DNA of 64,000 nt, from NCBI RefSeq assembly GCF_000016665.1, contig NC_009523.1, positions 1,054,001 through 1,118,000 of the forward strand, given 5' to 3'. Source of the stretch: Roseiflexus sp. RS-1 (GTDB lineage: Bacteria; Chloroflexota; Chloroflexia; Chloroflexales; Roseiflexaceae). This document shows positions 1-64,000 of the stretch, piece after piece (within the stretch, counting starts at the first letter, position 1; each line of letters starts with the position of its first letter). A program made the position numbers and the translations under genes. Below the pieces are notes generated by a model that saw only the letters and a program-made list of their open reading frames with translations, was not told the origin of the DNA and did not search any database.

Positions 1-682
1 CGCAGAATCCGCAGCGCGCCGCGAGCGCCGTGAATGTCTGGTACTCGAAATAGTGCATGTCACTCAACCGCTGCATATCACGAAACGCAGCGCCCTGCTT
101 GCTGCGCCCGCGGCGCGCGATCAACCATTCGGCAAACGGGCGCGGCATCCAGTTGATCCCCCGCATATGGTAGTGCGGATCGATCCAGGCTCGTCGGTTG
201 ATCACCGTTATCAGCGCCACGCCACCAGGGCGCAACACCCGCGCAATCTCGCGCAGCACCTGTTCCGGCGACTGCACGTGCTCAATGACATCCCAGCATA
301 CCACAGCATCGAATGCTGCATCAGGCAACGGCAACGCTTCGCCAGCGGTGTTGATCACCGGCACGCGCAGGTGGTAACGCGCCGCGCGCAGCAGAATGAT
401 CCGACAGTAGGCTGGATTATATTCGCTGGCGACAACCTGCGCGCCACGTAGCGCTGCCGCAACCGCAAAGCCGCCCATGCCGGCGCCGAGATCGAGCAGT
501 CGCACTCCATCGACCCGTCCGGCAATCTGTTCCAGACGGGCAAGCCGGTCGCTCTGGTACGCTTCCTGATTGATGCGCCGCTCGCGCCAGCGCGTAAAGT
601 CGCGCCGCCAGCGCATATGCCGCAGCCAGGGATCAATCGCCTGCTCGAGTTCGGTTGGTACAGCGGATGGTTGGGTCATCAT
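1..682 (-). CDS. Class I SAM-dependent methyltransferase (3' end outside window)
   Basis: The visible reading frame starts at ATG 682 and runs off the left edge, giving about 227 residues. The SAM-binding motif I is LLDLGAGMGG (about residue 60), followed by an acidic residue after strand 2 (ASEYNPAY) and a motif IV-like segment, AVVCWDVIEHVQ. These are typical of the Methyltransf_11/23 fold. The substrate cannot be told. The start codon overlaps the stop of the upstream membrane glycosyltransferase gene as ATGA, which suggests translational coupling in one surface-polysaccharide operon. Methylation of a sugar or lipid carrier is a reasonable guess only. Confidence 0.85.
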   Translation of the reverse strand, partial: MMTQPSAVPTELEQAIDPWLRHMRWRRDFTRWRERRINQEAYQSDRLARLEQIAGRVDGVRLLDLGAGMGGFAVAAALRGAQVVASEYNPAYCRIILLRAARYHLRVPVINTAGEALPLPDAAFDAVVCWDVIEHVQSPEQVLREIARVLRPGGVALITVINRRAWIDPHYHMRGINWMPRPFAEWLIARRGRSKQGAAFRDMQRLSDMHYFEYQTFTALAARCGFC

Positions 683-2844
683 GGTTGAGAGTTCAACGTA
701 TAACCGGTTATATGTATGTTCAACGCTACAATGCTCAGATCACGTCGGGATTGCGGGTCATACGTCGTCGGCGCACGCAGGCGCAATCGGGTCTGTCCCG
801 GCGGTGCAGTCACTCCTATGCGATAGGTGCGTACCGAACGCGGTGCCTCCCAACGCGCGATCAGCCGCCGATCCTGCCACAGTTCCACCGGTCGCGCCGT
901 CTCGTAAGACGCCAGGGTCAACGCCAGCGTCACATGGATTGGCGCATCATACGGGTTGACCAGCCAGATCGCGTTGTCGGCGCTCCCCCAGCGATGCCGA
1001 CCGTTATCGTTGCGCTCCACGTCGTCCCATCCTTTGCCTGCATACACGAAGGGACGGCAGGCGTCGGCGAACCGGGGCAGTTCGTACCGGCGATACTGCG
1101 CATCCTCATACACCGGCGTCGGCGCATGCCCGATCAACCTTCCGAGCGTTTCCGCGACCTGTTCCTGCTCACGCGCCGTCGTCAGGTCGGTGCGCACCAC
1201 CACGTGGCGCACCGGCGCGAAACACTGCATCGCTCTGACCGTGGATTGGTCGAGCGGAACAATATCTGGCTGTAATGCTTGCATTGTTCCAATGGCGCGC
1301 AGCAGCGGCATATTGAACGTCTCATACGCCGGTCGGCGCGCGATGAACCCGCCGATGATTGGTTGACCGTGGACGATCTGATTCCGTAAGGTGCGGCTTG
1401 TTTCGAGCACATCGAGCGGCAGGTCGGCGACGGCGCCGGGGCGCGCTGCAATCTGTTCGTACACCGCCGGGCGCTCCAGCGGCAGGAAGACGCGCCCTGA
1501 CGGCAGCCAGAGTTCGAACAACCCTGCCATTACCGCTCCTGCTACCGGTAGCATGCGCCAGACATCTGGCGTCCCCCGGCGCAACTGCGCCAGCCCCTGC
1601 GCCGCTGCGATGCTCATCACCATCAGCACCGGCGCGATAAACAGCGCTGGCTTGCGCGCTGTCCCGAACAGCGGAAGCCGATCAAGCAGCGCATACGGCA
1701 TTGGGATGCCCGTGTCCTTCCCCAGGATGTGCAGACCAGGACCCATCGCCAACACCCAGAGCACGATGGCAGTGAACGCCAGGTGCCGCTCGCGCCGCCA
1801 GACGGTTCGCGCGCCGATAATCGCCAGCGCCATCAGGGTCCATCCCGCCGGAACATACCAGACGCTTGGAGCGAAGTATTCGGCAACCGGGCGCATCCAT
1901 TGCTCGACCTGCGCCCCCCACAGCGGTTGGTACACATTCGGAAAGAATAACCCGAACAGGTCGACCGACGAGTTGTACACATATGCTTCCAAGATCGCGT
2001 CACGCGCCTGGTGACCTATCGGTAATACGTCACGCCGCATAAGCATCCCGGCGAGAAACGGCGCCAGCAGGATCAGCGTTCCAATCGCAAACAGCGCATA
2101 ATGGCGGGCGAGGATCAGGCGCTCACGAACTGCTGCGAACCGTGCAGCCATCCATACAATTGTAAGTACGCCACAGATCGATGCCCAGTACCAGTCGGAA
2201 AGCACGACCGGCGCGGCGATTGCCGCAGCGCATGCAATGCGCCAGCGCTCCGCGCCGCGATCCAGCAATGCCAGGGCGTAGATATAGAACGGGATCCAGT
2301 GCAGGCTGAACAGGTTAAGGTGGCTGTTCTGCAACTGTGCGATGTGGAGCGGTCCGAGCGTAACCAGCACACCGCACACCAGCGCCTCCCAGAATCCGCG
2401 CACATAGTGGTAGGCGAGCAGAAAGACGCCAAACCCGGTCAGCGCAAAACCCAGCAGCACCGCTGCGTTGAACGCCGCCACCGGACCCGCCAGCAGATAG
2501 ACCGGCAGCGTAAGCACTGCATTCGGCGCGCTGAGCGTTTGCACATACAATTGCACGCCGTCCGGGTAGAAGAGCAGGTCGGTCCAGAACGGGTTGGCGC
2601 CGTGCAGGATCGCCTCGCTCACCCACCAGAGATGCCACAGATGCAATCCAGCTTCTTCGCCGCCAGCAAAGTCGAATCGCCCTGGCGCGCCGTCGATTCC
2701 GCCGAACAGAAGCCGGTCGAAATGCAACGCCAGGGGCCAGGTGACAATCAGCGCCAGCAGCACGTAGCATCCGAGCGCCAGCGCATAGATGGCGGCGATG
2801 CGGCTGCTGGAAGGAGCCGCCCGCTCAGCAGACGAGCGCTTCAT
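679..2844 (-). CDS. Polytopic membrane protein, glycosyltransferase-C-like
   Basis: The protein is about 721 residues. It has a first membrane segment near residues 17-40, many further hydrophobic helices to about residue 450, and a soluble C-terminal part. Acidic residues in the first extracytoplasmic loop (FDFAGGEEAG) fit a GT-C fold, as does the family-like segment PFWTDLLFYPDGVQLY, but the donor and acceptor are unknown. The frame is open to 2880. I prefer ATG 2844 because it follows GGAAAG and avoids overlap with the upstream stop. The last 110 residues form a beta-rich tail ending in LRLRAPTTYDPQSRRDLS, nearly identical to the tail of the next gene upstream. Confidence 0.75.
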   Translation of the reverse strand: MKRSSAERAAPSSSRIAAIYALALGCYVLLALIVTWPLALHFDRLLFGGIDGAPGRFDFAGGEEAGLHLWHLWWVSEAILHGANPFWTDLLFYPDGVQLYVQTLSAPNAVLTLPVYLLAGPVAAFNAAVLLGFALTGFGVFLLAYHYVRGFWEALVCGVLVTLGPLHIAQLQNSHLNLFSLHWIPFYIYALALLDRGAERWRIACAAAIAAPVVLSDWYWASICGVLTIVWMAARFAAVRERLILARHYALFAIGTLILLAPFLAGMLMRRDVLPIGHQARDAILEAYVYNSSVDLFGLFFPNVYQPLWGAQVEQWMRPVAEYFAPSVWYVPAGWTLMALAIIGARTVWRRERHLAFTAIVLWVLAMGPGLHILGKDTGIPMPYALLDRLPLFGTARKPALFIAPVLMVMSIAAAQGLAQLRRGTPDVWRMLPVAGAVMAGLFELWLPSGRVFLPLERPAVYEQIAARPGAVADLPLDVLETSRTLRNQIVHGQPIIGGFIARRPAYETFNMPLLRAIGTMQALQPDIVPLDQSTVRAMQCFAPVRHVVVRTDLTTAREQEQVAETLGRLIGHAPTPVYEDAQYRRYELPRFADACRPFVYAGKGWDDVERNDNGRHRWGSADNAIWLVNPYDAPIHVTLALTLASYETARPVELWQDRRLIARWEAPRSVRTYRIGVTAPPGQTRLRLRAPTTYDPQSRRDLSIVALNIHITGYTLNSQP

Positions 2845-2848
2845 AACG

Positions 2849-4846
2849 TTACTTGCTTTCCGTAGCAGTGTAATCTGCAAGCTGCACCTTCAGTGCTATA
2901 ACGCTTAACTCACGCTGCGACTGCGGGTCATACGTCGTCGGCGCACGCAGGCGCAATCGGGTTTGTCCCGGCGGTGCGGTCACTCCTATGCGATAGGTGC
3001 GCATTGGGCGCTGCACGTCCCAGCGCGCGATCAGGCGTCGATCGTGCCACAGTTCCACCGGGCGCGCCGTCTCGTAAGACGCCAGGGTCAACGCCAGCGT
3101 CATATGGATTGGCGTATCATACGGGTTGACCAGCCAGAGCGTGTTGTTGGCGCTGCCCCAGCGATAGGCTAAGGAACCGGCATATTCAGTAGCATACCAG
3201 CCTCTTCCCAGCGCAACCCATGGACGGGAGCGATCAAGAGTTGATTCTTCGGGTCGATCTCTGTGGTTGCATTCTATTACCATGCCTAATTGCCCTGGTG
3301 ATGTAATACGCTTGCAACTTAAATCAGGATAGCGACTCTCCAGGAGACGCTGTACGTTTGCATCATTTGTAAACACGTATATGGGCTTCTTTGATCGAAT
3401 CCAGCTCTTCTTTATTTCTAGGTTAGGAGATTTATGCCATTCTTTTAATGTTTTTCCGTAAATTTCTAACCAATAGTCGAGATATCTCGGCATTGCCATC
3501 TTATCCCACTTGTGAATTATGAAGATAGATTCCTCCTGGCAAATCTCAGCAAACTCTTTCATAAGTGCGGATGGTTTATAATAATTCTGGTAATAATTGT
3601 TTGTAATGTCTTGTAAATGCCTTCCAGATTCTAAATTTGATAGCAGGATTCTATCGCGATATACTACTGAAAAAGTAAATGAGATGATAGCGGCAAGAAA
3701 GATCAATACGAGAGAAATAGAAGTAAATCGAACATTGAAACCTTTGATTGCTTCTTTCAGAGATATACCCCCGATCATAGAGAAAGGGATGACTAATGGA
3801 ATAAATGTTCGGTCAAACGGTTTGTCACCCCTAAGAGCACTCAATAAGAATGGAAGTACCATTAATACCAGAAGTAGATAAAAAACGTTGTAATCCCGGT
3901 TTCTATCCCTGAAAATCTTCATAAGTCCATATAATACTGGTAAGAGTAGTAAAAACCGTTTTGAGATGAGATGTCTGAAAAATGCAGGCATAAGTTCTGT
4001 TAATGTACTCAAGTTGGGCATTCCTGATGTTCTTGTCATATTGTTGTCGATTACTTTTGGAAGGATGGGGATATACCAGATTGTGGCGATGGCGATGCCT
4101 GACATAATCATGATCGCCAGCTTTATCTCGCGGTTAGTCGTTAATTTTCCGTTAGTTCGGACGTTTTTATTTCTCAAACTCGAAAACAGATACCTTGATA
4201 ACCAATAAATGAAAATAGGCGCGATAATGTATATATTTGATGGGATGGTATAAAAAAGCAAAGAAGTCAGTATTATGACTAAAGATCCACTTATCCTGCT
4301 TCCACCCGTATAATAATGTAATTTATAGTATAAAATCATTCCGAGCAGTGTCATGCTCAAGGTATAGCCTCTAACCTGAACAGTGAAGTTTATGAAAGGA
4401 AGAGTTGATCCCAGGATAATAACTGTAAAAAATCCTGCTATCGGACCAAAAAAGTCTCTTACAGTCCTATAGACGTATATAAACGTCAAAAATGTGTAAA
4501 AAAGCATTAATAAGCGGATTTTCCACGGTTCTCTAAGTAAATCGAAATCATCGATGCCGAATCCGTTCAGATAAAAGTGGTTTAGTATGTTGGCGAAAAT
4601 ATGATTGTTTGGCGCGCGATAGTCGGTTACAGTCGTTGATATCGGAACAAACACAAAATGATGTAGTGTATAAATCTCGTCATGCCAGAAATCGAGATTA
4701 ATGTATGCGGCAATGATATAAATAATCCATGGCAATGTGGCTGCACACGCCATGAGCGTCCACACGAGATCCGAACGAGGAGACAGACTCTTCGCTGGTC
4801 TGTCTGATAATATAGAATGAGTGGACGTGTCTTTATACGAGTTCAC
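2849..4846 (-). CDS. AT-rich polytopic membrane glycosyltransferase-like protein with host-type C-terminal tail
   Basis: The protein is 665 residues. It has many transmembrane helices over residues 30-400, a soluble domain, then a C-terminal tail from about residue 555 (GSANNTLWLVNPYDTPIHMT) almost identical to that of the downstream gene. An Asp-His pair follows the first helix (NLDFWHDEIYTLHHF), as in GT39/GT-C enzymes that use lipid-linked sugars at the outer face of the membrane. The first 550 codons are strikingly AT-rich, with many AAA, ATA and TTA codons, unlike all neighbours. The tail is GC-rich like the host. I read this as a transferred gene joined to a resident 3' end. The exact reaction is unknown. 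Confidence 0.8.
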   Translation of the reverse strand: MNSYKDTSTHSILSDRPAKSLSPRSDLVWTLMACAATLPWIIYIIAAYINLDFWHDEIYTLHHFVFVPISTTVTDYRAPNNHIFANILNHFYLNGFGIDDFDLLREPWKIRLLMLFYTFLTFIYVYRTVRDFFGPIAGFFTVIILGSTLPFINFTVQVRGYTLSMTLLGMILYYKLHYYTGGSRISGSLVIILTSLLFYTIPSNIYIIAPIFIYWLSRYLFSSLRNKNVRTNGKLTTNREIKLAIMIMSGIAIATIWYIPILPKVIDNNMTRTSGMPNLSTLTELMPAFFRHLISKRFLLLLPVLYGLMKIFRDRNRDYNVFYLLLVLMVLPFLLSALRGDKPFDRTFIPLVIPFSMIGGISLKEAIKGFNVRFTSISLVLIFLAAIISFTFSVVYRDRILLSNLESGRHLQDITNNYYQNYYKPSALMKEFAEICQEESIFIIHKWDKMAMPRYLDYWLEIYGKTLKEWHKSPNLEIKKSWIRSKKPIYVFTNDANVQRLLESRYPDLSCKRITSPGQLGMVIECNHRDRPEESTLDRSRPWVALGRGWYATEYAGSLAYRWGSANNTLWLVNPYDTPIHMTLALTLASYETARPVELWHDRRLIARWDVQRPMRTYRIGVTAPPGQTRLRLRAPTTYDPQSQRELSVIALKVQLADYTATESK

Positions 4847-4893
4847 TGGAGTTCCTTTTCTAGAACAATGCTGTGTGCCAATTTCTCCGGCGC

Positions 4894-6993
4894 CTACGGC
4901 GTGACCCGCACGTCAGTAATCGCCACTCCGCCATACCACGGCGCCGTCTCCAGATCGAGCAGTCCTGTTGCACTTGTGAACCGCACTGTCAGTTCGGGAT
5001 TGTACTCACATTCGCGTATACCTGATAGCGAAAGATGCACCTCCTGCGGCGCTCCGGTCAGCGTGACCCGCTCGTGGATGTTCCAGTCATCAAGCGAGAT
5101 GTCAACCACACGTCCAGTCGGTCCATGCATGCGCACCTCCAGCTGCCCGCACCCGCCGCGCACTCGCACTCTTCCCTCTCCCAATGTCCAGCGCCCAACG
5201 GTAAGATCGGGAGTGGCGGGCGCGAACCCGGCGTAGAACCCGAGCGCAGCGGGATCGCCGGGAATGATGCGATCCGGCGCGACGCCCTGCTGGATGTTCC
5301 ATGCCCATTCCAGCAGATCGTTGCCGGTGCGCCAGTAGCCGTCGATGGCACGCAGCGCCGCTGCCGCTTCCGCCGGATTGTCGAGCGCCGCAGCGGTGAG
5401 CACGCGCATTGCCTGCGCGTATAGACTGCGATGTTCCATCGACGCTGCCAGGCGGTAGAGTTCCAGCGCCCGCTCATTGTCGCCCTGCGCCAGATAGAGA
5501 TCGGCAAGGTCGATCACGCGCAACGGGTTGTCGGGAGCGACTTCTCGCGCCCGTGTCAATAACCTGCCAGCCCGATGAACATCACCCGCTGCGAGCGCTG
5601 CGCGTCCCGGCACAGTATACCGAAGACTTTCGATCCACGAGATGTAGCGGGTGCTGAACATGAACGCCAGGAAGATCATTGCCCCGATCAGCGCCGCGTA
5701 ACTGCGCCGGTCGCGCAGGAGTCGATCAGGCTGCCGCCATAGTGCTGGCAGCCTGACCAGCGCATATGCTGCGAATGGCAGAACCGCCGCCACAACCGGC
5801 AGGCGCAGACGGGGATGTCCAATCGTCAGCGCCGCCAGCAGTGTCGCCAGCCCGACCCACAGTAATGTCGGCACAGCGCGCGCAGGTTGCGGCATGAAGC
5901 AGAATCCGCCGATTGCCAGCAACATCAATGCAACGTACTGTGCATCCGCCAGTGCGGTCAGTTCCAGCCGATATTCACCCGCATTCTGCACGATTGGCGC
6001 GCCGCGTGAGTCGATCGAAATGACATCGCCAACCGCATAACTGCGCGTTTGAAGCGCGTAGAGTGATGCGATCTTGAAGCGCATGCGGGTGAGAAACCGC
6101 ACCGGATCGTCACGAATATTATCCCACGCCATGCGCAGGGCAAGCGTCTGCCGGTCGGCAAGGTTCGGAACCGCTGCCAGGCGCGCCTCGCCTGCCGCCT
6201 GTTCGGCGTCATCGCGCACAGTACCGTACCACATACTGATGCCGCCATTCGTATCGCTCACGATCAGGCGACCGTGCACCAGATAATTCCGCCCCGCCCA
6301 CGGTCCGATGACCAGCATTGCGCCCAGCAGCAGGAGGATCGCCGGATGACGCCAGCGCCATACCGGATACCCGTCGGACCAGGCGCGCCATGCCATCCAT
6401 GCCGCCGCCAGCGGGATCAGATACACGCCAACCGCGCGCGTCAGCGCCGCAAGCGCCAGGATCACGCCAGTGCCGAACGCCATTCGCCCGCTTTTGCGTT
6501 CAATCGCGTTGTTGAGCGCCGTCAGACCGGCAACCAGAAGGGTTACAAACAGCGCCTCGGCGTAGAGCGAACTGGCATACGATGCCAGCGGAATAAAGAT
6601 CGCTGCCAGCAACGCCGTGACCAGACCGGTGATCCGCCCGAAGAGGTGCGCGCCACATGCGTAGAACGCCAGCACCCCGACGCTCAAGATGCACGCCTGG
6701 ATCAGCAACGCACCGGCGACATGCATCCCGGCTGCCGACAACAGGAGCGCCAGAAATGCCGGATAGACCGGCGGACGCAACCACTTGCCGGTGTCGTGGT
6801 AGCCGCCGTGCAGGATATGGATGGCTGCGCGATAGTACTCTTCCGGATCACCAGGCGGCACAGCGCCAGAGCGCGCCTGGATCCACCAGAACCAGAGACG
6901 CATGACCAGCGCCAGCACAACCACGGCAACCAGCGCGATCCGGCTGGCAGTCGGCAGAGCGCGCGCATTCCGCAGCGTATGATGATCGAGCAT
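4894..6993 (-). CDS. ArnT/PMT-like membrane glycosyltransferase with TPR segment
   Basis: The protein is 699 residues. A first transmembrane helix (residues 19-37) is followed by an acidic loop motif, PPGDPEEYYRAA, and a pattern WLRPPVYPAF typical of PMT_2/GT39-family lipid-linked glycosyltransferases. About ten more helices extend to residue 450. A soluble region with at least two TPR-like helical pairs (AGRLLTRAREVAPDNP and DLYLAQGDNERALELYRLA) then leads into a beta-rich end. It probably transfers a sugar from a polyprenyl phosphate donor at the outer face of the membrane, but the acceptor is unknown. The ATG follows AGGACG. It lies 7 bases after the upstream DUF2079 gene in the same operon. 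Confidence 0.85.
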   Translation of the reverse strand: MLDHHTLRNARALPTASRIALVAVVVLALVMRLWFWWIQARSGAVPPGDPEEYYRAAIHILHGGYHDTGKWLRPPVYPAFLALLLSAAGMHVAGALLIQACILSVGVLAFYACGAHLFGRITGLVTALLAAIFIPLASYASSLYAEALFVTLLVAGLTALNNAIERKSGRMAFGTGVILALAALTRAVGVYLIPLAAAWMAWRAWSDGYPVWRWRHPAILLLLGAMLVIGPWAGRNYLVHGRLIVSDTNGGISMWYGTVRDDAEQAAGEARLAAVPNLADRQTLALRMAWDNIRDDPVRFLTRMRFKIASLYALQTRSYAVGDVISIDSRGAPIVQNAGEYRLELTALADAQYVALMLLAIGGFCFMPQPARAVPTLLWVGLATLLAALTIGHPRLRLPVVAAVLPFAAYALVRLPALWRQPDRLLRDRRSYAALIGAMIFLAFMFSTRYISWIESLRYTVPGRAALAAGDVHRAGRLLTRAREVAPDNPLRVIDLADLYLAQGDNERALELYRLAASMEHRSLYAQAMRVLTAAALDNPAEAAAALRAIDGYWRTGNDLLEWAWNIQQGVAPDRIIPGDPAALGFYAGFAPATPDLTVGRWTLGEGRVRVRGGCGQLEVRMHGPTGRVVDISLDDWNIHERVTLTGAPQEVHLSLSGIRECEYNPELTVRFTSATGLLDLETAPWYGGVAITDVRVTP

Positions 6994-7000
6994 CGTCCTG

Positions 7001-8632
7001 TTAAGGATTGTCCGGCGCCTGACGCATCACCAGCAGATCCTGTTCTTCGGCAATCACCTGCCAGCGACCCGATTCACGCAGGCGTTGAACGAAATCGCGG
7101 TGACGATCGGTGCGCAGTGCTGCGGCGCGTGTATCGATAAAGAGATACTCGGCGCGCTCGAGCGGCGGAAACGACTCATCGGGCGGCACGTAATAGATGA
7201 AGCGGCGTGGCATCATCCGCGGCGCGAGAAACGACGTAACCCCCAGCGATGCGTCGGGCGGGATCAGTGCAGCCAGACGCTCCATCGCTGCCAGTCGTTC
7301 GGGTGTCTCGCGGTAGAGCACCGTTGTCGCCACCGGATTACGATACGCCAGATTGGTTGCTGCTGCGATGCCAATCGCGCCGATCATCAGCGCATATGCT
7401 GCACGCGATACGCCATTGTTGCGCCGAGCCACACCGACGCTACGTTGGTCTATCGCTGCGTTTCTTGCCTGCCACCATCGCCACAACCGCGCAGCGCCAA
7501 TGATGGCGGCAAGTATCAGACCGGGAATAACGATCGCCTGATACTGTTCACGCACGGTGATCTGAAACGGGCGCAGCGAGAGCAGGTTCATCGCCAGCGG
7601 CGGCGCCGCCAGCAGCGCGACATCGGGTGCGAGCAACGGCAGCAACGCCAGCGGCAGCAGCATGAGAAACAGGTACACCACCTTGTCGGGCGTAAACATC
7701 AGGCGCAGCACATCACCAGGACGACTGACAATCGTCCAGAGAATGGCGCCTGCACTGTCGCCGAGATGCGAATAGTAGGCAAGTTGTGGGCTTTTGCCGG
7801 GCCAGATTTCGGTATAATCCCCCTCCGTCACCGTGCCAGTCTCGCCTTGACGCACCTGATAGTCCGGGCGGTAGAACGACGGCACGATAACACTGGTCGA
7901 CAGATAGAACCATGCCAGCCCGATCAGAACCGGCGGTAGCGCCCAGCGCCATCCCACACGCCACAACGCTGCCAGGAAGCCGAACATGGTCACCACCAGC
8001 GACACGTCGGTGCGGGTTGTCAGCGCGAGCGCCAGCAATCCCACGTATGCGCCCAAATCACGCGTGTTCGCCCGTCCATCCGCAGCACGCTGCAAAAAAA
8101 AGAATGCACCCAGCAGCGCCGGAATTGCCAGCGTGCGCGGTTGCCATGGAGCGCTCATCGTCACAAACCAGAGCGAGGGGTAGAGCAGATACACGCCAGC
8201 CCATCCCAGCCCGGCAAGACGCGAACCACCAAAGCGATCCCGCGCAATCCCGTACACCGGCAGCGCACCGAGCGCCATAAAGAGCGCCTGAAAAAAATTG
8301 AGCGTCAACGCCGAGGGAAACAGCGCATAGAACGGAACGATCAGCAGGATCGCCGGAATGAAATCCATCCCCCACAGATGGTCGGTGTGGCGATAGTGTG
8401 ATATTTCAAGAAATCGTCCCTGCGTCGTATTCCAGATCGATTGCTGATAGTCGATCTGATCGTACCCCTGCGCCCAATGGACGTACTTGAACGTCAGACC
8501 AAAGAAAAGAATGGCGATGTACAGCGCAATGAGCGCCGCCAGCGTCAGACCCGCCCGTCGCTCGATCGTTGCGAGTAGCTGCACAATGCCTGTGTTGGAA
8601 TATTCGTGGTGTGATGCAAGCGCTCGTGTCAT
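7001..8632 (-). CDS. DUF2079 family polytopic membrane protein
   Basis: The protein is about 543 residues from ATG 8632. An upstream extension to 8740 is open but translates low-complexity repeat DNA, so I reject it. After the first helix the family pattern is clear: YVHWAQGYDQIDYQQSIWNT, then HTDHLWGMDFIPAILL, a region conserved in DUF2079 (GT-C-like). There are about ten membrane helices and a short soluble C-terminal end with ERAEYLFIDTR. It sits in a run of surface glycosyltransferase-like genes and probably handles polysaccharide or lipid-linked sugars. No enzyme activity is established for the family as far as I know. Confidence 0.85.
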   Translation of the reverse strand: MTRALASHHEYSNTGIVQLLATIERRAGLTLAALIALYIAILFFGLTFKYVHWAQGYDQIDYQQSIWNTTQGRFLEISHYRHTDHLWGMDFIPAILLIVPFYALFPSALTLNFFQALFMALGALPVYGIARDRFGGSRLAGLGWAGVYLLYPSLWFVTMSAPWQPRTLAIPALLGAFFFLQRAADGRANTRDLGAYVGLLALALTTRTDVSLVVTMFGFLAALWRVGWRWALPPVLIGLAWFYLSTSVIVPSFYRPDYQVRQGETGTVTEGDYTEIWPGKSPQLAYYSHLGDSAGAILWTIVSRPGDVLRLMFTPDKVVYLFLMLLPLALLPLLAPDVALLAAPPLAMNLLSLRPFQITVREQYQAIVIPGLILAAIIGAARLWRWWQARNAAIDQRSVGVARRNNGVSRAAYALMIGAIGIAAATNLAYRNPVATTVLYRETPERLAAMERLAALIPPDASLGVTSFLAPRMMPRRFIYYVPPDESFPPLERAEYLFIDTRAAALRTDRHRDFVQRLRESGRWQVIAEEQDLLVMRQAPDNP

Positions 8633-8720
8633 ATGCTCTGAACTCTCGCCTGTTCCTCGCCTTACACCGCTCGCGCCTCGCGCCGCCCCCGCGATGGCCC
8701 CCGCCGCCGGTGCGTGCGTA

Positions 8721-8899
8721 GCGCCGCTGCGCCCCTCCACGTGGTCGTCCCACGTTCAACGTGCAACGTTCAACCTGCAACCCCTCGCACCTCATCCCCA
8801 CACGCTGCGGCGCTGCTGCGCCCCTCCACGTGGTCGTCCCACGTTCAACGTGCAACGTTCAACCTTCACCCCCTCGCGCCTCATCCCCTCGCGCCTCAT
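8721..8899. repeat. Two direct repeats built on GTTCAAC-type heptamers
   Basis: Two copies of about 75 bases, offset by 89 bases, start with CCCCTCCACGTGGTCGTCCC (8732 and 8821). Each contains heptamers such as CGTTCAA and CGTGCAA, then CCTCGCRCCTCATCCC. The repeat fills the gap between two minus-strand membrane genes. It belongs to the same heptamer family as 25776-26070. Confidence 0.85.
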
Positions 8900-8903
8900 A
8901 TCC

Positions 8904-11249
8904 TCACACCACCGGCGACCGCAGAATACGAATCACCCAGAGATCGAGCGCCGTCGCCAGCGTAAAGGTGTAGATCGTCGCAACAAGCGCCTTCCCCCAC
9001 CACCCGCGTCGCCAGAAGCGCTCAGCGTAGATCGCCCAGCAGAGGCAGATGGCGGGCACAATGTAGAACAACTGCTTGTCAACCATCGACACCCGATATC
9101 CCACCAGCATGAACAGGGTTCCGACCGAAAACCACGCTGCCAGCATCACCCACAGCAGCGGGCGCTTGCGCAACGCAACAAAGCCCGGAACAACGAATGC
9201 GAGCGGAATGAGCAAACCGTAGTACAAAAAGCCATCCGGTCGCATATCGTACCGCAAGTGGCGCCAGAAAGAGAAAAGGTAGTCACTGAACGGCGGACGC
9301 GCCACACCGACGCTCTCCGGACCACTTGTCGCCAGACTCAGCATATACGGTATGGTTCGCTCGACAATCGGTGGAATATACTGACCGTAGTAGATCAGCG
9401 TTGCCGCTGCCAGCGCCACGACCAGTGAGAGTGCAACAGGGCGCAGCGGTTTTCGGTCGATCCCCACCGGTGCGACGAGCGCGATTCCAATGAAGCAGAC
9501 GATGAACACAATGTGGAAGACCGCCATCACCGTGTAGAACAGGAGTGTGATCACGGTCAGCACGGTGAGCAGGGCAAACGGACCCCGTTCGTGGAGACGC
9601 GGATAGAGTGCGACCATGACCGTCGAGGTGACAAGCGTCCACCACATGCCAGATGTCGTCGGAACATTCCCCCACGAATGGAGCAGGAAGGTCACGGGTG
9701 TAACGGCGTAGATCAGTGCCGCAAAAAGCGTTGCGCGATGGCTCAACCCTGCCTTGCGCGCCAGAAGAGCGATCAGAAACACGCGACTGTTATCGAGCAG
9801 CGCGCTGAAGAGGTTCGCGCTGGTTTCGAGCGACCATGGTAAGAGGGCAAAACTCGTCGAAAAGAGGTGAAAAAACGGCGAATAGGGAATGACAGGGCGA
9901 TTCGGTCCCCACTCGTTAATCGGCATCACCGATTCTGAGAAGGCGCCAGGGCGATACATCTCCGCCCAGTGCCCATCGAGGATCCAGCGCACGCGATCCA
10001 TGTGCCAGCCGACGTCGATAGCGCGCATATAGGGGAAGAGTAATCCGCCACCTTTCAGCCAGAGACCGACAAGAAAGATAACCAGCAGCGCATACCGCAC
10101 TGCCGGATCAAGGGGGGTATCGAGTTTACGGAAGATCCAGCCCACACCGCGATCCGCCACCGGCGTCAGCGCAAGGGTGAAGAGCACAAACCATGCCAGC
10201 GGCCCCAGGAATAGCCCGGTCGGGTAGCGGTACGCCATCAGCGCCCATGCGCCGATCAGCGCCACCACGATGCCCGCGCCGCACGCAATCCATGCCGGAA
10301 CCCGCGCTGCGCGAAGGGCGCCGTACATACCGGCAACAATGGTCATTGCTGGCAACACTGCGCTCCACGGCGGCAGCGCCGCAGCCGGCGCACGGGTGAG
10401 CGGCGTTACTGTCACACGCTCCAGCGACACTCCCAGTGGGCGTGGATCGCGGTACGGATTCGCTGTGATGTCCAGATTCAGGTTTCCGTTGTTAAGGGTG
10501 CGCGCTGGCGCGATCAACAGATAGCGGCGCATACCCGGCGTCTCAGGCAGAGCGGCAATCCTTTCTCCATTGGCGAAGACGTGCGCATTGACCGCGCCGC
10601 CATCCGGATGCGCCACCAGCGCCCGCAGTTCCACACGCCAATCGCCGTGTCCCAATGCAGGAAACGTAATCGTCGAGCGTTCACTCGTCCACCGATAGGT
10701 CAGCGCTCTGGCGATTTCGGCATCGATCAGGCGTACCGGCGGCACATCGAGCGTGCGGTCTGGAATCGCTTCGATGCGCAATCGCACGCCGCCGGACAGA
10801 TCCATGTCATCGGGCAGAAGCAGGCGAAAGCGCCGGGCGCCGCCACGATCATCAAGGGTGTCGATCCGCCGATCATTGGCATAGACCGCAATCAGACGAC
10901 GTGGATGAACTGCATCTGGCTGCCAGTCGTCCAGCGTCAGCGTCACCATGCGTGCATCGTCACGCAGCGGCGCCGCAACAACGACCTCGTTTGAAGCGGG
11001 GAGCGCAGCAACCCGCATGAGGACTGTCTGTGCGGTAAACTCGCGCCCGTGCATACCACGGATGTAGGGATAGTCAAGACGGGCGCCAATATCGAGCGTT
11101 ACCTGCGGTTGAGCGGCATAGGCAACCAGCAGCGCGATCAGGGCGCCGAGCGCCGTCATCGCCAGCGGCAACCCTGGTTGCCAGCGACGCAGATTGATCA
11201 ACGCTCCCGACCAGGCGACCGGAGCGCGTGTTGCTTTCGGAGCAGCCAA
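8904..11249 (-). CDS. Polytopic membrane protein with N-terminal beta-rich region, glycosyltransferase-like
   Basis: The protein is about 781 residues if it starts at TTG 11249. The frame stays open to 11429, but the extra N-terminus (QEPRTENREPRTENQEP) is only translated heptamer repeat, and a promoter-like TGCTATAAT sits at 11286-11294 inside it. One helix is near the start. About 250 beta-rich extracytoplasmic residues follow (TLTLDDWQPDA, VELRALVAHPDGG), then roughly a dozen helices and an internal motif, YMRAIDVGWHMDRVRWILDG. The layout suggests a GT-C-type or flippase-like envelope enzyme. I do not recognise a named family, and the start is uncertain. Confidence 0.7.
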   Translation of the reverse strand: MAAPKATRAPVAWSGALINLRRWQPGLPLAMTALGALIALLVAYAAQPQVTLDIGARLDYPYIRGMHGREFTAQTVLMRVAALPASNEVVVAAPLRDDARMVTLTLDDWQPDAVHPRRLIAVYANDRRIDTLDDRGGARRFRLLLPDDMDLSGGVRLRIEAIPDRTLDVPPVRLIDAEIARALTYRWTSERSTITFPALGHGDWRVELRALVAHPDGGAVNAHVFANGERIAALPETPGMRRYLLIAPARTLNNGNLNLDITANPYRDPRPLGVSLERVTVTPLTRAPAAALPPWSAVLPAMTIVAGMYGALRAARVPAWIACGAGIVVALIGAWALMAYRYPTGLFLGPLAWFVLFTLALTPVADRGVGWIFRKLDTPLDPAVRYALLVIFLVGLWLKGGGLLFPYMRAIDVGWHMDRVRWILDGHWAEMYRPGAFSESVMPINEWGPNRPVIPYSPFFHLFSTSFALLPWSLETSANLFSALLDNSRVFLIALLARKAGLSHRATLFAALIYAVTPVTFLLHSWGNVPTTSGMWWTLVTSTVMVALYPRLHERGPFALLTVLTVITLLFYTVMAVFHIVFIVCFIGIALVAPVGIDRKPLRPVALSLVVALAAATLIYYGQYIPPIVERTIPYMLSLATSGPESVGVARPPFSDYLFSFWRHLRYDMRPDGFLYYGLLIPLAFVVPGFVALRKRPLLWVMLAAWFSVGTLFMLVGYRVSMVDKQLFYIVPAICLCWAIYAERFWRRGWWGKALVATIYTFTLATALDLWVIRILRSPVV

Positions 11250-11285
11250 ACCTGACAACCTTGTACCGGTGAAATCATCCGCCGC

Positions 11286-11294
11286 ATTATAGCA
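11286..11294 (-). promoter_or_regulatory. Extended -10 promoter for the membrane protein gene
   Basis: TGCTATAAT reads on the minus strand. It is a TGn extended -10 with a perfect TATAAT. Transcription would begin near 11280, so the gene must start downstream of it. No good -35 was seen. Confidence 0.5.
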
Positions 11295-11324
11295 CAAGCA
11301 GAATCGGGGTATACTTTGAACTGT

Positions 11325-11398
11325 CTGGTTCTCAGTTCCTGGTTCCTGGTTCTCAGTTCTCGGTTCTCGGTTCTCAGTTCTTGGTTCCTGGTTCTCGC
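11325..11398. repeat. Heptamer array GGTTCTC / AGTTCCT between divergent genes
   Basis: About ten head-to-tail 7-base units vary around NGTTCNN (GGTTCTC, GGTTCCT, AGTTCTC, AGTTCTT). The last unit ends directly at the ATG of the plus-strand glycosyltransferase at 11399. The array occupies the spacer between divergent genes where a leader would normally lie. Confidence 0.9.
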
Positions 11399-12478
11399 AT
11401 GCATCTTGTCTGGCACTCATCATTCGCATCGCTCACCGGCTACAGTGGCTCCTCGCTGGCGTTTGTCCTTGGTCTCGATGCGCGGGGTATCGCAGTTCGC
11501 CCACTCTACCTGTACGGCGCCGATCGTGATGAGCATATCATGATGGGTGGCGTTCACCCGCGCATTGCCGCGCTGCAACGCGCTCCGGTGCGTCTCGATG
11601 TGCCGCAGGTCGTGTACGCGCCGGGGGATCGTTTCTCGAAGAATAGCGGGCGCTACCGTATCGGTTTTACCATGCTCGAGTTCGACCGCCTGCCGCAGGA
11701 ATGGGTTCAGCAAGCCAATCAGATGGATGAAGTCTGGACCCCAACCGCCTGGGGGGCGCACGTGTTCGCCGCCAGTGGCGTGACCCGCCCTATCCATGTT
11801 GTGCCCCTCGGCGTCGATCCGGCATGTTTTGCGCCGGGTGCTCCCCGCACCCATCTGACCGACCGCGTCGTCTTTTTGTCAGTGTTCGAGTGGAGCCGCC
11901 GCAAAGGATGGGATGTGCTGCTCCGCGCCTACCGTGCTGCCTTTCGTCCCGATGATCCGGTGGTGCTGGTGCTGAAGATCGACTGTCGCGCCCCTGATGA
12001 GAACCCGGTGCGTGAGGTCGCAGCGCTGTTGCCGGCGCCCTCGCCACCGGTGACGCTGCTCTACAACCGCGCGCTGAATGCGCAGCGTATGGCTGAACTG
12101 TACCGCAGCGCCGACTGTTTTGTGCTGCCCACGCGTGGCGAAGGATGGGGGATGCCGATCCTCGAAGCGATGGCATGTGGCATTCCTGCAATTGCAACCG
12201 ATTGGAGCGGACCGACGGCGTTTTTGAACCACGAGAACGGCTATCCGCTACTGATCCGTGGTCTGGTTCCCGCAGATGCCGGCGGGTTCTATGGTCGCGG
12301 CGCACAATGGGCGGACCCCGATGGCGATGCACTCGTTGAACTGTTGCGCCATGTTGCGCATCACTCCGAAGAGCGTCGCGCTAAAGGTCAGCGTGCAGCC
12401 GCCGATGCGGCGCGCTGGTCGTGGGAGCGGGCGATCGATATCGTGTATGCACAATTGAATCGCTCTGAACTCTGGTAA
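11399..12478 (+). CDS. Family 4 (GT-B) glycosyltransferase
   Basis: The protein is 359 residues from ATG 11399. The in-frame extension to 11381 is repeat sequence. The C-terminal Rossmann domain carries the GT1/GT4 group signature: VVFLSVFEWSRRKGWDVLL near residue 155 (the start of the second domain), then LPTRGEGWGMPILEAMACG near 240-258 with the E-x7-E type nucleotide-sugar site, followed by PAIATDWSGPTAF. It is expected to be a cytoplasmic retaining sugar transferase using a nucleotide sugar. It is divergent from the membrane glycosyltransferase cluster and probably serves the same polymer. Donor and acceptor are unknown. Confidence 0.9.
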   Translation: MHLVWHSSFASLTGYSGSSLAFVLGLDARGIAVRPLYLYGADRDEHIMMGGVHPRIAALQRAPVRLDVPQVVYAPGDRFSKNSGRYRIGFTMLEFDRLPQEWVQQANQMDEVWTPTAWGAHVFAASGVTRPIHVVPLGVDPACFAPGAPRTHLTDRVVFLSVFEWSRRKGWDVLLRAYRAAFRPDDPVVLVLKIDCRAPDENPVREVAALLPAPSPPVTLLYNRALNAQRMAELYRSADCFVLPTRGEGWGMPILEAMACGIPAIATDWSGPTAFLNHENGYPLLIRGLVPADAGGFYGRGAQWADPDGDALVELLRHVAHHSEERRAKGQRAAADAARWSWERAIDIVYAQLNRSELW

Positions 12479-12672
12479 TGTTTGATCGGGATTTCGTGGT
12501 ATATTTTCTTTGAAGATCGTGACATAACGGGCAATAATCGCAACGTTTCCAGATATAACCCATCGCCGCGCTGTGACGCCAACTGGCGCACCACGATGTG
12601 TTGCATAGAAGGTTCAACGATCCACGCCGATCGTTCATAACTCCGTTCCTGTCTGGCGGGGGTATCGCGTTT

Positions 12673-15354
12673 ATGGGTATGACCCTGTTTCTGTTGGGTT
12701 TGCTGATCAGCGGCAGCGCAGCGATTGTTCTGGCGCTTGTCATCCTGCAGCATCGTGAAGCCAACGGCGCTCTTCCCTTTGCGCTGGTGATGATCGCCAG
12801 CGCAATCTGGGCGTGGGGCTATGCCCTGCAGATCAGTGCAGTGTCTCCCGAACTTGCTCTGCTTGCCGTGCGGATCAGGTACATTGGTCTTCTTGCCGTC
12901 CCAGCGTGCTGGCTCTGGTTTACGCTGATCTACACCGAAACTATCGCGCGCCTGACGAAGAAACAGGCGGCGATGCTGGCATTCTTCCCGGTGTTGACCT
13001 TTGTGGTGAACGTCACCAATGACTGGCACCAACTCTTCTACCGACGCATCAGTGTGATGCCGCCCGGTTCGTCGCTCGTTGTGACCTTTGAATATGGTCC
13101 CTGGTACTGGCTCAACGTTGGCTATTCCTACCTGGTTGTGCTGATTGGACTCTGGGTGCTGATCCGATTCTGGGGGCGGGCGCTGCGTCTTCATCGAATG
13201 CCGATCGCTGTGACAGTCGGCGGGTTGTTTTTTCTGACGGCCATCGGGTTGATCTTCTACATCAGTCGTCAGTTTGCCGGTGTCTTCGACATCACACCGC
13301 TGTTGCTGCCGGTGAATGGAATATTGCTCTACCTGGCATTGTTCCGACCCAGGCTGTTTGATGCGCATCCCGTCGCCTATACGCACCTGTTCGAGCAGTT
13401 GAACGACGGGGTGCTGGTGTTCAATATGCAGGGCAGGGTGATCGATTGCAATCCGGCGGCATACCGCCTGCTCGGTCTGACGAATCCCGTCGGGCGACCG
13501 GTTCAGCTTGTTCTGCAGCATATCCCTCAGCTGGCGCAAACCGGTTCGAGCGTTCTGCTCGAAGAGCCGCTTCGTCTGGAGTACAACGAACAGGTGCTCG
13601 ATGTGCGCTCGACCATCCTGCGCGACCGCCGTGGACAGCAGAGCGGATATATGCTGGTGGTGCGCGATGTCTCAGAGCAGTGGCGAACGCAACGAGCGCT
13701 TGCCGAAAGCGAAGCCATGCTGCGCGAAGAACGCCGACTGTTCATCGGCGGACCGACAGTGGTCTTTCGCTGGGAAGCTCGACGCGACTGGCCCGTCTCA
13801 TACGTCTCCCCCAACGTTCAAGAGCAGTTTGGATATGCGCCGGAAGATTTCACCGCGCACAGACTCAGCTATCCCTCGTTGATCCATCCAGAGGATTATG
13901 TGCGGATCAACCGCGAAATTGTCCATTACCTGCACCACAAGACGACCTGGTTTCGTCAGGAGTACCGCCTGATGCGCGCCGATGGCGAGTATCGCTGGGT
14001 CGATGATTATACATCTGTCGTGTACAACGATCAGGGGAAGCCGGTCTATTTCCTCGGTTATATCCTCGATGTCACCAACCAGAAGCGCGCCGAAGCCGAG
14101 CGTCTGGAAATGGAACGCCAGTTTCAGCACACCCAAAAACTGGAAAGTCTTGGCGTGCTGGCAAGCGGCGTGGCGCACGACTTTAATAATCTGTTGACGG
14201 CCATTCTCGGCAACCTCGACCTTGCGCTCCTGACCCTTTCCCGCAACGACCCCGCCGCTCAACCGATTCGCAATGCGATGCTGGCAACGCGCTACGCAGC
14301 CGGATTGACGCGCCAGTTGCTCGCGTATGCTGGCAAGGGAAATTACCAGGTCACCGATGTCAATCTGACCGAGATAGTCCAGGGTATGGCAGCAATGCTG
14401 CGGGTCTCAGTCGGCAAACAGGCGCGCCTGGAACTCCGCCTCGCTCCCGATCTGCCGGTCTTTCAGGCAGATCCATCGCACATCCAGCAGATCGTGCTCA
14501 ACCTCATTCTCAACGCCGCTGAGTCGCTCCCTTCCGGCGAAGGCACGATCACAGTGCGCACCGATGTCCGTGATTGTGATGAAGCGTTTTTGAAGCGCAA
14601 CCGTATCAACAACCAGGCGCCGCCGGGTCGCTACCTGCTGCTGGAAGTCGCCGATACCGGATGCGGCATGGACGAACGTACCCAGCGGCGCATGTTCGAC
14701 CCCTTCTTCACCACCAAAGCAGTCGGGCGGGGGTTGGGCATGTCGGCGATCCTGGGCATCGTCCGGCGCCACCACGGTGCGATCATTGTCGATAGCGCTC
14801 CTGGTTGCGGAACAACGATCACTGTGCTCTTCCCGCCGTCTCCCGTCGAGCGCGACAGCAACGCGGATCGCGATCAAGAATCGTTGCCTCCTGCTCCGTC
14901 TACGACCGTTCTGGTCGTCGATGACGAAGCCGACGTGCGCGATGTGACTGCGCGACTGCTCACCCATCTCGGCTTTCGGGTCGTTGTGGTTGCGGACGGC
15001 GCTTCCGCGCTTCAAGCGTTGCAGGAACAGTCTTCAGAGATTGCGTGCGTCCTGCTCGATGCGAACCTGGCGGGTATGGATGCGCCGACCACCCTGCGTG
15101 AACTGCGCGCGCTTGCGCCCCACATCCCTGTGGTTGTGTCGAGCGGGTACAGTCAGCACGAGGTGTTGCAACGCTTTGCGGGCCAGACGATTGAAGGGTT
15201 TATTCAAAAGCCATATCAGATGTCCGAGTTATACGGCGTTCTCCAGCACGCATTGCGGCAGTTCCTGACGGTTACCGTTGCCGATCAGCCTTCAGCCGCT
15301 GATGCAGCCCCTGCAACGCAAGAAACGCCGGACGCGGACTCCAGTCCGGATTGA
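12673..15354 (+). CDS. Hybrid sensor histidine kinase: 7TM - PAS - PAS - HisKA - HATPase - receiver
   Basis: The protein is about 893 residues. Seven membrane helices (about 1-225) match the 7TM region of histidine kinases (IRYIGLLAVPACWLWFTLIYT). A PAS domain follows (GVLVFNMQGRVIDCNPAAYRLLG), then a PAS_3 domain with the LIHPEDY motif. The phosphoacceptor His is in SGVAHDFNNLLTAILGN near 500. The ATP-binding boxes are N (NLILNAAES), G1 (DTGCGMDE) and the PFFTTK/GRGLGMS region. A receiver from about 743 has VVDDEADV and the acceptor Asp in LLDANLAG near 795. It signals by phosphorelay, with the ligand unknown. An earlier start at 12598 is possible but adds a non-membrane stretch. Its 3' end overlaps the next convergent gene by 83 bases. 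Confidence 0.88.
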   Translation: MGMTLFLLGLLISGSAAIVLALVILQHREANGALPFALVMIASAIWAWGYALQISAVSPELALLAVRIRYIGLLAVPACWLWFTLIYTETIARLTKKQAAMLAFFPVLTFVVNVTNDWHQLFYRRISVMPPGSSLVVTFEYGPWYWLNVGYSYLVVLIGLWVLIRFWGRALRLHRMPIAVTVGGLFFLTAIGLIFYISRQFAGVFDITPLLLPVNGILLYLALFRPRLFDAHPVAYTHLFEQLNDGVLVFNMQGRVIDCNPAAYRLLGLTNPVGRPVQLVLQHIPQLAQTGSSVLLEEPLRLEYNEQVLDVRSTILRDRRGQQSGYMLVVRDVSEQWRTQRALAESEAMLREERRLFIGGPTVVFRWEARRDWPVSYVSPNVQEQFGYAPEDFTAHRLSYPSLIHPEDYVRINREIVHYLHHKTTWFRQEYRLMRADGEYRWVDDYTSVVYNDQGKPVYFLGYILDVTNQKRAEAERLEMERQFQHTQKLESLGVLASGVAHDFNNLLTAILGNLDLALLTLSRNDPAAQPIRNAMLATRYAAGLTRQLLAYAGKGNYQVTDVNLTEIVQGMAAMLRVSVGKQARLELRLAPDLPVFQADPSHIQQIVLNLILNAAESLPSGEGTITVRTDVRDCDEAFLKRNRINNQAPPGRYLLLEVADTGCGMDERTQRRMFDPFFTTKAVGRGLGMSAILGIVRRHHGAIIVDSAPGCGTTITVLFPPSPVERDSNADRDQESLPPAPSTTVLVVDDEADVRDVTARLLTHLGFRVVVVADGASALQALQEQSSEIACVLLDANLAGMDAPTTLRELRALAPHIPVVVSSGYSQHEVLQRFAGQTIEGFIQKPYQMSELYGVLQHALRQFLTVTVADQPSAADAAPATQETPDADSSPD

Positions 15355-16549
15355 GGATGCTGAACGACGCCTGCTCGTGCTGCGGGTTGCCCTGCGCTCC
15401 CCACAGAACCGCAAAGTTCATATTCCACAAAAACATCGCCCCGACCCACGGACGTCCCTGCTCATCACGGTACTGTTCATACACCCGCGTGATGGCGCGG
15501 ATGATATAGTCCGCCTGATCCTCAAATGTCAGCAGATTGCCGAACTCGAACCCTGGAGTCGTGTTAGGCGTCGCCCATCCGTACTCGGTAATCCAGATCT
15601 GCCGATCACCGAGACCATGCGCGATCATCAGGGCGCGCACATTCTCAACATGGCGAAAGTAGTGGGTCGGGTGATCGTTCCATCCCGGACGGTCACCGGG
15701 AAGATCGGGGTAGAGCCAGTCGGGCGAGTTTGCCGCGCCGCCGGGGTGCACCGCCTGCGCATCGAAATAGTCGCGGATCATGCCGTTTTTGTAGGTATAC
15801 ATCGCGCGCAGGTAATCAATGTCGGGAACCGCGCGATTCGGGTCGGATACGCCGGTAGAAGCTGGCGCGGCAGCCAGCACATACACATTGGGGTTGATCG
15901 CCTTAATGCGGCGGTAACATTCCGCCAGCAATTCGACGTATCGCCCCGGGTCTTCGGGGGTCACCCGACCGCCATTTTCGACTGCCAGGTTCGGCTCGTT
16001 CCAGATTTCAACGGCAGCGATCCGATCGCCGTAGCGTTCGACCATGGCTGCCACAAAATTGCCCATGACAACCGGATCGTATGGTTTACCGCCATTCCCC
16101 GGCGCATAGAATGGCGGCGACTGCACAATGTTGATCAGCAGGCGTATGTCGCTGGCCGCCACGTCGGCAACGATATGGTCGAGTTCATCCCAGTAGTAGA
16201 CGCCCGGCGCCGCTTCGATATCCTTCCAGTGCACCTGCTGGCGCACCCAGTCGAAACCGGCAATGTTCGTCAGCATCAATACCCGGCTGCGATCGGTGTA
16301 GTACAGGTGCGCCACCACGCCGAATTGCAGCGCAGATGTGCGCAGGAAACGCACCTGCGGCGCTGCTGTTCCGATTGTATCTGTGGGTATGGGCAACACC
16401 GGCGTTGCGTTGTCCGTTGGTCGCGTCGTGGTTGTCGGACGTATCTCACCCAGCCCCGGTTGGGTCAACGGATTCGTCGTCGATGATCCACAGGCGACAA
16501 GCCACCCGAACACCAGCAATAAACAGATCAAACGAGTGTGATAGTGCAT
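15272..16549 (-). CDS. Secreted lipoprotein, glycoside hydrolase-like (TIM barrel)
   Basis: The protein is 425 residues. The N-terminus is a lipoprotein signal (MHYHTRLICLLLVFGWLVAC) with Cys 20 as the lipidation site, followed by a Ser/Thr/Pro-rich linker. The catalytic domain resembles clan GH-A. VEIWNEPNL near residue 180 holds the acid/base Asn-Glu pair, and IWITEYGWATP near 315 holds the likely nucleophile Glu. GH39, GH5 or a related family is likely. It is probably anchored at the cell surface and acts on polysaccharide. The gene is convergent with, and overlaps, the histidine kinase gene. Confidence 0.82.
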   Translation of the reverse strand: MHYHTRLICLLLVFGWLVACGSSTTNPLTQPGLGEIRPTTTTRPTDNATPVLPIPTDTIGTAAPQVRFLRTSALQFGVVAHLYYTDRSRVLMLTNIAGFDWVRQQVHWKDIEAAPGVYYWDELDHIVADVAASDIRLLINIVQSPPFYAPGNGGKPYDPVVMGNFVAAMVERYGDRIAAVEIWNEPNLAVENGGRVTPEDPGRYVELLAECYRRIKAINPNVYVLAAAPASTGVSDPNRAVPDIDYLRAMYTYKNGMIRDYFDAQAVHPGGAANSPDWLYPDLPGDRPGWNDHPTHYFRHVENVRALMIAHGLGDRQIWITEYGWATPNTTPGFEFGNLLTFEDQADYIIRAITRVYEQYRDEQGRPWVGAMFLWNMNFAVLWGAQGNPQHEQASFSILNPDWSPRPAFLALQGLHQRLKADRQR

Positions 16550-16674
16550 CGGATATTCCTGTTACGCGCCGCTCCGCAAACGTGACGCGACGCTCAGAAC
16601 GTTTCTTCTATGATGTGAACAAGCCTCTCTGCTGGCAGGATGTTCCCCAAAGGGAGAAGCCACCCACTATGATG

Positions 16675-17898
16675 TCACTCCTCGTGCCATGACCAGCGAC
16701 TGCCTAAAACGCAAGCGCCAAATCGTTCGCTTCCCCCTTCGTTATGCACGGCAAAGTGATAAATGCGGTCATGATGATCGTAGGGAAACAGCATTGTCTT
16801 GTCATACACTGCTGCACTGAGGAGGTACCGCCCCGCCAGCAACGGCAACGCTGCCACGTGCATATCAACTCTTCCCTCACCACGCACCGCAGGAATGTCC
16901 AGTCCGGCAAACAGGGTATTCGGTCCCGCCAGAAGCGTACCGCTTTCGTGATGGATCGCCAGCCCGAATACCGGTTGCGGCACAGTTTGATGGGCGCGAT
17001 ACCGGATTCGGAACGTCACCGGCGCACCGGTGCGGGCAATCGCGCCCCCACCGCCTTGCGCATCGAGCAGTTCCACACCGATGATTTCGACTTCGCCTGA
17101 CCCGAAACGGCGTGTCGGGTCAATGCCCGGTGCATCCATCTGTGCCGACGATGCGTGTTCACGCTGGTTTACATCGGCAAGATAGGCGTCGATCACCTCC
17201 CCGCTTGCGCCGATCGCACGGACGACGCCCCGATCAAGCCACACTGCGCGATCACACAGGGTGCGCACCGTGTCGAGTGCGTGCGAAACGAAAATGATCG
17301 TTTTCCCGGCGTGACGAAACCTCAGGATGCGATCCATGCATTTACGCTGGAACGCCTCGTCGCCAACCGCCAGCACTTCATCTGTGATCAGAATGTCGGG
17401 GTCTACCGCCGTTGCCACGGCAAACGCCAGGCGCGTGTACATACCGGAGGAGTAATGCTTGACCGGCAGATCGAGAAAATCTTCCATCCCGGCGAATGCG
17501 ACGATCGCATCCAGCCGTGCGGCCATCTCGCGTCGGCTAAGACCCATGAGCGAACCGTAGAGAAACACATTGTCCCGTCCGCTCAATTCGGGGTGGAAAC
17601 CGCTGCCGAGTTCGAGCAGGGCAGCAACCCTCCCCCGCAATCGCACCTGCCCCGATGTCGGCTCGAGGATGCGTGTCATCAACTTGAGCGCCGTGCTTTT
17701 CCCGGCACCGTTGTGACCGATCAGCCCAAAACTTTCGCCGCGCGCCACTGTAAAACTGACATTGCGCAGCGCCCAGAATTCATCCCGTGGTGTACGCGGA
17801 CGAAAGACCCCGAATAGACGCTCGCGTATGGTGGTATGGCGCTCATGCTGGAGCAGAAAACGTTTCGAGACGTTGTCGAACTCGATCACCGCGCTCAC
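16675..17898 (-). CDS. Wzt-type ABC transporter ATPase for polysaccharide export
   Basis: The protein is 407 residues and starts at GTG 17898 behind GGAGGAAG. Walker A is GHNGAGKST (61-69), the signature is YSSGMYTRLAFAVAT, and Walker B is DILITDEVLAVGDEAF. After about residue 250 a C-terminal beta domain of the Wzt_C type is present (PVTFRIRYRAHQ...PVFGLAIHHESG), which in the family binds the exported glycan. It energises export of O-antigen or teichoic-type polymers across the inner membrane. The permease partner (Wzm) is not next to it. It agrees with the polysaccharide role of the preceding 17 kb. Confidence 0.9.
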   Translation of the reverse strand: MSAVIEFDNVSKRFLLQHERHTTIRERLFGVFRPRTPRDEFWALRNVSFTVARGESFGLIGHNGAGKSTALKLMTRILEPTSGQVRLRGRVAALLELGSGFHPELSGRDNVFLYGSLMGLSRREMAARLDAIVAFAGMEDFLDLPVKHYSSGMYTRLAFAVATAVDPDILITDEVLAVGDEAFQRKCMDRILRFRHAGKTIIFVSHALDTVRTLCDRAVWLDRGVVRAIGASGEVIDAYLADVNQREHASSAQMDAPGIDPTRRFGSGEVEIIGVELLDAQGGGGAIARTGAPVTFRIRYRAHQTVPQPVFGLAIHHESGTLLAGPNTLFAGLDIPAVRGEGRVDMHVAALPLLAGRYLLSAAVYDKTMLFPYDHHDRIYHFAVHNEGGSERFGACVLGSRWSWHEE

Positions 17899-17976
17899 TG
17901 CGCTTCCTCCATCGTTTCCGAAAGCCGCATTCGTTCATCCGCTGCCAGACGAGGCATAGTACCGCCAACATCACCG

Positions 17977-18020
17977 TGTGTCAACCAGAGTTGACACAAC
18001 TCCGCGCTTTGTGCTACATT
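17977..18020 (+). promoter_or_regulatory. Promoter with operator-like perfect inverted repeat
   Basis: TGTGTCAAC-CAGA-GTTGACACA (17977-17998) is a perfect 9-bp inverted repeat. Its right arm contains TTGACA (17991-17996), followed after 18 bases by TACATT (18015-18020). A repressor bound to the palindrome would cover the -35 box. It lies just before the YhfZ-like regulator gene and after the start of divergent wzt, so autoregulation, and possibly control of wzt, is likely. Confidence 0.65.
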
Positions 18021-18051
18021 CAGGTCTGTGCCAGGCGCTCAGAGTGGTGCA

Positions 18052-19011
18052 ATGAACCGTAACCGTCAATCCAACAGGGATTCTTCTGTGCAGGCGGATG
18101 TCGAAACCCTTTTCTCGAAACATGGGCAGACCGTTGCTGCGCTGGCGCGTTCGATGCTCGAACGCATCCCAGGAGATCGGATTACGCGCGTTCATGAGTA
18201 TGCTGCACGCCTGGATGCCAGCGCCGGGACGGTTCAGGCAGGGCTGAACTACCTGATGTCGGTTGGTGCGGTTCGTCTTGAAGCGCGCGGTCGGCTTGGC
18301 ACCTATGTCGTTGCTATCGAGTACCCGTTGCTCTGGTCACTGGCAATGCGTCGCCCCCTGATGGGTGCGCTGCCATTGATCTACTCGCGCCGCCTGGCCG
18401 GGCTGGCAACTGGTCTGCGCACTCAGTTCGACCGACTGCCGATTGACCTGGAACTGCGCTTCATCCGTGGTTCGGGGCAACGGGTACAGATGTTGATGGC
18501 GCAGCAGTGCGATTGGGCGCTGCTCTCACGCCACGCAGCGTTGCTCAGCCCCGGAGTCGATGTGGTTGCCGAACTGGGTGATGAGACCTACATGGCGCAC
18601 CACGTTCTGTTGCTGCACGATGCTTCAGGGTCTGGCATTCACGACGGGATGCGGATTGGCATCGATCCTTCGTCGAGCGATCATGCCTTCATTGTGCGCG
18701 CCATCTGTCGCGGGCGGAGTGTCGAATTCGTCGAGATCGACTACGCTAAAGGGCTGCACCTGGTGATGAATGGCGTTATCGATGGGACGGTCTGGAGTTG
18801 TGAGGATGTGCCGGATACGGTTCGTGACCTGACGGTCATCCCCCTGAGTATGGACGAGTATCCGGAACTTGTTGCGCTCGGTGTGGCGACGCTGGTCGTT
18901 GATAAAGGCAATCGCGCTGTGGCTTCGGTGCTTCGTGCTGCGGTCAATGCGACCGAACTGCGTGAGATCCAGCAGGAGGTGCTGGATCGGCGGCGCCCGC
19001 CTGCGTACTGA
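18052..19011 (+). CDS. GntR/YhfZ-like transcriptional regulator with periplasmic-binding-like domain
   Basis: The protein is 319 residues from ATG 18052. ATG 18028 would fall almost on the predicted transcription start. Residues 15-85 look like a winged helix (DRITRVHEYAARLDASAGTVQAGLNYLMSVGAVRLEARGRLGTYVV). The rest resembles the substrate-binding fold of YhfZ proteins (GMRIGIDPSSSDHAFIVRAIC). It should bind DNA as a dimer and sense a small ligand. A perfect palindrome overlaps its own -35. The recombinase gene starts 11 bases downstream, so the two are probably one operon. Confidence 0.75.
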   Translation: MNRNRQSNRDSSVQADVETLFSKHGQTVAALARSMLERIPGDRITRVHEYAARLDASAGTVQAGLNYLMSVGAVRLEARGRLGTYVVAIEYPLLWSLAMRRPLMGALPLIYSRRLAGLATGLRTQFDRLPIDLELRFIRGSGQRVQMLMAQQCDWALLSRHAALLSPGVDVVAELGDETYMAHHVLLLHDASGSGIHDGMRIGIDPSSSDHAFIVRAICRGRSVEFVEIDYAKGLHLVMNGVIDGTVWSCEDVPDTVRDLTVIPLSMDEYPELVALGVATLVVDKGNRAVASVLRAAVNATELREIQQEVLDRRRPPAY

Positions 19012-19022
19012 ACGAGAGGATT

Positions 19023-20036
19023 ATGACAGACCTGGCGCTTACTGGAGTAGCAGAAGCGTGGGCGGCGGCGCAACGTTCTCGCCGCAAGCCGCTGGCGCCG
19101 TCCACTATCGAGACCTACTGTGACGCCTGGTGCTCATTTGCACGATGGGCGCAGCGTGAAGGGCGGCGCACGGTCGCCGATATTCGCGCAACTGATCTGG
19201 GCGCCTGGATCGAATCGCTGACCGATCTGGCGGACGGAACAGTGCTGACCTATGGTCACGGGGCGCTGGCGATCTGCAAATTCCTTGCCGATCGCGGTTG
19301 CCTGCGCTGTGATCTGGCGCTGGTGCGTCTGCACCTGCGTGACGCCCTTCCCCGCGCCTATGCCAGTCGTGCGCCCGATGTTCCCGATCTGCGCAGACTG
19401 GTCTCGTTCTACGATGGTGAACCACCGCCAGCCGAACCGGGGCGCCGCAGTGAGCGTGATCGCCTCAACAGGCTGCGCAATGCTGCGCTTCTGCACACCC
19501 TCTTTTCCACCGGCGCGCGCATCTCCGAAGTATTGAGCCTGAATGTGGAAGACGTTCTCTCCGACGATGGCTGTATCGCCCCTCGCGCATTCGTGGTCGG
19601 AAAAGGACAACGACGACGCGCCGTCTTTTTGCGTGAGCACGCGCAGCAGGTAATTGCACGCTACCTGACGGCGCGACGCGCCACCTTTCCTCATGCCGAG
19701 GCGCTCTTCATTTCGCACGGACCGCGCGGCGCCGGTGGGCGCCTGGGGCGTATCGCTGCCTGGAGTATTGTGACCGACGCGGCGAGCGCCATTGCCAGCC
19801 AGGTCGAGCAGGAAGGGCGCCCCCGCGAAGCGCGCGCGTTGCGTACCGTCACGCCACATACGTTTCGACACTTTGTTGCAACCTGGTTGCTCAACGAAGG
19901 CGCACAACTCTCCGAAGTCTCAGCAATCCTGGGGCATGCCAATACCCGCATCACCGAGCAGTACTACGCGCGTCATACTGATGAACGATTACAGGAACTA
20001 CACGATCAGTTCGCGCCGGATCCGGAATCGTTATAA
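19023..20036 (+). CDS. Tyrosine recombinase (phage-integrase family)
   Basis: The protein is 337 residues. The N-terminal SAM-like core-binding domain occupies about 1-105. The catalytic domain has the first Arg in GARISEVLSLNVEDV, Lys in VGKGQRRR, the HxxR box in TPHTFRHFVATWLL, His in LGHANT and the nucleophile Tyr in ITEQYYARH. All catalytic residues are present, so it should cut and rejoin DNA. It is co-directional with the YhfZ-like regulator, an unusual pairing. No att repeat or prophage genes were seen beside it. It is distinct from the Xer protein at 23615-24556. Confidence 0.88.
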   Translation: MTDLALTGVAEAWAAAQRSRRKPLAPSTIETYCDAWCSFARWAQREGRRTVADIRATDLGAWIESLTDLADGTVLTYGHGALAICKFLADRGCLRCDLALVRLHLRDALPRAYASRAPDVPDLRRLVSFYDGEPPPAEPGRRSERDRLNRLRNAALLHTLFSTGARISEVLSLNVEDVLSDDGCIAPRAFVVGKGQRRRAVFLREHAQQVIARYLTARRATFPHAEALFISHGPRGAGGRLGRIAAWSIVTDAASAIASQVEQEGRPREARALRTVTPHTFRHFVATWLLNEGAQLSEVSAILGHANTRITEQYYARHTDERLQELHDQFAPDPESL

Positions 20037-20085
20037 TTTTACCTGCCCTTAATACAATCTTGACACTGTGACGCTACGCTTGTAA

Positions 20086-21363
<1,278 letters not shown>

Positions 21364-21389
21364 CAGGTCTTAAGGCTTAGGATCCGCTC

Positions 21390-21760
21390 CAGCCCGCGCC
21401 GGCGGGCTTCGCCCTGGCGAGCCGAGGGCGTATGGTCTTTGAGGAAATAATCCGCTCTCGCCCGCGCTGGCGGGCTTCGCCCTGGCGAGCCGAGGGCGTA
21501 TGGTCTTTGAGGAAATAATCCGCTCTCGCCCGCGCTGGCGGGCTTCGCCCTGGCGAGCCGAGGGCGTATGGTCTTTGAGGAAATAATTCGCCAAAGCCCG
21601 CGCAGGCGGGCTTTGCATTCCATAGCCGAGGGCTTCAGCCCCACGGCACGAAGCGCATACGGGGGGCGCAGCGCACCTCATGGTCTTTGAAGAAATAATC
21701 CGCTCTCGCCCGCGCAGGCGGGCTTCGCACCGGATAGCCAGGGGCTCATGCGGGGAGCGA
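21390..21760. repeat. 68-bp tandem repeats with GC-rich palindrome
   Basis: Three consecutive units have an exact 68-base period (GCCGAGGGCGTATGGTCTTT at 21421, 21489 and 21557). Diverged units follow to about 21760. Each unit holds a palindrome of the type GCCCGCGCNGGCGGGC and the segment TATGGTCTTTGAGGAAATAA. The block fills the gap between convergent sqdB and glyS. A related block is at 37705-37865. Confidence 0.9.
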
Positions 21761-21778
21761 GGTGTCGCTTCTCAACCT

Positions 21779-23371
21779 TCAACCTCTTCCCGTCACATAC
21801 GCCCGCACCTCGGATGCAGGTATGCGCACCTGTTGCATGGTATCGCGGTCGCGCACGGTGACGGTGCCATCTTCGAGCGACTGGAAATCGACCGTCACAC
21901 AGTACGGTGTACCGATCTCGTCCTGGCGACGGTAGAGTTTGCCGATAGCGCCGGTATCATCGTAGACGGTGCGAAAGGAACTGCCGCTCTGGATCGCCGT
22001 GCGCAGTTCGCGCGCCATGGCAACCAGACCTTCGTGGTTGCGCTTGAGTGGAAAGACAGCGACGCGGATCGGTGCGAGATGCGGTTTCAGATGCAACACA
22101 GTACGGAAGTATTCATCGATCGGTCCCTGTGCCTGACCACGCAATTTCTTTCCGATGTCGATCTGATCCGCGCCCGGCATTGCCAGCAACGTCTCGATCT
22201 GCGGCATGGTCTCTGGCAGTCCCGCGAGGATTGCCTGTCCGCGTTCAACAAGTGCGTCGCGTATTTCGGACGCCAGTTTTTCGTTTCTGCCGACCGACTT
22301 GAGGAATGCTTCGAGTGCGTCGGTAACGGCGTGCACTCGTTCAGGAGGAGGCGCTTTGACCATCTGCTCATCGTAGGCTTCTGCAAGCACTGCCAGGAAA
22401 CAACGCCCCACACCAGCCGACGGTTCGATCACGAAGGGCACGATATGCCGCCTGCTCTCCGGATCGTAGTAGGTCAGCCTGGCGGTGCTATCGCGGTTGG
22501 GATTGGCGCGCGCCGTCAGGTTGAGCGTCTCCTGGTCGCGGCTGTGTGAACCGAGGTCATAGTCGGTGCGACTGGCGATCCCTTCGACTTCCTCATACCC
22601 CAGGGTCGGGTAGTCGTACATCAGGTCGAAGGTGCGTTTGGAATAGTGCGCCAGTTCGTCGGGCGGCACGTCGTAAATCTTGATGCGCGCGCGCGGGATG
22701 CCGATGCTCTCCCACCAGGCGAGCCGATCTTCCAGCCAGCGCTGGTGCCATTCGTCCTCGGTTCCGGGCATTACGAAGTATTCGATCTCCATCTGCTCGA
22801 ACTCGCGCACACGGAAGAGAAAGTTGCGCGGGTTGATCTCATTGCGGAACGCTTTGCCAACCTGTGCGATGCCAAACGGCAGTTTACGACTGCTGGTCGC
22901 CAGCACATTCCCGAAGTTGACGAAGATGCCCTGCGCTGTTTCCGGGCGCAGATACGCAAATGAGTCGGCGTCTGCCACAGGACCGACGGCGGTCTTGAAC
23001 ATCATATTGAACGGTCGCGGTTCGGTCAGGTTGGTTGAACCGCAGTTCGGGCAACGCCCCCTGATGTGATCGGCGCGCCAGCGGCTCTTGCAGTCCCGGC
23101 AATCGACCAGCGGATCGTTGAACGTTTCCTCGTGACCGGAATAGCGCCAGGTCAGACGGTTCATCAAAATGGCGGCGTCCAGCCCTTCCATATCGTCGCG
23201 CTCATAGACATTGGTGCGCCACCAGGAGGAGATGATATTGTTTTTCAACTCAACCCCCAGTGGTCCCCAGTCGAAGACGCCTTGCAGTCCGCCGTAGATT
23301 TCGGAGCTGGGAAACACAAAGCCACGTCGTTTGCAAAGCGAGACCAACTGATCCAAGGTGGTTGCCGGCAT
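21779..23371 (-). CDS. glyS: Glycyl-tRNA synthetase, dimeric class II type
   Basis: The protein is 530 residues and starts at ATG 23371 after AGGAG. The longer frame to 23479 is T-box leader. Class II signatures are present: motif 2 in [28 protein letters not shown] and motif 3 [15 protein letters not shown] zinc-binding CxxC pair (CRDC and CPNC) lies near residues 95-120. It charges tRNA-Gly in the cytoplasm. Expression is controlled by the T-box leader directly upstream. Its stop is formed within GGTTGA of a short heptamer repeat (GGTTGAAGGTTGAG). Confidence 0.95.
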
Positions 23372-23390
23372 AGAACAACTCCTGTTCAAT

Positions 23391-23420
23391 AAAAAAACCA
23401 GGCGATCATCATTCGCCTGG
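23391..23420 (-). terminator. T-box regulatory terminator
   Basis: On the minus strand CCAGGCGA-N7-TCGCCTGG is followed by seven Ts, just before the glyS RBS. It is the transcription terminator that competes with the T-box antiterminator. Confidence 0.85.
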
Positions 23421-23620
23421 GGACGCATTGCACGGGACGGGCAACACGCGGTTCCACCCCAGTTACCGTTCAGCACCAACGTCCTGAACGATCACTCGAA
23501 GTAATTCAGCTCCCCAGCGCCCTTCCCTGCTGCGCATACTGCCAGGCTCGCACCTTCCCCGGCTCGCTGGATGCAGCGCATGCAGGTACTTCTCTGGTTC
23601 AACGCCACACGTCTTTACTT
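23391..23620 (-). promoter_or_regulatory. Glycine T-box riboswitch leader of glyS
   Basis: The minus-strand leader contains the T-box core GGGGTGGAACCGCG (23447-23460) and a Stem I apical pattern, AGCGAGCCGGGGAAGGTGCGAGCC, typical in outline of T-boxes. A loop with GGC (about 23519-23521) can serve as the glycine specifier, and a terminator hairpin with a T-run follows. Uncharged tRNA-Gly would pair at specifier and T-box and stabilise the antiterminator, raising glyS transcription. The specifier assignment is inference. The T-box signature and terminator are directly visible. Confidence 0.88.
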
Positions 23621-24556
23621 TTCCTCCGGAACGAGCGCCTGCTCGTTGATCACGCCATTGACTTCGGTGGCGCGCGGTTCCGACCGTACTGGTTGCGCCG
23701 ACGATGCGTGGTTGATGTGGGTATAGATTTGCGTCGTCGAAATCGACGTATGCCCCAACAGTTCCTGCACAGCGCGCAGGTCGGCGCCAGCGTTGAGCAT
23801 ATGCACTGCGAACGAATGACGCAGCATATGCGGCGTCAGTTCGCCCAGCCCCATTTCTTCGGCATACTGTTTAAGGATCAGCCAGAACCCCTGCCGTGTC
23901 AGGCGCTTGCCGCGATGGTTGAGGAACAGCGCATCGATTGGCGCATCACTTCCACGGGCAAGCTGGCTGCGACTGTTATCACAGTACTCTTCCAGCGCCG
24001 TCGCTGCGGATCCGTTGATCGGCAGAACGCGCACGCGCCCGTTTTTTCCGGTGCAGCGCACCGTGCTGTGCACCAGGTCGATGTCGGTCATGTTCAATGC
24101 CACCAGTTCACTTACCCGCATCCCGGTGGCATACAGCAACTCGAGCATTGCCTTGTCCCGAATGCGCTCCGGTGTCGGCGAACGCAACGGCAATTCCAGC
24201 AATTCGTCCACCTGATGCGGCGTCAGCGCACGTGGCAGATCGCGATCGACCTTCGGCGAATCGATCCGCTCGGTTGGATCGTGCGGGACGGCGCCGCTTC
24301 CGGTCAGAAACGCGAAGAACGACTTCACTGCTGCAACCCTGCGTGCAACGGTCGAACTGGCGTAGCGACGCTCGCGGAGATACAGCATGAATGACAGAAT
24401 ATCATCGTGCGAAACATCACGCCACTCTCGCCGATTTCTCGCGCTCACAAAGTCGCAGAACTGATCGAGATCGGTGCGATACGCTGCGATGGTATTGGCG
24501 GCAAGGTTGCGTTCGTCTGCAAGATGCCGCAGAAACGCTTCAACCTGATCATTCAT
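23615..24556 (-). CDS. xerD: Tyrosine recombinase XerC/XerD
   Basis: The protein is 313 residues from ATG 24556 behind GGAG. It has the length and domain order of Xer proteins: a core-binding domain (1-95, VEAFLRHLADERNLAANTIAAYRTDL) and a catalytic domain with GMRVSELVALNMTDID (Arg), GKNGRVR (Lys), HMLRHSFAVHML (H-x2-R), LLGHTSISTTQIYTH (His and Tyr). It resolves chromosome dimers at dif with FtsK in other bacteria. Only one such Xer is seen here, so XerC against XerD cannot be settled. It lies directly upstream of the glyS T-box leader. Confidence 0.85.
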   Translation of the reverse strand: MNDQVEAFLRHLADERNLAANTIAAYRTDLDQFCDFVSARNRREWRDVSHDDILSFMLYLRERRYASSTVARRVAAVKSFFAFLTGSGAVPHDPTERIDSPKVDRDLPRALTPHQVDELLELPLRSPTPERIRDKAMLELLYATGMRVSELVALNMTDIDLVHSTVRCTGKNGRVRVLPINGSAATALEEYCDNSRSQLARGSDAPIDALFLNHRGKRLTRQGFWLILKQYAEEMGLGELTPHMLRHSFAVHMLNAGADLRAVQELLGHTSISTTQIYTHINHASSAQPVRSEPRATEVNGVINEQALVPEEK

Positions 24557-24698
24557 AGTCGCTCCAACGCCTCGACCGGAGTCCGGCACACATGACAGAC
24601 CATATCACTCAGCATCTTTGCTGGCAGACGCGCATCGTGTACAACAGTGCAGTGCGATGCCCGATGTCAGCGCATGGTACTGCAAGGCTTCCGGTGTG

Positions 24699-25706
24699 TC
24701 AACCGACTGCCATCGCCTCGATATGCCAGGCAAAGAAACGCTCGAGATGGTCGCGCGCTTCGGCGACGCTGGACGAGTGGTGCACTGCGCTGCGCAGTGC
24801 GGCTGCGCCGGGCAGTTCAATGCCAAACTGTCCAATCAACTGTTTCAACTTGTTCAGCGCCAGGCGTTCGGGCATTTCGTCGCAACACATCTCCAGATAG
24901 CGCGTCAGAAAATCATATTTGTCGGCGGGTGTGACCGTCATCGGTTGCATTCCTGTACGCAATTGAGCAATCTGTCGGAAGATCCACGGATTATGCATCG
25001 CGCCGCGCCCGATCATAACACCGTCGGCGCCGCTTTCATGCAGACGGCGAAGCGCATCGGCGGCATCACGAACATCCCCTGATCCGATGACGGGAATGCT
25101 GACAGCGCGCTTGACTTCGGCGACCCGCGTCCAGTCGGCGACACCGCTGTACCCCTGGGCGCGCGTGCGCGGATGGAGCGCCAGCGCCGCCACGCCAGCC
25201 TGCTCCGCCATTTTTGCCGTATCCAGGTAGTTCAGGCTCGCTTCGTCCCACCCGGCGCGAAACTTGAGGGTCACCGGGATCTGCACCGCAGCGCAGACTG
25301 CCTTCAACAGTCGTTCCATTGTCGGCAGGTCGCGCAGCAGCGCCGAACCGTGCCCGCCCCCAGTCACTTTTGGCGATGGGCATCCACAGTTGATGTCGAG
25401 AATATCGGCGCCGAGTTCTTCGACGACGCGCGCAGCCGCCGCAACCAGGTCTGGATCATTGCCGCTCAGTTGCATAGCGATCGGGCGTTCTTCGGGCAGA
25501 TAGTCGAGCTGGCGATGGCGGCTGCGCGCGCGCGGACTGACCGCCGAGGCGCTGGTCATTTCGCTGCACACCAATCCGCATCCGCCCAGGCTGAGGATCA
25601 TGCGGCGGAAGATGCTATCGGTGACGCCAACCATCGGCGCCAGCACAATGTTCGGCTCGATGGTGATATGCCTGATCTGGTACTTCGTTGGAAGGTTGTC
25701 GTTCAT
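24699..25706 (-). CDS. dus: tRNA-dihydrouridine synthase
   Basis: The protein is 335 residues from ATG 25706. An upstream ATG (25748) would sit on the predicted transcription start, and the frame further up translates repeats. It is an FMN-binding TIM barrel: APMVGVTDSIFR at the start, the catalytic Cys in DINCGCPSPKVTGGGHGSALL near residue 100, HPRTRAQGYSG near 175 and a phosphate-binding end GVMIGRGAMHNPW near 240. It reduces uridines in the tRNA D-loop using NADPH. Closest in character to DusB, but I do not assign the subtype. Confidence 0.92.
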   Translation of the reverse strand: MNDNLPTKYQIRHITIEPNIVLAPMVGVTDSIFRRMILSLGGCGLVCSEMTSASAVSPRARSRHRQLDYLPEERPIAMQLSGNDPDLVAAAARVVEELGADILDINCGCPSPKVTGGGHGSALLRDLPTMERLLKAVCAAVQIPVTLKFRAGWDEASLNYLDTAKMAEQAGVAALALHPRTRAQGYSGVADWTRVAEVKRAVSIPVIGSGDVRDAADALRRLHESGADGVMIGRGAMHNPWIFRQIAQLRTGMQPMTVTPADKYDFLTRYLEMCCDEMPERLALNKLKQLIGQFGIELPGAAALRSAVHHSSSVAEARDHLERFFAWHIEAMAVG

Positions 25707-25752
25707 AGACTGCAATGAACCATCTGGCTTTCGTGGAATCGTGCTCATACGA

Positions 25753-25761
25753 ATTATACCA
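25753..25761 (-). promoter_or_regulatory. Extended -10 promoter of dus
   Basis: TGGTATAAT on the minus strand, with transcription starting near 25746. This supports ATG 25706 as the dus start. Confidence 0.55.
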
Positions 25762-25775
25762 GAGTCAATGGCGCT

Positions 25776-26070
25776 CCAACGTTCCACGTTCCACGTTCCA
25801 CGTTCTACGCCCCAACGTCCCAACGTCCAAATGTTCCACGTTCCACGTTCAACCTTCAACGTTCAACCTTCAATGCCCCAACGTCCCAGCGTTCAACCTT
25901 CAACCTTCAACCTTCAATGCCCCAACGTCCCAACGTTCAACCTTCAACCTTCAACCTTCCAAACCTTCAACCTTCAACCTTCCAACGCTCAACCTTCCAA
26001 CGTTCCACGTTCCACGTTCAACCTTCAACCTTCAACCTTCCAAACCTTCAACCTTCAACCTTCAACGTTC
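25776..26070. repeat. Long heptamer array (TTCAACC / GTTCCAC units)
   Basis: About 295 bases consist almost wholly of 7-base units such as TTCAACC, GTTCCAC, GTCCCAA and TTCCAAA, arranged in mixed higher-order blocks. The array separates dus from murJ and supplies the murJ stop codon (GGT TGA at 26055-26060). Confidence 0.93.
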
Positions 26071-27389
26071 GCCCGCATCCGCCATCGCAACGCCATCCCC
26101 AGCGTCAGTGTCTCCAGCGCCGACGTAAGCGCAAAGGCAGCCGGAATCGCCACAACGCCCCACGGTTCGAGCCACATCCAGATCAGCGCTATCCGCCCCA
26201 TCAGTTGCGCGCAGTTGGTCACCAACGGCGTCTGCGTATCGTGCAGAGCGATCAACCCGCGTGTCAGCACTTCGGTTGCAACATACGCCGGCAAACCTGC
26301 GATATAGACAATCAGCAGCAACGACGTCAGATCGCCCGCAGCGGCATCGAAACGACCACGTTCGAACAGCAGGCGAATGAGCGAACGACCGGTCAGTGCC
26401 AGCATCAGCGCTGCTCCGATTGCCAGAATGATACTGATTGCCAGTGCAGCGCCAAGAGTTTTACGCATACGCGCCCAGTCGCCGCGCGCCGCGCTGGCAG
26501 CGATGCGTGGAAATGCCGCCTGCGCCAGAGCGACTCCGATCAACCGTAGTGGCACACCCATCAGCAGGCCAGCGTTGAAGAGTGTTGGTAGCGCTCCCGG
26601 CTCACGCGCCAGCGAGGCGAACGCAGTATCGACGATTCCGCCGGCATAATTCACCCCGGACGACAATCCATTCGGCGTCAGCAGGCGAAGCATCCGACGC
26701 AATTGCGCGTCGCGTAGATCCCACACCGGTCGCAAACGAAATCGGTTGGCGCGCAACCCGATCCAGAGAATGACCAGTTGCAACAGCGCATCGCCAACCA
26801 CGCCGCAGGTCGGACCATAGATGCCGACGCCGGGAATGAAACGCGCCGCCAGAATGCCGCCAATCATGGTGATGTTGTGGGTCACAATTGAGATCGCAGT
26901 GAGCAGAAACTGGTTACGCGCGTTCAATACTGCTATCGCCACACTGGAGATGACAACCAGGATCAGTTGCGCCAGCATGATCCGTGTCAGCGCCACGGTC
27001 AATGCAGCCGTGGCGCTATCGAAACCTGGAGCAATGACGAAACGCACAAGGAAGGGGGCAAACACGATGCAGATCAGCACGATCAGCGTTACGGCGGCAG
27101 TCAGTGTCGTTGCCGCCAGGTTCACCAGACGTCGCTCGGCAGTGTCGCCTTCTTCGTGGCGCACGCCGAGCAACACCGGTATCATCGCGTTGGAAAGCGC
27201 CCCGCCGCTGATCAGGCTGGCAATGGTGTCGGGCAGGCGGAAGGCGGCGTAGTAGGCGCTCGCTTCCATTCCTGTGCCGAATTCGGCGTTGAACAGCGCC
27301 TGACGGATAATCCCCAATCCCGCTGATAGAACATAGGCGGATATGAAAAGGATTGTCCCTTCGGCGATGGTGAATTCGCGCCGGATCAT
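26055..27389 (-). CDS. murJ: Lipid II flippase MurJ (MviN family)
   Basis: The protein is 444 residues from ATG 27389, with about 13-14 membrane helices. Family features are the N-terminal RREFTIAEGTILFISAYVLSAGLGIIRQALFNAEFG and an AYYAAFRLPDTIASLISGGALSNAMIPV segment close to the MviN consensus (FRLPN...L.GAL..AFVPV). It moves lipid II to the outer face of the membrane for peptidoglycan synthesis. The start overlaps the stop of the URO-D family gene (ATGA). The final residues NVEG are encoded by the heptamer repeat, so the repeat has reached into the gene's 3' end. Confidence 0.9.
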   Translation of the reverse strand: MIRREFTIAEGTILFISAYVLSAGLGIIRQALFNAEFGTGMEASAYYAAFRLPDTIASLISGGALSNAMIPVLLGVRHEEGDTAERRLVNLAATTLTAAVTLIVLICIVFAPFLVRFVIAPGFDSATAALTVALTRIMLAQLILVVISSVAIAVLNARNQFLLTAISIVTHNITMIGGILAARFIPGVGIYGPTCGVVGDALLQLVILWIGLRANRFRLRPVWDLRDAQLRRMLRLLTPNGLSSGVNYAGGIVDTAFASLAREPGALPTLFNAGLLMGVPLRLIGVALAQAAFPRIAASAARGDWARMRKTLGAALAISIILAIGAALMLALTGRSLIRLLFERGRFDAAAGDLTSLLLIVYIAGLPAYVATEVLTRGLIALHDTQTPLVTNCAQLMGRIALIWMWLEPWGVVAIPAAFALTSALETLTLGMALRWRMRANVEG

Positions 27390-28378
27390 CGATCCACAGC
27401 CGCCCGCAACGCTCGAATGTTGCCCCATGGCGCGGTTGTCGGCATAACGCAACCGGTTGAGAGACACACGCGCCGCCCACCCATGGCATCGATAGCCTGT
27501 CGCGCCAGCGTCTGAATTGTCGCTGGCGTACCCTCGACAATGTCACGCTGACTCAGCCCGCCGACGACCATGCCCGGAAAACGACGCGCTCCTTCCGCGA
27601 GGTCCGGTCCGGTGTCCCGGTCGTGCCAGTTGAGCGCCTGCGCCGGGTATTCTGCTGCGATGTCGAAGTAGGAATACAGCCCGTGCAGGTGGAGCAGAAT
27701 GAAGGTTGTCTCTCTCTGTGCAGCGTGGACCGCTTCGAGGATGCGGAGATCGAGCGGGCTGCAGACGTCGCGGTACTCGGCTTCGCTGATGACATCCGCC
27801 GTGCAGCGTTGCATGGCGTAAAAAATGCCATCGGCGCCGGCTGCCAGCGCCGCTTGAACGAAGCGAATGGTGGTTTCGGTGATCGCCTCAAGTGCGTGGA
27901 ACAGATCGGATCGGTGTCGCCGGAGATGGACGATCTCCATCCCGTCGCCGATCAGGTTCTTCGCCTGACTGATCGGACTGAAGATCGTTGCCAGCAGCGG
28001 AACGTCCGGATCGATCAGTTCCCGTGCGCGACGGATCGCAGCCAGGTGCGCGCCAAGCGCTCCCGCATATGGGTCGAGCGGCTCGATCCGACGCCAGTCG
28101 GCGGGAACGCTGACCGGACGCGCCACGTAGTCGCTGGTGCCTTCGGGGCGCCCACGGTACACCGCACGACATCCCCAATCTTCCACGCAGAAACTGCTGG
28201 ACGGCGTGAACTTCACAAAATCCCAGTCGTAGTGCGCCTGAAATGCTGCAACCGACTGCGCCAGTTGCTCAGGATCCTGGTCATCGACCGGGAAATGACG
28301 CCACAACGCAACCGGCGGGCGATCAACCGGCTCACCACGAAGAGCGGCGGCAAGCCGCTCACGGCGCGTCATCGACAT
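27386..28378 (-). CDS. Uroporphyrinogen decarboxylase (URO-D) superfamily protein
   Basis: The protein is 330 residues. The N-terminus TRRERLAAALRGEPVDRPPVALWRHF matches the URO-D fold entry, with later GGLSQRDIVEGTPATIQTLARQAID and a CLSTGCVMPTTAPWGNIRALRAAV end typical of the superfamily. True HemE has RQAGR near the N-terminus, which is absent here. This is therefore more likely a paralogue of the methyltransferase or corrinoid-linked branch than haem or bacteriochlorophyll HemE. It is coupled to murJ by ATGA and lies just after the DUF4129 gene. Confidence 0.85.
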   Translation of the reverse strand: MSMTRRERLAAALRGEPVDRPPVALWRHFPVDDQDPEQLAQSVAAFQAHYDWDFVKFTPSSSFCVEDWGCRAVYRGRPEGTSDYVARPVSVPADWRRIEPLDPYAGALGAHLAAIRRARELIDPDVPLLATIFSPISQAKNLIGDGMEIVHLRRHRSDLFHALEAITETTIRFVQAALAAGADGIFYAMQRCTADVISEAEYRDVCSPLDLRILEAVHAAQRETTFILLHLHGLYSYFDIAAEYPAQALNWHDRDTGPDLAEGARRFPGMVVGGLSQRDIVEGTPATIQTLARQAIDAMGGRRVCLSTGCVMPTTAPWGNIRALRAAVDR

Positions 28379-29957
28379 GGTGCACCTCTTTCGATATCCT
28401 GGAATGTCTGGGACGAAGCATGCGGCGCAACCGTTCCCATGGGCGGCGCGCCTGCGTGACGTGATCTTCAGTGCATATGTGTGGACTGTACTGTGCGGTG
28501 ATAAACACGTCTGTCAGATCGGCGATGTCCGATGAGGCTTCGGGCAGTGCGCGTTCCAGGCGCGCAGCGTACTCATACGGCGTCTGGGAAGGGTGGCGCT
28601 CGACGCCGCACTGCGCGGCGCGGCGTAATGTTGCCAGGTAGAAGTAGCGCACACGTTCACGCGGCGGCAGGCGTCGCAGGTTGATCGTCCTGCGATGCCT
28701 GGTCGAAGTTCCCGACGGACGGCGCAACGCTTCGTCCGCCGCCCGGATCGCCAGCGTTGCCCATGACGCTCCCTGTTGCCAGATCGAGCGCAACCAGGCG
28801 ATCAGCGCCCGGATCGTCGCTGCGATGCCGAATCGTTGCAGCAGTGGCGTATGACGCTGCGCAACAATCGCAAGGGCATATCCGGCGAGCAGCAGCATGC
28901 ATGCCCAGAAAACCAGTGCCGCAAGCAGGTTGGGATCTCGTTCGACCGACGGCGGCGATACGGGTGGCGGCGGCGGCAATCCCGATGCTGCAGGTGCGCC
29001 ATCTGGCGCGAAGAGCGCGAGGATCCATGCAGGCAACGACAGGATCAGCGCCAGAATCCAGGTCAGCACGTACCCGATCATTGCCAGCGCATATCCGAGC
29101 ACACCGAGGAACGCGCGCAGCGTATCAAGCAGACCGAGCGCATAGGAACGCGGCAGCAAAGCCGCGCCTGCAACCATCAGAAGGATCAGCGCCCAACTGC
29201 TTCGCACCCATCGCCGTTCGACAAGCGGCGCAACGTGCGCGCCTTCCTGCGCCCACTTTGCCTGGATCACCACCAGTCGCGCGCGACTGTACAGCACAAA
29301 TCCGCTCACCACGTATGTCAGCGACGCTGCAATGCTGAGCGGCGCCAGTGGACGGGGCGGTCCGCCGATTGTGGTCGTATTCACCGCTTCACCCGCGAGT
29401 GCGATCAGCAACAGTGCGCCGCCGATCACAAAACGCGCACCGATCCGTTCGAGCGCCAGCGAGCGATCCACTGCAACCAGCGCGGCGAGGCGGCGATTAT
29501 CATCATCCGATGGGTGAGCTGGCAGCAGGAGCGCCAGTGTGTTCAGATCGCGCATCGAAAGATGCGCCAGAACGCCAACAACCACGCCAGCGACCATAAA
29601 CGCGCCAAAAGCAGCATCGAACACGGAGAGCGGGTCGTACAGCCAGCGTTGCAGATCATCAGCAAGCGATACGTCTGCGATGCTAAGCGACGCGATCAGG
29701 CGCATCACAACCGCCATAACGAAGAGTTCCGGCACGAGATAGCGTGCCAGTTCGATCGTCGTCAATCGTGTGGATCGCGCGACATAGTGAACAATGCCGG
29801 CTTCCAGCCCAATCAGAAAGCAGACAATCACCAGATAGATCGGTTGCCATCCGGGAAAGAGTCGCTGGAGCGCACCCGACACCGCTGCTGCGAGCGACGC
29901 AAGCATTAACGCGACCAGAAACACCACCCGCAGATTGAACGTCACGCCAGGAGGCAC
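28359..29957 (-). CDS. Polytopic membrane protein with C-terminal DUF4129
   Basis: The protein is about 532 residues if it starts at GTG 29957, after AGGGTGA. The frame is open to 30059 without a better start. There are roughly nine membrane helices, with proline-rich cytoplasmic or extracytoplasmic loops (GLPPPPPVSPPSVERD). The last 110 residues fit DUF4129 (ERVRYFYLATLRRAAQCGVERHPSQTPYEYAARL), a domain often found with transglutaminase-like and MoxR systems. Its 3' end overlaps the URO-D gene by 20 bases. The function is unknown; the domain suggests a membrane-bound protein-processing role. Divergent from lgt. Confidence 0.75.
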   Translation of the reverse strand: MPPGVTFNLRVVFLVALMLASLAAAVSGALQRLFPGWQPIYLVIVCFLIGLEAGIVHYVARSTRLTTIELARYLVPELFVMAVVMRLIASLSIADVSLADDLQRWLYDPLSVFDAAFGAFMVAGVVVGVLAHLSMRDLNTLALLLPAHPSDDDNRRLAALVAVDRSLALERIGARFVIGGALLLIALAGEAVNTTTIGGPPRPLAPLSIAASLTYVVSGFVLYSRARLVVIQAKWAQEGAHVAPLVERRWVRSSWALILLMVAGAALLPRSYALGLLDTLRAFLGVLGYALAMIGYVLTWILALILSLPAWILALFAPDGAPAASGLPPPPPVSPPSVERDPNLLAALVFWACMLLLAGYALAIVAQRHTPLLQRFGIAATIRALIAWLRSIWQQGASWATLAIRAADEALRRPSGTSTRHRRTINLRRLPPRERVRYFYLATLRRAAQCGVERHPSQTPYEYAARLERALPEASSDIADLTDVFITAQYSPHICTEDHVTQARRPWERLRRMLRPRHSRISKEVHHVDDAP

Positions 29958-30052
29958 GCTGTCACCCTGCCAGACTGAGTCAAGCCATACTTCCGTATGC
30001 TGCGCTGCTCCTTCTATGGTACCACAGGAACGCCGGTCGAGCGTCGAAATTA

Positions 30053-30081
30053 TTGACACCTGTGCGGTTGAGGTCTACAAT
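30053..30081 (+). promoter_or_regulatory. Sigma-70-type promoter of lgt
   Basis: TTGACA (30053-30058), 17-base spacer, TACAAT (30076-30081). The predicted start is near 30088, giving a short leader with GGGGAG before ATG 30112. Confidence 0.75.
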
Positions 30082-30111
30082 ATCCGCTATTCTGTAAAGG
30101 GGAGCGGTCGT

Positions 30112-30987
30112 ATGGGACTCTATCCGCCTGATGATCCATTTCTCATCAATACGTCTCTTTTCGGCATTCCGCTTGTCGTGCGCTGGTATGGCGTCATCAT
30201 CGTCAGTGGTGCGATGCTGGCAGGTTGGATCGCTGCCAGACGCACTCGCCAGCGCGGGTATGATCCGGAGCATATCTGGAACCTGCTGCTGGTTGGAATG
30301 ATCTCTGGCATCATCGGCGCGCGCGCCTATTATGTCCTGTTTGAGTGGCCCCGCTTCGCCGGTGCATCGTGGCTGGAGATTGTCAACCCGGCGACGGGCG
30401 GGCTGGCGATCCATGGAGCGCTGATCGGCGCTGTGGTTGCGGCTGCGCTCTACACACGCTGGCAGCGCCTGCCGTTGCGCATCTTTCTCGATATTGCCAT
30501 GCCTCCCTTCCTGCTGGCGCAGGCGATCGGGCGCTGGGGCAACTTTATGAACCAGGAGGCGTATGGCAGCCCGACACACCTGGGTTTTGGCGTCCTGATC
30601 GACGAGCAGCATCGCATCGGTCCGTACCGCGATATGCAGCAGTTTCCGCCCGATACCCTGTTTCATCCGACATTTCTCTACGAATCGGTCTGGAATCTCA
30701 TCGGTTTCGGGGTGTTGATCTGGCTGGAGCGACGCCTGCGCGACTGGCTGCGTCCGCTCGATATTGCGTTGTTCTATGCGATCTGGTACGGACTGGGGCG
30801 CTTCTGGATCGAAGGATTCCGCACCGACAGTCTGTGTTTGAGCGGTATCGGCGGAACATGCGAGGGGTCGTTGCGTGTGGCGCAACTGGTCAGTCTGCTC
30901 ATGGTCATTGGTGGTGTGGTTGGTCTGGCAATCAATCACCATTACGCCGCCACACACGGAACGCAACCAAAGAGCGCTGAACGTTAG
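30112..30987 (+). CDS. lgt: Prolipoprotein diacylglyceryl transferase
   Basis: The protein is 291 residues from ATG 30112. The frame extends upstream to 29935, but GGGGAG and the promoter fix this start. The Lgt signature GRWGNFMNQEAYG is at 140-152, the N-terminal VRWYGVI and IHGALIG motifs are present, and seven hydrophobic helices fit the family. It moves diacylglycerol from phosphatidylglycerol to the lipobox Cys of prolipoproteins in the membrane. Three lipoprotein-type substrates occur in this window (15272, 38809, 59990). Most of the internal loop region needed for activity is intact. Confidence 0.95.
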   Translation: MGLYPPDDPFLINTSLFGIPLVVRWYGVIIVSGAMLAGWIAARRTRQRGYDPEHIWNLLLVGMISGIIGARAYYVLFEWPRFAGASWLEIVNPATGGLAIHGALIGAVVAAALYTRWQRLPLRIFLDIAMPPFLLAQAIGRWGNFMNQEAYGSPTHLGFGVLIDEQHRIGPYRDMQQFPPDTLFHPTFLYESVWNLIGFGVLIWLERRLRDWLRPLDIALFYAIWYGLGRFWIEGFRTDSLCLSGIGGTCEGSLRVAQLVSLLMVIGGVVGLAINHHYAATHGTQPKSAER

Positions 30988-31016
30988 GTGTCACATCCTG
31001 TGGTGAATGTGGAGGG

Positions 31017-31039
31017 AAGAGGCGCCTGCTGCGCCTCTT
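31017..31039 (+). terminator. Rho-independent-like terminator after lgt
   Basis: AAGAGGCGC-CTGCT-GCGCCTCTT is a 9-bp stem ending in TCTTTCT, 30 bases past the lgt stop. The U-tract is weak. Confidence 0.6.
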
Positions 31040-31632
31040 TCTCCGTCTTGTTGTCTGCCGGTGCTGCACCACAGACGATGCAGCGAGCATATGTTCCACC
31101 GGCACGGTGCAACCCTTCCACCTTCAACCTTTTACACCCGCTCCTCGACTCGTCCAACCACAAACTTCAGATACCTTCCTTCGGGAAAGTGCGCTGGCGC
31201 TGGATGATCGAGCGGTTGACCAGCCTCGTGAATGATCTGCAACCGTCGGTCGGCGATAGCGCCGGCTGCTGCCAGCGCTTCGCGGAACGCCTCCGGTCCT
31301 ACCTGGGTGGTGCAACTGGCGGTTGCCAGCAGACCGCCGGGAACGACGCAGCGCATACCAAGCGCGTTGAGCCGCGCATATGCTCGCTGGGCTGCAAAGC
31401 GACTCTCCTTGCGCCGGGCAAAACTGGGCGGATCGAGGATCACCAGATCGAAGCGCTTCCCGGAGGCGGCATACTGCTCCAGCAACTCGAAACAGTCGGC
31501 GGTTTCAAAGTGATGTCGCCCATCGTCGAGGTTGTTGAGCACGAGGTTATTTTGGGTTGCTGCCGCCAGTCCCTTGCCACTATCGACGCTAACGACCCGG
31601 CGGGCGCCGCCGCGGAGTAACTGTGTTGCTTG

Positions 31633-32595
31633 TCAAGGGGCGCTCGTATGCACAGCCGGATCCCAGGGCTTTTGCTGACGCAATATTGCGCCGAGAATAG
31701 TCAGCAGCTTGCGCATCGCAGCGACGATGGCGACCTTGCGCGGCTTGCCAGCTTGACACAGGCGCTGATCGAAGGCGCGCCTGACCAGACGGCGCCGCGT
31801 GGCCGCCAGGGTCGCCATGTACAACACGCTGCGCACATCCCTCCTGCCGCCGGAGATATGCCGGGGTTTGTGCTGTGCGCCGCTCTGATTGGCATACGGC
31901 GCAACGCCCACAAAGGCCGCCGCTTCCTTGCGATTGATGGTCCCCAGTTCGGGCAGGCGGAGCAGCAGGTTCAGTGCGGTGATCGCGCCGATGCCGGGCA
32001 CGCTTTCGCGCAGCTCCCGTTTCCGGCGCACCTCGTCGGTGCGCTCCGCCTCGTTGTCGCGTTCCTGCTCAAGCGCACGGATCTCCTGATCCAGCCAATC
32101 AATATGCTGCTGGATGCCCGGGCGGAGGTTCGGCGCGGCAGCCGTCAACCGATTGATCTCAGCCGTCCGCATCTGAATCACCTGCTCCCGCCGGACCAGC
32201 AGGTCGCGCAAGGATGCGCGCTGCTCGTCCGTCGCTTGGTGGTGCGGCGGGCGCACCCGTTCGGCAAAGCGGGCGAGCAACCGGGCATCCAGGCGGTCGG
32301 TCTTCGCCTGGCGTCCTTCCGCGTGCGCCAGGGCGCGCACGCGGCGTGGCTGCACCCGCGCCGTCGGCACGCCAGCCTGGAGCAGTTGGGCGAACACCAT
32401 GCGCTCCAGCCCGCCGGTCGCCTCCAGCACAATCAGGGTCGGCTGCAGGCGCTGGAGTCGCGTGACCAGGAGCTGGACACCTTCGTCGGTATACGGTATC
32501 GTCTCGCGTGGCGCGTGCGGGTCGGCGCCAAACGCCACATCCAGCGTCTGTTTGGAGACATCAATGCCGATAAAGAGCGACTCACGGGAAGCCAT
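31633..32595 (-). CDS. IS110-family transposase (DEDD recombinase)
   Basis: The protein is 320 residues, normal for the family. The N-terminal RuvC-like DEDD domain has Asp in FIGIDVSKQTLDVAF, Glu in VLEATGGLER and the DxxD of AKTDRLDARLLARF. The C-terminal Tnp_20 domain (SVPGIGAITALNLLLRLPELG...FVGVAPYANQSG) includes the serine-containing SGGRRDVRSVLYMAT. Both nuclease-like and serine centres needed by IS110 recombinases are present. The TGA stop is part of a TTGACA box that becomes the -35 of the circle-junction promoter. Confidence 0.95.
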   Translation of the reverse strand: MASRESLFIGIDVSKQTLDVAFGADPHAPRETIPYTDEGVQLLVTRLQRLQPTLIVLEATGGLERMVFAQLLQAGVPTARVQPRRVRALAHAEGRQAKTDRLDARLLARFAERVRPPHHQATDEQRASLRDLLVRREQVIQMRTAEINRLTAAAPNLRPGIQQHIDWLDQEIRALEQERDNEAERTDEVRRKRELRESVPGIGAITALNLLLRLPELGTINRKEAAAFVGVAPYANQSGAQHKPRHISGGRRDVRSVLYMATLAATRRRLVRRAFDQRLCQAGKPRKVAIVAAMRKLLTILGAILRQQKPWDPAVHTSAP

Positions 32596-32756
32596 ACACA
32601 GAACCTCCTGAGGAAAACGGCGCCAGCCTTGCTAGCATATGCGGGTTTGAGGGCCCAGATAACTGTTCGGCTTGGTCGCGTTGAAGGACACGGCTACCCA
32701 ACACTCCGCGGCGATCTCGTGAACCTGGCGCAGAACGGTATACCGTGTCCCGTTAG
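32596..32756 (-). ncRNA. Putative IS110 bridge RNA
   Basis: The non-coding 5' segment begins right after TATAAT (32757-32762) at the element end. Read on the minus strand it holds, in the order known for IS621, four guide-like segments. TGCGC (32728-32732) equals the target left flank TGCGC. CGCCGCGGAG (32704-32713) is fully complementary to the target right side CTCCGCGGCG. ACAGTTA (32660-32666) equals the element right end. TATGCTAG (32632-32639) pairs with the left end CTAGTATA using one G-U. Folding was not computed. The RNA assignment is inference from these matches and from the family. Confidence 0.75.
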
Positions 32757-33504
32757 ATTATACTAGCGCATAGAGCGAAAATCCGCCGGTATAGGCAAAG
32801 CAGTTCAGCACGGTTCGTCCAGCAGCAAGACCTTCGACGAACCGCCGGTTTTCACGCTGGTCGAGGAACAAACCGGTTTTTTGAGCGGCATAGAGGGCGA
32901 CAGCAAAGCGTATTCCGTGTTCGGTGATCACAACCTCGCGCGGCAGCGCTTCGCCGTGCAGGATTCGCAGACGCGCGCCGCTCTCCCCGTCAGGCGCTGT
33001 ATCACGATGATCTTCATACGTCGCCGGGCGCGTCCCTGCCGATCCGCGCAGCGCCACGCCGCGAAGGGTCGGGTCTACTCTGGCGAGCATTGTTGCCACC
33101 TCGTCAACCAGCGTGTAGGCGCCGACAGAGTACGTCTGGATTACAGCAAAGTCACCGTAGCGGTCGATAGTTATGCCGGGGAGTCCATCACCTTCGCCAA
33201 AAACCCAGCGATACGCAGTGATGCCCGCAGCCCGCAATGGAGCGCGAAGTTCCCAGGCCCTCATCAGTTGATCGCGCAACCAGATGGTATCAGGCGGACG
33301 GCGCGTCGAGAAAATACGTAACGCAATCGGCCCCTCCGCATCCCACAACGCATATCCCCGCCACGCGCCGCAACGAACCGCCACCCACACGCCGGAAGGC
33401 AGGCGCACGTTGGGCGGCACATGGTCGCGGTAGACCCAGGGATGCCCCTGAGCCAGGCGCTCGCGCAGGAACGCCGGCAGCGCGATTTCTGGAAGATGCA
33501 CCAT

Positions 33505-33923
33505 GGTTTGTACTATTGGATATTAAGATCCTGACAGATCGAACGTCTGCGTGCGAACCGGATCGCCTGGTACTATCACGCGCAGTGTAGCATGATCCTG
33601 AGGTCACTGCACAAAAAGGCGCCTCCACTGCAAAAACTCACTGCCAAGACGCCGGGGACGCAGAGATTTCCATCAATCGCTCGCTGCGTCTGCTGCGCCG
33701 CTGTGGTGACATGACCTTTTTGCAGCAGACTCATAAGGTGTTTTCCGAGCGACGTGCAGCACTGCATCTGGTGCATCTCTTGATCAGACGTATCTCTTGA
33801 GATGCTTGAGCGATTATTACAAAGAGAGAGGGTGAAACCTGCCTTCATTTGTCGCGTATGTTCAGGCATAAGCGTGTGATATGATCGTGTCAGGTTACTG
33901 TATGAAAAGGGAGAGACGTCGCA
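33505..33923. other. Intergenic region without a convincing gene
   Basis: The only structure seen is the repeat-like element at 33626-33725. Frames in this stretch look like chance ORFs, rich in His, Arg and Cys. A TATAAT-poor region precedes the small membrane gene at 33924. Confidence 0.6.
33626..33725. repeat. MITE-like element with CACTGCAAAAA ends, copy 1
   Basis: It starts CACTGCAAAAACTCAC and ends with TGACCTTTTTGCAG, so the ends are inverted CTGCAAAAA. The same two ends flank 54483-54676, although the interiors differ in length and sequence. Confidence 0.55.
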
Positions 33924-34136
33924 ATGTCGTCGATACTTCCGGGAGTCTTGTGTCTGATCGTTGTTCTTGCCGTGATCGGTGCAGTCGGGTTCGTCGTGGC
34001 GCTGAAAATGGGGGTCATTGTGCATCAAGCGACGAAGCCCACACATCTGGATACCGGCAACTACACCCTTGACCAGGGGCGTGAAGTGCGACCTGAGGAA
34101 GAAAAGCGCGCACGTCTGCCGTACGACGGCGCGTAG
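33924..34136 (+). CDS. Small single-pass membrane protein
   Basis: The protein is 70 residues. One hydrophobic helix (residues 5-28, PGVLCLIVVLAVIGAVGFVVAL) is followed by a charged tail (RPEEEKRARLPYD). It is not recognised. It sits 5 bases before a second small membrane protein, so the two are probably co-expressed. The ATG follows a weak GGGAGAG. High-GC codon use and the clean hydrophobic pattern argue that it is real. Confidence 0.6.
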   Translation: MSSILPGVLCLIVVLAVIGAVGFVVALKMGVIVHQATKPTHLDTGNYTLDQGREVRPEEEKRARLPYDGA

Positions 34137-34141
34137 CAGCG

Positions 34142-34528
34142 ATGCCGATGAGTAACGCTCTGAAAATGGCGCTCGTGGTGGGGGTTGCCATCGCTGTCGA
34201 GACGCTCGTGCTTCGGCAGTTGTTCCTTGGCTTCCCCATAGGCGTCTTCGTTGGTGCGTTCCTGATCGCCAGCGCCCTCCTGGTTTTTCTTCAGCATCTG
34301 CTTATGAGGCGCTGGTTGACGCGCGCTGCTCCTCTACGCCGTCGGCACCCGCAATCCGAACCGGCGTCGAGCTTTAATCCCGGTCTCAATCCCCTGTCCA
34401 CACCGATATTCCACAGCATCGAGGCGCCGGAACGAAACGGTGCGCTTCCTGAACAGGAACAAAATGGTGTGCTTCCTGAGCAGGAACAACACGCTGCGTT
34501 GTCTGATGAAGATGGTATAATACAATAA
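34142..34528 (+). CDS. Small two-helix membrane protein
   Basis: The protein is 128 residues. Two hydrophobic segments (residues 9-27 and 31-51) are followed by a soluble tail with a duplicated acidic motif, GALPEQEQNGVLPEQEQ. It is not recognised. ATG 34142 and ATG 34148 are both possible. It follows the 70-residue membrane protein at 5 bases and precedes the uracil-DNA glycosylase, whose promoter lies in its last codons. Confidence 0.55.
   Translation: MPMSNALKMALVVGVAIAVETLVLRQLFLGFPIGVFVGAFLIASALLVFLQHLLMRRWLTRAAPLRRRHPQSEPASSFNPGLNPLSTPIFHSIEAPERNGALPEQEQNGVLPEQEQHAALSDEDGIIQ
34513..34521 (+). promoter_or_regulatory. Extended -10 promoter before uracil-DNA glycosylase
   Basis: TGGTATAAT overlaps the end of the preceding small gene and lies about 40 bases before the TTG start. 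Confidence 0.5.
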
Positions 34529-34559
34529 AGAAGTATCATAACTGGCAGGGAATAGACCG

Positions 34560-35198
34560 TTGAGTGCAGCCGAATTACTCCAGCAGATTGCCAGCGAAGT
34601 TCGCACGTGCACGGCGTGTCGATTGCATCAGTCGGCGATGAGAGCCGTTCCGGGCGAAGGTCCGCCGGATGCGAAAGTGATGTTCATTGGTGAGGCGCCC
34701 GGTTTCAATGAAGATCGCCAGGGTCGTCCATTCGTGGGGGCTGCCGGGCAATTTCTTGAAGAGTTGCTTGCGCTTGCCGGGTTGCGCCGGAGTGATGTAT
34801 TCATCGCCAACGTCATCAAACACCGCCCGCCGGGCAATCGCGATCCCGAGCCGGACGAAATTGCTGCGTGCAGTCAGTTTCTCGAACGGCAGATCGCCGC
34901 GCTGAATCCGCTGGTGATTGTGACGCTTGGGCGCTTCTCGATGGCGCGCTGGTTTCCAGGAGAGAAAATCTCCCGCATCCACGGTCAACCTCGCTGGATC
35001 GACGGACGTTTGATCGTTCCGATGATGCATCCGGCTGCGGCGCTCCATCAACCGCAGTACCGCGCTCTGATCGAAGCGGATTTTCGCAGGTTGCCGGAGT
35101 TCATTGCGCAGGCGGAAGCGCGGTCGGTGCACAGCGCTGCTCCCGTTGCGCCTGAAAAGCCCAATGATCCGGACGTGCAGCAACTGTCGCTGTTCTGA
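34560..35198 (+). CDS. udg: Type 4 (Fe-S) uracil-DNA glycosylase
   Basis: The protein is 212 residues, starting at TTG 34560. Family 4 marks are the Cys pair CTACRLHQS near 18-21, motif A GEAPGFNEDRQGRPFVG (with E and D for uracil recognition), another Cys in AACSQFLER for the 4Fe-4S cluster, and motif B MMHPAAAL. It removes uracil from deaminated DNA, which is useful in hot-spring bacteria. A membrane protein gene follows after 6 bases. Confidence 0.93.
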   Translation: MSAAELLQQIASEVRTCTACRLHQSAMRAVPGEGPPDAKVMFIGEAPGFNEDRQGRPFVGAAGQFLEELLALAGLRRSDVFIANVIKHRPPGNRDPEPDEIAACSQFLERQIAALNPLVIVTLGRFSMARWFPGEKISRIHGQPRWIDGRLIVPMMHPAAALHQPQYRALIEADFRRLPEFIAQAEARSVHSAAPVAPEKPNDPDVQQLSLF

Positions 35199-35204
35199 GC
35201 ATCT

Positions 35205-35780
35205 ATGAAGACGTATCGGCTTTCTCCGTCAGGACGACGCAGTGCAATCGTTTTGATGATCGGCGCACTGCTTATCTGGATGTTTGCGTTGTGGACGCTG
35301 CGGATCACACTCGCTACCAGTAGTGACCCCTCCGCCGGGTTGTTCCAGGCATTTCAGGAAAACCTCGACCGCGGACTTTCCGCCGGTCAGGTTATTCCTG
35401 CGTTGCTGATGGTGGTGTTGCTGATTGCGACACCACTGGTTCTCTGGGGTATTCTCGAAGAGTGGGGCGCGCAGTATACGCCAACCGACGCCGGTTTGCG
35501 GTTTACATCGCTTGGTATCGCGCTGAACTGTCCCTGGGATCGTATTACCGGCATCCGTCGCCTCGAAGAGAATGCCGATGAACCACTCGATGCCATCATG
35601 GTGAGCGACGATCTGTCATCTCAGATCAAGAATCCGCTGGTGCGCTGGCTCCACCGTCAGGCATGCGGCGACCGACGCCTGCTGATCTACCCGGGTCTTG
35701 AAGACCGCGACGATCTGCTTCAGGAGATCCGCGCGCGCACTGGTCTGACCGATGTGCAGTCGGCATTATCACAAGCATAA
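35205..35780 (+). CDS. Membrane protein with PH-like soluble domain
   Basis: The protein is 191 residues. Two hydrophobic helices are at about 14-36 and 63-83, followed by a soluble domain of mixed strands (YTPTDAGLRFTSLGIALNCPWDRITGIRRLE) that resembles bacterial PH-like domains such as YdbT/DUF304. The function is unknown. It is closely linked to udg (6 bases) and upstream of RNase J. Confidence 0.65.
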   Translation: MKTYRLSPSGRRSAIVLMIGALLIWMFALWTLRITLATSSDPSAGLFQAFQENLDRGLSAGQVIPALLMVVLLIATPLVLWGILEEWGAQYTPTDAGLRFTSLGIALNCPWDRITGIRRLEENADEPLDAIMVSDDLSSQIKNPLVRWLHRQACGDRRLLIYPGLEDRDDLLQEIRARTGLTDVQSALSQA

Positions 35781-35799
35781 CAGGCTGTGGCGCAGCCTG
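35781..35799 (+). terminator. Hairpin after membrane protein gene
   Basis: CAGGCTG-TGGCG-CAGCCTG begins right at the stop codon. It has no T-run, so it may be a pause or processing site rather than a true terminator. Confidence 0.4.
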
Positions 35800-35898
35800 T
35801 AATGATATTCGGAATAACAACAGAGCCGCTCCAGCAGCGGCCGGAAAGGAAAGGAGCGTAGCAGGGACCGCAACAATGGTCGCTGCTCACAGGCGCTT

Positions 35899-37584
35899 AT
35901 GGCAAAAAACAGATTACGTGCAATTCCGCTTGGCGGCGCTGGTGAAGTGGGCCGCAACATGTGGGTGTTGGAGCAAAATGACGAGATTCTTGTTCTCGAT
36001 TGTGGGGTAATGTTCCCGGAAGCCGATATGCTCGGCGTCGATCTGGTGCTCCCCGACATCACCTATCTCCGCGACCAGAAGGATAAAATCAAGGCGATTG
36101 TGCTGACGCATGGGCACGAAGACCATATCGGCGCCGTGCCATACCTTGTACCGGAACTCGATTTCCCGCCGATCTACGGCACGCCGCTGACGCTCGGCAT
36201 GCTGGCGGGGAAGCTTAAAGAGCATCGCCTGCTTGATCGTGCCCGGCTGGTGAAGATGCAGGCGGGCGAATCGTTCACCGTCGGCTCCTTTACGATCGAA
36301 CCGTTCAGCGTGGCGCATTCGATCCCCGATACGGTCGGTCTGGCGATCGATACGCCGGTCGGTCTGGCGATCTATCTGACCGACTGGAAGTTTGATCACA
36401 CGCCGGTGGATGGGCGTCCCACCGATCTGGTCAAACTGTCGGAACTGGGCAGACGGTCGCCACTGCTGCTGATCACCGACTGCGTGCGGGTCGAGTCGAA
36501 AGGGTACACGCCAAGCGAGCAGGTGGTCGGCGAGGCGTTCGACTCGATCTTCGCAACTGCGCCCGGTCGCATTATTGTGGCAACCTTCGCATCGAACGTA
36601 TCGCGTGTGCAGCAGGTGATCGACTCGGCAGAAGCGTATGGGCGCAAGGTTGTTGTTGCCGGGCGCAGCATGGAGAACACGACGCGCATCGCGCTCGAAC
36701 TCGGATATCTGCGCGCGCAGCAAGGCACGTTGATCCGCCCGCAGGAAGCGGCAGGTCTCGCCGATGATCAGGTGGCGGTCATCTGCACCGGCAGCCAGGG
36801 TGAGCCGATGTCGGCGCTGGCGCGCATGGCTAACCGCGACTATCCCCACGTCAAGATCAAGGAAGGGGATACGGTTGTTGTCTCGGCAACGCCTATTCCG
36901 GGCAACGAGGTGTCGGTCAATCGGGTGATCAACAACCTGTTCCGTCTTGGCGCTGAAGTGATCTATGGCGGCAGCCCTTCGAGCCTGGCAGTGCACGTTT
37001 CCGGTCACGCGGCTCAAGAGGAGCTCAAAATGGCGCTCGCCATCCTGCGCCCGGAGTTCGTGGTGCCGTTCCACGGCGACTATCGCCATATGATGCTCTA
37101 CCGCAAACTTGCGCTTGGCATGGGCGGGTTGTTCTCCGAATCGAACGTGATCATCCCCGAAAATGGCGCTGTGATGGAGTTCAGTCGCAACTATGTGAAA
37201 GTGACCGGCAAAGTTCCGGTCGGGTACGTCTATGTGGACGGCACGACCGTCGGTGATGTGGGGCAGGTGGTCGTGCGTGACCGTCAGTTGCTGGCGCGTG
37301 ATGGCATTCTGATGGTGGTCGTCAGCATCGACCGAACTACCGGGGAACTGGTCGCAGGACCGGATGTGGTCTCGCGCGGTTTTGTCTACATGCGTCAGTC
37401 GGACGACCTGATCGAGTCGACGAAGAACATCGTGCGCGATGCGCTCTCGAAGCGGAACGGCAGCGGCAAGATGGAGATCGACAGCGCATTCGTCAACCGC
37501 AAGATCAAGGATGTGGTGAGTGACTACCTCTATGGGCAAACACGCCGTCGTCCAATGGTTTTGCCGGTGGTTATGGAGGTGTAA
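35899..37584 (+). CDS. rnj: Ribonuclease J
   Basis: The protein is 561 residues, the usual length. A metallo-beta-lactamase core carries THGHEDHIG (zinc ligands near 70-76) and VAHSIPDTVGLAID. A beta-CASP segment has ATFASNVSRVQQVID and GRSMENTTRIALELGY, then HVSGHAAQEELKMAL and FVVPFHGDYRHMMLY, and a C-terminal dimerisation domain. It combines 5'-to-3' exonuclease and endonuclease activity and matures rRNA and mRNA in many bacteria. The RBS region is GGAAAGGAAAGGAGCG, some distance upstream, and the ATG lies within CTTATGGC. Convergent with rimI across repeats. Confidence 0.95.
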   Translation: MAKNRLRAIPLGGAGEVGRNMWVLEQNDEILVLDCGVMFPEADMLGVDLVLPDITYLRDQKDKIKAIVLTHGHEDHIGAVPYLVPELDFPPIYGTPLTLGMLAGKLKEHRLLDRARLVKMQAGESFTVGSFTIEPFSVAHSIPDTVGLAIDTPVGLAIYLTDWKFDHTPVDGRPTDLVKLSELGRRSPLLLITDCVRVESKGYTPSEQVVGEAFDSIFATAPGRIIVATFASNVSRVQQVIDSAEAYGRKVVVAGRSMENTTRIALELGYLRAQQGTLIRPQEAAGLADDQVAVICTGSQGEPMSALARMANRDYPHVKIKEGDTVVVSATPIPGNEVSVNRVINNLFRLGAEVIYGGSPSSLAVHVSGHAAQEELKMALAILRPEFVVPFHGDYRHMMLYRKLALGMGGLFSESNVIIPENGAVMEFSRNYVKVTGKVPVGYVYVDGTTVGDVGQVVVRDRQLLARDGILMVVVSIDRTTGELVAGPDVVSRGFVYMRQSDDLIESTKNIVRDALSKRNGSGKMEIDSAFVNRKIKDVVSDYLYGQTRRRPMVLPVVMEV

Positions 37585-38126
37585 GTCCGGCGTGCGGAGA
37601 TGCCCATTGCTGTTTTCTGAACACGTCAGCGAGAAGGAAGGTGGAGCGCGCGGGTATGGCAGCCGCTCGCCTTCCTTTAAGACAGGGGATACAAGCAACG
37701 AAGCGTCTGATGGTCTTTGAGTAAATAATCCGCCATAGCCCGCGCAGGCGGGCTTCGCATTCCATAGCCGAGGGCGTATGGTCTTTGAGTAAATAACCCA
37801 CCACAGCCCGCGCAAGCGGGCTTCGCATTCCATAGCCGAGGGCTTCAGCCCGACGGCACACGGCATATACCGGATTATAGCAGTTCTCACAAAGGTTGAA
37901 CCTGTTGGACGAGGTTGAACGCTTCTGGGAATTGCGCACCCCACGTGGTGACCGAAATAAATTTCGGTCTACACTCCGCCGGACGCGGGCGCCTCGTGCG
38001 ATACGGCAGATAGGAACAAAGGTCAATGTATTTGAAAACTGCTATAAATGCTCAATCTCCATCAGCCCGACGGCTAGCGCGGTAGAGCGGATTTATTTCT
38101 CAATCTCCATTAGACGGTCAACCATC
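37585..38126. other. Convergent intergenic region with repeats
   Basis: It holds the 68-bp repeat family at 37705-37865 and then GC-rich sequence with short TTGAACC/GGTTGAA heptamers near 37890-37920. CTATAAATGCTCAATCTCCATCAGCCC and a second TTCTCAATCTCCATTAG near 38040-38110 form a small direct repeat. No gene is supported. Confidence 0.6.
37705..37865. repeat. 68-bp repeat family, second locus
   Basis: Two units carry TATGGTCTTTGAGTAAATAA, AGCCCGCGCAGGCGGGCTT and TTCGCATTCCATAGCCGAGGGC. They match units at 21421-21760. As there, they lie between convergent genes. Confidence 0.88.
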
Positions 38127-38792
38127 TCATTGCATCCCAGGGCGCACACCATTCCGCACCGGTTCTGGCGCCTCCGCCTCTTCACGCAACCGCGCAAACA
38201 GGCGTTCACGCAGATGACGTAACTTTTCCTGATACGCTGGCGTGCGGATCGGATCAGTCCACATTATCAGCGCGTCCTCGCCATTATCGGTGTAGTAGCG
38301 CGGTCGCGTGCCTGCGGGGCGAAAACCATACTTCAGATACAATTGCTGGGCGACGACATTGCTGACGCGCACCTCCAGCGTCAGCACATCGGCGTGCAGG
38401 TCGAGCGCCTGGTCGATCAGCCCGTTGAGCAGCAATTCGCCAATGCCGCGACCGCGGTACTCTGGCGCCACGGCAATCGTAGTAATGTGCCCCTCGTCGA
38501 CGCTCAACCAGACCCCGCCATACCCGACGATCGGAACGTCGCGCAATGATGGTTGCTGCCCGAAGAGTGCCGGGAGGAGGCTTGCGAGCAAGCCACGTCG
38601 CACAGGTTGACGTTCAGCGCGTGGCGGCGGCGGAATCGGCGAGGCGCGCGCGACGATATAGCGACTCGTCGAAGGCGAGCGCAATTCGTGGCGATAGGTG
38701 TTGGCAGACCAGAGCGTGCTGAAACTGGCGCGCTCGATCGCCTGCACCTGCTCGATATCCTCTTCGGTCATGCGCTCGATGAAATAGTACAC
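38127..38792 (-). CDS. rimI: GNAT acetyltransferase, RimI-like
   Basis: The protein is 221 residues. It starts with IERMTEEDIEQVQAIERASFSTLWSANTYRHEL, as RimI proteins do. Acetyl-CoA-binding motif A is TTIAVAPEYRGRGIGELLLNGLI, and the C-terminal YLKYGFRPAGTRPRYYTDNGEDALIM matches the family. It is longer than the typical 150-160 residues because of a Pro/Arg-rich insertion near 50-80 (PIPPPPRAERQPVRRGLL). The likely substrate is the N-terminus of ribosomal protein S18, or another protein N-terminus. It follows the lipoprotein gene at 38809 by 16 bases. Confidence 0.88.
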   Translation of the reverse strand: MYYFIERMTEEDIEQVQAIERASFSTLWSANTYRHELRSPSTSRYIVARASPIPPPPRAERQPVRRGLLASLLPALFGQQPSLRDVPIVGYGGVWLSVDEGHITTIAVAPEYRGRGIGELLLNGLIDQALDLHADVLTLEVRVSNVVAQQLYLKYGFRPAGTRPRYYTDNGEDALIMWTDPIRTPAYQEKLRHLRERLFARLREEAEAPEPVRNGVRPGMQ

Positions 38793-38808
38793 GGTAGTCT
38801 CGTGCCGG

Positions 38809-39663
38809 TTATCGTTTCGGGTCGAGTGGACGCGCGCTACCCGGATTGTTCGGGTCGAGCAGGAGTTGACCGGGGTATGCGCCGTCTTTGCCGAAATTTC
38901 CGCCGCCCTGGAACAGCCCCGTCACCTCGACGCGCCCCCAGACGAAACTGTTATTCGGACCAAGGTTCAGTTCACCGGAAACGCTGGGCGGAAACCCTTC
39001 CATCCAGATCATCTTGCCGATCGGTTGGGGGCTGCTTCCGTCCTCTTCGGTCGAAACCCCTTCAGCCAGTACATAGATCAGGGAGTTCCAGAAATAGTAC
39101 CCCTGCGTTGTCACGGTTTGACCGTTATACCGCGCCGGATCGGCGACCAGATCGAACAGGGAGACTTTCCCCTCGCCGAGCGGGCGATTATCGATGCGAT
39201 ACTCCTGACGTCGCACGCGCTCAATCGGCTCAGCCGAAGCGACGAGAATTCGATGTCTGTACGCATTCTCCGCGCCAAACGGACCGCCGGTCTCAAACCG
39301 ACCCTTCACCCGCACGAAGCCATAAACGGCATCACCGGGTCGATGGAGTTCAGCAGTTGCTTCCTGCGGGAACCCTTCGAGCCAGATCGGTTCTCCCAGA
39401 GGTTGAGCGTCGAGACCGTTATCGAGCGTACTGACCCCAAGCGCCAGCACTTCGCGCCCATAACGATTCAGATACGCACCCGATACGGTGATGTCTTTGC
39501 CGTTGAACTCCTGCGGACGATCAAGCAGATCGGGAACGTAGAGCGATGATGGACTACCCGGTAACGATAATGGGCTGCCGCCTGTGCACGCAACCAGGAT
39601 TGCACTGGCAACAAGCACGAGCGTCATCCACGAGATGCGTCGGGTATGATCGTGCATATACAT
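38809..39663 (-). CDS. Lipoprotein with two OB-like repeats
   Basis: The protein is 284 residues. The signal is WMTLVLVASAILVAC, with lipidation Cys at about 26. The mature part holds two similar halves. One is YVPDLLDRPQEFNGKDITVSGAYLNRYGREVLALGVSTLDNG...IWLEGFP, the other LFDLVADPARYNGQTVTTQGYYFWNSLIYVLAEGVSTEEDG...IWMEGFP. Each is followed by Y-G/W-G-R-V-x-V-x-G-x-F, an OB-fold-like pattern. It would be anchored on the outer face of the membrane. Binding partner unknown. It probably forms an operon with rimI. Confidence 0.75.
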   Translation of the reverse strand: MYMHDHTRRISWMTLVLVASAILVACTGGSPLSLPGSPSSLYVPDLLDRPQEFNGKDITVSGAYLNRYGREVLALGVSTLDNGLDAQPLGEPIWLEGFPQEATAELHRPGDAVYGFVRVKGRFETGGPFGAENAYRHRILVASAEPIERVRRQEYRIDNRPLGEGKVSLFDLVADPARYNGQTVTTQGYYFWNSLIYVLAEGVSTEEDGSSPQPIGKMIWMEGFPPSVSGELNLGPNNSFVWGRVEVTGLFQGGGNFGKDGAYPGQLLLDPNNPGSARPLDPKR

Positions 39664-39782
39664 TTACATATGCGCTTTCAGCTTGTAGATGGGGACTGCC
39701 TCTGCCCTGGCATTATAAAATCCAGAAAAGAAGTTGTCAAAACCGGTGTAATCCATATGTCATCCTGCTGGCGCTTCAGGCG

Positions 39783-39812
39783 TTGATTCTGGTAATTGAG
39801 TGCTCGTATAAT
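39783..39812 (+). promoter_or_regulatory. Promoter before coiled-coil membrane protein gene
   Basis: TTGATT (39783-39788), 18-base spacer, TATAAT (39807-39812). It sits 33 bases before ATG 39845. Confidence 0.6.
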
Positions 39813-39844
39813 AACGCCAGGAATGATGTAGGGGGTCTAACGCT

Positions 39845-40489
39845 ATGTCTGTCCTCTTTGTCGCGCTGGGAATCATGGTATTGGCGCTGCTTGCGCTGTT
39901 GCTCTGGTTCGTACCGCACCTGTTGCACCAGCAATCGGCGCGGGTCGCCGGTGAGACTGCCCAACTGCGTGAAATGCTGCTCGATCTGCTCAACGAACAG
40001 GAAGCAGTTGCGATGCGGCAGGCACAGCTTGGCGCGTCGCTATCGACGCTCCAGGGGCGGCTCGAAGCGCTGGCGCAGAATGGCGGCATCGCCCGAACCT
40101 CTCCCGAACTGGTTGCGACAATCGATCAACTGGAAGCGCGTCTGAGCGATCTCCAGAGCCAGATCCAGTCGTGGCTCGATGGTCGCCAGCACGGTCTGCA
40201 AATGCGCGACCGCCAGGACAATGAAGCCTGGGCGAATCTGATGGGATTGCTGGCAGCGATCCAGGAGCGTTTGGGGGCATTATCGCGTGACCGTGCGAAT
40301 GCGATGGCAGCGTTGCAAGCCAGTCAGTTGCTCGATGATCTCGAACGTGAGATGCAGCAACTGCGCGCCATTTCGGAAGACATCGCCACACTGCAAAACA
40401 GATTGCGACGTTCGCTCAGTGAGCGTGAGCAGCATCTGACCCTGGCACGTACCCGTCTGACGAACAATATTACGATCCGCGGCGCCTGA
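39845..40489 (+). CDS. Membrane-anchored coiled-coil protein
   Basis: The protein is 214 residues. One N-terminal helix (4-26, LFVALGIMVLALLALLLWFV) is followed by a long coiled coil with heptads of Leu/Gln/Glu (TAQLREMLLDLLNEQEAVAMRQ, LVATIDQLEARLSDLQSQIQSWL, LLDDLEREMQQLRAISEDIATLQNRLRRSL). The layout recalls RmuC-like N-termini or envelope spacers, but there is no catalytic domain. Function unknown. An alpha/beta hydrolase gene follows 70 bases later. Confidence 0.7.
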   Translation: MSVLFVALGIMVLALLALLLWFVPHLLHQQSARVAGETAQLREMLLDLLNEQEAVAMRQAQLGASLSTLQGRLEALAQNGGIARTSPELVATIDQLEARLSDLQSQIQSWLDGRQHGLQMRDRQDNEAWANLMGLLAAIQERLGALSRDRANAMAALQASQLLDDLEREMQQLRAISEDIATLQNRLRRSLSEREQHLTLARTRLTNNITIRGA

Positions 40490-40558
40490 GGGTGTGTTTT
40501 CTCGAAACAGTACTATATTCCTGATGATCCGTGGTTCAAAAGATGGTAGGATAAGTGT

Positions 40559-41395
40559 ATGAGCATCATCGTTGTTGACAACCAGGTCGTTCACTATGAA
40601 GTGCTGGGTCGTGGTCGCCCCGTGCTCTTTCTGCATGGCTGGATGGGCAGCTGGCGCTACTGGTTTCCGACGATGGAGTATGTGAAGCGGTCCTACCGCG
40701 CCTACTCGTTCGATTTCTGGGGCTTTGGCGAATCGCGCCGCAAGAGCACGACCGAGAGCATCCAAAATTACAGCAATCAGGTTATTCGTTTCCTCGATGC
40801 TCTCGGCATTGATCGCGTCCTGCTGGTCGGTCACTCGATGGGCGGTATGGTAGCGCTCAAAACGGCGATTGATCATCCCACGCGCATTGCGCGTGTGGTG
40901 ACAGTGGGCGCTCCAATTGTCGGCTCGTCCCTCTCCTGGTTGCTCAAACTCACCTATCATCGACCGCTTGCCGATACCCTGGCGGGTGCTCCCTGGTTGC
41001 GGCGTTTTCTGTTTCGCCACTTCCTGGGCGAAACGAACGATCCGGCGGTGCACGAAATCCTCGACGACAGCCTGAAGTCTTCTGCCAGCACGTTGCAGCG
41101 TTCAATCGCCTCGATGTTGTACACCGACCTGCGCCCGGAACTGCCGAAACTCGCTGTTCCTGCGCTGATCGTCCATGGCGGGCGGGACGAGATCGTGAAC
41201 CCCAATCAGGCGGATCTGTTCCACCATGTGCCGCTGGCGCAGGTCGTTGTGATGCCGAAGAGTCGCCACTTTCCTTTCCTCGATGAGGCTGAGCAGTTCA
41301 ACACGCTGTTGCTTGGTTTTCTGGCAAACGATCACTCCTCCTTTCGCACCGGCATCGCGCCGCAAACGGTAGTACGCTCTTCACTGATGCCCTGA
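40559..41395 (+). CDS. Alpha/beta hydrolase
   Basis: The protein is 278 residues. The nucleophile elbow is GHSMGG near residue 97-102, the oxyanion segment FLHGWMGS is near 23-30, the acid Asp is in IVHGGRDEIVN near 207, and the catalytic His is in PKSRHFPFLDEAEQF near 240. This is the full triad of an esterase, lipase or C-C hydrolase of the alpha/beta fold. The substrate is unknown. It stands alone between the coiled-coil gene and the zinc-ribbon gene. Confidence 0.9.
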   Translation: MSIIVVDNQVVHYEVLGRGRPVLFLHGWMGSWRYWFPTMEYVKRSYRAYSFDFWGFGESRRKSTTESIQNYSNQVIRFLDALGIDRVLLVGHSMGGMVALKTAIDHPTRIARVVTVGAPIVGSSLSWLLKLTYHRPLADTLAGAPWLRRFLFRHFLGETNDPAVHEILDDSLKSSASTLQRSIASMLYTDLRPELPKLAVPALIVHGGRDEIVNPNQADLFHHVPLAQVVVMPKSRHFPFLDEAEQFNTLLLGFLANDHSSFRTGIAPQTVVRSSLMP

Positions 41396-41500
41396 ACGCC
41401 ATAGATTGCCGTGATCATCCAAACCGGCGCCGCTCCGCTTTTCTGGACGCGGCGCCGGTCGAGTCTTCCGTGGTGCGCGTCATTGTGGTTCTGCGTTCTG

Positions 41501-41509
41501 TGGTATAAT
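41501..41509 (+). promoter_or_regulatory. Extended -10 promoter before zinc-ribbon gene
   Basis: TGGTATAAT lies 38 bases before ATG 41547, and TTGTGG at 41483-41488 is a weak -35. Confidence 0.55.
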
Positions 41510-41546
41510 CGAGGCACATGGTTTCCGCCATCATGAGAACAGTCCT

Positions 41547-41783
41547 ATGCCGCTCTACGAGTATCAATGCAGTGACTGCTCGCGAACGTTTGATCTGTTG
41601 CGCCCCTATCACCGTGCAGACGAAGCCCTCGATTGCCCTGTCTGCGGCAGTGATCGCGTGCGACGCAAATTATCGGTGATTGCGCTCAGGCTGGATCAGG
41701 CGTCGAATCACATCGAACGCGGAACAATGGGCGCCTGCTGTGGCGGGGGGTGCGGTTGCGCGTCGCATGGCGGTCAGGGATGA
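41547..41783 (+). CDS. FmdB-type zinc-ribbon protein
   Basis: The protein is 78 residues. The family start MPLYEYQCSDCSRTFD is followed by CPVCGSDRVRRKLS, giving the CxxC...CxxC zinc site. The tail is Cys- and Gly-rich (GACCGGGCGCASHGGQG), another possible metal site. Members are often called putative regulatory proteins, without a proven role. It overlaps no other gene, and the nucleotidyltransferase starts 28 bases after its end. Confidence 0.85.
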   Translation: MPLYEYQCSDCSRTFDLLRPYHRADEALDCPVCGSDRVRRKLSVIALRLDQASNHIERGTMGACCGGGCGCASHGGQG

Positions 41784-41811
41784 TGCGGAAGCGTTCACAA
41801 CAGGACGATAT

Positions 41812-42807
41812 ATGAAAGTTATTATTCCTACTGCCGGGCTTGGGACGCGCCTGCGTCCACATACCTACAGTAAGCCCAAGCCACTGGTGTCGGTCGCTGG
41901 CAAGCCGGTCCTCGGTCATATTCTCGATACGCTGACGCGGTTTCCGATCGATGAAATGATCTTCATCACCGGCTACCTGGGCAATCAAATCGCCGACTAT
42001 GTCACCTCAAACTACAAAATCCCGGCGCGTTTTATCGAGCAGACCGAGCTGAAAGGTCAGGCGCACGCCGTCTATCTGGCGCGTGAAGTCGTCAGCGGTC
42101 CGACGATTATTCTGTTCGTGGATACGATCTTTGAAGCAGACCTCAGTCGCCTGACGGAGCAGGATATCGATGGCGCCATCTTCTGCAAGGAAGTGGATGA
42201 TCCCCGGCGTTTCGGCGTCGCTTTCACCAAGGACGGATTCATTACCAGACTCGTGGAGAAACCGGCGACCGATGAGTCGAAACTGGCGATGATCGGTCTG
42301 TACTATATCCGCGATATTCAGTGGTTGATGCGCGCGATTGAAGTCCTGATGCTGCGGAATATCCAGACAAAAGGCGAGTACTTTCTCACCGACGCCTTGC
42401 AGTTGATGGTCGAGAATGGCGCCCGCTTCACTGCGCCGACGGTCGACGTCTGGGAAGACTGTGGCAAGCCGGAGACGGTGTTGCAGACGAATCGTTACCT
42501 GCTCGACCATGGTCGCGATTATGTTGATACCAGTCGTCTGTGTGGTTCGATCATCATTCCGCCTGTCTATGTCGATGACACGGCGCAGGTGATCAATTCG
42601 ATCATCGGTCCGTATGTGTCAATTGCGGCTGGCGCTGTGGTGAAGGACTCGATCATTCGCGATTCGATTATCAATCGTGATGCGCAAATTGTCTCCGCCA
42701 CGCTTCAATCGAGTCTTATTGGTGATCACGCGGTGGTCCTGGGGGATTTCCGTGAACTGAATGTGGGCGACTCCTCCGAAATCCGGTACGGGCGTCCGGC
42801 GCATTGA
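41812..42807 (+). CDS. Sugar-phosphate nucleotidyltransferase with left-handed beta-helix
   Basis: The protein is 331 residues from ATG 41812 behind AGGAC. The nucleotide-binding signature is GLGTRLRPHTYSKPKPL (residues 10-26), with the catalytic VDTIFEAD, EKP and WEDCGKPETVL segments. From about residue 245 hexapeptide-like turns (YVDDTAQVINSIIGPYVSIAAGAVVKDSIIRDSII) form a beta-helix tail. It makes a nucleotide-activated hexose, probably dTDP-glucose, UDP-glucose or GDP-mannose. The substrate is not decided by sequence here. It likely feeds the glycan pathways of region 1. The longer frame to 41680 overlaps the zinc-ribbon gene and is rejected. Confidence 0.9.
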   Translation: MKVIIPTAGLGTRLRPHTYSKPKPLVSVAGKPVLGHILDTLTRFPIDEMIFITGYLGNQIADYVTSNYKIPARFIEQTELKGQAHAVYLAREVVSGPTIILFVDTIFEADLSRLTEQDIDGAIFCKEVDDPRRFGVAFTKDGFITRLVEKPATDESKLAMIGLYYIRDIQWLMRAIEVLMLRNIQTKGEYFLTDALQLMVENGARFTAPTVDVWEDCGKPETVLQTNRYLLDHGRDYVDTSRLCGSIIIPPVYVDDTAQVINSIIGPYVSIAAGAVVKDSIIRDSIINRDAQIVSATLQSSLIGDHAVVLGDFRELNVGDSSEIRYGRPAH

Positions 42808-42827
42808 AAAGAATTGAGGGTGTTGCT

Positions 42828-43964
42828 ATGCTGCACTTTCCGGTTCCCATCGGCATTGTGGCCGGGGGAGTGGCCAGTGAGGGCCAGCGGAAGGCGAGCC
42901 AGTATGGTCTGCGACCGCCGTTGCTGCGTTTGAGCAGCCGCGACAACTGGGACGCCGCATGTGGTGAGCAAGAGTTGATCCAGCGCATGGTGGCGCTGGC
43001 GCGCGCTGCCGGTCTTCCTTTTTCTCGCACGTTGATCGTCACCTGCTATGTGTCGCTGAAGACAAACCCGTTCGTTCTTCTGACCGGCATCGAAGGCGCT
43101 GGCAAGACCGAACTGGTGACGTTGTTCGCCGAAGCGCTACTCGGTCATGGCAGTCCGCAGTATGCGCTGATCAACGGCGATTCGTCCTGGCTTACCGCCA
43201 CGGGGGATCAGCATTCGTTTCGCTCGTTGTTCGATCGTTTCACCTCATTGCGCTTCCTCGAACTGTTACAGGAGGCCGCCGATCCGGGGAGTGCCGGCAA
43301 GGCGTTTATCGTCTGCTTCAGTGGCCTGCTGCCGGAAGAGGTGAATTATTACTTTACGACCTTGCTGAGCGTCGATGAGGAGGGGCGTAAACGTTTGCAA
43401 CTTCCCGGCATTCCTGAGGAAGATCGTCCTGTCGTGCCGCCGAATGTGTCGATCACGGCAACGGTGAATACTGCGGAGTATGCTGGCGTGTTGCACGCGG
43501 ACGTCTTGCGACGGGCTGGCGTGATCGCCTTTCGGGCCGGGCGGGTCAATAATCCGATGTGGCGTCCGCTTGCACCGGCGCCGGTCGGCATACAACGCCT
43601 GTGGCTGCGCGTCGGTCAGCGTGATGCAGTCGCCGCACGTGATCACCTGTTGCGGATCATCGGTGCGACGCAGTGGAACCGCATGGAATGCTCCGAGCCG
43701 CTGGCTTCGGCGCTCAGGCGCGCTGGTATCGCGCTGCCTCCTCGCCTGCGCCAGGATGTGATGCGGTACGTCGCCAACAGTTTCGACGAAGAGGGGCGTG
43801 GGTTGTTCGACCCGGATGATGCGTTGCGGAATGCGCAAATTGCCTTCGATAGCCAGGTGGCGCAGCGGCTGATCTGGTATCTGCGTGATGCGCTCGATCC
43901 TCACCTGCTTACCGCTCTGATGAATGATCCTGATGCGTCCCGTCCGCTGGCGTGGGCGGGGTAA
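42828..43964 (+). CDS. McrB-like AAA+ ATPase
   Basis: The protein is 378 residues from ATG 42828. Walker A is GIEGAGKTELV near residue 90, after VSLKTNPFVLLT. Later come the Walker B-like KAFIVCFSGLLPEEVNYYF and a sensor I region NVSITATVNTAEYAGVL, in the pattern of McrB and dynein-like AAA+ proteins. No DNA-binding or nuclease partner (McrC) is next to it, so restriction is not supported. It ends tail to tail with the ChlI-like ATPase, overlapping by 56 bases. The role is unknown. Confidence 0.75.
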   Translation: MLHFPVPIGIVAGGVASEGQRKASQYGLRPPLLRLSSRDNWDAACGEQELIQRMVALARAAGLPFSRTLIVTCYVSLKTNPFVLLTGIEGAGKTELVTLFAEALLGHGSPQYALINGDSSWLTATGDQHSFRSLFDRFTSLRFLELLQEAADPGSAGKAFIVCFSGLLPEEVNYYFTTLLSVDEEGRKRLQLPGIPEEDRPVVPPNVSITATVNTAEYAGVLHADVLRRAGVIAFRAGRVNNPMWRPLAPAPVGIQRLWLRVGQRDAVAARDHLLRIIGATQWNRMECSEPLASALRRAGIALPPRLRQDVMRYVANSFDEEGRGLFDPDDALRNAQIAFDSQVAQRLIWYLRDALDPHLLTALMNDPDASRPLAWAG

Positions 43965-45012
43965 CGCCAGAAGCGCGGGTGGACGGTGATTTCTTGCGTG
44001 AGGAACGGCGTCGTCTCATTGCATCACCGTTGCCGTTGATGACCTGATCGATGGCGTTGTCTTCGAGGGCAACGGTGGCGGCATACTCATCGATCTGAAC
44101 ACTGCGTCGTTGCCGCAGCGCCAGCAGTGCGACGCGGCGAATGTCCTCGATGGTTGCACTCAGCCGGAAATCGGCGGCAGCGCGGGCGCGCGCCGCCTCG
44201 AACAGCGCAATTTCGGCGCGGTGCGAGGGGATTGCCAGACGCTGAATGCAATCGATGGCAAAACGTTCGGCTTCCCCGTCAATCGTCACCTGAGGGAGAA
44301 TTTCGCGCGCGGCTGCGATTTCCTGCTTGAGCTTCGCGGTCTCATCAGCATACCCGGCGCGGAATGTTTCTGGATCCTCACGAAAACGACGTGCGCGGCG
44401 GTAGATCTCCAGGCGTTGATCGGGGTCCATCAGTGGCGCTACCCATACGCGCAAGCCGAAACGATCCAGGATCTGCGGGCGCAGGGTTCCTTCCTGCGGG
44501 TTCATTGAACCAATCAGGACGAACTGCGAGGGATAGAGGCGCGTTACAGGTCCGCGCCGCACGAACGTGCGCCCCTGTGCGGCAGCGTCGAGAATAGCAT
44601 CGACTACCCGCGCATCCAGCAGGTTGACTTCGTCGATGTAGAGGACATTACGGTGCGCCCGCGCCAGGACGCCTTCCTCCAGCAGAACGCGCTGCTGTTC
44701 GAGCGCCACCCGCTCATTGATCCCGCCTACCACATCCTCCATGCGGGCGTTGAGCGGCAGTTCGATAAGACGCATCGGACGACGACGTTTGACGGGGTTG
44801 CCAGCTTCATCGGTTTCTTCGACCTCGACCGTCGGCATCACATCGAGCAACCCGCGCACAGCCGTCGTTTTGCCGACGCCATAGGGACCGATCAGGAGCA
44901 CACCGCCGATCTGCGGGTTGATCAACGCCAGCACGAGCGCCATTTTCAACTCCGCCTGACCGACAATTGCCAGGAACGGATAGGGCAATACCTCGTCCAC
45001 GACCGCACTCAC
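43909..45012 (-). CDS. ChlI/BchI-like AAA+ ATPase
   Basis: The protein is 367 residues. AIVGQAELKMALVLALINPQIGGVLLIGPYGVGKTTAVRGL carries Walker A, and NVLYIDEVNLLDARVVDAILDAAAQG is Walker B with the magnesium-chelatase pattern. FVLIGSMNPQEGTLRPQILDRFGLRVWV is sensor I plus the arginine-finger region. This is close to magnesium-chelatase subunit I, and a phototroph needs BchI. No bchD or bchH is nearby, the C-terminus is basic and Pro-rich, and related ATPases work with VWA proteins, so I do not assign bchI. The DUF503 stop overlaps its start (ATGA). Confidence 0.82.
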   Translation of the reverse strand: MSAVVDEVLPYPFLAIVGQAELKMALVLALINPQIGGVLLIGPYGVGKTTAVRGLLDVMPTVEVEETDEAGNPVKRRRPMRLIELPLNARMEDVVGGINERVALEQQRVLLEEGVLARAHRNVLYIDEVNLLDARVVDAILDAAAQGRTFVRRGPVTRLYPSQFVLIGSMNPQEGTLRPQILDRFGLRVWVAPLMDPDQRLEIYRRARRFREDPETFRAGYADETAKLKQEIAAAREILPQVTIDGEAERFAIDCIQRLAIPSHRAEIALFEAARARAAADFRLSATIEDIRRVALLALRQRRSVQIDEYAATVALEDNAIDQVINGNGDAMRRRRSSRKKSPSTRASGVTPPTPADGTHQDHSSER

Positions 45013-45293
45013 AGCAGTTCGATATCGGCGGCAAGGATTTCGAGATCGGGACGTTCTTCTTCGATCCAGCGCAGCACCGCCTGGATCTGTCCTTCAACGT
45101 AGTCGCCCGACCCGGATACGCAGGCGATGCCGAGCACGGCGCGCCCGTAATTGTCGTGCGCATCGACTTCAGTGACCGAAACGTTGAAGCGGTTGCGCAT
45201 TCTGCCGAGCAGTGATTTCACGATGCTCCGTTTTTCTTTGAGCGAGCGAATGCCGGGCAGTCGCAGAGTGACCATGCATGCTGCAATAATCAT
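45009..45293 (-). CDS. DUF503 family protein
   Basis: The protein is 94 residues, the standard size. The signature is LRLPGIRSLKEKRSIVKSLLGRMRNRFNVSVTEVD, then YVEGQIQAVLRWIEE. The family (YlxP-like) often lies by ribosome-maturation genes such as rbfA. Here it is coupled by a 4-base overlap to the ChlI-like ATPase. Confidence 0.88.
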   Translation of the reverse strand: MIIAACMVTLRLPGIRSLKEKRSIVKSLLGRMRNRFNVSVTEVDAHDNYGRAVLGIACVSGSGDYVEGQIQAVLRWIEEERPDLEILAADIELL

Positions 45294-45311
45294 CGTACAG
45301 TTGATGGCGCT

Positions 45312-46010
45312 TTAGTTCCACGACCAGGGCCACAGGTCGGTATAACGATTCGGACCGGAGCGCGGCAACATGGCGAGTTCCACCTGAAGCATACCGGTGA
45401 TCTCGCGGATGCGCGTGGCGACATCGCATTCGAGCCAGCGTTGTTTGCGCTGATTGTCCACATGCAATCGGTGCGCCAGCCAGTAAGAGAGTTCGACCGC
45501 ATCAACCGGCAGGTCGTCACGCTCATACGTGCGACCGGTAACGCGCTCGATGGTCGTCCAGTATTGGTCATACGTCCGGTGCAGTTCACTCAGCAGAGCG
45601 GGGGAAAGGTTCGTAGTGTCTTCCGATAGTTGCGCTACTGAAGCAACAATGTACGGTTCGTGCTGCATGATGTACTGCACACGGAAACGACGCTGCCCCT
45701 GGGCAATCAGCAGGTAGCGTCCATCGTCGAAACGCTGGCTTTCGGTGATGCGCGCAATGGTGCCAACCTCGAAAGGCACAACCGCCTCGCGCAGAATATC
45801 GTCGTCGATACCTATCTGACGGCGCAAACTGCGGATGAACGGATCATCGGGATTGACCTCGCTGCCCGAACGGAGTAGAACAATCCCGAACGGTTGTTGT
45901 TGTTCCAGGCATTGACCGATCATGAGGCGATACCGCTCCTCGAAGATATGGAGCGATATTGGCGCGCCCGGAAACAACACCGTATGCAATGGAAAGAGTG
46001 GTAGTTTCAT
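45312..46010 (-). CDS. LON substrate-binding domain protein
   Basis: The protein is 232 residues. It begins MKLPLFPLHTVLFPGAPISLHIFEERYRLMI, the hallmark of the Lon N-terminal domain, and continues with FGIVLLRSG and AQGQRRFRV. There is no AAA+ or Ser-Lys protease part, so it is a stand-alone LON-domain protein of the YcaL/PF02190 kind. It may present substrates to proteases, but this is unproven. It ends 18 bases before DUF503 and starts 3 bases after argJ. Confidence 0.9.
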   Translation of the reverse strand: MKLPLFPLHTVLFPGAPISLHIFEERYRLMIGQCLEQQQPFGIVLLRSGSEVNPDDPFIRSLRRQIGIDDDILREAVVPFEVGTIARITESQRFDDGRYLLIAQGQRRFRVQYIMQHEPYIVASVAQLSEDTTNLSPALLSELHRTYDQYWTTIERVTGRTYERDDLPVDAVELSYWLAHRLHVDNQRKQRWLECDVATRIREITGMLQVELAMLPRSGPNRYTDLWPWSWN

Positions 46011-46013
46011 AGG

Positions 46014-47213
46014 TTATGGCTCCGCGCCGGTGGTGCACGTCCACACTGTGGCAGCGCCGGCGCCGTTGTGCAGGTCGATCAAGAGTTCGACCTCCGGTCC
46101 TGAGAGCGCCTGGATCAGTTCAGCAGGCTCGAAACGCTTCGACAATCCCTCATTCATCACTGTCACCGCGCCGACGCGCAGTTCGAGCAGATCGGGGCGC
46201 AGATCGACCCCGCTGGCGCCGACGGCGACGAGCATGCCGCCCCAATCGGGCAGGTTACGGGCGCACATGAGGCGCACTGCTGTCGATCGTGCGACGGCGC
46301 GCGCTATCTGCGCCGCGTCGGCGTCGGTAGCTGCGCCGCGCACGGTGACGAGAATATGTTTACCGCCGGATGCCGCATCGCGCAATATCTGCTGCGCCAG
46401 ATCATAACAGAGCGCATCGAGCGCCTGTTGCCATGCGCCAAGTTCCCGCGACCCATCGACAATCGGCGGTCCGCCAGCTGCCCCGTTCGCCAGCACCAGC
46501 ACCGCATCGTTCGGACTGACGTCGCCGTCGATATACAGTCGTCCAAACGAGCGACTCACACTCTGATCGAGGGCGCGCATCAGCAGGCGCGATTCGATCG
46601 GTGCATCGGTGGTGATGACGCAGAGCAGCGTTGCCAGGTTCGGGCTGACCATCCGCCCTCCTTTCGCCATACCTGCCAGCGTCACCGTGCGCCCCTCACG
46701 GAGCGAGACGCGCAGAGCGCGTTCCTTCGGTCGCGTCTCGCTCGTCAGAATGGCGAGTGCAGCGCGTCGCCCGCCGTTGCTGTCGAGTTCGGATGCAGCA
46801 CGGCGAATCCCTTCGCGCATCCGGTCGAGCGGCGGCGCAACGCCGATCTGCCCTGTCGAGAGCATCAAGACGCTGTCGCGTGGCACTTCCAGTTCTTCCG
46901 CAGCAATTTTAGCGCAATGCACAACCGTTGCCAGTCCGGGTTGACCGGTGCCAGCATTGGCATGCCCGGCGTTAATGACGACTGCGCGAATATTGTCGCG
47001 CTTACGCGCCAGGATCGCCTGATTGAAGAAGATCGGCGCAGCAACGATGAGATTGGTGGTGAAGAGCGCCGCAGTCTGGCAGGGATATTGTGAGTACACA
47101 ATCGCCAGATCGCGGGCGCGGATCTCCTTCAGCCCGCATGAGACGCCGGTGGCGCGAAACCCTGCCGGGCTTGAAACATGCCCGTCTTCAATAATATTGT
47201 AACTCATAGTCAT
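46014..47213 (-). CDS. argJ: Glutamate N-acetyltransferase / ornithine acetyltransferase family (ArgJ)
   Basis: The protein is 399 residues, the full ArgJ length. FRATGVSCGLKE, AALFTTN, INAGHANAGTG and the self-cleavage region NLATLLCVITTDAPI (cleavage before Thr) are present, as is DGDVSPNDAVLVLANG near 250. The enzyme moves acetyl from N-acetylornithine to glutamate in the arginine pathway. Some usually strict positions vary: His in INAGHAN where Asn is common, and Ser for Thr in DGDVSPND. An ArgJ paralogue of altered activity is therefore possible. It begins right at the rlmI-like stop. Confidence 0.88.
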   Translation of the reverse strand: MTMSYNIIEDGHVSSPAGFRATGVSCGLKEIRARDLAIVYSQYPCQTAALFTTNLIVAAPIFFNQAILARKRDNIRAVVINAGHANAGTGQPGLATVVHCAKIAAEELEVPRDSVLMLSTGQIGVAPPLDRMREGIRRAASELDSNGGRRAALAILTSETRPKERALRVSLREGRTVTLAGMAKGGRMVSPNLATLLCVITTDAPIESRLLMRALDQSVSRSFGRLYIDGDVSPNDAVLVLANGAAGGPPIVDGSRELGAWQQALDALCYDLAQQILRDAASGGKHILVTVRGAATDADAAQIARAVARSTAVRLMCARNLPDWGGMLVAVGASGVDLRPDLLELRVGAVTVMNEGLSKRFEPAELIQALSGPEVELLIDLHNGAGAATVWTCTTGAEP

Positions 47214-48416
47214 CTACCACACACGACAGATCAGACCTTTCAGGTATTCTCCTTCGGGAAAGGTCAGCAGCACCGGATGATCGGGGCTTTGGGACAGCCG
47301 TTCGATGATCTGCACATCGCGGTGTGCGTCGAGCGCTGCGCCGAACACCACCTTCTGGAACAGGTCGGCAGACACCAGCCCTGAGCACGAGAAGGTCGCC
47401 AGAATGCCGCCGGGACGCAGCAGGTGCATCGCCTGCATGTTAATGTCCTTATAGCCGCGGGTAGCACGTTCAACCTGCGATTGCGAAGTGGCGAATTTGG
47501 GCGGATCGAGAATGACGACATCGAAACGACGCTGTTCCTCGCGATAGCGCCGCAGCAGTTTGAAGGCATCGCCAGGCGCTGTTTCCACCGGTGTTGCGAC
47601 CATGTTGAGGGTCAGACCCTCACGAAGCATACTCAGTGCCGCCTCGCTGGTGTCGACTGCCGTGATGTGGCGCGCCCCTGCGCGCGCTGCTGCAATCGTG
47701 AAGCCGCCGGTGTAACAAAAGCAGTCAAGCGTCTCCGCACCGTTGCAGTGCGCCGCAACGCGCAACCGATTGAACGCCTGATCCAGATAGGCCCCGGTTT
47801 TTTGCCCGGCGCCCAGGTCTACCACGTGCCAGATGTCGCCCGGAAGGCGCATACGCAGGCGTGCGGGCGGCGTTTCACCCCAGAGAACGCCGGATGCTGG
47901 CGGGAGACCCTCCTTCTCGCGCACATCGGCGTCGCTGCGCTCATAAATGCCGCGCGGCGCGAGGGTTTCCACCAGGATGCGCGTCACAGCTGCACTGCGC
48001 TGCGCCATTGCCTGGGTCAACAGTTGCACCACCAGAAAGCCAGCATAGTAATCGACGATCAGTCCGGGTATGCCGTCAGACTCGGCATAGATCAGGCGGC
48101 ATGCTCCTTCGTTGGCGAGCATGCCGAGTCTGCGGCGACCATCAATCGCCCGCTCGATGCGCCGACGGATAAGCGCATCATCGATCGGTTCGTCCGGCTC
48201 CCATGTAAACAGGCGGATGCGAATCTGCGATCCGGCGCTCCAGCACCCGCGCGCCAGCCACTCGCCCTCGGCGGAACGCACATCGACCACCGCGCCGCGT
48301 TCGGGCTGACGACCCTGAATACGCGCGATTGCACCGGAAAATACCCACGGATGGCGTTGAACCACGGGCCGCTCTTTGCCTGGCTGCAACGTGACGGTTG
48401 TCATAGGGTACGACAC
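47214..48416 (-). CDS. rlmI: RlmI-like 23S rRNA (cytosine-C5) methyltransferase, intact paralogue
   Basis: The protein is 400 residues. A PUA-like N-terminus (VQRHPWVFSGAIARIQG), the Rossmann start TLDCFCYTGGFTIAAARAGARHITAVD near 225-250, and motif IV FDVVILDPPKFA are present, with the catalytic TFSCSG. This matches RlmI (YccW), which methylates C1962 of 23S rRNA. It is homologous to the gene broken by IS110 at 31132-33504, which probably makes that loss tolerable. Its TAG stop is followed directly by the argJ ATG. Confidence 0.88.
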   Translation of the reverse strand: MSYPMTTVTLQPGKERPVVQRHPWVFSGAIARIQGRQPERGAVVDVRSAEGEWLARGCWSAGSQIRIRLFTWEPDEPIDDALIRRRIERAIDGRRRLGMLANEGACRLIYAESDGIPGLIVDYYAGFLVVQLLTQAMAQRSAAVTRILVETLAPRGIYERSDADVREKEGLPPASGVLWGETPPARLRMRLPGDIWHVVDLGAGQKTGAYLDQAFNRLRVAAHCNGAETLDCFCYTGGFTIAAARAGARHITAVDTSEAALSMLREGLTLNMVATPVETAPGDAFKLLRRYREEQRRFDVVILDPPKFATSQSQVERATRGYKDINMQAMHLLRPGGILATFSCSGLVSADLFQKVVFGAALDAHRDVQIIERLSQSPDHPVLLTFPEGEYLKGLICRVW

Positions 48417-48533
48417 ACGGTCACAGGTATTCGGTCTACTGTAACACGCTTATGGGGGATAGTCAATGGTTGTGATACCTGTTCTGCCGCTCTCGTGCTA
48501 TCGAATGGATGAGAATAGTTTACACTGCCGGTA

Positions 48534-49217
48534 TCAGAACCCGAAAGCGACATGCTCGTAGTCGGTACAGAGCAGATAAAGCGGCGGTTCGTCCTCTTCG
48601 ATCAGCGGAAAGCGTCCGATGGGATGCAGAAAGCGATTGTCGGCGGCATCATCGTTGATCGACGAAACCTCGCCAGCCAGCACTCGACCGCCCTCCGCCC
48701 AGAATGCGTGGTACAGGAGCGGCGGGAGTGTGATACTTTCGCCAGGGTGCAACACGACGACGCCACCGGGAGCGACCGTGCGACGCATGCCATCAGTACT
48801 CACCTCGATCATGCGGGTCTCATCGAGGCGCTCATCCGGCGTCGAGTGGTAGAGTTGCACTACCAGCGCGCCGCCGCCGCGATTGATGATATCTTCGGTC
48901 TTCTTCCAGTGGAAATGCAACGGCGTGATCTGTCCATCTTCGACGATCAGTATCTTTTCGGCATACGGTTTGCGTGCAGGATCGCGGGGGTTGCCGTTAC
49001 GCAGGGTGAACAGGGTCAGACCGGTGCGCGCGAAATCCCCTGTACCGAAATCGGTGACATCCCAGCCGAGTCGATTGGCAACGATTTCGGCGCACTCTGG
49101 TCCACGGGCGCGCCACTCGTCGGGGGACCAGTAAGCGAATGGCGGCAGATAGAAGCCGCGTTTGCGGATATATGCGTCGGCGGTGCGCAAAATGGTGTTA
49201 ATAGCGGAACGTCGCAT
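48534..49217 (-). CDS. D-lyxose isomerase-like cupin
   Basis: The protein is 227 residues. The metal-binding cupin core reads QITPLHFHWKKTEDIINRGGG (His, His, Glu) with a later His in LLYHAFW. This arrangement is that of D-lyxose ketol-isomerase (YdaE type), which interconverts lyxose and xylulose. The start is near AGGACG. No sugar transporter or kinase is next to it. The family match is good, but the physiological substrate is not proven. Confidence 0.8.
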   Translation of the reverse strand: MRRSAINTILRTADAYIRKRGFYLPPFAYWSPDEWRARGPECAEIVANRLGWDVTDFGTGDFARTGLTLFTLRNGNPRDPARKPYAEKILIVEDGQITPLHFHWKKTEDIINRGGGALVVQLYHSTPDERLDETRMIEVSTDGMRRTVAPGGVVVLHPGESITLPPLLYHAFWAEGGRVLAGEVSSINDDAADNRFLHPIGRFPLIEEDEPPLYLLCTDYEHVAFGF

Positions 49218-49377
49218 AGGTCAGGACCCTTGCTCTCTGATCGATTGCGCGAATGTCCTCATCCTGCAACAGACATGATCACGTTTTGTCCTGGACGGCG
49301 CGTGTATATTTTATTCAGTGGAAGGCGTCCGTTTGCGCAACCCGGACGTCGCTTCCTATTGTACCACTCTGCGATTG

Positions 49378-50643
49378 ATGCGTTTCACGGCGTTCCGTGA
49401 GAGGAGGACAGGGAATGGTTCATCTGCGTATCACGCCCATCTTTCACCGGCGCTGGTTGCGGTTATGCTCGTATGTATCACGCTGCTGTCGTTCACTCCA
49501 TCTGCATCTGCGCAATCGGCGCCGCCGCGACGCCCCTGTTCGTTCGATGATCCCAGCGGATGGGTCACCTGCTCACCCTACTATCTGTACCGCCGACCGA
49601 GAGAACTGAAGGATGTCTATTTTACGCGCTACTACCCTGAGACGCGGCATAATCTGTATCTGCCCTTTCTGAAGTACTGGGATCGTATGGGAGGATTGCC
49701 GGTCTTCGGGTACCCCATCAGCGAAGCGTTTCTGGAGCAGATCGAGGGGCGCTGGTACATGGTTCAGTATTTCGAGCGTCAGCGCTTTGAATGGCACTAT
49801 GATCCGGACAATCCCGATCATTATCGCGACGATTATCCTTCGAAGGAATACTGGTTGCCGCTGGCGCAGAGTGTCCGTCTCGGTCGGCTGGGAGTCGAGG
49901 CGCTGAGCCGTCAGGGGCGCGACTGGCAAACATTTCCGAAGGGTGATCCTGCGGCGCCGCACTTCTTCCAGGAAACGGGGCACGCAATTGCGCCGGAGTT
50001 CTGGGGATACTGGTCGAGCCACGGGCTGGAGATGGATGGCAGACCCGGCTTTTCCAGCGCTGAGAGCCTGGCGCTGTTCGGGTATCCAATCTCTGAAGCG
50101 CAGGTCGAGCATGGGCGTCTCACCCAGTGGTTCGAGCGGGCGCGGTTCGAGTATTTCCCGGAATTTGCCGGAACGCCGTATGTGGTTCAGCTGGGGCTTC
50201 TGGGCAGGGAACTGGCAGAGGAACGGAGCGGGGAAGAACCGTTCCTGCCGACGGAGACGCTCAGTATGGCCAACGCTGCCAGGCAACGCATGCTGCTGGC
50301 ATCGGGTCAGGCGCTCCAGCGTCCGCTAAAATCGCGCCCGGAGTTGCAGGCGGCGGCTGATCAGGTTGCCGCAGAATGGAGTGACGCATTCTTCAACGGG
50401 AGCGATGTCAGGAAGAGCATGGAGCGCATAGGCGCGACATATGCCAGTATGGGGAATTCTCTTGCACCGTCGATGTGGGGCATTCACCCCCATGACCCGA
50501 TTGGGGGAATAATGAATAGGATGCGGTCAAATTTCTCCGATGACGGTCGTCATCTCATCGCGCTGACCATCGGCGTGTATGGTCCTGTCTGGTACCTTGA
50601 TACGCCGGTCGTGCCCATGGTTTTTATCCCGGAATGGGAGTAA
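49378..50643 (+). CDS. Secreted protein with two LGFP-like FGYPIS repeats
   Basis: The protein is about 421 residues. A hydrophobic signal (LVAVMLVCITLLSFTPSASA, cleavage after Ala) leads into a mature part with two similar modules: GLPVFGYPISEAFLEQIEGRWYMVQYFERQRFEWH and LALFGYPISEAQVEHGRLTQWFERARFEYFP. These resemble LGFP-type cell-surface repeats common in Chloroflexota. The C-terminus after about 290 is unrecognised. The best RBS (AGGAGG, 49402-49407) serves ATG 49415, which is in another frame, so I took ATG 49378 in the long frame. A truncated copy lies at 55924-56814. Confidence 0.72.
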   Translation: MRFTAFRERRTGNGSSAYHAHLSPALVAVMLVCITLLSFTPSASAQSAPPRRPCSFDDPSGWVTCSPYYLYRRPRELKDVYFTRYYPETRHNLYLPFLKYWDRMGGLPVFGYPISEAFLEQIEGRWYMVQYFERQRFEWHYDPDNPDHYRDDYPSKEYWLPLAQSVRLGRLGVEALSRQGRDWQTFPKGDPAAPHFFQETGHAIAPEFWGYWSSHGLEMDGRPGFSSAESLALFGYPISEAQVEHGRLTQWFERARFEYFPEFAGTPYVVQLGLLGRELAEERSGEEPFLPTETLSMANAARQRMLLASGQALQRPLKSRPELQAAADQVAAEWSDAFFNGSDVRKSMERIGATYASMGNSLAPSMWGIHPHDPIGGIMNRMRSNFSDDGRHLIALTIGVYGPVWYLDTPVVPMVFIPEWE

Positions 50644-50661
50644 CTCAGACATCTGAAGTAT

Positions 50662-50677
50662 CGTCGTTTAGACGACG
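50662..50677 (+). terminator. Short hairpin after the secreted protein gene
   Basis: CGTCGT-TTAG-ACGACG starts 19 bases after the stop. The same hairpin follows the truncated copy (near 56833). A weak terminator is possible. Confidence 0.4.
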
Positions 50678-50689
50678 CATGAAACACGA

Positions 50690-51100
50690 TGCAATACCGC
50701 CATCGCTCCTGCTCGTTATGCCGACGCGCCAGCACTGATGATCGCTGTCATGCAGGATTGCGGCGATGCCACGCTGAGGCGGAGCGGGGTCGGGGCGCGG
50801 CATGCCGCGCCCTGACGGGCAATGACGGCGCGTGCGGCGTCTCGTCGTTGCGCCTTGCCTGTATCGATGTGCACGCGATCGTCAACGCGCTGCTCTCCAA
50901 ACAATGATACGCTGCGAAAACTGGCGCGACACGCGCTGAATCGCGACCCGGCGCCGTCCATCAGCGTCCTGGACACCCAATCAGTCAAGACGACCGAAGC
51001 AGACGGAGAGTGCAGCTTCGACGGGAGAAATAAGAGGGCGATCAGAAAACCGAATTTGTGGTACTATGATGGCAGCCATGCCGTTCTGATGAGGGGCAAT
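50690..51100 (+). pseudogene. IS5-like transposase remnant, copy 1
   Basis: Fragments in frame-shifted order resemble IS5/DUF4096 transposases: INDTLRK-like DTLRKLARHALNRDP, then SISVLDTQSVKTTEADGE. No intact frame covers it. It is related to the copy at 51100-51537 and to that at 56900-57300. Confidence 0.75.
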
Positions 51101-51105
51101 TGGTA

Positions 51106-51537
51106 ATGCCATACCGTGCATTGCGATCCTCTCCAACAAAGTATGCGACCGATCTGACCGATGAACCATGGGCTGCTCTCGTGCCGCTGGTCGCCACCCC
51201 GTCGCCCAACGGCGGCCGCCCGACCGACATTGATCGCCGCGCGATCGTCAACGCGCTGCTTTCCAAAAATCGCACGGGCCGTCAATGGCGCATGCGTCCG
51301 AACGATGTTCCGCCGATGAGTTCCGTTCGCTCCTATTTCGACACATGGAGTCGTGATGGAACCTTTATCAAAATCAATGATACGCTGCGGAAACCGGCGC
51401 GACACGCGCTGAGTTGCGACTCGGAGCCGTCTATCAGCATCCTGGATGCTCAATCCGTCACAACGACCGAAGCAGGCGGCGAACGTGGCTATGATGGGGA
51501 AAAAGGTCAATGGACGCAAACAGCAACGTTGAGTTGA
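51106..51537 (+). pseudogene. IS5-like transposase, truncated N-terminal copy
   Basis: An open frame of about 143 residues: LTDEPWAALVPLV..., a GRQWRMRPNDVPPMSSVRSYFDTWSRDGTF segment of the DUF4096 N-terminal domain, then SISILDAQSVTTTEAGGERGYDGEK, which precedes the catalytic DDE half in complete members. The DDE half is missing after VDT-type sequence. No terminal repeats are recognised. Confidence 0.8.
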
Positions 51538-51991
51538 TACGAATGGGTTCCTGGGGCGTGTGCTCGTCCATCCGATGGACATTTCAGATGACGAAGGCGC
51601 CGAATGGCTTTTCGCCGCGCATCATCAATCATTTCCTCTAATGCACGAGATTCGCGTTGATGAGGGGTAAAAAGGATGAGATGCATGGCTGCGACAGAAC
51701 ACGGCGATACGCCTGAATGTCATTGAAAAACCGCCCGGATAAACAGGAAGTGCCGTCATTCCGAAGCGATGGCTGGCGGAACGCTCGATTGCGTAGGCGG
51801 GACGCAATCGGTTGGCGAAGAAAGCATCCAATCGCAATCCAGAATCGTGTAAGCCTTTCTTTATCTTGGTTTGATGGCAATGCTCCTGAATCGGCTTTAT
51901 CCAAGATGTTAGTTTTTTCACGCTCTCAGCTTCTGCATAGGAAGCTATTATTGACTATCAGTAGTTTCGTTCTAAAAAAGGGAGTAGTTCA
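51538..51991. other. Intergenic stretch before WD40 gene
   Basis: No gene is supported. The last 100 bases turn AT-rich and hold a GGGAG RBS before ATG 51992. The first 100 bases look like decayed IS sequence. Confidence 0.5.
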
Positions 51992-54082
51992 ATGGAAATA
52001 TTGGAAATAGTACTGGAAACAGTGCTGAGAGCATTGCGTGACCCAATCTGGCAAGGAGTTGGAGTTATAATATCAATATTGCTGATATTAGCACAAATTC
52101 ATCCCGAAAGAGCTAAAGTTTTTATTTCTACGAGTATTGTTATTTTGATTGGGGTATTTATTGCACAATTTTTCGTAGGAGGAAATGGTAAAAATCTTGA
52201 TGAACCGAATGCTACTCCTCTGCCACGCACTATGATCGTCTCTAGCCCTGCCCCGATGTCGACCAGCCCGCCCTACCCGCAACCGGTGCAATCCATCAGC
52301 GTGGAGAACGCTGCGCGCGTCGCACAACTGGCACGCTGGGGGAGGGGGAGAGTGGAAAATCTTGCCTTCTCGCCTGACGGGCGGCTGCTGGCGGTTGCTA
52401 CCGGCATCGGTCTCTACCTCTACGACATTCCGGCGCTGAGCGAGGTGCGCTTCATTGCCACCGATGCGGCGGTCTTCGACATTGCCTTCTCCCCCGACGG
52501 ACGGCTGCTCGCCTCCGGGTCACCGGATAAGACCGTCCGCCTGTGGGACGCGGCGAGCGGGCGGCTCGTGCGCACGCTAAAGGGGCATGGCGACTCGGTG
52601 TTCAGCGTCGCCTTCGCCCCCGACGGACGGCTGCTCGCCTCCGGGTCACCGGATAAGACCGTCCGGCTGTGGGACGTGGCGAGCGGGCAGCTCGTGCGCA
52701 CGCTGGAGGGGCATACTGACTGGGTGTTCAGCGTCGCCTTCGCCCCCGACGGACGGCTGCTCGCCTCCGGGTCACTGGATAAGACCGTCCGGCTGTGGGA
52801 CGCGGCGAGCGGGCAGCTCGTGCGTGCGCTGGAGGGGCATACCGACTCGGTGTTGAGCGTCGCCTTCGCCCCCGACGGACGGCTGCTCGCCTCCGGGTCA
52901 CCGGATAAGACCGTCCGCCTGTGGGACGCGGCGAGCGGGCAGCTCGTGCGCACGCTGGAAGGACATACCAACTGGGTGCGCAGCGTCGCCTTCGCCCCCG
53001 ACGGGCGGCTGCTCGCCTCCGGGTCATCGGATAAGACCGTCCGGCTGTGGGACGCGGCGAGCGGGCAGCTCGTGCGCACGCTGGAAGGGCATACCAGTGA
53101 TGTGAACAGCGTCGCCTTCTCCCCCGACGGGCGGCTGCTCGCCTCCGCGTCTGCCGACGGCACGATCCGGCTGCGGGACGCGGCGAGCGGGCAGCGTGTC
53201 AGCGCGCTCGAAGGGCATACCGACATTGTGGCCGGCCTCTCCATATCACCTGATGGACGGCTGCTTGCTTCCGCTGCGTGGGATAGCGTCATCTCTTTGC
53301 AGGAGGCGGCAACCGGCCGGCGCGTGCGCGCGCTGGAAGGGCATACCGACGCGGTATTCAGCGTCGCGTTTGCTCCCGACGGGCGGCTGCTTGCCTCCGG
53401 CGCTCGCGACAGCACCGTCCGGCTGTGGGATGCGGCGAGCGGGCAGCTCCTGCGCACGCTAAAGGGGCATGGCAGCTCGCATGGCAGCTCGGTGTGGAGC
53501 GTCGCGTTTTCTCCCGACGGGCGGCTACTCGCCTCCGGGTCGCTGGACAACACCATCCGGCTGTGGGACGCGGCGAGCGGTCAGCTCGTGCGCACGCTGG
53601 AAGGGCATACCAGTGATGTGAACAGCGTCGCCTTTTCCCCCGACGGGCGGCTACTCGCCTCCGGCGCTCGCGACAGCACCGTCCGGCTGTGGGACGTGGC
53701 GAGCGGGCAGCTCCTGCGCACGCTGGAGGGGCATACTGACTGGGTGAACAGCGTCGCCTTCTCCCCCGACGGACGGCTGCTCGCCTCCGGGTCACCGGAT
53801 AAGACCGTCCGCCTGTGGGACGCGGCGAGCGGGCAGCTCGTGCGCACGCTGGAAGGGCATACTGGTAGGGTGCTCAGCGTCGCCTTCTCCCCCGACGGGC
53901 GGTTGCTCGCGTCGGGAGGGCGTGATTGGACTGTGCGGTTATGGGACGTCCAGACCGGGCAGCTCGTGCGCACGCTGGAGGGGCATACGAATTTGGTGAG
54001 CAGCGTCGTCTTCTCCCCCGACGGGCGGCTGCTTGCCTCCGGGTCGGATGATGGCACCATCCGGCTGTGGGGCGTACCATGA
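51992..54082 (+). CDS. Membrane-anchored protein with 14 WD40 repeats
   Basis: The protein is 696 residues. The first 75 residues carry two membrane segments (VGVIISILLILAQ and VFISTSIVILIGVFIAQFF) and are AT-rich. A Ser/Thr/Pro linker follows. From about residue 112 there are 14 WD40 units of about 42 residues with the pattern SVAFSPDGRLLASGS-x-DKTVRLWD. That would form two seven-bladed propellers, probably outside the membrane or as a cytoplasmic scaffold. Units 8 and 7 are the most diverged (WDSVISLQEAATG). High DNA identity between units points to recent expansion. Function unknown, probably protein binding. Confidence 0.92.
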   Translation: MEILEIVLETVLRALRDPIWQGVGVIISILLILAQIHPERAKVFISTSIVILIGVFIAQFFVGGNGKNLDEPNATPLPRTMIVSSPAPMSTSPPYPQPVQSISVENAARVAQLARWGRGRVENLAFSPDGRLLAVATGIGLYLYDIPALSEVRFIATDAAVFDIAFSPDGRLLASGSPDKTVRLWDAASGRLVRTLKGHGDSVFSVAFAPDGRLLASGSPDKTVRLWDVASGQLVRTLEGHTDWVFSVAFAPDGRLLASGSLDKTVRLWDAASGQLVRALEGHTDSVLSVAFAPDGRLLASGSPDKTVRLWDAASGQLVRTLEGHTNWVRSVAFAPDGRLLASGSSDKTVRLWDAASGQLVRTLEGHTSDVNSVAFSPDGRLLASASADGTIRLRDAASGQRVSALEGHTDIVAGLSISPDGRLLASAAWDSVISLQEAATGRRVRALEGHTDAVFSVAFAPDGRLLASGARDSTVRLWDAASGQLLRTLKGHGSSHGSSVWSVAFSPDGRLLASGSLDNTIRLWDAASGQLVRTLEGHTSDVNSVAFSPDGRLLASGARDSTVRLWDVASGQLLRTLEGHTDWVNSVAFSPDGRLLASGSPDKTVRLWDAASGQLVRTLEGHTGRVLSVAFSPDGRLLASGGRDWTVRLWDVQTGQLVRTLEGHTNLVSSVVFSPDGRLLASGSDDGTIRLWGVP

Positions 54083-54164
54083 GATGGTTGTAGCGATAAC
54101 AATGGAAGTGCACTGAGAAGGTTCATTCAGACGCACCACTGTGCCGTAAGCATTTGACCGCGTT

Positions 54165-54195
54165 GATACCGTTGTACGTACGTACAAAGGGTATC
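54165..54195. repeat. Long palindrome
   Basis: TTGTACGTACGTACAA (54172-54187) is a perfect 16-base palindrome, flanked by GATACC (54165) and GGTATC (54190). It could be a hairpin or a protein-binding site. No T-run follows. Confidence 0.6.
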
Positions 54196-54476
54196 TACAA
54201 TCGTGGCTACCCTCCGTTCGCAATCACAGTCGAGCGCTAAGCTACAGCAGCCATGTGGTTACCGTCACAACACGGTACTGCCGCGTTTCACCTATATCGA
54301 GCAGCAAATTCACCACATCGAGAGACGGTTCACGAATTGCTCTAAAGGATAGAGGACAGAAATGCCTGAACCTCTCCTTCAGAGCATCTCGGTACGCTGT
54401 TTCGGACAGGCTTTGAGAATCTGAGTAAAACCCCAGGTTGCTTATCAGAATCTGGGTGCATATCTGAAACTATCTG

Positions 54477-54676
<200 letters not shown>

Positions 54677-54775
54677 AAGTCATCTGTTCTATTCCGCCGG
54701 ATACTTTTGCGCTCCATTACAGCGGAGAAGTGAGTGGTGAAGTAAGAGGAGTATTACACCTACCGGTAAGAGCCT

Positions 54776-55885
<1,110 letters not shown>

Positions 55886-55923
55886 CGCATTCCTCCTCGG
55901 TTGTCAATAGATAAGGATATGCT

Positions 55924-56814
55924 ATGGACCCCGCCAGTTTTGTTCAACTTTCAGCCCCTGTCACGGTTTTGCGGGCACCTACCCCCGATCATTATCGTGA
56001 CGATTATCCTTCGAAGGAATACTGGTTGCCGCTGGCGCAGAGTGTCCGTCTCGGTCGGCTGGGAGTCGAGGCGCTGAGCCGTCAGGGGCGCGACTGGCGG
56101 ACATTTCCCAAAGGCGATCCTACTGCGCCGCACTTCTTCCAGGAAACGGGGCATGCAATTGCGCCGGAGTTCTGGGGATACTGGTCGAGCCACGGACTGG
56201 AGATGGATGGCAGACCCGGATTTTCCCGCGCTGAGAGCCTGGCGCTGTTCGGGTATCCAATCTCTGAAGCGCAGGTCGAGCATGGTCGTCTCACCCAGTG
56301 GTTCGAGCGGGCGCGGTTCGAGTATTTCCCGGAATTTGCCGGAACGCCGTATGTGGTTCAGCTGGGGCTTCTGGGCAGGGAACTGGCAGAAGAACGGAGC
56401 GGGGAAGAACCGTTCCTGCCGACGGAGGCGCTCAGCATTGCCAGCGCCGCCAGGCAACGCATGCTGCTGGCATCGGGTCAGGCGCTCCAGCGTCCGCTGA
56501 AATCACGCCCGGAATTGCAGGCGGCGGCTGATCAGGTTGCCGCAGAATGGAGTGACGCATTCTTCAACGGGGGCAATGCCAGGAAGAGCATGGAGCGCAT
56601 AGGCGCGACATATGCCAGTATGGGGAATTCTCTTGCACCGTCGATGTGGGGTATTCATCCCCATGACCCGATTGGGGGAATAAGGAATAGGATGCGGTCA
56701 AATTTCTGGGGTGACGATCGTCGTCTCATCGCGCTGACCATCGGCGTGTATGGTCCTGTCTGGCACCTTGATACGCCGGTCGTGCCCATGGTTTTTATCC
56801 CGGAATGGGAGTAA
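55924..56814 (+). pseudogene. 5'-truncated copy of the secreted FGYPIS-repeat protein
   Basis: From 55984 on it is collinear with 49813-50643 without gaps (constant offset of 6171) and very similar, including HYRDDYPSKEYWLPLAQSVRLGRLG and the C-terminus VVPMVFIPEWE. It lacks the signal peptide and the first FGYPIS module. The new first 20 residues (MDPASFVQLSAPVTVLRAPT) come from the sequence next to the IS1-like transposase. It would be a cytoplasmic fragment and is probably non-functional. The frame is otherwise intact, so the truncation looks recent. Confidence 0.8.
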
Positions 56815-56819
56815 CCCAG

Positions 56820-57310
56820 ACGTCTGAAGTATCGTCGTTTAGACGACGGATGAAACACAATGCAATGCCGCTATCGCTCCTGCGCCGAAGCGGAGCGGGG
56901 TCGGGGCGCGGCATCGCCGCACCCCGACGGGCAATAACGGCGCGTGCGGCGTCTCGTCGTTGCGCCTTGCCTGGATCGATGTGCACGAGATCGTCAACGC
57001 GCTGCGCTCCAAACATCGCACCGGCTGCCAATGGCGCCTGCTTCCGGCGGATGTTCCGCCAATGAGTTCGGTTCGCTCCTCTTTCGACACATGGAGTCGT
57101 GATGGAACCTTCGTCAACATCAATGATACGCTGCGTCAACCGGCGCGACACGCGCTGGATTGCAACCTGGCACCGTCTATCAGCGTCCTGGACTCCCAAT
57201 CAACCACAACGACCGAAGCAGGAGGAGAACGCGGCGACGATGGGGGAAAAAAAGGTCAACGGGCGCAAACGGCAATTCTGGGTTGATACGAATGGGGCAG
57301 GCGCCCATTA
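56820..57310 (+). pseudogene. IS5-like transposase remnant, copy 3
   Basis: Pieces in two frames: IVNALRSKHRTGCQWRLLPADVPPMSSVRSSFDTWSRDGTFVNINDTLRQ, then SISVLDSQSTTTTEAGGERGDDGGKK and a frame-shifted VNGRKRQFWVDTNGA. It follows the truncated secreted-protein copy just as copies 1-2 follow the full copy. The DDE end is lost where the DUF5615 fragment begins. Confidence 0.8.
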
Positions 57311-57344
57311 CCACATGCGAGCAAAACGAACCTGCCTTTCTGTT

Positions 57345-57473
57345 ACAACCACAAATTGGTCTGTTAATTTCCATGCCGCGTGCTTCCTCGTACACGGAGA
57401 AAACTTCATGCTTCTGCGCGCGCGACCACTGTGCTACCGCTGGACCCGTGCATTCATCTACCAGGAAACGCAT
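57345..57473 (-). pseudogene. DUF5615 PIN-like toxin, 3' part lost
   Basis: The first about 35 residues (MRFLVDECTGPAVAQWSR...HEVFSVYEEARGME) match the start of DUF5615 PIN-like toxins, with the first acidic cluster DE. Downstream the frame runs into antisense IS5-like sequence (to about 57180), so the nuclease core is gone. The start directly follows the DUF433 antitoxin stop, the normal module order. The coordinate of the break (about 57345) is approximate. Confidence 0.75.
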
Positions 57474-57719
57474 TTATGTTGGTTCCAACAACGGTACAAA
57501 TGTGGTGTTTGCAAGAGACTTTGTGGCAAACAATAAACACGCTTGAATATCTTCGGGGGCTAGCCCTTGATATTCTTCAAGAATCTCTGCGGCTGTCGCC
57601 CCATGAGCCAGCAGATTAAGCACATATTCTACGGTCAAGCGTGTTCCCTTGATGACTGGCTTGCCAACCATAACTTTGGGATTGAGGGTAATACGCTCAA
57701 GAAGTTGTTGTTCCGTCAT
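57474..57719 (-). CDS. DUF433 antitoxin
   Basis: The protein is 81 residues from ATG 57719. RITLNPKVMVGKPVIKGTRLTVEYVLNLLAHGATAAEILEEYQGLAPEDIQACLLFA is the full DUF433 domain, a helix-turn-helix antitoxin that normally neutralises a DUF5615 toxin. Its partner toxin is truncated. It is the last cassette of the attC-marked array and follows site A. RBS-like GGAGG is in GTGGAAGAATG-type sequence upstream. Confidence 0.88.
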   Translation of the reverse strand: MTEQQLLERITLNPKVMVGKPVIKGTRLTVEYVLNLLAHGATAAEILEEYQGLAPEDIQACLLFATKSLANTTFVPLLEPT

Positions 57720-57773
57720 TCTTCCACCTCCTGCTTGTACCATACTACGAAATCCTGCGCTATCAATGTGCCT

Positions 57774-57851
57774 GCCTGACGGCCCGCAGTTGAGTTGCAA
57801 GTGGAGCAGGCGCAGCGAGCGGAGCGGGTCGGCTGGAAGCGCGTGTTGGGC
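57774..57851 (-). repeat. attC-like site A
   Basis: On the minus strand it starts GCCCAAC (57845-57851) with CGCGCTTCCAGCCGACC and ends GTCAGGC (57774-57780). The left arm is a good attC arm. The right arm is diverged and pairs poorly, so this site may be degenerate. Confidence 0.55.
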
Positions 57852-57875
57852 GGCATGGCAAAGATTTGCTGATGC

Positions 57876-58140
57876 TTACGTGAGGAGCCGTTCATACTCG
57901 TCATGCGTGCCAATCCAAAACCATGTTACCGTATCACCTTTCAGTAAATCCAAGCGCTCTGTATCCCAAACCAATGCGCACTGAGTAAACAGGCTGGCTC
58001 TCTTTCACGCGTTTGAAGAAAAGGCTTGGATGGGCTGAATCCTCTCGCCACAACTTGTAGGCTTGCCGCGCCCGCTGGCGAATTTCTGGTGGTAAAGCCC
58101 AGTAATGTTGCCAGAATGATCGGGTAGTTTGTGATTTCAT
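57876..58140 (-). pseudogene. RelE/HigB-like toxin with a frameshift
   Basis: The frame from ATG 58140 encodes TTRSFWQHYWALPPEIRQRARQAYKLWRED...YSVRIGLGYRALG, then stops. A second frame continues LLKGDTVTWFWIGTHDEYERLL to TAA 57876, matching the usual end of RelE-superfamily toxins. One base too many near 57945-57953 explains the break. The toxin is probably dead, but a sequencing error or slippage cannot be ruled out. It is coupled to its antitoxin by ATGA. Confidence 0.8.
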
Positions 58141-58442
58141 GGATGTTCGATGAATGCACCGTGTTCATCGAACATCGGCAATACTTTACCTTCACCGATC
58201 TCGGCTTCGACCGCCGCCACCAGTGCCGCCAACTTATCATCGTCGGTTGCTGCAAATTGCGTCTCCCATATCGCTTCATCCGTCACAATTTCCTCAAAGG
58301 TTTCTTCGGTAGGCAACGGATGTGTCTTGAGAAAGAGCGCGAACTGATAAAGTTGCACCGTGCGCGCCAGCGGCATGGTAGCAGCGATGTCCGCAATGGC
58401 CTTTATCAAATAGGCCTGGGTCTGTCGTATCTTTGTTTCCAT
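58137..58442 (-). CDS. Antitoxin of the RelE-like module
   Basis: The protein is 101 residues from ATG 58442. Helical N-terminus (TQAYLIKAIADIAATMPLARTVQLYQFALFLKTHP) followed by an acidic C-terminus with TFEEIVTDEAIWETQFAATDDDKLAALVAAVEAEIGEGK. It is not matched to a named antitoxin family. The ATGA overlap with the RelE-like toxin and the acidic tail support the role. It lies between attC-like sites A and B. Confidence 0.75.
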   Translation of the reverse strand: METKIRQTQAYLIKAIADIAATMPLARTVQLYQFALFLKTHPLPTEETFEEIVTDEAIWETQFAATDDDKLAALVAAVEAEIGEGKVLPMFDEHGAFIEHP

Positions 58443-58509
58443 ATTTCTGCTCCACCTCAATTTTTAGCATAACTACTCTCTGCTGGACCAACGCGTTTCC
58501 ATAAATGCC

Positions 58510-58585
58510 GCCCAACGGCCTGTGCTTCACCTGCGCCGCGAAGCGCAGTGGAGCGGAGCGGCGTCAGGTGCAAGCGCGGTTGGGC
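58510..58585 (-). repeat. attC-like site B
   Basis: On the minus strand GCCCAAC (58579-58585), then arms CACCTG-A-CGCCGC and GCGGCG-CAGGTG, then GTTGGGC (58510-58516). The arms pair fully except for one unpaired A and one unpaired G in the left arm. Unpaired bases of this kind mark integron attC sites and set their strand. Confidence 0.82.
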
Positions 58586-58591
58586 GGGTCT

Positions 58592-58922
<331 letters not shown>

Positions 58923-58942
<20 letters not shown>

Positions 58943-59234
58943 ATTCAACCTCCCGCAGGATATGCGGACCAATGTAAGGACTCAGAGCCTCAGGTGTAAC
59001 AAGTTCGACTCGCCGGGCAAACAACTCCTCCAGAAACACGGCAAGTTGTATAAAGTTGTCGAACGTCTTGCGACCCGATTCGAATTCCACCAGGACATCT
59101 ATGTCGCTATTGCTATCCTGTTGCCGACGGACAAAAGAACCAAACAGGCCCAGCCTTCTGACGCCTAAGTTCCTGATTTGGCTCTGATGTTCCTGGATAA
59201 GGGATAGGATTTGCTCTTTCGTCTGTACACCCAT
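58923..59234 (-). CDS. mntA: MntA-like nucleotidyltransferase antitoxin
   Basis: The protein is 103 residues. The minimal nucleotidyltransferase motif is LGLFGSFVRRQQDSNSDIDVLVEF near 30-52 (GSF-x10-DxD), and the C-terminus FARRVELVTPEAL fits the family. It modifies HepT by AMP transfer. Here the antitoxin comes first in the operon. Both genes sit in one cassette between attC-like sites B and C. Confidence 0.92.
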
Positions 59235-59291
59235 TACAGATGCCTTTCTCGAAGCCAGGCACTACGGAATTAGTACTCGCTACCGCTATCC

Positions 59292-59368
59292 GCCTAACGG
59301 TATGCGCTTCAGCCGCCGCAAGCGAGCGCAGCGAGGCGAAGCCTGTCGGGTGCATGCGCTGGTTGAGC
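59292..59368 (-). repeat. attC-like site C
   Basis: On the minus strand GCTCAAC (59362-59368) and GTTAGGC (59292-59298) match RYYYAAC and GTTRRRY. The inner arms (GCGCATGCACCCGAC and GGCGGCTGAAGCGCA) pair in part. Size is 77 bases, within the attC range. Confidence 0.72.
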
Positions 59369-59417
59369 GCACATCTTGCTGGTTACCCAGGACGATTAAT
59401 GCGCACCAGTCGTCCAG

Positions 59418-59706
59418 CTATTTGAGTTGAGCCATCAGCGCGGCGTGAACACGTTGTGCCAAAGCCGTAAAATCTGGATCATAAGGTACAGACAATGATA
59501 CCTGCATGATCCGCATACGTTTGATGCAAACGAACGAAATGCTTACGATTGAGCGTTATCAGGATGCGCGCTTCTGCTCCAGCAAACGCCAGCACATCTT
59601 CATCGGGGACTGCCTGCCCCGCCCGACCGCTTTCATAGCTGGTTAGCACGTCATGTCCCGACCGTCGCAATTCCTCAACAGCCGGAAGAGGAAAATGCTC
59701 ATTCAT
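59418..59706 (-). pseudogene. DUF5615 PIN-like toxin with a frameshift
   Basis: The frame from ATG 59706 reads NEHFPLPAVEELRRSGHDVLTSYESGRAGQAVPDEDVLAFAGAEARILITLNRKHFVRLH...IIVCT, then stops at 59479. The normal continuation YDPDFTALAQRVHAAL lies in the next frame and ends at 59418. A one-base change near 59482-59490 would restore it. The catalytic Asp cluster EDVLAFA and the conserved LTLNRKHF are intact, so loss is limited to the C-terminus. Confidence 0.78.
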
Positions 59707-59830
59707 TCGGTATGCTCTCGACTCCAGGAAAAGCATCACCCAGATCACGCACGATCCATTGCAACACTTGCGCTTTTTCTGCGCGTGTAGTTTTGGCAAG
59801 AAGTTGTTCGATCTCTTGAAGGATTTTCAT
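59699..59830 (-). CDS. Small antitoxin of the DUF5615 module
   Basis: The protein is 43 residues from ATG 59830, behind GGAGG. The sequence MKILQEIEQLLAKTTRAEKAQVLQWIVRDLGDAFPGVESIPNE is of a short helical antitoxin type commonly paired with these toxins in Chloroflexota (recognised by memory, not by search). Overlaps the toxin start by 8 bases. Confidence 0.75.
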   Translation of the reverse strand: MKILQEIEQLLAKTTRAEKAQVLQWIVRDLGDAFPGVESIPNE

Positions 59831-59881
59831 AAAGCTTTCCTCCATCTCTCGCTCCCGTACACATAGTATACCTGAAAGTGC

Positions 59882-59939
59882 GCCCAACGGCCTGCGCTTC
59901 AGCCGCCGCGAAGCGGTCGGCTGGAAGCGCATGTTGGGC
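59882..59939 (-). repeat. attC-like site D
   Basis: On the minus strand GCCCAAC (59933-59939), arms GCGCTTCCAGCCG-A-CCGC and GCGGCGGCTGAAGCGC, then GTTGGGC (59882-59888). The arms pair almost fully, with an unpaired A in GCCGACCGC and an unpaired C in CTTCCAG. The core GCCGA...TTC...CGGC is very like classical integron attC sites. The shortest (58 bases) and best of the four. Confidence 0.85.
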
Positions 59940-59989
59940 GGCGCGTTCAGTGAAAGCGGAACGGTGCGGGTCTGGCCTTTGTTTTCCTA

Positions 59990-60832
59990 TCACTTTTCTG
60001 CTGCTTCTCTTGTTAAGAATAAGTCTGCGGATACCGCAGAAGCATCAAGCAGTTCCCATTTCACAAGACGAGAGATAGCGTGGATAACGGATTTGTCTCC
60101 ATCGATCACGATGCGTCGCCATTCAACAGTCCTACCGAGAGCTACATCGAATTTCAGCGTTTCGACTATCGGGAAGTTGGGGTAGATGTCGCTAGCAGAT
60201 AACGTCCCGCGCCTTTCGAATACATGAACGTCACCCCACAGCTCGTCGCTCTCGATACCCCTATATTCATAACCCCCAATTGTAGCCGGGGAATTGATAT
60301 TGTTGAGAAATTTGTGACTTAAGTGAGTGGTATTATTGAGCCACTCGTCGTAAGTTAACGTGGTGGTGAGGGCTTGCTGAGTACATTCCACTTTCTCCTC
60401 ATAGCGTTGACACTCTTCCACTACCCCACCAGAACCTGTTCCAACTCGGCTCACTTCGACGCCCTCTTTAGGTTCGGTTTCGCGTGTGCGGTAGTAACGC
60501 TCGTATCTGAACCGATTGGGGTCATTCACATCAACCCAGTACCTGTCAATGCTGTCGATCGTCAGGTACGGACTTGGATATGGCGGAATGCCCTCAAGTT
60601 GAAAGTATTCATATTCATAATAAAGAAACTGCCCTGCCATTTTGCCTCCTTCATCTGAAGTAATTTGTGATGATGAGTCGCTAACAGTCGGCGTCAATTC
60701 AGCAATGCCGCTTGCTCTCTGTATCAATGGCGGAGAGCTGGTGGCATTAGGAGATAAAATCGTTGCTGGCGGGGTTATGGTGCACCCAACTAGTAGAAGG
60801 ACATAGAGGGCTGTGTAAAGATTCCATCGCAT
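59990..60832 (-). CDS. Lipoprotein of unknown function
   Basis: The protein is 280 residues. The signal MRWNLYTALYVLLLVGC has lipidation Cys 17, followed by a Ser/Thr/Pro linker. The mature domain is beta-rich (YYEYEYFQLEGIPPYPSPYLTIDSIDRYWVDVNDPNRFRYERYY, then VFERRGTLSASDIYPNFPIVETLKF). Not recognised. Codon use is more AT-rich than the core genome. It lies inside the cassette array, upstream (in gene order) of attC-like site D. Confidence 0.7.
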   Translation of the reverse strand: MRWNLYTALYVLLLVGCTITPPATILSPNATSSPPLIQRASGIAELTPTVSDSSSQITSDEGGKMAGQFLYYEYEYFQLEGIPPYPSPYLTIDSIDRYWVDVNDPNRFRYERYYRTRETEPKEGVEVSRVGTGSGGVVEECQRYEEKVECTQQALTTTLTYDEWLNNTTHLSHKFLNNINSPATIGGYEYRGIESDELWGDVHVFERRGTLSASDIYPNFPIVETLKFDVALGRTVEWRRIVIDGDKSVIHAISRLVKWELLDASAVSADLFLTREAAEK

Positions 60833-60896
60833 TTGTCAGAACCTCCTATTTCAGCACGGACATCCACACTCACAGATGCCCATATTGCAGCAACAC

Positions 60897-61208
60897 TCAG
60901 ATGCAAAAACAACACTCGTTCTGAACCCATGTGCTATCTGAGCAAGTCCCGCACTCGCATTGGCAAGAGTCGGGTTGGATCTTGTGCCAACCTCCCCTTT
61001 GACCCGTACAAATGTTGTAGCATCGCCGCCAGTAATGATGCTTATGAGTGTAGTTTGGCGGGTTCGATGTGCAGCAGTTGGTAGGTGGATCATAATGTCG
61101 TTGATATTCGCATCGGCAACAGGCAAGAGCGCTGGCGCTTTTGGTAGATTGCAATAGAACCCCTGCAATGATGGCTACGATTATCTTGATGGCATCACGC
61201 CTGCTCAG
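60897..61208 (-). CDS. Small Cys-rich secreted protein with Tat-like signal
   Basis: The frame gives about 103 residues with 14 Cys. The first residues SRRDAIKIIVAIIAGVLLQSTKSASA fit a twin-arginine signal, then CCRCEYQRHYD...NCCTSN...RRCYNIC...CQCECGTC...NECCFC. No ATG or GTG is available; CTG 61208, overlapping the MauE-like stop TGA, is the likeliest start, with TTG 61154 as the alternative. Cys content and Tat export next to a MauE-like gene recall the light chain of methylamine dehydrogenase, but homology is not established here. It may be a disulfide-rich peptide. Confidence 0.55.
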   Translation of the reverse strand: MSRRDAIKIIVAIIAGVLLQSTKSASALACCRCEYQRHYDPPTNCCTSNPPNYTHKHHYWRRCYNICTGQRGGWHKIQPDSCQCECGTCSDSTWVQNECCFCI

Positions 61209-61744
61209 AAATTGGCGACCTCATCAGTGTTGATAGCATTTGTTTTGGAGGAGATGAGTAACGTCCATAATGTGAGGCAGCAACCCAAAAGAGCAAACAA
61301 GAAGCTGCCAATGGTTACCCACGATAAAGGATCAAGGTAACTTAGATGCAAAAGTATCGATGCCGAAAAAAGCAATCCTGCGCGACCAATAGTTAGCCCA
61401 GTGATCCTTTCTTGGCTAGATGCTCCAAAGCAACCACATGGAGTATCTTTGTCTTGGAGAAAAGCAATAGTTAGCACAATTACGAACATCGCAAAAAGTG
61501 TAGCCGACGCGAGGGTGGCATAAGCCGCGCTGAAAGGGAAAAGCAATGCTATCGCAATGGTTATCTCCACCACTGGCAATGAAACCTTGATGAGAGGCGC
61601 AATCTCTTTTGGCAGAAAAGCGAACTTCCTGATAATCTGTTCAGTATAAACAAGGTCAGATATCTTAGCCACGCCAGCCATGAAGAGTATTACGGAAAGC
61701 ATAACAGAAGTTCCAATGTTTATATATGCCATCATGTTTTCCAA
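61205..61744 (-). CDS. MauE/DoxX-like membrane protein
   Basis: The protein is 179 residues from TTG 61744 behind GGAGAAG. Four to five membrane helices, with MAGVAKISDLVYTEQIIRKFAFLP at the start and CGCFGASSQERIT in the middle, in the pattern of MauE (methylamine-utilisation) and DoxX-like proteins. The Cys pair in PCGCFG fits a thiol-redox role; MauE is needed to make the disulfide-rich amine dehydrogenase small subunit. The next gene encodes a Cys-rich exported protein, consistent with such a partner. Confidence 0.8.
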   Translation of the reverse strand: MENMMAYINIGTSVMLSVILFMAGVAKISDLVYTEQIIRKFAFLPKEIAPLIKVSLPVVEITIAIALLFPFSAAYATLASATLFAMFVIVLTIAFLQDKDTPCGCFGASSQERITGLTIGRAGLLFSASILLHLSYLDPLSWVTIGSFLFALLGCCLTLWTLLISSKTNAINTDEVANF

Positions 61745-62199
61745 AATCGATCTTCTCCTTCCTGTGAAAGATCGTTAAGTTGCCTCTGGCAAGCCTACTG
61801 CGACCGTGCCGCCCAACTTGTGCTTATCTCGACTCTCTGTTTTATCTTGCAAGACTCTCTATCTTATGCCATGCTGCAGCCACCGTTGACCGTAGACTCA
61901 CCCCGTTCGACGCTATTATACAATGAACCCCCTGTCAAATGAGGCACAATCAGGGTGCAGGCATGAGTTGACAGAGACGTGAGCGCTCCGCCCGGAACAG
62001 GTACGATTTGGGTATCACAACAAGCCGTACCAGGAAGGCGGGCTGGCGTCCCCCTTTTGTCCGTGTGGGAGAAAGGGGTACGGGTGATGAGGGGCGACAG
62101 CGCGCCGAATGCAGAAAGTCGCTAATCTCTCTCAAGAAATCTACGCTTGAGAGGGGGTTCGGAGGGGCGCATCGCAGCGAGCAGCAAGATGGCGAAGAG
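61745..62199. other. Intergenic region with attC half-site
   Basis: GCCCAAC at 61811-61817 (GTTGGGC on minus) starts what may be an attC remnant. The rest has no gene. The stretch 61950-62130 contains only frames typical of junk (SSPVPLSPTRTKGG). Confidence 0.5.
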
Positions 62200-62283
62200 A
62201 CCAGAGTCGAAGCGATACGGGCAGGGTGCGTCGAGCGATGCCGTCCATCCCCGGACGTTCCCCGCCATATCGAGACATCCCCA
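62200..62283 (-). pseudogene. Fragment of FGE-sulfatase gene
   Basis: WGCLDMAGNVRGWTASLDAPCPYRFD matches the equivalent piece of the 62809 gene with few changes. It lies isolated beside the vapC module and has no further domain around it. Confidence 0.7.
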
Positions 62284-62324
62284 GCAGGCGCAGGAGGAAT
62301 TGGAGCAAGTCGAAGCGGCAGCTC

Positions 62325-62615
62325 TCACCAGATTACCGGTACCAGGCCAGCGCGTATGATGTCCTGATCACAGGTGAGCACACTGTCCACCGGGGTGACG
62401 TGGGTCAGCGCTGCACCGACAATCAGGGCATCGTGAATATCGAGTTCCATCGGCATAGCCCTGATGATTTCCAGGTCAATGGTCCGGATTACACATCGTC
62501 CATCAGCCTCGATCACGGTGAGAACACGCTCACGTGTTGCGTCCTGTGCACCGAGCCGGCGATCATTCGTCAGGCGCCAGACCAGTGCATGCGTGTCGAG
62601 AACATACGTTTTCAC
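62325..62615 (-). CDS. vapC: VapC PIN-domain toxin with an internal gap
   Basis: The protein is 96 residues, against about 130 usual. The first Asp (YVLDTHALVWRL), IHDALIVGAALTH and LTCDQDII are present, so three of four acidic positions are in place. A segment of about 30 residues between LGAQ and ATRERVLTVIEADGR is missing, including the usual Glu-containing helix region. It is probably inactive or altered. Its start overlaps the stop of the antitoxin as ATGA. Confidence 0.78.
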   Translation of the reverse strand: MKTYVLDTHALVWRLTNDRRLGAQDATRERVLTVIEADGRCVIRTIDLEIIRAMPMELDIHDALIVGAALTHVTPVDSVLTCDQDIIRAGLVPVIW

Positions 62616-62812
62616 GGCACGTCCTCAGAAATCCGGTACCTGCCTGCCTGGATCTCCTCAAGGCTGATGTCGAGATCGCCCCACATGCCTTTCAAATCCT
62701 TCAACGTGAGGGCGCGGTCCTCAGGCGCAGCAGGCTCTGGCGCCAGAAACGTCACCAGGATCCTGGAGCGATTCCGCACAGGCGGTTTCTCCAACAGCCT
62801 GATCTGGATCAC
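62612..62812 (-). CDS. Antitoxin of the VapC module
   Basis: The protein is 66 residues from GTG 62812, which overlaps the FGE-sulfatase stop as GTGA. Sequence RNRSRILVTFLAPEPAAPEDRALTLKDLKGMWGDLDISLEEIQAGRYRISEDVP has the acidic, helical C-terminus of PIN-linked antitoxins. Family not certain. Confidence 0.65.
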   Translation of the reverse strand: MIQIRLLEKPPVRNRSRILVTFLAPEPAAPEDRALTLKDLKGMWGDLDISLEEIQAGRYRISEDVP

Positions 62813-63564
62813 GACGTCGTACTGAACGCCAGGCGAAATCCGAGGAATTCGTTGCGCACGGTTGGCGCGAGGCGGAAACGGCAGGCGCAGCGCGCGAAGC
62901 CGCGTGGGTTGGCGAACGATCCGCCGCGCAGGATGCGTCGTCCGGGGGCGTTCGGATCTTCGCGCCCATCGTCGAAGCGATACGGGTAGGGTGCGTCGAG
63001 CGATGCCGTCCATTCCCAGACGTTCCCTGCCATGTCCAGGCATCCCCAGGGGCTTATGCCAGACGGATAGGCGCCAACCGGCGTGACGACGCCCGGACCA
63101 CCGTCGCGGGTGTTGGCGCGGGTTGGATCCCATTCATCGCCCCACGGAAAGCGCCGCCCATCGCTGCCGCGTGCGGCATACTCCCACTCGGCTTCGGTTG
63201 GCAGGCGGTAGGGTGTTGCCATCAGGTTGCTGAGCCAGCGGCAGAAATGTTGCGCGTCTTCCCAACTCACATCGGTCACCGGGCAGTCGCGCAGGTGGTC
63301 GGGGGGTGTTGCGCCGCGCCAGATGAGTGGCGGACAGGCGCCTGCGTCGGCGACGTAGATGGCGTAGAGTGCGTTGGTGACCGGCGTACCCGCAATGGCG
63401 AACGGCGGGAGGCGGAGGCGATGCTGCGGCGACTCTTCGCGGTACGACTCGCGAGTTCCGCCATAGGTTTTCGCCAGTGCGCCGAGTTCGCGCTCCGGCG
63501 TTCCCATCAGGAATGGCTGCGATGGCGGGAAGACAAAATCGGGCAAGAGATCGGAGAGTTTCAT
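62809..63564 (-). CDS. FGE-sulfatase (SUMF1/EgtB-like) domain protein
   Basis: The protein is 251 residues. FGE-fold signatures: PFLMGTPERE at the start, AGTPVTNALYAIYVADAG, YRLPTEAEWEYAARGSDGRRFPWGDEWDP, MAGNVWEWTASLDAPYPYRFDDGREDP and ILRGGSFANPRGFARCACRFRLAPTVRNEFLGFRLA. Formylglycine-generating enzymes need two Cys near the end; here only the later one lies in CACRF, and the normal first one is replaced, so a different role (as in many FGE-like proteins) is likely. It overlaps the antitoxin by 4 bases. Confidence 0.9.
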   Translation of the reverse strand: MKLSDLLPDFVFPPSQPFLMGTPERELGALAKTYGGTRESYREESPQHRLRLPPFAIAGTPVTNALYAIYVADAGACPPLIWRGATPPDHLRDCPVTDVSWEDAQHFCRWLSNLMATPYRLPTEAEWEYAARGSDGRRFPWGDEWDPTRANTRDGGPGVVTPVGAYPSGISPWGCLDMAGNVWEWTASLDAPYPYRFDDGREDPNAPGRRILRGGSFANPRGFARCACRFRLAPTVRNEFLGFRLAFSTTS

Positions 63565-63622
63565 AGGCGGCGATGGTGAGCGCCTGGGATGCCATAGTGC
63601 ACAGGGCGCAACGGCAGATCGA

Positions 63623-64000
63623 TCACACGATGTTCCAGACGCTGCCGTTTGGTGTTTTGACGATTTCGATCTGCACCGGAAACATATCCTTCAATTCCTG
63701 GATGTGGGTGATCACCAGAACGCGGCGGAAATCGTGCTGCACCGAGATGATCGCCTCGACCAGGCGCTCACGCCCGCGAGCGTCCTGCGATCCGAACCCC
63801 TCGTCGATGATCAGGGTTTCCAGGCGCGCGCCAGCGCGCCGTGCCAGCAACTTCGAGAGCGCGATCCGGATGGCGAAGTCGAGGCGAAACGCCTCGCCGC
63901 CGCTGTAGGCGTCGTACACGCGGGTGCCGAGCGCATCCGCGATTTTGATGTCGAGCGTCTCGGCGACCTCCCCTTTCTTCGTGTCGCGTTGTGTTTCAAA
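63623..64000 (-). CDS. sbcC: SbcC/Rad50-like ATPase, C-terminal part (continues past window)
   Basis: About 125 residues of the C-terminal lobe. The ABC signature AYSGGEAFRLDFAIRIALSKLLARRAG is followed by Walker B LETLIIDEGFGSQDARGRERLVEAI and the H-loop VLVITHIQELKDMFPVQIEI. SbcC works with the SbcD nuclease to cleave hairpins and ends of DNA. The N-terminal lobe and coiled coil must lie beyond 64000. It ends 58 bases before the FGE gene. Confidence 0.93.
   Translation of the reverse strand, partial: FETQRDTKKGEVAETLDIKIADALGTRVYDAYSGGEAFRLDFAIRIALSKLLARRAGARLETLIIDEGFGSQDARGRERLVEAIISVQHDFRRVLVITHIQELKDMFPVQIEIVKTPNGSVWNIV

Follow-up and report, generated by a model that had tools for sequence, protein, structure and literature searches.

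A predicted C-terminal beta-sandwich domain shared and exchanged between genes with unrelated bodies at a Roseiflexus glycosyltransferase locus

A chimeric membrane protein gene and its neighbours

The window analyzed here is a stretch of 64,000 nucleotides of Roseiflexus sp. RS-1 (NC_009523.1, positions 1,054,001 to 1,118,000), whose genome (G000) is a single contig of 5,801,598 bp. Close to its left edge lies a gene, here called GT, which encodes a GT-C-like polytopic membrane protein followed by a soluble C-terminal domain (CTD), and which is flanked by the gene N, by the conserved gene X and by a methyltransferase gene (Table 1). The order X-GT-N is found in RS-1 and in the Roseiflexus 629F.7 MAG (G001), while G005 has X-GT1-GT2-N and the G004 contig reads GT-N-methyltransferase; G001, G004 and G005 are all draft or MAG assemblies.

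Table 1. Coordinates of features at the GT locus, numbered from the first base of the window
Feature	Position	Strand	Remarks
GT, chimeric gene	2849..4846	-	ORF, 665 aa; polytopic membrane protein of GT-C-like type, predicted beta-sandwich domain at C-terminus
GT body	3166..4846	-	AT-rich, GC 0.37, GC3 0.40; unrelated to N
Candidate catalytic loop motif FWHDEIY	4670..4690	-	residues 53-59, first loop of GT body
GT tail segment common to N	2868..3165	-	ungapped and BLASTN match; sharp edge at 3165/3166
CTD of GT	2852..3235	-	CBM6/35-like beta-sandwich model
N	679..2844	-	721 aa polytopic membrane protein; order-wide family carrying the CTD
Tail segment in N matching GT tail	698..995	-	matches GT 2868..3165
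CTD of N	682..1050	-	in G000 and G001 groups with GT tails; not so in G004 and G005
X, upstream neighbour	4894..6993	-	conserved; PMT_2 and TPR, 699 aa
Methyltransferase, downstream	2..682	-	conserved; clipped by window edge
832-bp block	2904..3735	-	100% identical to G001; with one mismatch extends to 3856

The GT protein resembles GT-C glycosyltransferases of the PMT_2 type in being polytopic, with hydrophobic segments running to residue ~395, in carrying an acidic motif in its first loop and in having a soluble C-terminal part. It differs from them in its score, since the Pfam match to PMT_2 (PF13231; residues 108-218, E 0.0027) reaches 18.3 bits and thus falls below the gathering score of 26.1 bits; judged from the sequence, homology beneath this cut-off is plausible. 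Both D56 and E57 of FWHDEIY are invariant in five of five GT copies, and from what is generally known of the GT-C family we take this to be the catalytic motif. A structure model of the full-length protein was too poor for use (pLDDT 45.7).

The initial annotation had described an AT-rich gene whose 3' end was nearly identical to that of its neighbor. The repeat is real. In a BLASTN comparison of the window with itself, 2889-3165 matches 719-995 over 277 nt (88.1%, E 1e-97), and without gaps the match extends to 2868-3165 versus 698-995 (86% over 298 nt). "Nearly identical" nonetheless overstates a resemblance of 232 in 261 positions (89%, 2905-3165), and the proposed boundaries 2925-3169 are one base off: the register between the two genes is +2170, and 756-1000 therefore pairs with 2926-3170. 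At 3165/3166 similarity drops from 89% to 37%, the latter value applying to the 100 nt upstream of 3165 and being close to what unrelated sequences give. The description of the remainder as AT-rich and unrelated to N was borne out, as was the proposal to look for a break in composition and codon use. GC content is 0.37 in the GT body, 0.60 in the last 280 nt and ~0.62 in the flanks, while codon adaptation to the neighboring genes is 0.45 for the body and 0.69 for both the GT tail and N. Composition and codon use break at the same edge as the tail match. The first 40 codons of the body are less AT-rich (GC 0.51).

No Pfam family matched the GT tail, and by sequence it does not belong to CBM6 or CBM35, its best PDB sequence match having an E value of 0.39. 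Nevertheless, 28 tails can be aligned, G-W, E, R-W, N and G being invariant among them, and AlphaFold2 predicts an all-beta sandwich for the GT tail with a mean pLDDT of 95.5 over 128 residues. In this predicted model the tail has the beta-sandwich jelly-roll fold of CBM6/CBM35 modules, with Z scores of 9.7-10.2 over 106-114 residues (VIA-align). It differs from these modules in being only 10-16% identical to them, in falling outside any Pfam family and in sitting on membrane GT-C-like proteins. DUF7024 (PF22895) was considered as the identity of the CTD and rejected, as two members matched weakly and no genome of the genus Roseiflexus had a match. Judging by the predicted fold, the CTD may bind glycan or substrate, and it might serve to keep a glycan or a lipid-linked substrate at the outside of the membrane.

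Distribution and origin of the fusion

The combination of GT body and tail is also found in G001 (90% amino acid identity), in G004 (46%) and in G005, where a tandem pair is present (48% and 50%). The bodies in G001, G004 and the two copies of G005 have GC contents of 0.39, 0.48, 0.48 and 0.41, always lower than N. Outside Roseiflexus, relatives of the GT body are mostly less than 30% identical over long stretches, and the CTD was found on none of them in the 15 loci examined, whereas N-type genes with the CTD are spread through the order. Given the joint occurrence of body and tail in four Roseiflexus genomes, the tail-less relatives elsewhere and the order-wide CTD of the N type, the simplest reading is that the fusion arose within Roseiflexus or its ancestor.

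The chimera is therefore old within the genus and not a recent strain-level event; a recent swap specific to RS-1 is ruled out by the presence of the fusion in four genomes. The initial annotation had proposed a local recombination at the 3' end of GT and had expected that the same body and tail would not be found together in unrelated genomes. The chimera and repeated exchange stand, though not as a recent local swap, and the expectation holds in part, because orthologues with the AT-rich body and this tail are present in three other Roseiflexus genomes, with none found outside the genus. As for the body itself, our search for an AT-rich donor yielded none: the closest relative from beyond the genus shares 28% identity with it and, with a gene GC of 0.59, is not AT-rich. 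The foreignness of the body consequently rests on its composition, which suggests that it was probably imported from elsewhere.

Tails and bodies with different histories

Under concerted evolution, paralogous tails within a genome should be at least as alike as orthologous tails between genomes, and this is what we observed. Over 2905-3165, the GT and N tails agree at 232/261 positions in G000 and 236/261 in G001 (89-90%), compared with 226/261 (87%) for the orthologous N tails of these two genomes. In the 100 nt upstream the relation is reversed, with 37 and 36 matches between GT and N versus 92 between the N orthologues. A two-block mosaic inside the G000/G001 tail core was not significant (p 0.27).

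Concerted evolution also predicts conflict between trees of the tail segment and of the gene body, and such conflict is present. In the body tree the four N genes form one clade (100/100), and C172 of G005, another member of the family, pairs with its G001 orthologue (100/100). In the tail tree, the GT tails are joined by those of N in G000 and G001 and by that of C172 in G005, with the G004 and G005 tails of N falling outside this group. A single clade of the four N tails was rejected in three row sets (AU p 0.0076, 0.035 and 0.010). When N tails from across the order were added to root the tail tree, neither N nor GT emerged as the donor; of nine added outgroup loci, four were left out of one analysis on account of a wrong reading frame, and in another a stricter filter kept two of nine.

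C172 of G005 provides one tail replacement whose direction can be read from the sequence comparison. Its orthologues agree at 54-85% in the body, the N-terminal block aside, and at 39-51% in the tail. As the ordinary C172 tail is borne by the G001 orthologue, by the sister gene G035_C40 and by a relic in G000, it is C172 of G005 that has received the replacement. This gene also has an extra stretch of 14 residues, RMASASATGRDEQH, at the tail junction. The relic of RS-1 (L124 ~4422-4830; G000:C1:750421-750830) is of the C172 type, with a start-like head adjoining an ordinary C172 tail; since head and tail lie next to each other in different frames with no body between them, the C172 body appears to have been deleted.

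Tandem or clustered N-type arrays of other genera served as controls. In ten such arrays, measured with a rough automatic tail boundary that was misplaced in several genes, tails were 43-52% identical versus 44-62% for bodies; none showed clear homogenization, and the tail was never more than 3 points above the body. By the same measure, tails versus bodies were 77% versus 36% for GT and N of G001 and 76% versus 63% for GT1 and GT2 of G005. Homogenization is therefore not a general property of the CTD.

Further signs of recombination were seen at and around the locus. The 832-bp block identical between G000 and G001 spans AT-rich body and tail of GT alike; elsewhere these genomes are 90.8% identical over 46 kb aligned, in which this exact run is unique and the next longest is 137 bp. 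The pattern points to a recent exchange between lineages or to an artefact of the MAG (strain switching). In G004, a repeat of 374 nt (L043 1-374 and 2015-2388, 89.6%) crosses a gene border, comprising tail (245/280) and, from the next gene, the head (90/94, 96%), so that in the GT of G004 a body of its own is framed by an N-like head and the shared tail. Some caution is warranted with these assemblies, as the G004 contig starts in a tail and ten Ns lie inside the GT2 tail of G005, both breaks being linked to the repeat.

Uneven divergence along the gene was also noted elsewhere in RS-1. In the gene at 49318-50640 of the window, identity to G001 is 75% in the last 110 codons versus 95% in the remainder, possibly another replacement of a 3' end, and the gene at 15275-16549 has the reverse pattern (body 83.5%, last 110 codons 95%). 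The P2 orthologues (G000 L046 3891-6029; G001 L048 3583-5676) are mostly 79-92% alike, with a C-terminal part at 50-66% and a further divergent patch at about codons 200-280.

Repeated copying of a shared tail

Tails have been copied between neighboring Roseiflexus genes several times, by real recombination of an already known kind. Our preferred account, to which we assign a probability of roughly 0.8, is that an AT-rich body joined the cluster, was fused to an N-type CTD, and that tails were later copied between genes. A GT-C-type AT-rich body would have entered the X-N-methyltransferase cluster of Roseiflexus before the four carrier genomes split, and would have been fused with the CBM-like CTD of the N-type family already resident there. 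Thereafter, adjacent genes would have had stretches of homology in their CTD-coding 3' ends, at which homologous recombination, mainly gene conversion and presumably of the RecA type, repeatedly copied tails among N, the copies of GT and a further member of the family. Genes with unrelated bodies would in this way have come to have tails in common.

Alternatively, GT might have arrived with its CTD from another bacterium and then, in the lineage of G000 and G001, replaced the tail of N with its own, which would make N the converted gene. GT tails track GT bodies in the four genomes and may form a single clade (p-AU 0.157), and the N tails of G000/G001 differ from those of G004/G005 although the N bodies are orthologous. 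These same observations make the direction given in the initial annotation, a resident tail moved onto a foreign gene, a tentative one, as it is the N tail that varies between lineages. Arrival with a CTD is, however, rather doubtful in view of the resident-like GC content and codon use of the tail and of the GT body relatives elsewhere, which lack the CTD. Conversion of the GT tail into N is also compatible with the fusion and later copying that we propose.

Artefacts of MAG assembly, such as strain switching or repeat collapse, are an unlikely source of the 832-bp identity and of the tandem patterns. The draft state of G001, G004 and G005 would fit such artefacts, as would the location within tails of both the gap in G005 and the end of the G004 contig, but the GT/N tail repeat is evident within the single contig of RS-1, contigs run on across the junctions of C172 and N, and the 832-bp run has no rival in length over the 46 kb. 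Quite improbable, in our estimate, is a locus acting as a cassette, in which resident head and tail segments flank exchangeable GT bodies, and recombination between repeats duplicates, reorders or replaces whole bodies in Roseiflexus populations. Bearing on it are the different places of the GT1 orthologues in G004 and G005, the N-type head and shared tail of the G004 GT, and the two bodies in tandem in G005. Finally, the notion that there was no exchange, the tail being the slowest-evolving part of ancient paralogues whose bodies diverged past recognition, draws on the CTD being a real, conserved domain but is hardly tenable and was set aside on the conflict between trees, where N bodies that are orthologous have different tails (AU p 0.008-0.035), on the ten arrays elsewhere, where conservation of the tail does not exceed that of the body, and on the change of GC content and codon use at the same edge.

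Concerted evolution, or partial gene conversion, between prokaryotic paralogues is known, as PMC6053082 and, for RF1/RF2, PMC4530459 describe. There too, one part of a gene is kept alike and the remainder differs; relative to those cases, the Roseiflexus bodies appear to be of different families, and only the CTD is shared and exchanged. Hybridization between hot-spring bacterial lineages is described for Yellowstone Synechococcus in PMC12755884, with blocks exchanged between diverged lineages in a common habitat, as may be the case here; Roseiflexus differs from that account in showing one such block, in a MAG. Within the literature library searched, nothing was found on gene conversion in Roseiflexus glycosyltransferases.

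The initial annotation had also suggested that tail swaps diversify the surface polysaccharide. This is without support: what is exchanged is an accessory domain, a CBM-like sandwich, and the motif presumed to be catalytic is part of the body. What the locus does offer is a clear bacterial case of an accessory domain passed between genes with unrelated catalytic bodies, which related arrays elsewhere do not show. It also draws attention to a CBM-like CTD that Pfam misses and that membrane glycosyltransferase-like proteins carry throughout an order of Chloroflexota.
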